From: a virus
Strand: one strand, 5' to 3'
Virus record (IMG/VR): IMGVR_UViG_3300048904_000182
Coordinates: 1 to 35,061 of that record
DNA: 35,061 nucleotides
In this document: piece by piece, positions 1-35,061 of the stretch
Numbering within the stretch: position 1 is the first letter of the stretch
Layout of the letters: every line of letters starts with the position of its first letter
Position numbers and translations under genes: made by a program
The notes under the pieces: generated by a model
What the model saw: the letters and a program-made list of their open reading frames with translations, nothing else
What the model was told of the DNA's origin: nothing
The model's database searches: none

Positions 1-129
1 GACGCGGTCCGCGACGAGCTCGACATCCCCCGCGACGTCTTCCTCGTCGGGATGGTCGGCGCGAACGTCGGCAACCCGAGCGTGCCGCGGAAGGGATTCC
101 CGCAGGCCTTCCTCGCGTTCAACGAGCTC
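1..129. repeat. Terminal direct repeat, left copy (circular overlap)
   Basis: Bases 1-129 match 34933-35061 with a single difference (g at position 7, a at 34939). The repeat lies inside a glycosyltransferase gene and the frame is preserved when the ends are joined. This is what an assembler leaves when it closes a circular or circularly permuted genome. A true short terminal repeat of the packaged DNA is less likely because the repeat sits inside a coding region far from the terminase genes. Confidence 0.93.
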
Positions 130-678
130 GCGCGCCGCCACGACGACGCCTGGCTGTACGTGCACGCGAACGCGACCCCGCAGGACACCGGGATCAAGCT
201 CGACACCTTGGCGACCGTGATCGGATGCCCACCCGGCCGGATCCGGTTCCCGCACGCGAAGGCGTTCGAGCTCGGGATCCCGGCGCAGGCGATCGCCTAC
301 ACCTACCAGGCCTTCGACGTGCTGCTGCAGCCGTCGATGGGCGAGGGGTTCGGGATCCCGCTCCTCGAGGCGCAGGCCTCCGGCGTCCCCGTGATCACGA
401 GCGACCACTCGGCGATGACCGAGCTCTGCGGCGCCGGCTGGCTCGTCAAGGGCGACCCCTGGTGGGACGCGCTGCAGGAGTCGTTCTTCATCGCGCCGCA
501 CATCGCGTCGATCGTCGACGCGCTCGAGGCCGCCTACGCCGCCCGCGACGACGAGGAGCTGCGAGCCCGAGCGGCTGCGTTTGCCGCCGACTACGACGCC
601 GACCTCGTCGCCGACCGGTACTGGCGGCCGGCGCTCGAGCGGCTGCTCGCCGCCGAGCCCGAGGAGGCAGTCGCGTGA
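1..678 (+). CDS. GT4-type glycosyltransferase, 3' part (gene begins at 34447)
   Basis: This is the C-terminal Rossmann domain of the enzyme that starts at 34447. The frame is open from base 1; the first internal ATG is at 52, but that is not the real start. The GT4 signature with the E-x7-E pair is present in GEGFGIPLLEAQASGVPVI, with the two glutamates encoded at 343-345 and 367-369. These residues normally contact the nucleotide-sugar donor. The stop overlaps the GTG start of the next glycosyltransferase (GTGA, 675-678), so the two are translationally coupled. Confidence 0.9.
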   Translation, partial: DAVRDELDIPRDVFLVGMVGANVGNPSVPRKGFPQAFLAFNELARRHDDAWLYVHANATPQDTGIKLDTLATVIGCPPGRIRFPHAKAFELGIPAQAIAYTYQAFDVLLQPSMGEGFGIPLLEAQASGVPVITSDHSAMTELCGAGWLVKGDPWWDALQESFFIAPHIASIVDALEAAYAARDDEELRARAAAFAADYDADLVADRYWRPALERLLAAEPEEAVA

Positions 679-1334
679 GACGCTGCCTCGTCACCTTCGC
701 CACCGGCGAACACCAGCGCCTGCTCGAGCTCTCCCGGCCGCGGATGGCCGGCTACGCCGACCGGCACGGCTACCGGCTCGAGACGCGCACCCCGAGCATG
801 TCGCTGCGGCCGCCGTCCTGGATGAAGGTCGCCGTCATCCTCTACCAGCTCGAACACCACACCGAGGTGCTCTGGATCGACGCCGACGTCGTGATCGTCG
901 ACGACAGCCAAGACGTCGCCGACCAGGTCGACGACGACGCCTGGCAAGCGCTCGTCGCGCATCACACCCCCGACGGCGAAGTGCCGAACTGCGGCGTCTG
1001 GTACCTGCGGCAGCCGATGCGGCCGCTGCTCGAGCAGCTCTGGCGGATGGACCGCTACCTGAACCATCCCTGGTGGGAGCAGGCCGGCATGTTGGACCTG
1101 CTCGGCTACCGGCACCAGCCGCGGCCCGTCGTGCTCGACCGGCCGGCCGAGCTGTACGAGCGCACCTGCTGGCTCGGGCTGGAATGGAACTCGCACGAGG
1201 AGAACGACCGACACCCGTCGCCGCGGTTCGCGCACGCGACGTGCGGGAGCGTCGACTGGCGCGAGCAGGTGATGCGCGACTACCTCACGCGGGCCGGCGA
1301 GCTCGCACCGATCGAAGGAGGCATCCATGTCTAA
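675..1334 (+). CDS. Second glycosyltransferase, GT-A-like with DxD motif
   Basis: A 219-residue protein starting at the GTG that overlaps the upstream stop. The frame is open further upstream, but that part is a shadow of the GT4 gene. The sequence opens with a hydrophobic strand (RRCLVTFATGEHQ), then has LWIDADVVIVDD around residue 69, a DxD-type metal and nucleotide-sugar binding motif, followed by PNCGVWYLR as in GT34-like or galactosyl-transferase-like GT-A folds. It should be a cytoplasmic sugar transferase acting with the GT4 enzyme, perhaps adding successive sugars. The last 8 bases overlap the major tail protein start. The acceptor is unknown; the adjacent tail protein is the natural candidate. 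Confidence 0.75.
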   Translation: MRRCLVTFATGEHQRLLELSRPRMAGYADRHGYRLETRTPSMSLRPPSWMKVAVILYQLEHHTEVLWIDADVVIVDDSQDVADQVDDDAWQALVAHHTPDGEVPNCGVWYLRQPMRPLLEQLWRMDRYLNHPWWEQAGMLDLLGYRHQPRPVVLDRPAELYERTCWLGLEWNSHEENDRHPSPRFAHATCGSVDWREQVMRDYLTRAGELAPIEGGIHV

Positions 1335-1752
1335 GTTCCTCTTGACCAAGGCGAAGGTCATGGTCAACAACATCGACCTCTCGCTGTTCGGGCACACGCT
1401 CGACACGCCCGACACGCGCGAGCAGGTCGATGTCAGCGGCTTCAACCCCGCCGGCACGCAGGAGTTCCTGCCCGGCCAGCGGTCGCAGACGATCACGATC
1501 GGGTTCATCCAGGGGTTCGGCAGCGGCGAGCCGCACCGCGTCCTGCAGCCGCTCTACGAGTCCGGGACGACGTTCCCGCTCTCGGTTGTCGCCGACTCGA
1601 CGCAGGCGGTCGGGCCCGGCAACCCGTCCTTCGGCGGCACCGCCTCGATCTACGAATACAACGGGCTCGCCGGCGCGCTCAACGCACGCGGCGAGATCAC
1701 CGCCACGTTCCGTCCCGCGACCGGCGCCGGCTTCCAGTGGGGCACCGCCTAG
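1327..1752 (+). CDS. Major tail (tube) protein
   Basis: A 141-residue protein with a strong ribosome binding site (GAAGGAGG ending 6 bases before the ATG), as expected for an abundant structural protein. The sequence is beta-rich with no hydrophobic helix. It has the look of the small tail tube family of siphophages (MSKFLLTKAKVMVNNIDLS at the start; later a QTITIGF strand and a polar C-terminus). Position supports this: it precedes the frameshifting tail chaperones and tape measure. It should polymerise as stacked hexameric rings around the tape measure protein. Unusually, two glycosyltransferase genes sit directly upstream, making it a candidate acceptor for sugar modification. Assignment is from position and sequence character, not a catalytic motif. 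Confidence 0.78.
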   Translation: MSKFLLTKAKVMVNNIDLSLFGHTLDTPDTREQVDVSGFNPAGTQEFLPGQRSQTITIGFIQGFGSGEPHRVLQPLYESGTTFPLSVVADSTQAVGPGNPSFGGTASIYEYNGLAGALNARGEITATFRPATGAGFQWGTA

Positions 1753-1756
1753 ACCG

Positions 1757-2143
1757 GTGCCGATCTACATCACCGGCCTGCGCGAGATCTCGGGCGCCTA
1801 CGGCAAGCTCGAGCGGGAGACCCGGCTCGGCATGCGCGCGAAGGCACGCGAGATCGCCGCGCCGGTGCAGCACACCGCCGAAGCGCTCGCGCAGGCGAAG
1901 ATCACCCGGATCGGCCGCAGGTGGTTCAAGATGCGGATCGGCGTCACGCGCACGCTGATCTACGTCGCGCCGCGGCAGCGTGGCGTCAAGGGCCGCGGCC
2001 CCGACCCGCGCCGCCGCGGGCAGCAGTTCGCGAACCTGCTGATGGACAAAGCGATGGAGCCCGCGCTCGAGCAGAACGAGGCGAAGATCGAGCACGCCGT
2101 CGACGAGCTCCTCGACCACGTGATCGCCGACTTCAACCGCTAA
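1757..2143 (+). CDS. HK97 gp10-like tail completion / minor tail protein
   Basis: A 128-residue basic protein read from a GTG at 1757, four bases after the tail protein stop; the frame opens earlier but that part overlaps the tail protein gene. It has the helical N-terminus and basic VAPRQRGVKGRGP segment seen in HK97 gp10-family proteins of actinophages, and ends with a long helix (AKIEHAVDELLDHVIADF). The family helps complete the head-tail joint or tail end. The gene normally sits between the head connector and tail terminator; here it lies after the tail tube gene, which is unusual. The family call is a recognition of sequence character. Confidence 0.65.
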   Translation: MPIYITGLREISGAYGKLERETRLGMRAKAREIAAPVQHTAEALAQAKITRIGRRWFKMRIGVTRTLIYVAPRQRGVKGRGPDPRRRGQQFANLLMDKAMEPALEQNEAKIEHAVDELLDHVIADFNR

Positions 2144-2158
2144 CGAAGGGAGCGGCAA

Positions 2159-2572
2159 ATGGACGGCTTCGAGTACGACGGCACCTTCTACCGCTGGCAC
2201 GTCTCCGACATGGGCAAAGACCTGATGCTGATCGACCGGTTCTCGAACCTGCCGCTGCACGAGTTCTTCGAGCTCGTCGACGACGGCGTCGACCGCGGCC
2301 GCGCACCGATCCTGCTGACGCTGATCGCGACGTCGATCCGGTTCGGCCGGCCGGACTGGTCGATCGAGCGGATCGTGCGGACGGTGCAGAACCTGAGCCT
2401 GAGCGACGTCACCTTCATCGAGCCCGACGAGGAGGACGAACCCGAGCTCCCCCCGGCCTCCAACGGCGAGACGACCGGCCCGACTGGGGCAAGCTCGCCC
2501 TCGCCGTCGAGATCCACGTTTTCGGAGCTGGACGCGGAGACATTCGAGACATCCAGCGTGACCCCGGACTGA
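2159..2572 (+). CDS. Tail assembly chaperone, short form (G-like)
   Basis: A 137-residue acidic protein beginning at ATG 2159, preceded by GAAGGGAGCGG, a good ribosome binding site. The first 99 residues are well-formed (FEYDGTFYRWHVSDMGK, then a helical ATSIRFGRPDWSIERIVR part). Past the CCCCCCG slip site at 2449-2455 this frame becomes Ser/Pro/Thr-rich and low in complexity, as expected where the alternative frame carries the conserved domain. In siphophages this protein and its frameshifted long form coat the tape measure protein during tail assembly and are absent from the virion. Position directly before the tape measure gene fits. Confidence 0.83.
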   Translation: MDGFEYDGTFYRWHVSDMGKDLMLIDRFSNLPLHEFFELVDDGVDRGRAPILLTLIATSIRFGRPDWSIERIVRTVQNLSLSDVTFIEPDEEDEPELPPASNGETTGPTGASSPSPSRSTFSELDAETFETSSVTPD

Positions 2573-2682
2573 TGTGGTCGCCGGCGATCGCGCACCTGTT
2601 CCACCTCCGCCGCGCTGATATGCCCGACTACACGCTGCACGAGGTGCTCGCGATGCACGAGGCCGTGAAGGAGCGCGACTGA
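2159..2682 (+). CDS. Tail assembly chaperone, -1 frameshift fusion (GT-like)
   Basis: Slipping back one base at C CCC CCG (2449-2455) joins the first 99 residues of the chaperone to 75 residues of the -1 frame, giving about 174 residues and ending at the TGA at 2680-2682. The T-like extension is a compact domain (RPDWGKLALAVEIHV, then a GLMWSPAIAHLFHLRR helix and a YTLHEVLAMHEAVKERD end), and it lacks its own well-placed start. The stop overlaps the tape measure ATG (TGATG). The long form is expected at low stoichiometry and should recruit tail tube protein to the tape measure complex. Confidence 0.8.
2449..2455 (+). promoter_or_regulatory. Programmed -1 ribosomal frameshift slippery heptamer (CCCCCCG)
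   Basis: The zero-frame codons are CTC CCC CCG, so the heptamer C CCC CCG lets both proline tRNAs re-pair in the -1 frame as CCC CCC. It is the only X-XXY-YYZ heptamer at the end of the well-formed zero-frame domain. Downstream, the -1 frame stays open to the tape measure start. Confidence 0.75.
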
Positions 2683-5216
2683 TGCGGAAACTCATCGTCG
2701 AGGTCGCCTCCGACATCTCGCAGCTGCTCAAGGGGCTGCACGACGGCGAGGCCGCGACGCAGCGGTTCGCGAAGGAAGTGTCGGTCGACTCGGCGACGAT
2801 GGCGCGGGCGCAGGTCGACGCGGCGATCAAGACGACCGCGGCGCTCGAGAAGGAAGCCGCCGCCTACCGGGCGATCGCAAACGTCGCCGAGAAGGGCTCG
2901 AAGGAGCAGGCCACCGCCGCCCGCCTGGCCGCGAACGCCGAGCAGAAACTCGCCGCCTCGATCGCGCATACCGGACGTGAGGCGTCGTCGACGGCGGCGA
3001 AGGCGCATCAGCTCGAGCGCGCCACCGGCCACGCCGCCCGCGGCGCGCTCTCCGGCTCCGGTCTGTTCCAGACCTTCGGCCGGTCGCTCGCGTTCGCGTC
3101 CGGCGGCTTCATCGCCTTCCACGAGGCGTCGGAGTTCATCCGTGAATCGGTTGACGCCGCCCGCGAGGCGGTCGTCTCGCAGCGGTCGCTCGCCGCCCAG
3201 ATGAAGGCGTCCGGCGAGTCGTTCGACGCGAACCGCGAACGGATCGAGAAGGTCGCTTTGTCGTACGGCAAGTTCGGGTTCCAGAACGACGAGGTGATCG
3301 CGTCGCTCACGGTGCTCGAGCGCGGCACCGGCAACATCAATAAGGCGATGGCGCTGCAGGGGCTCGCCGCCGACCTCGCGCGCGCGAAGAACCTCGAGCT
3401 CGCCGGCGCCGCCAACGTGATCGCGAAGGTCTTCGGCGGCCAGGAGACCGCGCTCCGCCGCGCCGTCCCCGGCTTGCAGAAGAACGCGCACGGCATGGAC
3501 CTGATCCGGCTCGCGCAGGCGAAGCTCGCCGGCCAGGCGGCTGCGAACACGACCGCCGCCGAACGATTCCATGCCATCCTCCACGACACCGAGGAGATCG
3601 TCGGCACCGCGCTCCTGCCCACCCTGAACAAGTACCTCAACCAGCTCTCACGGTGGCTCGAGCGGATGAACCGCTCCGGCAAGCTCCAGAAGGACGTCGC
3701 GCAGACCGCCCGGCTCCTCGCGGACGCCGTCGCCGCGGTCAAGGCCGTCACCGAGCCGCTCGTCGCCGCGTTCCAGGCGCTTGCCGACATCCTCGGCGGG
3801 AACAAGCGCGCGCTCGAGGCGCTGCTCGGCGTCTACCTCTCCTGGAAGGCGCTCAAGATCGCCGACAGCGTCCAGAAGACGATCACGAGTTTCTTCCAGC
3901 TCGGCAAGGCCGCCGAGGGGCAGGTCGGGAAAATCGCGAAGCTCCGCGGCGCGCTGCTCCGCCTCGTCGCAAACCCGTACACCGTCGCGATCGTCGTCAC
4001 GTTCATCGGCGCCGAGTACGTCGCCAAGAAGATCAAGGACCTGCAGAAGATGGTCCTCGACGCGCAGACGCAGACGTTCAAGAAGGGCTCCAACCTCGAG
4101 ACGATCCTCGTGCCGAACCTCGCCAAGCAGATCGAGGCGCTCAAGAAGGCCGGCGTGAGCTCGAAGGACATCCTCACCAAGCTCCGGCAGCAGCTCGGCG
4201 GGTCGCTCAAGGCCGACGACCTGATCGCCGAGGCGTTCGCGTTCTCAAGCGGCGCCGATCCGAAGATGCAGGCGCGCATCCGAGCGCAGGTCGCGAAGCG
4301 CGCGAAGGAAGCCATCAGCACCGTGAAGGACGAGCTCGACAAGCAGGCCCAGCGTGCGACCGTCGAGCAGCGGAACACCTGGTTCGACCAGCTGATCGAC
4401 CGGCTCCTCGGTGGCGTCTCGGACACGCCGACCGGCGCGCCGGCAGCGCTCGGCGTGCAACTCACCCGGCTCCGCGGCGTCGCCGCCCAGCTGACCAAGC
4501 AGATCGCCGCGACGCACGACGTCACCCGGCTGCTCCACCTGAAGGGGCGGCTGCAGGAGGTCCTGAACGAGGAGTGGCAGACGCAGCAGGAGATCAATCA
4601 GAAGACCGCCGACGCCGCCGAAGCGGCGCAGGAAAAGGCGAAGGAGGCGTTCGACAAGATGATCGCCGCCCGCGCTGCCCGCCAATTCCGGGCGCTCGGC
4701 CTCGGCCCCGGCGGCGAAGACCTGATCCCCGGCGTCGGCAACCTCCGGAAACGGCTCCAGTCGCTGCGCGCGAGCCTCGCCGGCACGAGCCTCGACACGC
4801 GCGCGACGCAGCAGATGATCCGGCACATCGGCACCGTGCTCTCGGGTGCGTTCGGCGCCGTCGGCGAACAGGTCAGGTCGAAGATCGACGAGATCTTCAA
4901 AGGCTGGGCGGACGAGCTGAAGAAGGGCCGCGACAATCTGGAGACGAGCTTCCGGCCGGTCGACGCGAACAAGTTCATCGCCGGGCTCGGGCTCGGCCTG
5001 ACCCCCGATCAGGTGAGGCGGTTGCGCGCCGGGATCGTCACGCTCGGCCCGCACGCGACCGCGCCGACACAGCACACCGGGGCGTTCGCGCTCGCCGGCG
5101 GCGTCACGATCAACGGCGGCATGCATCTGCACGGCGTCCAGGACATGAGCCGCTTCGAGGCCGAGTTGCAGAAGCGTGCGCACGGCAGGCCGCACCCGCG
5201 CCGGGGCGCACGCTGA
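2682..5216 (+). CDS. Tape measure protein
   Basis: At 844 residues this is the longest gene, as usual for the tape measure, which fixes tail length and is threaded through the tail tube. It starts at an ATG overlapping the chaperone stop. The sequence is mainly alpha-helical and rich in Ala, Lys, Glu and Gln. There is one hydrophobic stretch near residues 431-448 (YTVAIVVTFIGAEYVA) of the kind thought to insert in the host membrane. At roughly 1.5 angstrom per residue, the family rule predicts a tail near 125 nm. No peptidase or lysozyme motif is evident. The C-terminus (GVTINGGMHLHGVQDMS) is typical of siphophage tape measure ends. Confidence 0.93.
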   Translation: MRKLIVEVASDISQLLKGLHDGEAATQRFAKEVSVDSATMARAQVDAAIKTTAALEKEAAAYRAIANVAEKGSKEQATAARLAANAEQKLAASIAHTGREASSTAAKAHQLERATGHAARGALSGSGLFQTFGRSLAFASGGFIAFHEASEFIRESVDAAREAVVSQRSLAAQMKASGESFDANRERIEKVALSYGKFGFQNDEVIASLTVLERGTGNINKAMALQGLAADLARAKNLELAGAANVIAKVFGGQETALRRAVPGLQKNAHGMDLIRLAQAKLAGQAAANTTAAERFHAILHDTEEIVGTALLPTLNKYLNQLSRWLERMNRSGKLQKDVAQTARLLADAVAAVKAVTEPLVAAFQALADILGGNKRALEALLGVYLSWKALKIADSVQKTITSFFQLGKAAEGQVGKIAKLRGALLRLVANPYTVAIVVTFIGAEYVAKKIKDLQKMVLDAQTQTFKKGSNLETILVPNLAKQIEALKKAGVSSKDILTKLRQQLGGSLKADDLIAEAFAFSSGADPKMQARIRAQVAKRAKEAISTVKDELDKQAQRATVEQRNTWFDQLIDRLLGGVSDTPTGAPAALGVQLTRLRGVAAQLTKQIAATHDVTRLLHLKGRLQEVLNEEWQTQQEINQKTADAAEAAQEKAKEAFDKMIAARAARQFRALGLGPGGEDLIPGVGNLRKRLQSLRASLAGTSLDTRATQQMIRHIGTVLSGAFGAVGEQVRSKIDEIFKGWADELKKGRDNLETSFRPVDANKFIAGLGLGLTPDQVRRLRAGIVTLGPHATAPTQHTGAFALAGGVTINGGMHLHGVQDMSRFEAELQKRAHGRPHPRRGAR

Positions 5217-5217
5217 A

Positions 5218-6594
5218 ATGGCGTTGCCGGACGGCCGCTTCCTGGTCGCGTTCGGCGGCGCAACACTCGACTGGAACGCAACCTTCACCGCCGTCGACAG
5301 CTACCCGAACCTCGTCACCTCCTACTCGATCGACCGCGGCCGCCAGCTCGAGCTCGACCGCACCGACACCGGCCGCGCGACCGTGCAGATCGCCGACACC
5401 GACGGCATCCTCGACCCGACCAACGCGTCAGGGCCGTTCTACGGGCTGATCGAGCCGCTGCTGCAGGCGGCGATCCAGCGCCGCAACCCCGTCGACGGCG
5501 TCTGGTACACGCGCTTCCGCGGCTGGATCTCGGAGATGGACTACGCGTTCGACCCATCGCAGCGCGTCAACCGGCTGACGGTCAGCCTGGTCGACATCTT
5601 CGAAATCCTCTCGACGATCGAGATGATGCCCGGCGACTTCGGCGTCACACCGCCGAAAGGCAGCGAAGACCAGATCTTCTTCGAGGACAACACCGTCCAG
5701 GAGCGGATCGAGCAGATCCTCGCGAACGCCCTCAACCGGCCCGGCGTCGACCGCTCCGACTACTGGGTCGTCTTCTCCGGCAACGTTCGCTTGCACGAAA
5801 CGGTCGTCAGCCCCGGCGAGTCGGCGATGGCTGCGATCCAGGAGGCCGCCGACGCCGAGTTCCCCGGCGTCTCGAACGTCTTCACCGACCGCTACGGCAG
5901 GCTCGCCTACCACGGCCGGCTGGCGAAGTTCGACCCGGTCGGCACCTGGGAGTCGGCGACACCCGGCGCGTGGGACTTCCGCTCGTGGAAGCTCGGCGAC
6001 GGCGCCGCCGTCCACGCCGACCCGGCCGGCACCGCGCACCTGCGCCGCTTCGCGTTCAACCGCGGCCTCGCGCACATCATCAATCAGGCGTACGCGACGC
6101 CGAAGCGCAACGGCGTCCCGATGACCGACGCCGAGGCGCTCGCGCAGATCGTCAAGGACGAGACGTCGATCGGGCTGCGCGGCATCCGTCCCTGGTCGGC
6201 GCAGGAGCTCCTGACGAAGGCGAGCCTCGTGCCCGGCCACGAGGACGACGGCGACCTCGTCGAGACGAAGCGGTTCGCCCAGTTCTATGTCGCGAACTAC
6301 GGGCAGCCGCGGAACCGGACGACCGACATCGCGGTGCGCTCGATCCTGCCCGGCGTCTCCGGCGCGACGATCACCTGGGGGCTGCTCAGCCAGATCGACA
6401 TCGGCGACCTCGTGAAGATCACCGTCGGCTCTCCGGGTGGCGGCGGCTTCAACGATGAGCCGTACTTCGTCGAGGGCGTGCACGAGCAGGTGCAGCCGCT
6501 GAACCCGCAGATGGACGACGTCACGCTGACGCTCGACCTGTCGCCGCAGGCGTACTTCACCGGAGACACGTCGATGTTCCCGGAGATCGGCTGA
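5218..6594 (+). CDS. Minor tail protein, distal tail / tail tip hub
   Basis: A 458-residue protein. I choose ATG 5218, one base after the tape measure stop; an upstream in-frame ATG at 5176 would add 14 residues overlapping the tape measure tail. The N-terminal third (SIDRGRQLELDRTDTGRATV, then DTDGILDPTN and FRGWISEM) matches the beta-rich start of actinophage minor tail proteins found just after the tape measure. The middle and C-terminal parts resemble the hub domains of Tal/gp27-like tip proteins (VSLVDIFEILSTIEM; NVFTDRYGRLAYHGRLAKF). It should form the ring or hub at the tail end on which the receptor-binding proteins assemble. No enzymatic motif was seen. Confidence 0.8.
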   Translation: MALPDGRFLVAFGGATLDWNATFTAVDSYPNLVTSYSIDRGRQLELDRTDTGRATVQIADTDGILDPTNASGPFYGLIEPLLQAAIQRRNPVDGVWYTRFRGWISEMDYAFDPSQRVNRLTVSLVDIFEILSTIEMMPGDFGVTPPKGSEDQIFFEDNTVQERIEQILANALNRPGVDRSDYWVVFSGNVRLHETVVSPGESAMAAIQEAADAEFPGVSNVFTDRYGRLAYHGRLAKFDPVGTWESATPGAWDFRSWKLGDGAAVHADPAGTAHLRRFAFNRGLAHIINQAYATPKRNGVPMTDAEALAQIVKDETSIGLRGIRPWSAQELLTKASLVPGHEDDGDLVETKRFAQFYVANYGQPRNRTTDIAVRSILPGVSGATITWGLLSQIDIGDLVKITVGSPGGGGFNDEPYFVEGVHEQVQPLNPQMDDVTLTLDLSPQAYFTGDTSMFPEIG

Positions 6595-8603
6595 TGAAGG
6601 TTCAGAAGCCGATCATCCACGGCCGCGACCACCTCCCCGGTGGCGCCGACCCGATGATGCCTGCGCTGCCGTCCGGCACCGTCGACCAGATCATCCTGGC
6701 CACGATCCCGGGCGGCTACTACAAGGTGCCGGAAACAACCGGGGTGTGGCATGACTCGTCGCCGGCGGTTAGGGACGCGACGTTCACCGACCTGTCCGCC
6801 CTCTCCGGCGGGTCGCCGCCCGACCGTGGCGTCCCGTCCGGATTGGACGAGGGCGACGGCAGCCTGGGGGTGACGGTGAACGGGCCTGCGCCGGTCGCGG
6901 CTCTCACCCCGTCGAGCGTCGGCCAGGTCACGGACAGTTGGTTCAACTTCGACGGCCATCAGCCATTCACCGTCTCCGTCCGCATCCGGCCGGCCGCGAC
7001 CCCGGACGGCACCTTCAGCATGGGGCTGTGCGGTGTCGCGTCCGCCGCGACCAGCGGCGGCATTACCGGCTGGGGGCTGTACCTGCTGTCCGCGAACTTC
7101 GACCCGTCCGGCCACAGTGTCGGCGGGAAACCGTGCTTTATCCGGTCGATCGTGCCGCCGACCGGCCACGCCGCCGTCTACAGCCCGACCCCTGTGCCGG
7201 TCGGGCAGTGGGTCAGGCTGACCGGTGTTTACGACGGCACCACCGTCGGCCTGTACGTCGACGACAGGTTGGCCGGCGTCGGGTTCTCCAGCTACGGCGA
7301 CCCGAACCCGGCGCTGCCGTCGTCCGGAACCGACAGCGATCTGTTCCGGTTCGGCTGCGCCCGCGCCGGCGAAGGGTTCGGCGGCACCTACGCCCCCTAC
7401 CAGGGCGACATGGACAGCATCATCGTCTGGGACAGGGCGCTCACCGCCGCCGAGATCGAGCAGATCATCGAGGGCAGCGTCCCGCCGCCGGACGGCGAAG
7501 GGTTGGTGTTGACCGTCGACGAGAACGGCAACCCCGTCTGGGCGCCTCCGACGGTCGAAGTGTCCGGCGGCGGCGTCAACCCCGCCCCCGTCGATGAGAC
7601 ACCTGCCGACAGCAGTAACCCGGCGGGGAGCGGGCCGACCACCTCGAGCGGCTGGCATCTCGACGCGCACGTCGAAACCGTGGTGCTGCACGACCCGAAC
7701 CCCGGCAGGTTCGACGTGCCGACGATGAAATGGGTACGGGTTCCGTTCACGTCGATCACGATCTACCGGACGTGGGAGCCGACTGTCGACGCCGAGGTTC
7801 TCAAGACGGCACGGCTCAAGGACGACCGCGGGCTGATGCAAGCCGCCAAGAACGGCATCTTGCACATCAACCCCGACATGGCGTGGCCGGACGCGCCGCC
7901 GATGAACGTCTGGATCGACGACAGCATCGTCTCGCACCCCGAGCATCACCTCGTCGAGGGCTGGTTCTCGATCGAGTACCCGGTGCTCGACTGGAACTAT
8001 CTGCCCGAGAACGATATGGAGCTGGGCACGCTCGGCCCGACCCCGGACGCGCCCAGACCCGGAGTCGACGTAATTGGGACAGACGGCTACCAGCGGGCCG
8101 TCAGGTTCATGAACGTCAGCACCGGATCGGTGCTGCGGTTCCATGCCGGCTCCACCGACAGGTCGATCGTCAACTGGTGGTTCGGGGGAACGGCCAACAA
8201 CTCGACCGGCGAAGGCGACGGCCCCGGCACCGGAAACCCCGACAACCCGCTTCCGATCTGGGGCGACTGGCCCGCACGGCCGATCCACATGAGCCCGCCG
8301 TACCCGCAGCTGAGCCCGACCGACTCGAAGGCCTACTACAAGGACTATCAGGGCATGGCCGGAATCGGGTTCGGCCCCTTCAGGGGACTGACGTCGGGCA
8401 CGAACCTAACGGCGGGCGCGAACCTCTGCATGCAGGCCTGGCAGGACACGCCGTGGCTGCTGCGGTTCAGCACCGCCCGCTTCCCCGCCTACCGCGGCTT
8501 CGACCAAGACTACAACGGGTTCCCGCACCTGGCGGTCACCTACCACTACGACCCCGACACGATCAACCACACGACCGGCAAGCTGCTGCTGCCCGCGACA
8601 TGA
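6594..8603 (+). CDS. Minor tail protein with concanavalin A/LamG-like domain
   Basis: A 669-residue protein whose ATG overlaps the upstream stop. It opens with a tail-attachment segment (IHGRDHLPGGADPM) common at the N-terminus of actinophage tail proteins. Residues about 110-295 form a LamG/ConA-like jelly roll: PFTVSVRIRP strand, GQWVRLTGVYDGTTVGLYVD core, and the ending MDSIIVWDRALTAAEIEQI, the typical last strand and helix of laminin G-type domains. The C-terminal half is a separate beta-rich region ending in an HLAVTYHYD strand. The LamG-like domain probably binds a cell-envelope polysaccharide, making this the leading receptor-binding candidate. Domain assignment is strong; ligand and role are inference. 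Confidence 0.82.
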   Translation: MKVQKPIIHGRDHLPGGADPMMPALPSGTVDQIILATIPGGYYKVPETTGVWHDSSPAVRDATFTDLSALSGGSPPDRGVPSGLDEGDGSLGVTVNGPAPVAALTPSSVGQVTDSWFNFDGHQPFTVSVRIRPAATPDGTFSMGLCGVASAATSGGITGWGLYLLSANFDPSGHSVGGKPCFIRSIVPPTGHAAVYSPTPVPVGQWVRLTGVYDGTTVGLYVDDRLAGVGFSSYGDPNPALPSSGTDSDLFRFGCARAGEGFGGTYAPYQGDMDSIIVWDRALTAAEIEQIIEGSVPPPDGEGLVLTVDENGNPVWAPPTVEVSGGGVNPAPVDETPADSSNPAGSGPTTSSGWHLDAHVETVVLHDPNPGRFDVPTMKWVRVPFTSITIYRTWEPTVDAEVLKTARLKDDRGLMQAAKNGILHINPDMAWPDAPPMNVWIDDSIVSHPEHHLVEGWFSIEYPVLDWNYLPENDMELGTLGPTPDAPRPGVDVIGTDGYQRAVRFMNVSTGSVLRFHAGSTDRSIVNWWFGGTANNSTGEGDGPGTGNPDNPLPIWGDWPARPIHMSPPYPQLSPTDSKAYYKDYQGMAGIGFGPFRGLTSGTNLTAGANLCMQAWQDTPWLLRFSTARFPAYRGFDQDYNGFPHLAVTYHYDPDTINHTTGKLLLPAT

Positions 8604-9049
8604 CGACACCGGCGCCCGGCGACCCTATCCGCGCATCGTTCTTCTTCGTCGGCCGCGGCCTGCGCGGCGAACCCCTGGAGGAGCAGGACGCGGTCGAGCT
8701 GTCCGTCGACCTTCTCGACCTCGCCGTCGGCGAGCTCGACAGCGCGACGGGATGGCCGGCGCATCTCCTCACCGGCCTGCTCGCCGACCGGCCCGACCCT
8801 GCCGAGGTCCAGCCAGGCAGCCTCTACGCCGCCACCGACGAAGGCGTCGTCTACCAGGCCGCGATCAACCTCGAAGACGACTCCAGCTACGAATGGCAGA
8901 CCTGGCTCGAAGGCAGCGGCGGCGGCGGGGGTGGCACCAGTGCGGCTGACACGGCCGGCTGGATGCCGCTCACGACCGTCGTCGGTGGCGTCCCCGACCT
9001 TGTCTGGGACGCCACCGACAGCCTGATCCCAACCTACGGGCCGTTCTAA
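8600..9049 (+). CDS. Small tail tip protein
   Basis: A 149-residue protein starting at an ATG overlapping the previous stop. Its middle (PGSLYAATDEGVVYQ, then WQTWLEG) matches the N-terminal block of the next gene (VGTLYASSTDGVVYQ, then WGTWLAA), so the two share a small adaptor domain. That block is followed by a glycine linker (GSGGGGGGTS) and a short C-terminal segment. The adaptor likely docks on the tail tip. Function is inferred from the shared domain and position. Confidence 0.68.
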   Translation: MTTPAPGDPIRASFFFVGRGLRGEPLEEQDAVELSVDLLDLAVGELDSATGWPAHLLTGLLADRPDPAEVQPGSLYAATDEGVVYQAAINLEDDSSYEWQTWLEGSGGGGGGTSAADTAGWMPLTTVVGGVPDLVWDATDSLIPTYGPF

Positions 9050-9062
9050 GGAGGGCTGACCT

Positions 9063-9902
9063 GTGACCACCCGCTACGCCGACCATGTCCTGACCGGCAC
9101 CACCGCCGCCCGCCCCGCAGCCACGAGCGTCCCCGTCGGCACCCTCTACGCCTCGAGCACGGACGGTGTCGTCTACCAGTCGTCCGGCACAGCCTGGGGC
9201 ACCTGGCTCGCCGCCCCCACCGCCGGCGTCCCGATCGGCGTCGTCGACGTCAAAGGCGACCTGATCGCCGCCTCCGGTCCCGACGCCGTCGCAAGGTTGC
9301 CCGTCGGCAGCAACAACCAGGTGCTCACCGCCGACTCCGCCCAGACACTCGGCGTGAAGTGGGCCACCCCGGCGACCGCCCCCGGCGTCGCCGCCGACAC
9401 CATCTGGGACAGCAAAGGCGACCTGGCCGCCGCGACCGGCGCCGACACCGCCGCCAAGCTGGCGGCCGGAACGAACGGCAAAGTCCTCACCACCGACAGC
9501 GCCCAGACGGCCGGGCTGAAATGGCAGCTCACCAAAGACCTAGAAATCAAGGTGATCGACGACGCAACCGTCCTCACCACCGGCGACGGCAAAATCGTCT
9601 TCGCGGTCCCGGCCAGCCTGAACGGCACCGACCTGACCGCCGCCCACGCCTTCGTCACCACCGTCAGCTCGAGCGGCCTGCCGACCGTGCAACTCCGCAA
9701 CGTCACCGACAGCGTCGACATGCTGACCACCAAAATCTCGATTGACGCGTCAGAGTTCACCAGCTACACCGCCGCCGCCGCCCCCGTTGTCGACACCACC
9801 CACGACGACGTCGCCACCGGCGACCTGATCGCCGTCGACGTCGACGTCGCCGGCACCGGCGCGAAAGGACTCGGCGTCATCCTGACGTTCACGCTGCCCT
9901 GA
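9063..9902 (+). CDS. Tail fibre / tip protein with repeated KGDL motifs
   Basis: A 279-residue protein read from GTG 9063, chosen because AAGGAGGG lies 6 bases upstream. After the small adaptor block it has two copies of a repeat known from phage fibres: VDVKGDLIAASGPDAVARL then VGSNNQVLTADSAQTLGVKW, and WDSKGDLAAATGADTAAKL then AGTNGKVLTTDSAQTAGLKW. Such repeats form a trimeric stalk or knob. The C-terminal 110 residues are a beta-rich domain with many Thr/Val/Asp. It should be part of the adsorption apparatus. The ligand is unknown. Confidence 0.75.
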   Translation: MTTRYADHVLTGTTAARPAATSVPVGTLYASSTDGVVYQSSGTAWGTWLAAPTAGVPIGVVDVKGDLIAASGPDAVARLPVGSNNQVLTADSAQTLGVKWATPATAPGVAADTIWDSKGDLAAATGADTAAKLAAGTNGKVLTTDSAQTAGLKWQLTKDLEIKVIDDATVLTTGDGKIVFAVPASLNGTDLTAAHAFVTTVSSSGLPTVQLRNVTDSVDMLTTKISIDASEFTSYTAAAAPVVDTTHDDVATGDLIAVDVDVAGTGAKGLGVILTFTLP

Positions 9903-10579
9903 TGCCCGTCGCGTTCCGCTCCCAGTCAAGCTACGTCACGCCCCGGGCAACCTCTGCGGCTGTTCCTGCCCCCGCCGGAGTCTCCGCCGACGACATCCTG
10001 CTGATGTTCGTGACCAGCAACGCAGCGGGAACCTGGACGATCAACACCCCGTCCGGGTGGACGCTGCTCCAACACGACACCCCCGGCGGCAACTACAGGC
10101 TGGCGGTCTTCTGGAAACGCGCCGGCCCGTCGGAACCGTCGACGTACACGCTCGCCGGCTCCACCGGCGCCCTCACCTACTGGTGCGCCGCGATCGCCGC
10201 CTACTCCGGCTGCTCGACCACCGCCGCGATCAACGCCAGCTCGGTCACCGCAGCCGTCAGCGGCGCCGTCAACACCGTCGTCACCCCGACCGTCACCACC
10301 ACCACGGCCGACACGATGATCGTGCGGGCCGTGGCCCGCGGCGGCGGCGGCACCGCCACCCCGCCCGGGTCGTACACCGAACGGATTGACATTCAGGAGA
10401 CCACCTGGGGGCAGAACGCGACCGCCGCCGACCTTGCCCAGCCCGCCGCCGGCGCGACCGGAACCGTCACCTTCACCTTCTCGGTCACCTCCGCGGTCGC
10501 CTACCAGGCAACCACGGTCGCGCTCGCCCCCGCCGCCCCCACCTCAACGTTCATACCCCAGATCGTCGCCGTGGTCTGA
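9902..10579 (+). CDS. Beta-sandwich tail tip protein
   Basis: A 225-residue protein with ATG overlapping the previous stop. It is almost wholly beta-structured and Thr/Ala/Val-rich, with strands such as TWTINTPSGWTLLQ and LAVFWKRAG, and a C-terminal ATTVALAPA segment. This is a common jelly-roll-like domain in actinophage tail modules and bacterial surface proteins. The last tail gene before the endolysin, it probably sits at the tail tip or fibre. No catalytic motif was seen. Confidence 0.62.
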   Translation: MPVAFRSQSSYVTPRATSAAVPAPAGVSADDILLMFVTSNAAGTWTINTPSGWTLLQHDTPGGNYRLAVFWKRAGPSEPSTYTLAGSTGALTYWCAAIAAYSGCSTTAAINASSVTAAVSGAVNTVVTPTVTTTTADTMIVRAVARGGGGTATPPGSYTERIDIQETTWGQNATAADLAQPAAGATGTVTFTFSVTSAVAYQATTVALAPAAPTSTFIPQIVAVV

Positions 10580-11511
10580 TGGGCGACTGGTGGGAGAAGG
10601 CGAGTCCTGGCGGGCCGATGGTCGGTCCTCCGTTCATCAGGCCTCTCTACCCGCCCGACGCGGCGAAGAAGGGCCGCGTCCCCTCCCCCGACGCCGACGA
10701 CATCCTCGCGTTGAAGCGTGCCGTCTGGCGAAGCGGCCACTGGCCCGGGCCCGCCACCGGCTTCGACCGGGCGATGAGCAACGCCTTCGCTCACGGCCGG
10801 GGGCCGAACGTCTCCGAGAACGGGCTGGCGGGCCTGCAGCGCCAGAACTCGGTGGATCCCACGGGCTGGATGGGCGAGAAGACCTACAACCTCGTCCGCT
10901 CCGCGCGGATCAGTGACGGTCTCCCCGGCGCCGGCGAGCCGATCCTGGACGCGACGGCGATCGACCTGCTCGAGCGGTTCGCGAAGCAGTACGCGAGCAC
11001 CGACTGGCGGCAGAAGTCGATGCGGCACATGGAGGCCCGGCTCGGCTACACCGAGCAGCCGCCCAACTCGAACTGCGACGAGCGTGAGGACGGGATCCGT
11101 GCCGCCCAGGACGCGACCGCCGGCGGCCAGGCGTGGCTGCGCTACCAGCCCTGGTGCGGCTGCTGGTGCTACTACGCGCTGGAGGCGGCGGAGGTGCAAG
11201 GGATCGACTCGTCGCTCGCGAGCGTGGGCGCGATCGAGGACTACGCGAAGCAGGGCGCGAAGTGCTACCGCGGCTGGACGACCGACAGCTCGAAGATCAA
11301 GCACGGCGACCTGGTCGTGATCGGCGGATACGGCGTCCACGTCGAGATGGTGCGCGGCCCCGAGCAGCCCGACGGCGGCGTCCCCACCTACGGTGGGAAC
11401 ACTTCGCCGGGGAGCTCGGGCTCGCAGTCGAACGGCGGCGGCGCCTACAAGCGCGTCCGTTACCCGTCCGAGGTGCGCGGCTTCGCGCTCGTCAGATTCC
11501 CGGAGGAGTGA
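10579..11511 (+). CDS. Endolysin with CHAP-type catalytic domain
   Basis: A 310-residue protein; its ATG overlaps the previous stop. Residues about 35-115 look like a peptidoglycan-binding-type helical domain (DDILALKRAVWRSGHWPGP; GLQRQNSVDPTGWMGEKTY). Residues about 165-305 look like a CHAP cysteine peptidase/amidase: WCGCWCYYAL with candidate nucleophile Cys193, HGDLVVIGGYGVHVEM with His254, and GGNTS with Asn274. It should cleave peptidoglycan peptide bonds or the amide link to the glycan at lysis. No signal peptide is visible, so it needs the holin. Three cysteines close together at the active site (193, 195, 197) are unusual. A virion-associated role cannot be excluded because it directly follows tail genes. 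Confidence 0.85.
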   Translation: MGDWWEKASPGGPMVGPPFIRPLYPPDAAKKGRVPSPDADDILALKRAVWRSGHWPGPATGFDRAMSNAFAHGRGPNVSENGLAGLQRQNSVDPTGWMGEKTYNLVRSARISDGLPGAGEPILDATAIDLLERFAKQYASTDWRQKSMRHMEARLGYTEQPPNSNCDEREDGIRAAQDATAGGQAWLRYQPWCGCWCYYALEAAEVQGIDSSLASVGAIEDYAKQGAKCYRGWTTDSSKIKHGDLVVIGGYGVHVEMVRGPEQPDGGVPTYGGNTSPGSSGSQSNGGGAYKRVRYPSEVRGFALVRFPEE

Positions 11512-11512
11512 C

Positions 11513-11653
11513 ATGAAAGAGCCAGAGCCAGCGGACGTCCCCGACTGGAGCAAAGAGCTGGGCTCCGACCGTCTGCTCGACCCGTACGTGCTTGCCCGGA
11601 TCGTGCGCGAGGCGCGCCAACACGAGCTGCTGCCGAAAGTCCGCGACCTGTGA
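11513..11653 (+). CDS. Small lysis-cassette protein, unknown
   Basis: A 46-residue polar protein with a good GGAGG site 6 bases before ATG 11513, one base after the endolysin stop. Its sequence (KEPEPADVPDWSKEL, then DPYVLARIVREAR) is acidic at the start and helical at the end, with no membrane segment. The stop overlaps the GTG of the next gene. It may be an adaptor or antiholin-like factor; no family recognised. Confidence 0.6.
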   Translation: MKEPEPADVPDWSKELGSDRLLDPYVLARIVREARQHELLPKVRDL

Positions 11654-11811
11654 TCCTCGGCGTCACGACGATCCCCGACGAGGCCCTCGTCACGATCAAC
11701 AGCCTCGAGATCCTCGGGATCATCTACCTCGCGATCGCCGTCTCGAAGCTGCGCGAACGGATCGCGCGCATCGAAGGCAAAACCGAGCAGCGCGAGCGCG
11801 ACCACGGATGA
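11650..11811 (+). CDS. Small membrane protein, holin candidate 1
   Basis: A 53-residue protein from GTG 11650, overlapping the upstream stop. It has one hydrophobic segment (LEILGIIYLAIAVSKL, about residues 19-34) followed by a highly charged tail (RERIARIEGKTEQRERDHG), the layout of small phage holins. Location just after the endolysin, and overlap with a second membrane protein gene, support a role in timing of lysis. Which of the two is the holin cannot be decided from sequence. Confidence 0.62.
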   Translation: MILGVTTIPDEALVTINSLEILGIIYLAIAVSKLRERIARIEGKTEQRERDHG

Positions 11812-12014
11812 TCGGCTACTTCGACACCGTCGAAACAGTCACCTCAGGCGTCGTCGCGTTCTTCGCCCTGATCGCGCTGATCACGATCATCCGGATCATC
11901 CTGCGGCGTGAGGAGACGTCGTGGCGGGGCATCCGCGTCGGGTTCTTCATCGAGCGCCACGGACGCACCCGCCAAGACGGTGACGATGAGGATCGTCGCT
12001 TAGACGTCGAATGA
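11808..12014 (+). CDS. Small membrane protein, holin candidate 2
   Basis: A 68-residue protein whose ATG overlaps the previous stop (ATGA). It has a single strong transmembrane helix (VVAFFALIALITIIRIIL, about residues 15-33) and a charged C-terminal half with Arg, Glu and Asp. Together with the preceding gene it makes a two-component holin or holin/antiholin pair after the endolysin. The end overlaps by 15 bases the 3' end of a minus-strand gene, so rightward and leftward transcription converge here. Confidence 0.62.
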   Translation: MIGYFDTVETVTSGVVAFFALIALITIIRIILRREETSWRGIRVGFFIERHGRTRQDGDDEDRRLDVE

Positions 12015-12410
12015 GACGTTGAGGCGATCGAGCTGACGTCCCGTCGCGCTCGCGTAACGCTGGACTCCGATCTGGTGTGGGCCCGACTTGACGATGTAGA
12101 CCCAGTACGTGATGCCGTCCTGGATCGCGAGCAGCCTGATCTGTCGAGCCCAGTACGTCTTGACGGTCATGCTCGGCCGGAAGCCGTTGTAGATCAGCAG
12201 GTTCTTCACGTACGCAAGAACTCGTCCCCGATTCTTGAACGGTGCACAGGGCGTGCCGACCATCAGGTCATCGCGGACCCAGCCGCCGCTCTCGCTGAAG
12301 CACTTATCGAGCATGGCCCCTGAGACGGGCGGGGCTTGGGCGGCAGCCGTCTGGACGACAGCGAACCCAACCACAGCGACCGTAAGGGCCGTCAGTACCC
12401 GCAGCTTCAT
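12000..12410 (-). CDS. Secreted small protein with signal peptide
   Basis: A 136-residue protein. The open frame extends 21 codons upstream, but I choose the ATG at 12410 because it yields a textbook signal peptide: MKLR, a hydrophobic core (VLTALTVAVVGFAVV) and an AAAQA cleavage region. The mature part has two cysteines (KCFSES, TPCAPF) that could form a disulphide, and a beta-rich C-terminal half (TYWVYIVKSGPHQIGVQRY). No family recognised. Its ATG overlaps the stop of a 42-residue membrane protein gene, so the two are coupled. Opposite orientation to the lytic genes and proximity to the regulatory region suggest expression from the prophage, perhaps altering the host surface (inference). 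Confidence 0.72.
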   Translation of the reverse strand: MKLRVLTALTVAVVGFAVVQTAAAQAPPVSGAMLDKCFSESGGWVRDDLMVGTPCAPFKNRGRVLAYVKNLLIYNGFRPSMTVKTYWARQIRLLAIQDGITYWVYIVKSGPHQIGVQRYASATGRQLDRLNVSFDV

Positions 12411-12535
12411 GACGCGATCCAGTAGACGACGAACAGCAGCGGCGCGATCACGACCGCGAACACGAGCAGCCACATGAGCGCCTCATGCGTGACGTCCGCG
12501 TCGCCGCGCGTCTTCTCCAGCTTGAACGATTTCAT
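12407..12535 (-). CDS. 42-residue single-span membrane protein
   Basis: Reading leftwards from ATG 12535 gives a charged N-terminus (MKSFKLEKTRGDADVTHEA) and a clear transmembrane helix (WLLVFAVVIAPLLFVVYWI), ending at a TGA that overlaps the ATG of the secreted protein gene. The ATGA overlap is the arrangement used throughout this genome, which argues that it is real. No good ribosome binding site is visible upstream; the sequence before the start is a run of seven A residues, so initiation may be weak or leaderless. With its partner it may form an envelope-located exclusion or signalling pair (inference). Confidence 0.6.
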   Translation of the reverse strand: MKSFKLEKTRGDADVTHEALMWLLVFAVVIAPLLFVVYWIAS

Positions 12536-12581
12536 CAGAGTTTTTTTGTCCCAGTTCCCGCCCGCCGATGCCAGAGCGGTT

Positions 12582-12601
12582 CGCAGGGAACGTTGCCTGC
12601 G
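12582..12601. repeat. Imperfect 20-bp palindrome upstream of the membrane/secreted gene pair
   Basis: The outer arms CGCAGG and CCTGCG and the centre AACGTT are perfectly symmetrical; only positions 7 and 14 fail. It lies about 47 bases before the start of the leftward 42-residue gene and may be an operator or a site for the nearby ParB-type protein. The rest of the gene-free stretch 12536-12686 shows nothing else I can name. Confidence 0.45.
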
Positions 12602-12686
12602 TCCGAGAGCGGTCTGTCTACCGGTTTGGGGGAACCCTGTGCGACAAACGGGTGGGTAGGGTGCGCGCTCGGCCGGGTCCTAGTTC

Positions 12687-13430
12687 TTAGGGCGTCTCAT
12701 AGATTCGGCGGGTCAGTTCATGGAGCAGCCAGGCTCTGCTCTCGTCGGTCGTCGGGCGCTCGAGCAGCCAGCGCAGCTGCGACCGGATCGTGCGCGGGTT
12801 GAGCGGCCGTGGCTTGTCCTTGCCGAAGCCGGCCAGGTCATCGACGAGCAGCTCGAGCACGAGCAGCAGCTCGTCCTGGCTGCGGCCGCCGAGGTACCGC
12901 TCGACTTCCATCGTCATCGTGTGGATCTCGCCAGTCGCGCGCGCCTCTGCTGTTGTCTCCAGCCACGCTTCCCGGCTGTAGCGATAGGTGCTGCCGTCGA
13001 CGCGCTCCGCGACTGGTGGCTTGTCCGGGTTCGGCGAGTAGCGCCCCTGCTCATCGACCAGCAGGGTCTTGTTCCAGCGGCGCTGGCCGAGGATCTTGCG
13101 GATCTGGAGCGGCCAGGCTTCGGCGGCGGTCAATTCCGACTCGCTCTCGTGAGCGTCGTTCAAGAGAGCGAGTCCTTTCTTCTTTCTCCAGTATTCACGG
13201 TTGGCCGCACGCTTCGCCAGAAGGGACCGCATGGCGTATCCGCGTGCGCCGCTGGTCGCCCGTTCCCAGGTGCGGGTGATGATCGTGTCGGCGTCGAGCG
13301 GTTCGCCAGCCTCGTACAGCACATCGAAGACGCTCTGCGCCGTCGAGCCCATCACGGCTCGGGATCGTCGGCCGGACTGCTGCCCTGGCTCCGCGAGTGC
13401 GCGGAGCCAGGGCTCTTCCTTGTGGGTCAT
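12687..13430 (-). CDS. Hypothetical protein coupled to ParB-like gene
   Basis: A 247-residue protein. I use the ATG at 13430, which overlaps the TGA of the upstream ParB-like gene; the longer frame to 13514 would run into that gene. The N-terminal region (AQSVFDVLYEAGEPLDADTI followed by a basic SLLAKRAANREYWRKKKG) resembles a winged-helix DNA-binding fold. The C-terminal part is helical and rich in Leu, Asp and Arg. No family recognised. Coupling suggests it works with the ParB-like protein, perhaps as co-regulator or replacement for a partition ATPase (inference). Confidence 0.68.
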   Translation of the reverse strand: MTHKEEPWLRALAEPGQQSGRRSRAVMGSTAQSVFDVLYEAGEPLDADTIITRTWERATSGARGYAMRSLLAKRAANREYWRKKKGLALLNDAHESESELTAAEAWPLQIRKILGQRRWNKTLLVDEQGRYSPNPDKPPVAERVDGSTYRYSREAWLETTAEARATGEIHTMTMEVERYLGGRSQDELLLVLELLVDDLAGFGKDKPRPLNPRTIRSQLRWLLERPTTDESRAWLLHELTRRIYETP

Positions 13431-14422
13431 GCCGCCTCGGGCTCGGTCTCCGCGGGTGCGTTCTCGGCGAACGCCAGCAACACGGCGCCGGCGAGCTCGT
13501 GCAGCCGCCGCCACTTCGGCTCCAGGTCACCCCGGAGGTTGGCGGGCGCGAGCTCGCCAGGAGTGGATTTCACGGCCGACAGGAACTGGTCGATCTTGCG
13601 GCCCGCCTGCGTCGCCGCTTTCGTGAGGTTCTGCTTGTGAGGCGGGGGCCCGGCCGGCGCGACCTTCGTCCGGACCTCCTGGATGACCTCGAGCGCTTGG
13701 GCTTCGCTGCGCGTGTTCGAGATCTTCTCGACGAGGTCTGCCACGTCACGTGGCGGCAGCTTCGCCTTCGAGACCAGCTCGACCGCCTCCTTGAACGGCT
13801 CGTCGAGCTTGATGTCGGCGAGCGCCCGCTGCGCCGTCGCCGTGATCTTGACCTCGCCGACTCCGGTCCGCTCTGCGGCGTCCTTGTAGCGGGTCTGCCG
13901 CCGGTAGTTCCGGATCGACTGTGCGCTCTTGCCGATCGTGCGAGCGATCGCTTCGTCGGCGTGGCCGTTGCGGATCATCGTCTCGGCCGCGAGGAACGCC
14001 TCCTCGTCGGTCAGCCGCTTGCCACCCATCTGGTTCAGAGCCGCGCCGATCATCGGCCCATATGACGCCTGCGGCAGCTTGACGAGGTAGACCGGGTAGG
14101 TCTCGACGCCGTTGACCTCGCACGCGCCCTTCCTGGTGTTGCCGTCGATCAGCCGCCGGTTGTGCGTGGCGACCATCGGCGGGAAGATCGCTCCGGCCCG
14201 CATCTGGATCGCGTACTCGTTGACGTTCTCCTGAGGCGCCCGGTGCTTGATCTCCCGCACCTGGGACTCTTCGTACTTCGCGTCGAGCTTGGCCACGGGA
14301 AACTCGGGCTCGTACTCGAACGGGATGTTCCAGTCGCGAAGCAGTCCCTCGATGCGGAGGTCGCGGCGCAGGTCGTCGTCGGCCATCAGTTCCTGGCCCT
14401 CCTCGGTGAGCATGGTGGTCAT
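13427..14422 (-). CDS. ParB-like domain DNA-binding protein
   Basis: A 331-residue protein. I choose the ATG at 14422 because AGGAG lies four bases upstream; a longer frame reaches 14461. Residues about 40-125 form a ParB N-terminal-like domain with the LIDGNTRKGA motif in place of the nucleotide-binding GxxRxxA loop. Then comes a helix-turn-helix (ADEAIARTIGKSAQSIRNY) and a long helical C-terminal half. ParB proteins bind specific DNA sites for partition or act as regulators. No ParA ATPase gene lies nearby and the phage has an integrase, so a regulatory role is likelier than plasmid partition. A CTP-binding role is not demonstrable here. Confidence 0.78.
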   Translation of the reverse strand: MTTMLTEEGQELMADDDLRRDLRIEGLLRDWNIPFEYEPEFPVAKLDAKYEESQVREIKHRAPQENVNEYAIQMRAGAIFPPMVATHNRRLIDGNTRKGACEVNGVETYPVYLVKLPQASYGPMIGAALNQMGGKRLTDEEAFLAAETMIRNGHADEAIARTIGKSAQSIRNYRRQTRYKDAAERTGVGEVKITATAQRALADIKLDEPFKEAVELVSKAKLPPRDVADLVEKISNTRSEAQALEVIQEVRTKVAPAGPPPHKQNLTKAATQAGRKIDQFLSAVKSTPGELAPANLRGDLEPKWRRLHELAGAVLLAFAENAPAETEPEAA

Positions 14423-14495
14423 TACGCTCCTGACTGGCGGGTCGGGATCACCGGGCTCCACAACTCGGACCCGGCCCGCCTATGTGTAACTCGCA

Positions 14496-14524
14496 CCTTA
14501 AAGCAGCTATCGCGGCAATGTCAA
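14496..14524 (-). promoter_or_regulatory. Promoter for the leftward ParB-like operon
   Basis: On the minus strand a perfect -35 TTGACA (14524-14519) is followed after 17 bases by TTAAGG (14501-14496), a weak -10. It is well placed to transcribe the ParB-like gene with a leader of about 65 bases. The segment is noticeably richer in A/T than its surroundings. The rest of gap 14423-14669 holds TGTTTCAC (14529-14536), identical to half of the chromosomal parS consensus, and the ribosome binding site for the small rightward gene. Confidence 0.5.
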
Positions 14525-14669
14525 GGTGTGTTTCACAACGCCGCGTCTTCTCGTTGAAGGCGCAAGACATTCGCGGGTCGGAGGCATTGCCTGAGTGCCT
14601 GCCCGGCCCTTGCCCCGTCTACGATCCTCACCATCGGCTCGACCCTTGTTCCCAAGGAGGGGATCAGGC

Positions 14670-14924
14670 ATGACCGATGGTTCTGACGCGACGATGACCC
14701 AGCTCGAGCTCGCCGAGCAGGCTATGAGCGATGCTCGTGCTCAGATGGTGAGGATTGGTCAGTTGGGACAAGAGCTCGTAGCGTTTCTAGAAGCTGCGCA
14801 AGCTCATCTCCCTGCCGGCGCAGGCGATCGGCCTCAGCTTCGACTCGTGCAGTCGCCGCCGTCAGATCGCCGCTCGGGAGGAAGTAGTCCTCGTCGAGGC
14901 CGAGCGCGACCGCGATCTGCCTGA
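14670..14924 (+). CDS. Small helical protein antisense to the repressor 3' end
   Basis: An 84-residue open frame from ATG 14670 with a strong AAGGAGG nine bases upstream. The first 55 residues look like a natural helical protein (MTQLELAEQAMSDARAQMV, then LGQELVAFLEAAQAHL). The last 30 are Arg/Ser/Pro-rich and may be noncoding in character, because they lie opposite the repressor gene (overlap 14722-14924). Either a short regulatory protein or a chance frame. If transcribed, its mRNA would be antisense to the repressor. Confidence 0.42.
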   Translation: MTDGSDATMTQLELAEQAMSDARAQMVRIGQLGQELVAFLEAAQAHLPAGAGDRPQLRLVQSPPSDRRSGGSSPRRGRARPRSA

Positions 14925-15195
14925 GCCGCGCGAGGTTCGGCTCGCGCGTCCGCTCGAAGCGACCGTAGGCGCTGAGCGTGATCCCGATCCGTTGCGCGAC
15001 CTGTTCTTGCGTGAATGGATTGCCGCGCTGGCCGGGATGCTCGAGCTCCCACTGTGCCTTGAGGTGGTTGCGCACGGAGTGGATGCGCTGGCAGATCGCC
15101 GGTCTCTCCGAGGCCTCCATCAGGTCCGCGAGAAAGCTACGCACAGAGCGCAGATTTGTCGCCGCACCCACGATGCGCGTACTTGAAGTACTCAT
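14722..15195 (-). CDS. XRE-family repressor (immunity repressor candidate)
   Basis: A 157-residue protein with an XRE helix-turn-helix near residues 60-105 (FTQEQVAQRIGITLSAYGRF, then ARLRQIAVALGLDEDYFL). The C-terminal segment (TARVEAEADRLRRQGDELAQ) is a short coiled coil suited to dimerisation. No LexA-type cleavage site or protease domain is present, so induction would not be by RecA-stimulated autocleavage. It is transcribed away from a Cro-like gene, the standard immunity layout. Start at 15195 has no ribosome binding site; a promoter just upstream would give a nearly leaderless message, common in Actinobacteria. The first 25 residues overlap operator-like DNA, so a start further inside is possible. 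Confidence 0.8.
   Translation of the reverse strand: MSTSSTRIVGAATNLRSVRSFLADLMEASERPAICQRIHSVRNHLKAQWELEHPGQRGNPFTQEQVAQRIGITLSAYGRFERTREPNLARLRQIAVALGLDEDYFLPSGDLTAATARVEAEADRLRRQGDELAQLLETLRALVPTDQSSPSEHEHRS
15179..15191. promoter_or_regulatory. Operator candidate: 13-bp perfect palindrome GTACTTGAAGTAC
   Basis: The 6-1-6 symmetrical sequence overlaps the -35 element of the rightward promoter and lies in the first codons of the repressor gene. It is flanked by two identical copies of TGCGCGTAC at 15174-15182 and 15200-15208, 26 bases apart, so repressor or Cro-like protein could occupy two or three sites. Confidence 0.55.
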
Positions 15196-15211
15196 CAGGT
15201 GCGCGTACCCT
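15183..15211 (+). promoter_or_regulatory. Rightward early promoter for cro-like, excisionase, integrase genes
   Basis: TTGAAG (15183-15188), 17-base spacer, TACCCT (15206-15211). Transcription would begin near 15218, so the ATG at 15226, rather than the one at 15214, is the likely start of the Cro-like protein with a leader under ten bases. Operator repeats overlap both hexamers. Confidence 0.52.
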
Positions 15212-15236
15212 AGATGCTTGTCGCGATGACTGCCAA
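15207..15236 (-). promoter_or_regulatory. Leftward promoter for the repressor gene
   Basis: On the minus strand TTGGCA (15236-15231) is followed by 18 bases and TAGGGT (15212-15207). Its -10 occupies the same base pairs as the -10 of the rightward promoter (TACCCTA, 15206-15212), so only one polymerase can bind at a time. The start would fall about five bases before the repressor ATG. Confidence 0.45.
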
Positions 15237-15453
15237 CCTCAAACCACGTCGGGACAGACTGCGCCGGGCCCGAGTCGAGGCAGGCCTGACCCAGGAAGAG
15301 CTCGCGATCCGGGTCGGCGCGTCCGTCTTCTCGATCGGGAAGTACGAGCGCGGGGAACGGTCGCCGCGCGGACCGATGCTGCGGCGCATCGCGAAGGTCA
15401 CCGGCAAAACGACCGCCTGGTTCTTCGAGAACGAGGACGGGCTCGCGGCATGA
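15226..15453 (+). CDS. Cro-like XRE-family regulator
   Basis: A 75-residue protein (79 if begun at ATG 15214). It is little more than an XRE helix-turn-helix: RRARVEAGLTQEELAIRVGA, then FSIGKYERGERSPRGPMLRR and a final AKVTGKTTAWFFENEDG helix. It diverges from the repressor and leads into the excisionase and integrase genes. In such a layout this protein usually represses the repressor promoter and favours lytic growth. I prefer the 15226 start because the predicted transcript begins after 15214. Confidence 0.8.
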   Translation: MTANLKPRRDRLRRARVEAGLTQEELAIRVGASVFSIGKYERGERSPRGPMLRRIAKVTGKTTAWFFENEDGLAA

Positions 15454-15524
15454 CCAGACTGCACTGGGGTCGTCGATCTGCGGCGACAGAGGGGAGGCGC
15501 GCAGGCTAACCAGCCGACCGTACC

Positions 15525-15749
15525 GTGGCGCTCGAGAAGCACTACACCGGCCACGAACTGGCCGAACTGCTTGGACTCGACTACGAGACCGTTCTGCACC
15601 TGGCGCAGACCGGTGAGATCGTCTCCGTCCGCATCGGCCGCCTGCGCCGCTTCCCCGAAACCACCGTGACCGCCTACCTGAACAGAAACACCGGGAACGT
15701 CGTGCCTTTGCGGCCTACAGTCGTCCCCCCGACCGAGGAGACGATCTGA
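15525..15749 (+). CDS. xis: Excisionase / recombination directionality factor
   Basis: A 74-residue protein from GTG 15525. It has a MerR-like winged helix-turn-helix as in the excisionase family (HYTGHELAELLGLDYETVLH, then GEIVSVRIGRLRRFPETTV). The TGA overlaps the integrase ATG (TGATG), so the two proteins are made together. It should bend attachment-site DNA and drive excision, and may double as a regulator. A GGGGAGG further upstream is too far to be its ribosome binding site; none is evident closer. Confidence 0.75.
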   Translation: MALEKHYTGHELAELLGLDYETVLHLAQTGEIVSVRIGRLRRFPETTVTAYLNRNTGNVVPLRPTVVPPTEETI

Positions 15750-16861
15750 TGTCGATCCGCAGACACGGCAAAGGCCACCAGGTGCGGCTGCCCGGCGAGA
15801 AGGCCAAGACGTTCCCGACGAAAGCCGCCGCCGAGAAATACGAGCTGAACCGGAAGCTCGCACGCTCGCTCGGCGAGCTGTTCGACGAAGAACCCGTGAC
15901 CGTGACGGAGATGCTCGAAGGCTGCATCTACCGCTGGCAAGCGACGAAGAAGCCGGCGAAGGGGACGGTCGATCGTGCGAAGGCGGCCGCGAAGGTCTGG
16001 AAGGACGAGTTCGGCGCCCGGCGCATCGACCAGCTGTCGTTCGTCGAGGTCGAAGACGTCAGCGTCGAACGCGCCGCCGAACACCCGAACTCGGCGAAGA
16101 AGGAGCTCGAACTGTTCAAGCGCGGGCTGAAGGACGCCCGCCGCCGCGGCCAGCGCTTCGACCTCGCCCTCCTGATGATCGACCCTGTCAAGGTCGCAGC
16201 CCGCGTCGGTGTCGCCCTTGACCTGGACGAGCTCGAACGGCTCGCGTCATGGTTCCCTGAGCAAATCGCCCGCTTCCCCGAGTTCTGCGGGTCAGCTGCG
16301 CTTCGGCTCGGCGAGGCGCTAGGGCTGACCGACGATCGCGTCGACCTGAAAGCCGGCCAGGTGTTCATCCCCGCCGCGATGTGCAAGGAACGCCGCGACA
16401 AGACGGTCGAGCTCGCCGCCCACGAACGCGCCCTGCTCGCCGAGCAGCTCGTCGCCCGCACACCCGGCACCTCGATCGTGTTCCCGCGTGCCGGCGGCCG
16501 CGGCCACCAGCCCGGCCGTTGGGACAAAGCGGACTTCTACACCCGTGTCTGGTATCCGGCCCGGCTGGCCGCGGCGCGCGAGTGGCGTGAGGACCAGGGG
16601 CTAGGGCAGTGGGCTAGTACCCGGTTCGACGACCTTGTTCCCCATGACCTGCGGCACACGGCGATCTCGCTGATGGCCGCCGGCGGGATGCGCCCGGAGG
16701 TGATCGCCGTCCGGGTCGGTCACAAGGACGGCGGCCGGCTGATCCTCGAGCGCTACCGGCATCTGTTCCCGGATGAGTTGTCGGTGCATCTGGCCCGTTA
16801 CGACGAGTTCCTTCGCGAGCGGCGCCAGGCCGACACGGTCGAGGGGGAGACCGGGACGTGA
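15749..16861 (+). CDS. int: Tyrosine integrase
   Basis: A 370-residue tyrosine recombinase with all catalytic residues in place. Arg186 sits in AALRLGEALGL, Lys218 in RRDKTVEL, His299 and Arg302 in VPHDLRHTAISLMAAGG, His325 in VGHKDG and nucleophile Tyr336 in LERYRHLFP. The N-terminus (SIRRHGKGHQVRLPGEKAKT) is an arm-binding-like domain, followed by a SAM-like core-binding domain at about residues 50-150. It integrates the phage circle into the host chromosome by strand exchange between attP and attB. It is coupled to excisionase. Its attP candidate lies about 1.1 kb downstream, unusually far, with three small genes between. Confidence 0.95.
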   Translation: MSIRRHGKGHQVRLPGEKAKTFPTKAAAEKYELNRKLARSLGELFDEEPVTVTEMLEGCIYRWQATKKPAKGTVDRAKAAAKVWKDEFGARRIDQLSFVEVEDVSVERAAEHPNSAKKELELFKRGLKDARRRGQRFDLALLMIDPVKVAARVGVALDLDELERLASWFPEQIARFPEFCGSAALRLGEALGLTDDRVDLKAGQVFIPAAMCKERRDKTVELAAHERALLAEQLVARTPGTSIVFPRAGGRGHQPGRWDKADFYTRVWYPARLAAAREWREDQGLGQWASTRFDDLVPHDLRHTAISLMAAGGMRPEVIAVRVGHKDGGRLILERYRHLFPDELSVHLARYDEFLRERRQADTVEGETGT

Positions 16862-17241
16862 ACGCCGCGCAGTCGCGCACGACGCACGGACGCCGCCTCG
16901 GCGGGCTCACGCAGGTCGAGGTCCCGGCGCCGACTGCGCAGCTCCCCGGCGAACACCGCGCCTATCGCTCGGCATCGGGCTGCTCCGTGATCGTCGCGCA
17001 CGAGCCGGCGCTCGCGGCGCCCGCCGAGATCTGGCTCCCGCCCCGCGAGCTGCTGCTCTGGCACCTGTCGATCTCGCACCGGCACCGCTACCCGAGCTGG
17101 GACGAGATCGCCGACGCTCGCTACGAGCTCGTCCCGGAGCGGGTGACGATGGCGATGCTGCTGCCGCCGCGCGACGAGTACGTGAACGCGCACCCGTTCT
17201 GCTTCCACCTCTGGCAGATCGACGACCGGCGGGTGGCATGA
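16858..17241 (+). CDS. DUF7694-like small phage protein
   Basis: A 127-residue protein from a GTG overlapping the integrase stop. The C-terminal half (LLWHLSISHRHRYPSWDEI, then RVTMAMLLPPRDEYVN) follows the pattern of a domain seen in many actinophage early regions, listed in Pfam as DUF7694. Its function is unknown. Its stop overlaps the next ATG. Confidence 0.7.
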   Translation: MNAAQSRTTHGRRLGGLTQVEVPAPTAQLPGEHRAYRSASGCSVIVAHEPALAAPAEIWLPPRELLLWHLSISHRHRYPSWDEIADARYELVPERVTMAMLLPPRDEYVNAHPFCFHLWQIDDRRVA

Positions 17242-17450
17242 GCGGAGACGTGCTGACCTGGGCCTGCCACGTCTGCGGCGCCGTGCGGCCCGACGAGCTG
17301 ATCGCCGTCCACAAGAGTCGCTGGCTTCGCGCCGACCGGATCGCCGTGCAGACGAACGTGCGCTACTGCGCCGACCGGCCCGACTGCCTCGCCGGCGCGC
17401 CGGCGGTCGCCGCCGGCTGGATGAGCCCCGACGCGGTGCCGGCGCCGTGA
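17238..17450 (+). CDS. Small zinc-ribbon protein
   Basis: A 70-residue protein with CHVCG near the N-terminus and CADRPDC further on, likely four zinc ligands. Start ATG and stop both overlap neighbours. Probably a nucleic-acid- or protein-binding accessory protein; no family recognised. Confidence 0.65.
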   Translation: MSGDVLTWACHVCGAVRPDELIAVHKSRWLRADRIAVQTNVRYCADRPDCLAGAPAVAAGWMSPDAVPAP

Positions 17451-17920
17451 GTACTGGGCCGCGCAACGTGAATCAGCGGTTTTGGTCCAAGGTGCGGAAG
17501 ACGTCGACGTGCTGGCTCTGGACAGCAGCTACGAGCGCAGCTGGCTACGGCCGCTTCAGGATCGACGGCCGCACCCAGCTCGCTCATCGAGTCGCCTATG
17601 AGCTCGAGGTCGGGCCGATCCCGGAGGAGCTGACGCTCGATCATCTCTGCCGTAATCGCGCATGCGTGCGACCGGACCATCTCGAGCCGGTCTCACGCTG
17701 CGAGAACACGCTACGCGGCGAAGGCATTTGCGCCCACAACTCCCGCAAATGGGTGTGCGACCACGGCCACGAATACACGCCAGAGAACACGCTCCGGATT
17801 GGGAAGGGCGGTCTCCACCGCCGCTGTCGCACATGCCGGACCATCTCTCGTCGAGAGCGACGTGAAGCCCTTCAAGCGCAGTGGGGGCTCCCCGGCTGGG
17901 GAGCGAAGGGCTCCAGATGA
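17447..17920 (+). CDS. HNH endonuclease
   Basis: A 157-residue protein from GTG 17447. The HNH core is LTLDHLCRNRACVRPDHLEP, with D-H, N and H as expected metal and catalytic residues, preceded by WLWTAATSAAGYGRF typical of the HNH_3 type. A second cysteine set (CDHGHEY and CRTCRT) lies in the C-terminal third. Such free-standing HNH nucleases are often homing endonucleases. It sits between integrase and the attP candidate and may be a later insertion that separated them (inference). Confidence 0.85.
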   Translation: MSTGPRNVNQRFWSKVRKTSTCWLWTAATSAAGYGRFRIDGRTQLAHRVAYELEVGPIPEELTLDHLCRNRACVRPDHLEPVSRCENTLRGEGICAHNSRKWVCDHGHEYTPENTLRIGKGGLHRRCRTCRTISRRERREALQAQWGLPGWGAKGSR

Positions 17921-18004
17921 TCCCGGGCGTTTGCAGACCGTGCCGTAGTCATATGGACGCCAGAGGGACAAGCCCGACCGGTAGTGTCGCGCAAAGCCTT
18001 TCGT

Positions 18005-18047
18005 GGAGCGGCACGGGCCTGGTGGCCCAACTGGTCTTCAAAACCAG
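18005..18047 (+). other. tRNA-Sec-like 5' half; probable attP core
   Basis: Starting at GGAGCGGC, the sequence folds as a tRNA 5' half: acceptor strand, D-arm with perfect GGGCC/GGCCC stem and a TGGT loop (18015-18028), and anticodon arm CTGGT-CTTCAAA-ACCAG (18031-18047) with UCA anticodon at 18038-18040. A CTTCAAA loop with UCA is the hallmark of selenocysteine tRNA. No T-arm follows, although CGCTCC at 18071-18076 complements the first six bases. Phages often carry part of the target tRNA in attP, and an integrase gene is close, so this is probably the core of attP. The alternative is a degenerate phage tRNA. Confidence 0.62.
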
Positions 18048-18130
18048 TCGCCAGCAAACACGGTGGGACACGCTCCGGCACGATAAAGCCCGGTTTAGCA
18101 GGGATTTCACGGGGAACTGTGGCGGCCTCG

Positions 18131-18160
18131 AACCCGCTGGAACACGCTGGAATCCGCTCG
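18131..18160 (+). repeat. Three tandem 10-bp repeats, candidate integrase arm sites
   Basis: AACCCGCTGG, AACACGCTGG and AATCCGCTCG follow one another without a gap, one per helical turn. This resembles the adjacent arm-type integrase sites in lambda attP. They lie about 85 bases from the anticodon arm of the tRNA-like core. A weaker match (GACACGCTCC) occurs at 18067-18076. Confidence 0.48.
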
Positions 18161-18246
18161 GGTGGTGGACGAGAGATGGACATGAGGCCGACGTAGCCCC
18201 GTCTGCCAGCGCAAGTGCGGGTGGTGTATCCAGCACGTCCTGCAAG

Positions 18247-18270
18247 AACCGCGGCGGTAGCGCCGCGGTT
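18247..18270. terminator. Perfect 10-bp hairpin, possible terminator
   Basis: AACCGCGGCG and CGCCGCGGTT flank a GTAG loop. The stem is very stable, but no T run follows (next bases are GCGAGGGGAG), so it may be a terminator of the kind lacking a U tract, or an RNA processing structure between the integrase and early gene groups. Confidence 0.4.
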
Positions 18271-18404
18271 GCGAGGGGAGTCCGGCCCGACCTAAGCCGA
18301 CGCCTGACCATGGCTCTCGGCGTCGGTGGAGCTTCGGCAGCGGTGGGACTCGGCGATGACGTGCCCGCCGCCTCCCCTCGCGCTACCGGCCAGGTAGGCG
18401 TCGC

Positions 18405-18602
18405 GTGAGCAGCCGCTCCGAGCGGGCCTACCGGTCCGGCGACCCCGGCTGGTACGTGATCAACCGCGACACCCGGATCGCGGTCGGCGGCCCGTTCCGC
18501 GACCAGCTCACGGCCTCGAGGCTGAAGCAGGGGATCGACGACCGCTGGGCGCACGTGCCCGCCGGCCGGGACGTGCTCGTGCTCGAGTGGGTGCGTCAGT
18601 GA
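18405..18602 (+). CDS. Small early protein, unknown
   Basis: A 65-residue protein from GTG 18405, first gene of the long rightward early group. Its middle (GWYVINRDTRIAVGGPF, then LKQGIDDRWAHVPAG) reads as a compact folded domain. No recognised family. Its stop overlaps the next GTG. Confidence 0.6.
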   Translation: MSSRSERAYRSGDPGWYVINRDTRIAVGGPFRDQLTASRLKQGIDDRWAHVPAGRDVLVLEWVRQ

Positions 18603-18790
18603 ACACCGCGCGCCGTGTTGACGCGCCCGTTGTGAAGCAGCGGCTCGAGGAGCTGCGCTCCGACGTCGCCGACCAGATCGGCCGCGACAAGCGCTTCATC
18701 GGCCGCTGCTACCTCTGCGGCGCCCCCGTCAGCCCGTCCCGGCTTGTCTGCCGGGCGCACACCTGGGCGATCGAAGGAGATCGGCGGTGA
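18599..18790 (+). CDS. Small zinc-finger-like protein
   Basis: A 63-residue protein from GTG 18599 (the frame opens 4 codons earlier, but GTGA coupling favours this start). It has a CYLCGAPVSPSRLVCRAH motif, a likely C2-CH zinc site, after a helical N-terminus. Possibly DNA- or protein-binding. Confidence 0.6.
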   Translation: MNTARRVDAPVVKQRLEELRSDVADQIGRDKRFIGRCYLCGAPVSPSRLVCRAHTWAIEGDRR

Positions 18791-18954
18791 CCTGGTGGCG
18801 GATCCTGATCGTCGTCGTCGTGGTCGCCGCCCTGGCGGCGGTCGTGTTGCGGCAGCGCTACGTGAACCGGCGCCGCGCGCGCCGCGAGCTCGAGCGGGCC
18901 GCCCGTCAGGCCGAGCGCCTCTCGCACGTCAAGAAGGTCGAGCGGCGCGGATGA
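18787..18954 (+). CDS. Small membrane protein with charged tail
   Basis: A 55-residue protein from GTG 18787. It has one transmembrane helix (WRILIVVVVVAALAAVVL, residues 4-21) followed by a very basic helical tail (RRRARRELERAARQAERL). Start and stop overlap neighbouring genes, which supports it despite its size. Function unknown. Confidence 0.6.
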   Translation: MTWWRILIVVVVVAALAAVVLRQRYVNRRRARRELERAARQAERLSHVKKVERRG

Positions 18955-19319
18955 CGCGCTCATCGGTCGACGATCCCCTGGTTCGGTGCAAGGTCGACGG
19001 CTGCACCGAGACGGCGAAGACACGCTTCGGCATGTACGGCGGGCTCTGCGAGACACACCGCGCCGCGCGTCTCGCTGAGCGACAGGCGGCGCGCAACGGC
19101 AAGGCAGAAGTCGAAGTCGTCGCGACGGCGGCGCACCCGAAGCTGCGGGCGCAGATCCAGACGAGCGCCGGCTCGGTTCCGCTCGACTACGAGACGCTCG
19201 TCGTGAAGACACTCGTCGAGATCGACGACGTGATCATCGCGGCGGAGCGGAAGGTCGGGCAGCTGCTGCGCGCCGAGATCGCCGCTCGCATCCTCCCGCG
19301 CAACGGAGAGACGGGATGA
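18951..19319 (+). CDS. Zinc-finger-like protein with helical C-terminus
   Basis: A 122-residue protein from ATG 18951. The N-terminal part has CKVDGC and CETH, a plausible C3H zinc site. The C-terminal part is helical (TLVEIDDVIIAAERKVGQLL). No known family. Coupled at both ends. Confidence 0.65.
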   Translation: MTRSSVDDPLVRCKVDGCTETAKTRFGMYGGLCETHRAARLAERQAARNGKAEVEVVATAAHPKLRAQIQTSAGSVPLDYETLVVKTLVEIDDVIIAAERKVGQLLRAEIAARILPRNGETG

Positions 19320-19852
19320 GCCGCCGCGCCGCGATCGTGTACGCCGTCTGCTTCCTCGGCTTCCTCGTGATCGTCACGACCGCCAAAGCAACCGCCCTGC
19401 TGATCCTCGGGAACGGCAACCTCGAGCCCCACCACAGCGACGGCCACCACCGCGTCATCGGCAAAGGCCAGATCCGCTTCGACGGCGCCGGCCCCGAACG
19501 CTGGGCGCTCCGCTTCCGCCGCGAGCACGAGTTGACACACAGGTTGCTTCGCCGATTGCACAGGGAACGGTATGTGCTGCTCCACCGCCCCGACGTGGTG
19601 GAGGCGATCGATCTCGCGGCCGCCACCTACGGCAACGGGGCTGTGCTGTGGCGGAAGGCACGCTGCGAGTCCGGGCTCAACCCGGCGGCCCGCAACCTGA
19701 CCTCTGCGGCCGCCGGGTTGTTCCAGTTCCTCGGCTCCACCTGGGCGTCGACGCCGTATGCCGGGTTCGATCCGCTGTCGCCGTACGCGAATGCGTTGGC
19801 GGCCGGCTGGATGCACGCGCACGGCCGCAGCGGCGAGTGGAGCTGCCGGTGA
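19316..19852 (+). CDS. Membrane-anchored transglycosylase-like (SLT/Rpf-like) protein
   Basis: A 178-residue protein. Residues 7-30 form a membrane helix or signal anchor (IVYAVCFLGFLVIVT). The C-terminal 85 residues resemble a lytic transglycosylase/resuscitation-factor fold: WRKARCESGLNPAA with candidate catalytic Glu118, AAAGLFQFLGSTWAST and NALAAGWMHAHGRSGEWSC. It should cut glycan strands outside the membrane. It lies among early genes, far from the endolysin, so a role in remodelling the wall of an infected or lysogenic cell is possible, rather than lysis. Catalytic activity is inferred from the E-S-G motif only. Confidence 0.78.
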   Translation: MSRRAAIVYAVCFLGFLVIVTTAKATALLILGNGNLEPHHSDGHHRVIGKGQIRFDGAGPERWALRFRREHELTHRLLRRLHRERYVLLHRPDVVEAIDLAAATYGNGAVLWRKARCESGLNPAARNLTSAAAGLFQFLGSTWASTPYAGFDPLSPYANALAAGWMHAHGRSGEWSCR

Positions 19853-20118
19853 GCGGCCTCCGGCCGCGTACCGGTCGTCCGCCTTCGGGCCGCACCAGCT
19901 TCAAGGCGGGCCCGTCCGGGAAGCTGTACCCGCGGGCCAACAGCGGCGACTGGCGGTTCGGCCACATCTGCCCGACGTGCGCAGGTCCGAAGACCGACCA
20001 GGCGTTGCGATGCCGCAGGTGCTTCTCGGACGAGAAGGTCGTGCACGGCCGGTTCCGGAAGGGCGTGATGCGGGGCGACCGTTTCCAGCACGAGTCGCGG
20101 CTCCCGGCAGGGTACTGA
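19849..20118 (+). CDS. Zinc-ribbon protein
   Basis: An 89-residue basic protein from GTG 19849, overlapping the transglycosylase stop. It has CPTCAGPKTDQALRCRRC, a four-cysteine ribbon, within Arg/Lys/Gly-rich flanks. Probably binds nucleic acid. Family not recognised. Confidence 0.6.
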   Translation: MSGLRPRTGRPPSGRTSFKAGPSGKLYPRANSGDWRFGHICPTCAGPKTDQALRCRRCFSDEKVVHGRFRKGVMRGDRFQHESRLPAGY

Positions 20119-20765
20119 TGGCGCTCGCACCCAACGACCCGCGGCACGGCACCGCGAACGGCTACACCAACCAGCGCTGCCGCTGCGACGCCTGCCGTGT
20201 AGCGATACGCGAATACAGCAAGGCGCGCGGGATTGGCGGCTATGCGCGTGACCTCTGCGCGTGCGGCAACGAGAAGGCCGCCGTGTCGAAGAAGTGCATG
20301 GCCTGCTACAGGTCCGAGGTCGAAGCCCCGCACGGCACCGAGGGCCGCTACATCAACCAAGGGTGCCACTGCGACGAGTGCCGACGTGCTGCGACGGCCG
20401 CGAAACGCAGACGGCGTGAGGCGTCACGGGTCCCCTGCTCGCACGGCTGCGGGACGATGGTCGACTCGATCAACCGCCGCAACCCCGACAAGCCGCCGGA
20501 GTGCTGGCCGTGCGCGATGCGTCGCATCGCCGCTGAACGGCGGGCTGCTGCGCTCGCCGGCGGCCCCGAAGTCTCCGAGCTCGCATACCGGATCGTGTTA
20601 CACACCTTCCTCACCACCGAACCGGTGGCCCCGCGCGAGATCGCCGAGATAACGATGGGCGACATCGTCGGCCATCTCGCCGCCACCCTCGACGCCGACG
20701 AAGCCGACGTCCTACGCGCGCTCGCCGAACTGCAACAGGTCGGGGCGCTGGAGACCGACCGGTGA
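20118..20765 (+). CDS. Protein with duplicated HGT-C-CDxCR zinc motifs
   Basis: A 215-residue protein. Two similar copies of a zinc motif are visible: HGTANGYTNQRCRCDACRVA near residue 10 and HGTEGRYINQGCHCDECRRA near residue 75. Two more cysteine pairs occur at CACGN-CMAC and CSHGCG-CWPC. The C-terminal 70 residues look like a winged-helix domain (EPVAPREIAEITMGDIVGHL, then DADEADVLRALAELQQVGAL). The likely role is DNA binding, perhaps early regulation. The duplicated motif is common in actinophage early proteins of unknown function. Confidence 0.65.
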   Translation: MALAPNDPRHGTANGYTNQRCRCDACRVAIREYSKARGIGGYARDLCACGNEKAAVSKKCMACYRSEVEAPHGTEGRYINQGCHCDECRRAATAAKRRRREASRVPCSHGCGTMVDSINRRNPDKPPECWPCAMRRIAAERRAAALAGGPEVSELAYRIVLHTFLTTEPVAPREIAEITMGDIVGHLAATLDADEADVLRALAELQQVGALETDR

Positions 20766-21007
20766 GCCGCTGCCGCTCCTGCAACGCCCCGCTGCTCTGG
20801 GCGCTGACCGAGAAGGGCCGCCGCATGCCGCTCGACGAGGAACCGTACGGCGGGCCGCAGCCGTCCGGGCTGTTCGTGCTCCGCGGCCGCGACCAGCTCG
20901 TCCCGACCGCCGTCGCCGCCACCCCGGACGCGTTCCCCGACGAGCCACTGTTCAGGTCGCACTTCGCGTCCTGCCCGAACGCCGCCAGCCACCGGAGGAG
21001 CCGATGA
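20762..21007 (+). CDS. Small zinc-ribbon protein
   Basis: An 81-residue protein from GTG 20762. CRSCNAPLLWALTEKGRRMP at the start and HFASCPNAASH at the end supply likely zinc ligands. This layout (C-x2-C, then W and P, then H and C) is frequent in actinophage early genes. Function unknown. Confidence 0.65.
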   Translation: MSRCRSCNAPLLWALTEKGRRMPLDEEPYGGPQPSGLFVLRGRDQLVPTAVAATPDAFPDEPLFRSHFASCPNAASHRRSR

Positions 21008-21627
21008 ACGAGCTCGCACCGACCGACACGGCGCGCCTGGCCGAGCTCGAGCAGGTCGTCGCGGCTGGCTTGGAGACGTTCGTCGATGTCGGGCTCGCGC
21101 TGCTCGAGATACGCGACGGCCGCCTGTACCGCACGACGCACGAGACGTTCGACGACTACTGCCGCGAGCGATGGGACCTGCGCCGCGAGGTCGGCGACCG
21201 GCTCATCCGCGCGGCGCGCGTCGTCGAGGTCCTCAATCCAAATGGATTGATGCCAGCGAATGAGGCGCAGACGCGCGAGCTCGCGCCGCTGCTCGACGAG
21301 CCCGAGCTACTCCGGGACGCATGGGCCGAGGCGTCGGCGACCGGCGTCCCGACGGCCGCCACGGTTCGCGACGCCGTGGAGCGGCGCACGCTGAGCGTTC
21401 CGCTCAGCCACGAACTGCTCGAACGGCAACAGCGCGACACGCTGATCAACGGGCTCGATCGCGCCGTCTACGCCCTTGAGGGACCGCCGAGCACCGCTAC
21501 AGCAGAGGCACGACGTCTACTCGCCGGCGGTGACGCTGGCCCGTTCACCCCGAGCAGGTTCGAGCGCGTCGCCGAATACGCGACGGCGTTCGCTCGAGCT
21601 CTACGAAAGGCAGGAGTCGATGGATAG
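21004..21627 (+). CDS. Helical early protein, possible DNA-binding
   Basis: A 207-residue protein from ATG 21004. The N-terminal half (FVDVGLALLEIRDGRLYRTT, then FDDYCRERWDLRREVGDRLI) resembles a helical domain often found with ParB-like or phage regulatory proteins. The C-terminal half is helical and charged. A few codons in the middle are A/T-rich (near 21235-21260), unlike neighbours. No firm function. Confidence 0.62.
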   Translation: MNELAPTDTARLAELEQVVAAGLETFVDVGLALLEIRDGRLYRTTHETFDDYCRERWDLRREVGDRLIRAARVVEVLNPNGLMPANEAQTRELAPLLDEPELLRDAWAEASATGVPTAATVRDAVERRTLSVPLSHELLERQQRDTLINGLDRAVYALEGPPSTATAEARRLLAGGDAGPFTPSRFERVAEYATAFARALRKAGVDG

Positions 21628-22099
21628 ACGGGAGATCCGCGAGCGCGCGCTCGAGCTCTACTCCGATGAGCTGGCATATGCGATCGACGCCGACAGCGAG
21701 GTCGCCGAGATCACCCTCACTGAGATACGGGCGCGCGCAGCGCTTCGCCTGGGACGGGCGATGGCGGAAGAGGACATCTCCGGCGTTTGGCTCGCCTACA
21801 TCGACGCCATCGCGCGCACGGTTGAGCGCCACTTCGAAGTCGAGGTCGACGGGCAGCTCAAAATCGGCGGGGCGATCCGTGTCGGTGACCTCACGTTCGT
21901 ACCGGTTGCGAAGGCGCGCGAGCGGGACTGGCTCGCTCTTGACGAGCGGCACGAGCTGAAGTTTCGCGAGCACGCCGCGAAGCGTGCGCGCGAGCGCGAG
22001 GCCATCCACGCGATCGTTGATCGTCTCCGCGCACACGGCGGCGACCCAACCACGTTCGAGGCATGCCCGGACCTCTTCGCCACCGACGAGGCCGCGTGA
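21620..22099 (+). CDS. Hypothetical early protein
   Basis: A 159-residue protein. I choose ATG 21620, with AGGAG five bases upstream; the frame is open earlier but overlaps the previous gene. It has a helical N-terminus (REIRERALELYSDELAYAID), a beta segment (GQLKIGGAIRVGDLTFVPVA) and a charged helical C-terminus. No family recognised. Confidence 0.62.
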   Translation: MDRREIRERALELYSDELAYAIDADSEVAEITLTEIRARAALRLGRAMAEEDISGVWLAYIDAIARTVERHFEVEVDGQLKIGGAIRVGDLTFVPVAKARERDWLALDERHELKFREHAAKRAREREAIHAIVDRLRAHGGDPTTFEACPDLFATDEAA

Positions 22100-22365
22100 G
22101 CACGGCGCAGGCCTCGACGCTCATCGCGCTCCTCGCGTTGAACTACGTCGCGCTCGCCGTCGGAGCCGTCGTGATCGTCCACCGCGGCTGCGACCAGATC
22201 CGGCGCGACCTCGACCAGCCGCACGAGCCGGAGTGGGACAGCTGGACGGAAGGCAAGGGCCGCTGCCCGATCTGCCGTGATCTACCGAAACGCGACTTCG
22301 CGGCCGTCTGCGACTGCTGGCAGTACGAGCGTGAGTTCCCGAACGACACCGAGTTCTGGGCATGA
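22096..22365 (+). CDS. Membrane protein with zinc-binding cysteines
   Basis: An 89-residue protein from GTG 22096. It has an N-terminal transmembrane helix (LIALLALNYVALAVGAVVIV, residues 8-27), then CPICRDLPKRDF and CDCW, likely zinc ligands on the cytoplasmic side. Coupled at both ends. Function unknown. Confidence 0.6.
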   Translation: MSTAQASTLIALLALNYVALAVGAVVIVHRGCDQIRRDLDQPHEPEWDSWTEGKGRCPICRDLPKRDFAAVCDCWQYEREFPNDTEFWA

Positions 22366-23147
22366 GCGGGCTCGAGCGCAGGAATCACGGCCGCGGCCAC
22401 TCCTACTACATCGACGGCGCCAAGGTGCCCGGCATCACCACCGTCCTCAACCGCGGCATCCCGAAACCACAATTCGCCGTCGCCGACGTCAAGAAAGCCG
22501 GCCGCTACGCAATCGACTACTGGGACGAGCTCGCCGAGCTCCCGATCTCCGAACGACTGGAACGGATCGTCGGCGCCCCACGCGCCATGCTCACCGCCGC
22601 CGGCGTCCGCGGCACCGCCGTCCACAAGTTCGCCGAGCAGCTCCAGGCCGGCCAGGAGATCCAGGTGCCCGACGACCACCGCGGCTACGTCGACGCCTAC
22701 CTCGCCTTCGACCACGACTGGCAGCCCAAAGAGCACCTGATCGAGCGGCCGTTCTTCCACCGCCGGATGCTCTACGCCGGCACCCCCGACCTGCTCGCCG
22801 ACCTCGCCGACGGAAAACGCTGGCTGCTCGACTGGAAAACCACCGCCTCCGGGATCTGGCCGGAGCACGCGCTGCAGCTCGCCGCCGCCCGCTACGCCGA
22901 AGTCGCACTCGCCGCCGATGGCACCGAGCTCCCGGTCGCAGAACTCGGCATCCAGCAATGCGGTGCCGTCCACCTCCGCGACGACGGCACCTACGAACTC
23001 AGGCCGTGCGAATCAGGGCCAGAAGCGTTCCGGGCGTTCCTGCACGCCAAACAGCTCGCCGCCTTCACCGACTCGAGCCGCGAGGACTGGGTCGGCGACG
23101 CGCTCCTCCCCGCACCGGCCCAACCCGAAGGAGTGACCACCCGATGA
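22362..23147 (+). CDS. PD-(D/E)XK exonuclease (RecB/Cas4-like)
   Basis: A 261-residue protein. The nuclease motif is visible: GTPDLLADL with Asp143, then WLLDWKTTASG with Asp157 and Lys159, followed by ALQLAAARYAE, the helix with Gln and Tyr typical of RecB-like nucleases. It precedes a RecT-type gene, so it probably resects double-stranded DNA ends to single strands for annealing, as the exonuclease half of a phage recombination system. Start and stop overlap neighbours. Confidence 0.82.
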   Translation: MSGLERRNHGRGHSYYIDGAKVPGITTVLNRGIPKPQFAVADVKKAGRYAIDYWDELAELPISERLERIVGAPRAMLTAAGVRGTAVHKFAEQLQAGQEIQVPDDHRGYVDAYLAFDHDWQPKEHLIERPFFHRRMLYAGTPDLLADLADGKRWLLDWKTTASGIWPEHALQLAAARYAEVALAADGTELPVAELGIQQCGAVHLRDDGTYELRPCESGPEAFRAFLHAKQLAAFTDSSREDWVGDALLPAPAQPEGVTTR

Positions 23148-24211
23148 GCGTCGTCCCCTACACCAGCCCCGCGCCCGCACCATCCTCCTCCTATGCGGCC
23201 GACTGGCTGCTCGACCCGGCCGAGATCGCGAACCGGATCGGCGGCACCGACTTCGTCCCCCAGAACCTGCGCGACAACCCGGCCGCGATCACCGCCGCCC
23301 TGCTCTACGGCAACGAGGTCGGCCTCGGCCGAATGGCCTCCCTCGCAATGATCGCCGTGATCAACGGCCGCCCGACCCTGTCGGCTGAGGCGCAGCGCGC
23401 GCTAATCCTCGCCGCCGGCCACGAGGTCTGGTTCGAGGAATCCACCGTCAGCCGCTGCGTCGCCTGCGGCCGCCGCCGCGGCTCCGACGTCATCTCCCGG
23501 GTCTCCTGGACGATCGACGACGCCCGCAGGGCGAACCTGGAAGGAAAGCAGCCGTGGCGGATGTACCCGCGGCAGATGCTGCAGGCACGCGCGTCGGCGG
23601 AGCTCGCCCGGTCGATCTTCCCCGACGTCATCCGAGGCCTCCGCGCAACCGAAGAGCTCGAGGACGAGCCCGAGCAGGCCGCGATCGCCAACGGCGCTGC
23701 GCCCGAGCCGCCGAAGTCAACGCGGAAGCGGCGCACGAGAACAAGCGTCCAGGCCGGCGACCCCGCACCCACCCCAGCACCAACCGGCGACGACCGCGCC
23801 GAAGCCGAAGCGATCGTCCGCGAGTTCGAAACCGCTGCCCCTGCCGACCCGCCGGCGGACGACCCCGAACCTGTGGCGACCCAGGCGATGAAGAACAAGA
23901 TCTTCGCCACCATGCACGACCTCCGCTTCGACCCCGGCGACCGCGACGCCAGGCTCGGCTACGTCTCCCAAGTCATCGGCCGGCCGATCGCCTCCTCGAA
24001 CGACCTCACCATCTCCGAGGCCTCCCGGCTGATCGACCAGCTCGAGGCCGACGTTCAGGCCCGCCGCCGCGGCGAGCAAGCGCTGATCGACGAGCTGCAG
24101 CAGACATTCGCCGCCACCGAACAGCCGCAGGAACCGACGTCGTTCACGCCGCCGCCGGCCGTCCGCGACCAGCTCGCCGACCGCGACGACGACTTCCCCG
24201 AAGGCTTCTAA
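23144..24211 (+). CDS. recT: RecT-type single-strand annealing protein
   Basis: A 355-residue protein. The first 190 residues match the RecT pattern: YGNEVGLGRMASLAMIAVIN, the GRPTLSAEAQRALILAAGH core, and WRMYPRQMLQARASAELARS. Within it is an inserted CVACGRRRG pair, a possible zinc site. The C-terminal half has a Pro/Ala-rich linker and a separate helical domain (TQAMKNKIFATMHDLRFD; NDLTISEASRLIDQLE) as in some actinophage RecT proteins. It should anneal complementary strands during replication and recombination with the adjacent exonuclease. Confidence 0.85.
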   Translation: MSVVPYTSPAPAPSSSYAADWLLDPAEIANRIGGTDFVPQNLRDNPAAITAALLYGNEVGLGRMASLAMIAVINGRPTLSAEAQRALILAAGHEVWFEESTVSRCVACGRRRGSDVISRVSWTIDDARRANLEGKQPWRMYPRQMLQARASAELARSIFPDVIRGLRATEELEDEPEQAAIANGAAPEPPKSTRKRRTRTSVQAGDPAPTPAPTGDDRAEAEAIVREFETAAPADPPADDPEPVATQAMKNKIFATMHDLRFDPGDRDARLGYVSQVIGRPIASSNDLTISEASRLIDQLEADVQARRRGEQALIDELQQTFAATEQPQEPTSFTPPPAVRDQLADRDDDFPEGF

Positions 24212-24260
24212 CGATGCCGCCGCGTAACGCACACGTGACGCGTCACGAAGGGTTCAACCG

Positions 24261-24968
24261 ATGCCGGTGATCGACGACCGTCTCTGGTCGCATCCGAAGT
24301 GGACCGCACTTTCCGACGCAGGTTTTCGCGCGGGAATCATCGGGATTTCTTACGCGCACGAGCACATAACACGCGGACATTTGAGCGAAAAAACGCTCAG
24401 ATTTCTCGGCGTTCGACGGCGAGTGCGTAACGAACTGGTGACGCGTCACGTCTGGGATGCGCGAGACGACGGCGACGGCGTGCAGATCCACAACTGGAGC
24501 CAATACAACGACGACGACGCCCACGAACGCAAGCGGGAACTCGGCCGCGAAAGATCACGGCGGTGGCGCGCACGCAACGCGTCACGTAACGGTGACGGTG
24601 ACGATGGTGACGCGTCACCCGATGCGTCACCGGGTGCGTCACCTCGCGCGCGCGCGTACCTAGAAGAAGAAGAGTTAAGTACTACCCCCTTACCCCCGCG
24701 AAGCGGGGGCAACGTAACGCCCAGACAGGAAGGCACGAACCCGCGCACCCAGGGCACGAATCCGCGTGCCGTCGCCGACCGCGACCGCACCGACCGCCGC
24801 CGCGCGCTCATCGCCGCCGCCGCCAACCTCGCCGACACCCTCGAGCAGACCACGACCGACGTCGTCCACGAGCACCTCGACCAGCTCGAGCGCGAACACC
24901 ACGCCGTCCTCGCCGACAGCGACCGCACCCGCGTCATCGACCACTACCTCGCCAGATTCAATGGCTGA
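24261..24968 (+). CDS. Replication initiator-like protein (DnaD/O-like)
   Basis: A 235-residue protein starting at ATG 24261 with AAGGG eight bases upstream. The N-terminal 90 residues look like the winged-helix start of phage replication organisers (DDRLWSHPKWTALSDAGFRA, then LGVRRRVRNELVTRHVW and IHNWSQYN). A low-complexity middle (DASPDASPGASPRARAY) is encoded by repeats that look like initiator binding sites. The C-terminal part is helical (RRALIAAAANLADTLEQTT). Like lambda O, the protein may bind repeats in its own gene and recruit host helicase. No helicase or primase motifs. The family call is moderate. Confidence 0.65.
   Translation: MPVIDDRLWSHPKWTALSDAGFRAGIIGISYAHEHITRGHLSEKTLRFLGVRRRVRNELVTRHVWDARDDGDGVQIHNWSQYNDDDAHERKRELGRERSRRWRARNASRNGDGDDGDASPDASPGASPRARAYLEEEELSTTPLPPRSGGNVTPRQEGTNPRTQGTNPRAVADRDRTDRRRALIAAAANLADTLEQTTTDVVHEHLDQLEREHHAVLADSDRTRVIDHYLARFNG
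24382..24399. repeat. Small hairpin TGAGCG-A6-CGCTCA
   Basis: A 6-bp inverted repeat with an AAAAAA loop within an A/T-rich patch of the initiator gene. It may add to strand opening or be a protein site; no function shown. Confidence 0.35.
24693..24709. repeat. Strong hairpin CCCCCGC-GAA-GCGGGGG
   Basis: A perfect 7-bp stem with a GAA loop, which is a very stable minihairpin class, directly after the A/T-rich tract and iterons. It could be a primer or nick structure of the origin, or a transcript element. Confidence 0.5.
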
Positions 24969-25455
24969 CCGCGTCGAGTTCACCGTCCTCGGCGAGGCCC
25001 AGCCGCAGGGCTCGAAGACCGTCGGCCGAAACCACGCCGGCGACTCCTACGTCCGTGAGGACAACCCGAAGACGCAGCCCTGGCGGCAGGCGGTCGCCGC
25101 CGCCGCGACCGCCGCGATGGACGGCCGCCAGGTTCGTACCGGCCCGGTCGAGCTCCGGATCGTCTTCGTCTTCCCACGCCCACAGGGGCACTTCGGCACC
25201 GGCCGCAACGCCGGCCGGCTGAAACCGTCGGCGCCGCTCTACGTCCGCACCCGCCCCGACGTCGACAAGCTGCTCCGCGCGATCGGCGACGCACTGACCG
25301 GAGTCGTCTTCCGCGACGACGCCCAAGCCGTGATCGTGCGAGCCGAAAAGCACTACGGGGAGCCGCCGTGCGCGCACGTGATCGTCGAAGAACTCGCGCT
25401 CAATGACGATCGGCCGGCGCCCGAAGGGGTAGCGAACTCGCGCCGCAGTGCCTAG
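24961..25455 (+). CDS. rusA: RusA-family Holliday junction resolvase
   Basis: A 164-residue protein. It has the RusA core: RPDVDKLLRAIGDALTGVVF followed by RDDAQ. Asp100 and Asp102 plus an Asp at 119-120 match the three catalytic aspartates of the family. The N-terminus (FTVLGEAQPQGSKTVGRN) is also typical. It resolves branched DNA left by replication and recombination so the genome can be packaged. The ATG overlaps the initiator gene end by 8 bases. Confidence 0.92.
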   Translation: MADRVEFTVLGEAQPQGSKTVGRNHAGDSYVREDNPKTQPWRQAVAAAATAAMDGRQVRTGPVELRIVFVFPRPQGHFGTGRNAGRLKPSAPLYVRTRPDVDKLLRAIGDALTGVVFRDDAQAVIVRAEKHYGEPPCAHVIVEELALNDDRPAPEGVANSRRSA

Positions 25456-25540
25456 ACTCCTCGGCAGAGGTTGATCCCCGGCCGGGAAGCCTTCTCGCAC
25501 GCTGCTCGTCAGCGACCCCTGGCCCCGGAGGAGAACCCCG

Positions 25541-25618
25541 ATGAAGCACCTCGAGACACCGGCACCGCCGACACCCGAACCCGCGCCCGACGACGACAAC
25601 GGCGACGACACCGACTAG
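25541..25618 (+). CDS. 25-residue acidic proline-rich peptide
   Basis: Starts at ATG 25541 with GGAGGAG about eight bases upstream, better than most sites in this genome. The peptide is Pro-rich then Asp-rich ([19 protein letters not shown]) with no fold predicted. It may be a translated leader for the fibre gene starting 8 bases later. The 85 bases before it hold only a possible -10 (TAGACT, 25453-25458) and a CCCGGCCGGG palindrome. Confidence 0.42.
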
Positions 25619-25625
25619 CGCTCCG

Positions 25626-27059
25626 GTGGCACAACCGGTCACCTACTGGGAGCGTCGCGCCGCCGGCGAGTTCGAACGCGTCGCCGCCGAACGCGCCCGC
25701 GAGCTCGAAGCCGCAGCCCAAATCGAAGCCGCCGCGACTGACCAGCCGGTAGTCGACCCGCATCACCCCGACCCGCCCGAGCCGACCGAGCACATCCCGA
25801 TCGGCTCCTGGAACGAGCTCTACGACCAGATGTACGAGTGGCGCGAAGAGCTGATCGTCTCCGGCGACAGCCCGTTCATCACCGGCCCGACCGGCCCCCA
25901 AGGACCGCAGGGCCCGCAAGGCCCCGCAGGATCGGAAGGCCCACAAGGGCCGCTCGGCGCGCAGGGCCTCGCAGGTCCGCAGGGCCCTGAAGGCCCACAA
26001 GGCCCGCCCGGCACTGGGATCACCGTCAAGGGCTCCGTCCAGAACGTCGGCAGCCTCCCGACGACCGGCAACAAGCCGGGCGACGCGTACGTCGTCTCGA
26101 ACACCGGCGACCTCCACGTGTGGGACGGCGCCCAGTGGATCGACATGGGCCCGCTCCAGGGCCCGCAGGGCCCGCAAGGCGCGCAGGGCGCGGCCGGCGC
26201 GCAAGGCCCGCAGGGAATCGCGGGCACCGCAGGCGCGACCGGCGCCGACGGCGTCCAGGGCCCGATCGGGCCGGCAGGCCCGCAAGGACCGAAGGGCGAC
26301 ACCGGTCCGCCCGGCGCCACAGGGCCGCAGGGTGCAGCCGGGCCGACGGGCGCCGACAGCACCGCGCCCGGCCCGCAGGGACCCGCAGGCCCGCAAGGCG
26401 TCGCAGGCGCGCAAGGGCCGAAAGGCGACCCCGGCGCGCCGGGCTCGCAGGGCCCGCAAGGCGCGACCGGCGCCACCGGGACGCAAGGCGCGAAGGGCGA
26501 CACCGGCGCCGCCGGCGCCCAAGGCCCCGCCGGCCCCGGCGTCCCCGCCGGCGGCACCGCCGGCCAGCAGCTCGTCAAGAGCTCGAGCGCCGACTACGCG
26601 ACCGCCTGGGCAACCGACACCGGCGGGTGGACAGTCGTGCGCAAGACCGCCGACGAGTCCGTCGCGAACGCGACGATCCAGGACGACGACCAGCTGCAGT
26701 TCACGACCGTCGCCGGCACCGCCTACGAGCTCGAGCTGCTCGCGATCTACGCCTCACCCGCCGGCGCCGGCACACCCGACCTCAAGTGCGAACTATCCGA
26801 GGACGCGACCGCGCGCGGAGCATGCATGTGGACCGGGCTCAGCACGACCGACGCCGCCCAGACGCTGACCACGACCGACATCGGCGGCGCGACCGCCACC
26901 TTCGGCACCGCCGCCGCCAAACGCATCGTGCGCGGCGTCGCCACCCACGTCGGCAACGGCGGCCAGCTCAAGTTCCGCTGGGCGCAGAACACCACCACCG
27001 CCGGCTCCCCAACCCTCGTCTACACCGGCTCCGTCCTCCGCTACCGGGCGCTCGCATGA
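25626..27059 (+). CDS. Collagen-like fibre protein
   Basis: A 477-residue protein from GTG 25626. Residues 1-86 are helical. Gly-X-Y collagen repeats fill about 87-131, 179-244 and 249-305 (56 triplets). A small domain interrupts them ([20 protein letters not shown], then [13 protein letters not shown]), a module common in phage fibres. The C-terminal 170 residues are a beta-rich knob ([37 protein letters not shown]). The collagen parts should form a trimeric stalk with the knob at the end. The gene lies far from the tail genes, beside the packaging end, so a head fibre or separate host-attachment fibre is likely. Position and role are inference. Confidence 0.8.
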
Positions 27060-27598
27060 ACACCACCACCGCACCGCCGATGCTCCAGAACCACGTCGAG
27101 TTCCAACAGCTGCTCGACCTCTACGTCGAGCGCGGTCCGGAGCGCGTACTCGAGGTCGGCGTCGGCGAAGGCGGAACGCTCTACCGGTGGCTCCTCTACG
27201 CGACCGCCGGCGCGCGCATCGTCGCGCTCGACGACCGCCACCTGAACCGCGACGCCTACTCGAGCTGGACGCCCGACAGCGTCGAGTTGGTCACGATCAC
27301 CGGCAGCTCGCACGACCCCGACGTCCTGCTCGACGTCGCCGGCTACCGCCCGTTCGACTTCATCTTCCTCGACGCCGACCACCACGACCACGCCGTCCGC
27401 GCCGACTGGCGCCACTTCAGCGCGATGGCCGCACCCCACGCCGCGATCGCCCTGCACGACATCGCACCCTCCATCGACCCGACGATCCACGTCGACCAGC
27501 TCTGGCGCGAGCTCGCACACGAGCACGACACCTGCGAGTTCACCGTGCCCGGTGGGCCGGGCATCGGCGTCGTCCTCCTCGACAAGGCGCACCGATGA
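27056..27598 (+). CDS. SAM-dependent methyltransferase (class I, sugar-type)
   Basis: A 180-residue protein whose ATG overlaps the fibre stop. It has [16 protein letters not shown] (SAM-binding glycine loop), IVALDDR (second motif), [18 protein letters not shown] and IALHDIAPS. This set fits the Methyltransf_24/CmcI-like class that often acts on sugar hydroxyls. No DNA-methylase NPPY motif was seen, so restriction protection is unlikely. It may methylate glycans added by the two glycosyltransferases (inference). Confidence 0.75.
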
Positions 27599-27786
27599 CC
27601 GAGCTCGTCGACATCACCGCGTTCGGCGACACCGAGCCCCGCTACCTCACCGCCGGCTGGTCGGACCGCGACGTCGCGATCGCGAAGGCGACAGCGCTCT
27701 ACGTCGCCGGCGAGATCGACGTCGACGAACTCGAGCGCAGAGTCGGCGAAGCCGTCGCCCCGCAACCCGAGAGGAGACACACATGA
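27595..27786 (+). CDS. Small protein with SHOCT-like C-terminus
   Basis: A 63-residue protein from ATG 27595. ALYVAGEIDVDELERRVGEA resembles a SHOCT or DUF1707-type short helical domain. Coupled to both neighbours. Function unknown. Confidence 0.55.
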   Translation: MTELVDITAFGDTEPRYLTAGWSDRDVAIAKATALYVAGEIDVDELERRVGEAVAPQPERRHT

Positions 27787-27995
27787 CCGACGACCGCGCG
27801 CGCACCGCGCTCAACGAACTGAGCGACGCGCTCGGCGCCGCCGCCGCCGAGTACGACCGGCTGCGTGCCAGCTCCGAGACCGCCGACCAGAACCTGCAAG
27901 CGTTCGCGGACGCCGTCAGCCAGGCGGCCGACAGCCTGCGCACGCTCGCGCCGCAGCACGAGCAGGCCGAGCAGGAGCAGGCCGAGGGCGCGTGA
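27783..27995 (+). CDS. Small coiled-coil protein
   Basis: A 70-residue, Ala/Glu/Gln-rich helical protein (LNELSDALGAAAAEYDRLRA, then LQAFADAVSQAADSLRTLA). It is the last gene before the packaging group. No family recognised. The 31 bases after it hold AGAAGCCCGGTTTTT, a T run without a convincing stem. Confidence 0.6.
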   Translation: MTDDRARTALNELSDALGAAAAEYDRLRASSETADQNLQAFADAVSQAADSLRTLAPQHEQAEQEQAEGA

Positions 27996-28026
27996 GAAGC
28001 CCGGTTTTTAGAGGCGCGAGGGGCGG

Positions 28027-28320
28027 ATGACCCCCGCCGTCGGATTTCTCTCCCCGAAGTCGCGCCGTCTGCGGCGATCGACGGCGGCACGCGGCTACGG
28101 CGACGTGCACCGCCGGAAGCGCGCGGATCTCGCGCCGATCGTCGCTGCGGGGTTAGCCAGCTGTGCGCGCTGCGAGAAGCGGATCCGTCCGGGTGAGCCG
28201 TGGGACCTTGGGCATGTTGACGGCGACCGCTCGCGTTGGTCCGGGCCGGAGCATCAGCGGTGTAACCGGGCCACGGCGTTGAGTGGCCCGAGCGTGCGTC
28301 GAGTGTCGAGGCAGTGGTGA
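28027..28320 (+). CDS. HNH endonuclease of the packaging module
   Basis: A 97-residue protein. The HNH core is WDLGHVDGDRSRWSGPEHQR followed by CNRATA, with CARCEK supplying zinc ligands. In HK97-type phages an HNH protein next to terminase is needed for terminase cutting at cos, so this likely has that role. ATG 28027 has a GAGGGGCG site just upstream. The stop overlaps the next GTG. Confidence 0.82.
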   Translation: MTPAVGFLSPKSRRLRRSTAARGYGDVHRRKRADLAPIVAAGLASCARCEKRIRPGEPWDLGHVDGDRSRWSGPEHQRCNRATALSGPSVRRVSRQW

Positions 28321-28625
28321 GCGCGTGTCGCGCGCTGACGGCGAAGGGTCGGCGCTGCCGCGGCCGCGCCGTCGCTGGCGATATCCGTTGTGCCGCTCAC
28401 GGTGGACGTCGCGGCCCGGTCGAGCGTGAGCTCGTGACGACGGTCGTCGAGGCGGCACGCGGCGACTGGCGTGCGGCTGCCTGGGTGCTCGAGCGCCGCT
28501 TCCCGCAGCGTTGGCGCCGCGGCGGCGTTGTAGAGGAGCGCGAGCCTCCCCCTCCGGTGCGTCATGCGCTCGACGCGCTCGACGAACTCGCTGGCCGTCG
28601 TGACCAGCGGAGGTCCGGCTCGTGA
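28317..28625 (+). CDS. Terminase small subunit (probable)
   Basis: A 102-residue basic protein. I use GTG 28317, overlapping the HNH stop; an in-frame GTG lies one codon upstream. It has CRALTAKGRRCRGRAVAG then RCAAHGG, and GDWRAAAWVLERRFPQRW, a motif I associate with small terminase subunits of actinophages. It would recognise the packaging site and recruit the large subunit. Position between HNH and large terminase supports it. Confidence 0.65.
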   Translation: MSACRALTAKGRRCRGRAVAGDIRCAAHGGRRGPVERELVTTVVEAARGDWRAAAWVLERRFPQRWRRGGVVEEREPPPPVRHALDALDELAGRRDQRRSGS

Positions 28626-30064
28626 ATGTCGCCGAGCCGCTCGTCGTGCCGCGGATCATGTTCGCGCCCGACTACGTGTCGAGCGCCGGGGCCGAGGCGA
28701 TCGAGCTCGCGGCGCTCGCGGGGCTCGAACTCGACCCGTGGGAGCGGCTAGTGCTCGAGATCTCGCTCGGCGAAGCTGCAGACGGGCGGTGGGCGGCGAC
28801 TGAGGTCGGCCTCTGCGTACCGCGCCAGAACGGCAAGAACGTCGTGCTCGAGGCGCGCGAGCTCGCGGGGCTGTTCCTGCTGGGCGAAGAGCTGATCATT
28901 CACTCGGCCCACCATTTCAAGACCGCGAAAGAGCACTTCCTGCGGCTGCTCAGCGACATCGAGGAGACACCGGAGCTCGAGCAGCGAGTGCAGCGGGTGA
29001 TCCGTGCGCACGGCGAGGAGGGGATCGAGTTGCGCGGCGGGCAGCGGATCCTGTTCGCGACGAGGACGAAGAGCGCCGGCCGCGGCTTCACGGCACCGCT
29101 GGTCATCTTCGACGAGTCGATGTACCTCGCCGAGACGTCGATCGGCGCGCTCGTGCCGACGACGTCGGCGATCCCGAACCGGCAGCGCTGGTACACCGGT
29201 TCGGCCGTCGACGAGCAGGTGCACCCGGACGGCGTCGTGTTCGCGCGCGTGCGGGAGCGCGCGCTGCGCGGCGAGGACCCGCGGCTCGCGTACTTCGAGT
29301 GGTCGCACGACGCGGAGCGGCCCGAGCAGCTCGAGGATCACGAGCTCGCCGACCCGGAGGTGTGGGCGCGCGCGAACCCCGGCTACGGGATCCGCATCTC
29401 GGAAGAAGCGATCGAGGACGAACTCCGGTCGATGGATCGGCGGACGTTTGCGGTTGAGCGGCTCGGGGTCGGCGCCTGGCCTGACACATCGCCGGGAACC
29501 GGGCATGTGGTGCCGATCGAGGTATGGAACGACCTCGTCGACGAGGCGTCGGCGCTCGTCGATCCGGTCTGTTTCGCATACGACGTCGCGCCGGACCGCT
29601 CGTCTGCGGCGATCGCCGCCGCCGGTCGTCGCGGCGACGGGCTGTGGCACGGCGAGATCGTGCATCACCGGCGCGGCACCGGCTGGATCGTGCCGACGCT
29701 GCTCGCTCTCTCGGAGCGCTGGAACCCGGTCGCGATCATGGCCGACGGGGCGGGTCCCGCCGGCGCATTGATCAACCGCTGCGAGAACGTCGGGCTGACC
29801 GTCGAAGCTGTGGCGGGCGGCGACTATGCGCGCGCCTGCGGCCAGTTCGTCGACTTCGTCGGCGACGCGCAGTTACGACACCTCGGGTCGGCCGAGATGT
29901 TGTCGGCGTTGAAGGGCGCGACGACACGACCGCTCGGTGACTCGTGGGCGTGGTCACGAAAGAATTCCGGCGTCGACATCTCACCGTTGTGCGCGATCAC
30001 GCTCGCGCTCTGGGGTGCCGTGACGCTCGGCTGGGACGCGAACGAGGATCCGGTGATCTACTGA
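28622..30064 (+). CDS. terL: Terminase large subunit
   Basis: A 480-residue protein from GTG 28622. The ATPase has a Walker A, VPRQNGKN (Lys72), and a Walker B, LVIFDES (Asp164, Glu165), then the coupling motif region YTGSAVDEQVHPD. The nuclease half includes FAYDVAPDRSSAAIAAAG, an RNase H-like metal site, and a C-terminal SGVDISPLCAITLALWGA. It packages DNA and cuts concatemers, by position and type at cos ends. Stop overlaps the portal ATG. Confidence 0.93.
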   Translation: MNVAEPLVVPRIMFAPDYVSSAGAEAIELAALAGLELDPWERLVLEISLGEAADGRWAATEVGLCVPRQNGKNVVLEARELAGLFLLGEELIIHSAHHFKTAKEHFLRLLSDIEETPELEQRVQRVIRAHGEEGIELRGGQRILFATRTKSAGRGFTAPLVIFDESMYLAETSIGALVPTTSAIPNRQRWYTGSAVDEQVHPDGVVFARVRERALRGEDPRLAYFEWSHDAERPEQLEDHELADPEVWARANPGYGIRISEEAIEDELRSMDRRTFAVERLGVGAWPDTSPGTGHVVPIEVWNDLVDEASALVDPVCFAYDVAPDRSSAAIAAAGRRGDGLWHGEIVHHRRGTGWIVPTLLALSERWNPVAIMADGAGPAGALINRCENVGLTVEAVAGGDYARACGQFVDFVGDAQLRHLGSAEMLSALKGATTRPLGDSWAWSRKNSGVDISPLCAITLALWGAVTLGWDANEDPVIY

Positions 30065-31299
30065 TGCGGTTCCTGCCGTCGCTGCGCCGCGAGACGCCAC
30101 CCGACAGCGTCGACCAGACGCCGCTGCAGCCGCAGATCTCGGCGTTCTGGGATTCGCTCTGGGGCTCCGGCGCGATGCTCGGCGCACCGTGGTCGCCGCG
30201 GTTGCAGGACCGCGTCTGGACGGCGAACCGCTGCTTGCAGTTGTGCGCGCAGCAGCTGGCGTCGATGCCGCTCAGGTTCTTCGGGGCGGCCTCCGCGTCC
30301 GAGCCGGCGTGGGTCGCGAACCCCGACCCGGTCTGGTTCCCGAACGGGATCGGCGACGCCGTATTCGCGGCGACGTGGTCGATGCTCGGCTGGGGCGACG
30401 CGTTCCTGCTCGTGACGAACCGGTACGCCGACGGGTTCCCGTCGGCGTGGACGGTGCTCGACCCGGCGGTGATGAACGTGCAGCTCGAGGACGGCCGCCG
30501 CGCCTACCGCTCCGGGCAGGTCGACCTGAACCCCGACAACGTGATCCAGATATCGCGTGACCCGCGCGGAGGGCTGCGCGGTACCTCAGCGCTCGCGAGT
30601 TACGCGTCGACCGCCTGGGGGCTGACGACCGCCGGCGAGCTCGGCCGCACGATGACCTCCGGCGGCGGCGTTCCGAACGCCGTGCTCAAGTCGTCGCGGA
30701 AGCTGTCGAAGGATCAGGCGGAGGCGCTGCAGAACCAGTGGATCAACGCGCGGCTGCGCGCCGGCATCGGCGCCCCGGCGGTGCTGCCACCCGAGATCTC
30801 GTTCGAGCAGCTGTCGTTCAACGCCGAAGACCTCGCGCTGCTCGAGCAGCAGTCGTTCGACGCGAAGGTGATCGCCTCCGCGTTCAGCGTGCCGGCGTTC
30901 ATGCTCAACCTCGAGCTCGCGGGCGGGCTGACCTACCAGAACCCGGAAACGCTGTTCGAGGTCTGGTGGCGCTCCGAGCTGCGGCCGTGCGCCGGCCGCG
31001 TGCAGCGAGCCCTGTCGGCGAACTGCCTGCCGCGCGGCTCCTGGGTCGAGTTCGACGCCAGGGCCGTGCTCGCACCAACGTTCCAGGGGCAGGTCGCCAC
31101 CTGGACCCAACTCGTGAAGGAGGGCATCGTGACCAAGAACGAGATGCGCGCAGCGATCCTCCACCTTCCGCCGATCGAGCAGGGCGAGGCGCTCGAGGAC
31201 CTGACCGAGCCGCCGACCGCGGACGCGTCGCCGGCGGACCAGGTGCCGGGCGGTGTCGTGCAGGAACTCCGGCCGACCTCAGGGATGGTGACCGCATGA
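30064..31299 (+). CDS. Portal protein, HK97 type
   Basis: A 411-residue protein. It shows the HK97 portal pattern: helical start, VWTANRCLQLCAQQLASMPL, SMLGWGDAFLLVTNRYADG, VIQISRDPRGGLRGTSALAS, and the AFSVPAFMLNLELAGGLTYQ segment before the crown. It forms the 12-mer ring through which terminase pumps DNA. The C-terminus is acidic and disordered. Coupled to terminase and protease. Confidence 0.92.
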   Translation: MRFLPSLRRETPPDSVDQTPLQPQISAFWDSLWGSGAMLGAPWSPRLQDRVWTANRCLQLCAQQLASMPLRFFGAASASEPAWVANPDPVWFPNGIGDAVFAATWSMLGWGDAFLLVTNRYADGFPSAWTVLDPAVMNVQLEDGRRAYRSGQVDLNPDNVIQISRDPRGGLRGTSALASYASTAWGLTTAGELGRTMTSGGGVPNAVLKSSRKLSKDQAEALQNQWINARLRAGIGAPAVLPPEISFEQLSFNAEDLALLEQQSFDAKVIASAFSVPAFMLNLELAGGLTYQNPETLFEVWWRSELRPCAGRVQRALSANCLPRGSWVEFDARAVLAPTFQGQVATWTQLVKEGIVTKNEMRAAILHLPPIEQGEALEDLTEPPTADASPADQVPGGVVQELRPTSGMVTA

Positions 31300-32081
31300 G
31301 CACGATCGAGACAACCGACGACGTCGCCGTCGAGCGGGTGACGTTCGTACGCAGCTTCGAGCTGCCGCTCGCCGACGCCTGGGACGGCCGCACCTTGGAC
31401 GTGCGCGTCGTCCCGTACAACGTGCCGACGACGGTCGCCGACCCGCCCCGCTTCACCCCGTACCGCGAGTCGTTCCTGCGTGGCGCGTTCGAGAAGCAAC
31501 TGACGACACCGGGCCGCGACCGCGTCTGGCTCAACGTCGAGCACGAACAGGGGTTCCGAGGCGCGATCGGCCGCTCGCTCAAGTTCAGCGACCACGAGGA
31601 CGGGCTGCACGGCTCGTTCGGCGTGCTCGAGAACGCCGACGGCGACAAGGCGCTTAGCCTGATCCGCGACGGGTTCCTGACCGGCCTGTCGCTCGAGTTC
31701 AAGGCGCTCGCCTCACGCCGGCTGAACGGCGTTGTCGAGCGCGTGCGCGCCCAGCTCGACGCGGTCTCGCTCTGCCGGTTCCCCGCTTACGCCGGCGCCG
31801 AGGTGCTCGCCGTGCGCGAGGAACCCGACGAGCTCGAGGAGGCGACGCCGGCATTCGAAGTGGTGCGCTGCGACGCCGTCGACGAGCGGCTGGCCGCGCT
31901 CGGCTTCGAGCCGCTCGAGGGCGGCATGACCGAGGCCGAGCTCGCCGACGCCGCCAGGGCGCTCACCCGCGGCCGACGCAACCCCGAGCGGGCGGCCGAG
32001 GCGCGCAAGCTAATCCGCTACTACAACCAGGCCGGGCTCGACGCGCCGACGAGCCTACGCGCGCTCGGAGGCTCGGCATGA
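31296..32081 (+). CDS. Prohead protease, S78/HK97 type
   Basis: A 261-residue protein. The catalytic His is His83 in LNVEHEQ and the Ser is Ser132 in TGLSLEF, as in herpes/HK97-type proteases. The preceding RESFLRGAFEKQL also fits. The C-terminal 60 residues include a predicted helical region (TEAELADAARALTRGRRNPE). It should cleave the N-terminal scaffold domain of the capsid protein and then itself. Confidence 0.9.
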   Translation: MSTIETTDDVAVERVTFVRSFELPLADAWDGRTLDVRVVPYNVPTTVADPPRFTPYRESFLRGAFEKQLTTPGRDRVWLNVEHEQGFRGAIGRSLKFSDHEDGLHGSFGVLENADGDKALSLIRDGFLTGLSLEFKALASRRLNGVVERVRAQLDAVSLCRFPAYAGAEVLAVREEPDELEEATPAFEVVRCDAVDERLAALGFEPLEGGMTEAELADAARALTRGRRNPERAAEARKLIRYYNQAGLDAPTSLRALGGSA

Positions 32082-32161
32082 GCGAGGTGAACCTCCACAA
32101 CGTCGCGCTCGTCGTCATCGCCGTCGTGCTCGCGATCGCGCTCTTCCACGGCTGGGGGTGA
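32078..32161 (+). CDS. 27-residue membrane peptide between protease and capsid genes
   Basis: Reading from ATG 32078, which overlaps the protease stop, gives MSEVNLHNVALVVIAVVL then AIALFHGWG and a TGA. It is one hydrophobic helix with short ends. Coupling supports translation. No known role; could be a membrane peptide made with head proteins, or simply a spacer reading frame. Confidence 0.5.
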   Translation: MSEVNLHNVALVVIAVVLAIALFHGWG

Positions 32162-32186
32162 CGCCGGCAGACCAGCGCGCTAGCAT
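32158..32186 (+). promoter_or_regulatory. Promoter candidate for major capsid gene
   Basis: GTGACG (32158-32163), 17-base spacer, TAGCAT (32181-32186). Transcription would start near 32193 and give a leader of about 150 bases. The largest gap inside the head genes lies here (32162-32340), which suits an extra promoter for the most abundant protein. The rest of the gap shows no gene. Confidence 0.42.
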
Positions 32187-32340
32187 CAGTTCCCATAGAT
32201 CGGCGCCCCGTGTCGGGCCCCGAGGCGATCACCGCCGACCAGCACTCCGTCGGTCACCGTCGCCAGGAACAGGGCTGAACCATCGACATCACCCGCCGGG
32301 TTCGTGACGAGTGTTTACCGACCCCGTAGGAGGGATGACC

Positions 32341-33597
32341 GTGCCCCCGTTGAGCACAACCCGCATGCGGCTGGAGCGCCTCGGCGACGAGCGCGACCGG
32401 CTGTACGACAAGATCGAGGAGACCCAGAAGATCGCCGAGGGCGAGAAGCGGCCGCACGACGAGCTCGAGCAGAAGCACCTCGGCTCCTGGCGCGAGCAGG
32501 TGCTGGAGATCGAGGAGGAGATCAACGTCCTCGCCGGCGACCTCGAGCGCGCCGAAGGCGCACGCAACGTCTCCGAGCTGCTGCGCGTGAAGCCCGACAC
32601 GGTCGAGCTGCGCGGCGAAGACGGCCCGATCGTCTACCGCACCTTCGCCGCCTACGCGCGCGACGAGCTGATCGTGCGCTTCCCGCTGATCGCCTCCGCA
32701 GCCGCCGGCGACAAGGCGCGGGCGCTGCAGGTGCGCGAGCAGGCGATCGAGCGGCTCGAGCGGGTCCAGAACACGCTCACGTCGGACGTCGCCGGGCTGC
32801 TGCCGCCGACGCACCTCTCGCAGATCATGGACATCATCAACAAGAGCCGGCCGGTCGTCGCGTCGGCGCGGCAGGTCGGGCTGACCAGCGGCCAGTTCAC
32901 CTACCCGCAGATCACGCAGCGGCCGCAGGTGCTCAAGCAGACCGCGGAGAAGACCGAGGCCGGCACCGCGAAGATGATCGCGCCGATGGTCACCGTCTCC
33001 GCCGACACCTACCTCGGCGGCGGCGACATCTCGTGGCAGGCGATCAACTGGTCGACGCCGGACGCGCTCCAGCTCTGGTTCGACCTCGCCGCCGAGGCCT
33101 ACGCGCGGGCGACCGAGACAGCCGCCTGCTCGGAGCTCGGCACCGCCGGCGGCGGCACGATCTCGACGGGCCTCGGCACGACCGGGACGGAGTCGTTCGC
33201 CCAGTGGCGCGCCGCGATCATCGCCGGCGTCGGGTCGATCTACAACACGACCGGCGGCCGGTCGGGCACCGACACGCTCTACCTGGCCGCGCAGCGGTTC
33301 TTCCAGCTCGCCGGGCTCGGCACCGACCAGGTGATGCAGCTGTCGGCGGTCGGGAACCTCGACATCGGCACGATGACCGGCACCTACGCCGGCCTGCGCG
33401 TCGTCGGCTCCTACGGGTTCACGAACGCGAACACGGCGATCGTCGGCGACGGCTCCGCGCTGCTCGCGGCGGAGACACCGGGTGCCCCGGTCGAGATGCG
33501 CGCCGTCGAGCCGGCGATCGGCGGAATGGAGGTCGGCGTGATCGGCGCCTTCAAGGCGAAGGTGTTCGACCCGAACCGGTTCATCCACCTGAGCTGA
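32341..33597 (+). CDS. Major capsid protein, HK97 fold
   Basis: A 418-residue protein. The frame opens at 32311, and an ATG is at 32335, but the strong AGGAGG site (32328-32333) is seven bases before GTG 32341, so I choose that start. Residues 1-100 are a charged coiled coil (LGDERDRLYDKIEETQKIAE, ELEQKHLGSWREQVLE), the delta scaffold domain that the protease removes. The rest is the HK97 core: SQIMDIINKSRPVVASARQV, the EKTEAGTAK segment and the C-terminal GVIGAFKAKVFDP strand. It forms the icosahedral shell. Confidence 0.92.
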   Translation: MPPLSTTRMRLERLGDERDRLYDKIEETQKIAEGEKRPHDELEQKHLGSWREQVLEIEEEINVLAGDLERAEGARNVSELLRVKPDTVELRGEDGPIVYRTFAAYARDELIVRFPLIASAAAGDKARALQVREQAIERLERVQNTLTSDVAGLLPPTHLSQIMDIINKSRPVVASARQVGLTSGQFTYPQITQRPQVLKQTAEKTEAGTAKMIAPMVTVSADTYLGGGDISWQAINWSTPDALQLWFDLAAEAYARATETAACSELGTAGGGTISTGLGTTGTESFAQWRAAIIAGVGSIYNTTGGRSGTDTLYLAAQRFFQLAGLGTDQVMQLSAVGNLDIGTMTGTYAGLRVVGSYGFTNANTAIVGDGSALLAAETPGAPVEMRAVEPAIGGMEVGVIGAFKAKVFDPNRFIHLS

Positions 33598-33992
33598 TGA
33601 GCTACGCCGCCGTCGACGAGCTCGCTCGCATCCTGCGCCTCCGGCAACCGTCGGAGGCGCAGGGGACGGCGCTGCAGCGCGTGCTCGACACCGCCGCCGG
33701 CGAGATCAACCGCGAGATCGGCACGAGCTGGCCGGACGCGACCCTCGCAAGCTTCCCGTTCGCCGGCAGCTACGACCCGAGCGGCGCCTACGTCGACCTG
33801 CCGGACCCGCTCGCCGGCGCGCTCGTCACCGAGGTCAACCTCGAGCGGGCGGTCGAGCACTGGCAGCAGCAGGAGTCGCCGTTCGGCGTCATCGGCCTCG
33901 GCGAGTCGGTGCCGACCGTGACCGCGAAAGACACCTGGGACCGGCACGCGAACAAGCTCGCGCCGCTCAAGCGGTCGTGGGGGATCGCGTGA
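33597..33992 (+). CDS. Head-tail connector protein (gp6-like)
   Basis: A 131-residue protein with ATG overlapping the capsid stop (TGATGA). The N-terminal helices (DELARILRLRQPSEAQGTAL, then LDTAAGEINREIG) fit the gp6/gp15-like connector family that binds under the portal. It ends with a short basic tail (KLAPLKRSWGIA). Position is right for the family. Confidence 0.75.
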   Translation: MSYAAVDELARILRLRQPSEAQGTALQRVLDTAAGEINREIGTSWPDATLASFPFAGSYDPSGAYVDLPDPLAGALVTEVNLERAVEHWQQQESPFGVIGLGESVPTVTAKDTWDRHANKLAPLKRSWGIA

Positions 33993-34450
33993 GCTCGCCG
34001 GCGACGACGAGCATCGAGCAGGCGATGGCCGCGATCGCCGCGCAGCTCGAGCTCGAGCTCTCCCCCGTCATCGACGGGATCCAGGTCGACGGGAAGCTGG
34101 TCTCGAACCCGACGCCGCCCTGCATCGACATCTACCCCGGCGACCCGTTCCTCGAGCGGTCGACGTTCGGGCCCGGCGGCGGCTACGAGGCGCTGTTCAC
34201 GATCCGTGCGCGCGTCACGACCGCCGACCAGCAGGACGGGCAGGCGCTGCTGCTAGAACTGCTGGACCCGCGCGCGCCGGCGTCGCTCCTAGCCGCGCTC
34301 GAGACCGACGCGACGTTCGCCGGGACGGTCGACGATTCGACCGTTGAATCGGTCAGCGGCTTCCTCCCCTATGAAGCGCCGAGCGCCGCCGGCGGCGGCG
34401 TCAGCGGAGCGCTGCTCGGCGCTGAGTGGCGCCTTCGGGTCGCGCTATGA
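33989..34450 (+). CDS. Tail terminator protein
   Basis: A 153-residue protein from GTG 33989, overlapping the connector stop. Its pattern (PPCIDIYPGDPFLERSTFGP, then YEALFTIRARVTTADQQDGQ and LLLELLDPRAP) is that of tail terminators such as lambda gpU-like proteins. It caps the tail tube and joins it to the head. The frame opens slightly upstream (33977) but the overlap favours this start. The stop overlaps the GT4 start. Confidence 0.78.
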   Translation: MSSPATTSIEQAMAAIAAQLELELSPVIDGIQVDGKLVSNPTPPCIDIYPGDPFLERSTFGPGGGYEALFTIRARVTTADQQDGQALLLELLDPRAPASLLAALETDATFAGTVDDSTVESVSGFLPYEAPSAAGGGVSGALLGAEWRLRVAL

Positions 34451-35061
34451 GCCGGCTGCTCTGGCTCGGCAACCCGCCCTGGTCGCCGTCCGGGTACGGC
34501 GAACAGACCGCCCTGTTCGTGCCCCGGCTCGCCGGTCAGGGGCACGACATGGCGGTCCTCTGCAACTACGGGCTGCACGGTCGCGAGACCCGCTGGAACG
34601 GCTTCACCTGCTACCCGAGCGACGGCTACTGGGGCAACCGCAACCTCGGCGTCTTCGCCGACCACTACCGCGCCGACCGGGTCGTCGCGCTCTGCGACGC
34701 CTGGGTGCTCAAACCGGACGTCTGGCCGGAAGGCCTCGAAGCGGCGGTCTGGGCGCCGATCGACCACTGGCCGATCCCGCCACTCGTGCTCGCCGTCCTG
34801 CAGCACGAGCGGATCACCCCGATCGCCATGTCGCGGTTCGGCCACGAGCTGATGACCACGTTCGAGCTCGACGCGCTCTACGTCCCGCACGGCGTCGACA
34901 CCGGCATGTTCCGGCCGCAGCCGGAGCTCCGCGACGCGATCCGCGACGAGCTCGACATCCCCCGCGACGTCTTCCTCGTCGGGATGGTCGGCGCGAACGT
35001 CGGCAACCCGAGCGTGCCGCGGAAGGGATTCCCGCAGGCCTTCCTCGCGTTCAACGAGCTC
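34447..35061 (+). CDS. GT4-type glycosyltransferase, 5' part (gene continues at base 1)
   Basis: The ATG overlaps the stop of the tail terminator gene (ATGA). The frame stays open to the window end and resumes in phase at base 1. Joining at the terminal repeat (34447-34932 plus 1-678) gives a protein of about 387 residues, normal for the family. The N-terminus has the SPSGYG loop that binds the donor in GT-B retaining glycosyltransferases, and a VPHGVD segment lies before the second Rossmann domain. The protein should transfer a sugar from a nucleotide-sugar donor in the cytoplasm. Donor and acceptor cannot be read from sequence. Its place between virion genes suggests it modifies a virion protein (inference). 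Confidence 0.88.
   Translation, partial: MSRLLWLGNPPWSPSGYGEQTALFVPRLAGQGHDMAVLCNYGLHGRETRWNGFTCYPSDGYWGNRNLGVFADHYRADRVVALCDAWVLKPDVWPEGLEAAVWAPIDHWPIPPLVLAVLQHERITPIAMSRFGHELMTTFELDALYVPHGVDTGMFRPQPELRDAIRDELDIPRDVFLVGMVGANVGNPSVPRKGFPQAFLAFNEL
34933..35061. repeat. Terminal direct repeat, right copy (circular overlap)
   Basis: Second copy of the 129-base repeat at the start of the window. The one mismatch changes Val to Ile in the glycosyltransferase (gtc versus atc), a conservative change that could be population variation or a sequencing error. Confidence 0.93.

Follow-up and report, generated by a model that had tools for sequence, protein, structure and literature searches.

A probable theta replication origin embedded in the initiator gene of a tailed phage

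Initiator genes that carry their own origin

The plan of an origin placed within the gene of its own initiator is already known. In phage lambda, the iterons bound by the O protein lie midway along the O gene, and the AT-rich tract next to them unwinds (PMC7466680). In pSK41, the Rep boxes occupy the center of rep, and the linker that they encode is dispensable (PMC5703833). The N-terminal domain (NTD) of the RepA_N initiators mediates the binding to ori (PMC5703833). For a mycobacteriophage repA, Wetzel et al. suggest that an origin, which they did not map, might be situated within the gene or just before it, lambda-like (PMC7157519).

The window analysed here is the whole record IMGVR_UViG_3300048904_000182 (35,061 bases, 69% GC), the genome of a tailed phage closest in kind to the actinobacterial phages. 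The feature described below is probably (probability of about 0.8) the theta replication origin of this phage, embedded in its own initiator gene, built like those of lambda O and pSK41 and belonging to a separate sequence family. The initiator gene is placed between a RecT gene upstream and a RusA gene downstream:

22277–24211, + strand: gene of a RecT-like single-strand annealing protein (phrog_4171, E 1.1e-39; start codon uncertain)
24261–24968, + strand: replication initiator ORF, 235 aa (phrog_1882, 3.6e-16; phrog_2447, 5e-15; phrog_3926, 3.6e-13)
24261–24512, + strand: predicted winged-helix domain, codons 1-84 (AlphaFold2, high local confidence; structural neighbours with Z up to about 8)
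24513–24593, + strand: long basic helix AHERKRELGRERSRRWRARNASRNGDG, codons 85-111, the proposed iteron reader (predicted helix 85-111/113)
24961–25455, + strand: gene of a RusA-like resolvase (PF05866, 8.3e-18; phrog_140, 8e-35)

The RusA-like ORF is open from 24766 and its likely start overlaps the stop of the initiator. Farther downstream, a collagen-repeat tail-fibre-like gene (25626-27059; PF01391, 1.8e-23) is found between RusA and the terminase. It is followed by an open frame (27059-27598) whose translation (...FIFLDADH) resembles a class I methyltransferase.

The initiator matches the replication initiation profiles PHROG 2447, 1882 and 3926, as do the 47 of 47 family members tested. 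The initial annotation of the gene as a replication initiator agrees with this annotation-based match and is kept as a prediction. Other searches returned little: no Pfam family at E<=1 for the window protein, no usable match in NCBIfam, chance matches only in a profile search of the PDB and nothing at E<=0.001 in Foldseek. The structural neighbours listed by VIA are generic winged helices.

The layout follows that of lambda, as had been proposed, with a different sequence. In both cases the iterons lie in the initiator gene after the DNA-binding part (O codons 117-145) and are followed by an A/T-rich, purine-rich tract (PMC7466680). However, the window protein and 41 relatives have no Pfam match to the phage O family, which places them outside the lambda O sequence family. 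Lambda carries four iterons of 18 bp, about 20-24 bp apart, whereas the window carries short GTGAC-based sites with a 12-bp spacing, together with a CG run and a C-run hairpin. Moreover, no P-like helicase loader gene was identified beside the window initiator, the next gene being RusA. In the Appa-like Microbacterium phages, the homologous gene is annotated 'RepA-like replication initiator' and is followed by a helicase loader and a DnaB-like helicase.

The organization of the staphylococcal RepA_N protein pSK41 Rep is also comparable, with an N-terminal DNA-binding domain of ~120 aa, Rep boxes in the DNA that encodes the central linker and a variable C-terminal domain (PMC5703833). The RepA_N NTD structure 4pql superimposes with Z 6.5 (rmsd 3.0 over 76 residues), a score tied with those of many unrelated winged helices. 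On the other hand, neither the window protein nor the 41 relatives match PF06970 at E<=1, the repeats and the C-terminus are not comparable, and the window family comes from actinobacterial phages and prophages. Phage_rep_org_N (PF09681) also comprises phage initiators with a comparable N-terminal role, but its matches are sub-threshold and limited to 4 of 41 members (best E 0.042). The nearest described proteins are the PHROG 2447/1882/3926 initiators of the Gordonia phages Vasanti and DumpsterDude, the Microbacterium Appa-like phages and Propionibacterium E6. These share the protein family and carry repeats in the same linker, but differ in repeat class, in having a (CCCGN)n tract in most cases and in their C-terminal domains. 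Given the lack of Pfam matches, the failed sequence tests for lambda O and RepA_N and the particular repeat architecture, the locus is a variant within the known plan, of a family that is distinct by sequence comparison.

Repeats and adjoining elements in the window

The DNA elements are listed below without strand. L010 is a close relative (IMGVR 3300047160_002253) with 70% identity to the window over the whole protein and about 81% in the N-terminal part.

24222–24247: compound site CGTAACG-N6-GTGACGCGTCAC(G), which holds palindrome 1 (24235-24246), between RecT and the initiator
24425–24450: compound site holding palindrome 2 (24438-24449), read as VTRH; conserved in L010
24574–24585: degenerate palindrome GCAACGCGTCAC with 2 mismatches; L010 counterpart CGTCACGCGTCAC
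24585–24603: CGTAACG and two GTGACG half sites (24592, 24598); GTGACG pair in or beside a gap in L010
24607–24618: palindrome 3, encoding GDASP in a frame shifted by one from that of palindrome 2; L010 counterpart GTAACGCGTCAC
24624–24642: two further GCGTCAC half sites, each 12 bp past the previous one; spacing and sites kept in L010
24645–24656: (CG)6 run, the longest of the record; kept in L010
24657–24683: A/T-rich, purine-rich tract TACCTAGAAGAAGAAGAGTTAAGTACT, a candidate unwinding element; AGAAGAAGAAGAAG kept in L010
24685–24709: C5TTAC5 overlapping the hairpin CCCCCGC-GAA-GCGGGGG (24693-24709); conserved in L010 with the frame shifted and an AGA loop

The exact 12-mer GTGACGCGTCAC occurs at 24235, 24438 and 24607 only in the whole 35 kb record. 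The initial annotation placed all three copies in the initiator gene; the number holds, with two copies in the gene and the first one upstream of it, at 24235-24246. This copy is within the 49 bp that separate the RecT stop (24211) from the initiator ATG (24261) and ends 14 bp before the ATG. The compound site that contains it is 88% identical over 26 bp to that at 24425-24450. The five or more half sites reported earlier are likewise recovered, five being counted outside the palindromes (GCGTCAC at 24579, 24624 and 24636; GTGACG at 24592 and 24598). Half sites occupy 24579-24642 and three of them are exactly 12 bp apart (24612, 24624, 24636). The main array corresponds to codons about 105-128, C-terminal to the winged helix, in the DNA encoding the central linker. 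The array region holds 9 of the 18 GCGTCAC/GTGACGC words of the record, as well as its densest 450-bp cluster of CGT(C/A)AC words (14).

The contribution of the coding sequence was assessed by permuting synonymous codons within the gene (n=20,000), which holds both the peptide and the codon usage. The seven half-site words observed were reached in 0 of the 20,000 shuffles (mean 1.2), and the two palindromes of the gene in 13. An origin of the repeats in ordinary low-complexity coding is rejected by this shuffling. In addition, the identical 12-mer is non-coding at 24235, encodes VTRH at 24438 and, shifted by one frame, GDASP at 24607. The repeats are real and go beyond what the protein sequence or the codon choice explains.

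The (CG)n run, the A/T-rich tract and the 7-bp GAA hairpin said to follow the repeats are all located, within 24645-24709. The tract at 24657-24683 has 33% GC, a value as low being found in only 0.03% of the 27-nt windows of the record. The hairpin alone is unremarkable in the window, since 57 perfect stems of at least 7 bp occur in the 35 kb. As an intrinsic terminator the hairpin was discarded, there being no T-run after the stem. An origin of the DnaA-box type is not indicated, because DnaA boxes are absent from the record and present in 2 of 58 relatives. The GC skew, which had been proposed as a check, gives no support: it does not switch at the initiator site and its cumulative minimum is at 27,959, in a record that may be incomplete. 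Another perfect inverted repeat of 6 bp, TGAGCG-AAAAAA-CGCTCA (24382-24399), is situated in a stretch (24271-24400) of about 54-57% GC, among the lowest of the record, and is only partly kept in L010.

A regulatory role of the sites was also considered. The palindromes could be operators bound by a phage repressor, or by the initiator as an autorepressor, for the control of the early operon, with replication starting elsewhere. The perfect palindrome GTGACGCGTCAC is indeed typical of dimeric regulators, and one copy is directly upstream of the ORF. However, most sites are deep in the coding sequence, in the form of direct half sites spaced by 12 bp next to an A/T-rich tract, relatives have the same in-gene array with different sequences, and the upstream copy is missing at that place in L010. 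This reading is consequently regarded as improbable.

In the theta origin that is favored, the initiator would assemble on the iterons as dimers or larger complexes, the palindromes acting as inverted sites and the linker as a series of 12-bp-spaced direct sites. The initiator-iteron complex would then melt the A/T-rich tract beside it, and a helicase loader, a helicase or a primase would be recruited by the C-terminal region of the protein to start theta replication. Autoregulation of the initiator gene may be a further role of the upstream palindrome, and the linker peptide NASRNGDGDDGDASPDASPGASPRARA would be mostly a by-product of the DNA encoded.

Conservation of the region among relatives

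The window and L010 have in common palindrome 2, the array of half sites at 12-bp steps, the CG run and the GAAGAAGAA tract, and C5TTAC5 and the hairpin are also kept. L010 lacks a palindrome at the upstream place and has an extra one 3' of the hairpin. The conservation in relatives proposed earlier as a check is thus observed, with some turnover of sites in L010 and, across the family, in kind rather than in sequence. The block 24680-24704 is 80% identical to L010 in DNA and is read in a different frame (TTPLPPRSGG versus DPLTPAERG). The maintenance of this 25-bp block despite the different frame is direct evidence that selection here acts on the DNA and not on the peptide. Within this pair the stem is identical and the loop alone differs (GAA, AGA), so no compensatory change is seen.

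A blastn search of 24560-24730 against phage records gave no match, and the matches of the wider region are to collagen-like tail-fibre sequence, the DNA of the collagen-repeat gene being the source of most of them. The IMG/VR scan with a single sequence found nothing, and a scan specific to the window and L010 retrieved only the L010 contig and one distant contig. The phage-record and IMG/VR searches yielded no closely related phage isolate from the subfamily of the window.

A broader set was obtained from an IMG/VR profile scan (53 viral loci), to which loci in bacterial genomes, probably prophages, were later added; 46-58 dereplicated relatives were used. The bacterial loci are in Nocardia, Microbacterium, Tsukamurella, Curtobacterium, Nesterenkonia, Arcanobacterium and Leucobacter, and the hosts of the annotated relatives are Gordonia, Microbacterium and Propionibacterium. 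Across these relatives the corresponding linker is saturated with repeats spaced by 12 bp, the repeat sequence varying with the relative. Over 46 dereplicated genes, the fraction of bases covered by locally repeated 7-mers climbs from about 0.2 and reaches 0.60-0.63 in the interval 120-210 nt past the HDW motif, where codon shuffles give 0.27-0.30. The spacing of exact repeats in these genes peaks at 12, 24 and 36, corresponding to the iterons, and at 10, 15 and 20, corresponding to a pentamer tract. The repeat excess over the codon shuffles has z>3 in 39 of 55 genes. In Propionibacterium E6, the repeats extend beyond a shortened ORF and are largely outside the gene.

The pentamer tract, of the (CCCGN)n type and detected as (C3+N1-4)x4, is found in 44 of 58 relatives, with 46 hits in the coding strand and 0 in the other. 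By comparison, 245 kb of flanking DNA contain 8 hits, and codon shuffles predict 11.6. In L020, L042 and L045 the tract consists of CCATT repeats and is located before the iterons, so that it is not always quadruplex-capable. A perfect stem of at least 6 bp follows within 50 nt in 26 of the 43 relatives with a located tract, versus 7% of random segments. The commonest hairpin has a TAAC, TGAC or TAAA loop and a C-G closing pair, and its stem changes compensate on both sides. The window and L010 are without the (CCCGN)n tract and have the C-run hairpin instead.

These comparisons bear on whether the repeats are merely low-complexity coding sequence grown by replication slippage, with no function at the DNA level. 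Slippage would agree with the repetitive peptide (DASPDASPGASP) and with in-frame units of 12 bp (4 codons), the kind that expansion in frame should produce, and the pentamer tracts of the relatives also look slippage-prone. Nevertheless, codon shuffles keep the peptide and lose the repeats, the same unit is found in several frames and also beyond the gene, and one block is conserved out of frame. Together with the compensated stems of the relatives and a repeat class that tracks the adjacent helix, this makes slippage highly improbable. The reading of the repeats in more than one frame and the frame-shifted C-run/hairpin block in L010 argue instead that the DNA constrains the low-complexity peptide, in line with the earlier proposal that this peptide exists because the DNA must carry the repeats. 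The locus would then be a clear case in which DNA function dictates a low-complexity protein sequence.

Co-variation of the basic helix and the iterons

In the AlphaFold2 models the basic segment is one long helix (residues 85-111), C-terminal to the winged-helix domain; the C-terminal domains of the relatives differ. The iterons of the relatives fall into GTGAC, GTTAC, TGGCAA, AGCAAA, GGGAC and GTTCG classes, assigned only from DNA downstream of the protein segment compared. Relatives with no detectable class were 3 in the first classification and 5 in a stricter one.

When each relative is paired with its nearest neighbour in the 22-aa basic segment (HDW+6 to +28), the two share a class in 46 of 52 cases (mean of 16.4 and maximum of 29 in permutations), in a test that is exploratory, the classes having been drawn up after inspection of the sequences, and in which some of the association reflects shared ancestry. 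With the winged-helix identity held below 55%, the basic segment still gives 37 of 52, while the winged helix (18 of 52) and the C-terminus (19 of 46) are both at chance. In a sliding scan the class signal peaks at the basic helix and is near chance on either side. All 13 members of the GTTAC class have V or L directly after RxR, and all 26 of the GTGAC class have Q, K, S or A at this position (Fisher 1e-10, a statistic that ignores shared ancestry). The joint change of the repeat sequence and one protein helix, across about 50 relatives, suggests how the protein recognises its site: the winged-helix domain would serve as a scaffold and the long basic helix that follows it would read the GTGAC half sites in the major groove.

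The same origin could nonetheless be read by the winged helix, the basic helix co-varying through linkage or recombination; this challenges one step of the proposed mechanism and not the origin itself. Winged helices commonly bind DNA, the RepA_N NTD mediates ori binding (PMC5703833), and linkage makes adjacent segments co-inherit. Linkage alone, however, would favor both flanks of the iterons, and such a pattern is not observed: the C-terminal segments, also near the iterons on the other side, have little or no association. The similarity of the winged helix is uninformative below 55% identity, and a single residue position splits the GTTAC from the GTGAC classes without exception. Recognition by the winged helix is accordingly rather unlikely.

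With the basic helix as reader, the proposal can be extended, at about even odds, to the family as a whole: in widespread actinobacterial phage initiators a variable basic helix would read the origin, each gene would carry the iterons that match its helix only a few codons farther on, and helix and iterons may form one exchangeable specificity cassette, with about six repeat classes, a C-strand tract in most members able to form a quadruplex or i-motif, and a TNAC-type hairpin in about half of the members with the tract. No description of the origin of this family, or of such a cassette, was found in the open-access literature. The analysis indicates where replication probably starts in many actinobacterial phages and prophages, for none of which a mapped origin was found. 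It also provides a testable recognition code from basic helix to iteron class and candidate origins that could be transferred to vectors for actinobacteria that are hard to work with.

In two relatives, L023 (2486-3445) and L069, an inserted HNH-endonuclease-like domain separates the basic helix from the C-tract, at the place where the others carry iterons. Separately, phrog_15463 'HNH endonuclease' is also matched by 32 of 47 relatives, probably on account of the N-terminus that they share, and this may explain the annotation of Gordonia phage Vasanti gp65 as an HNH endonuclease.
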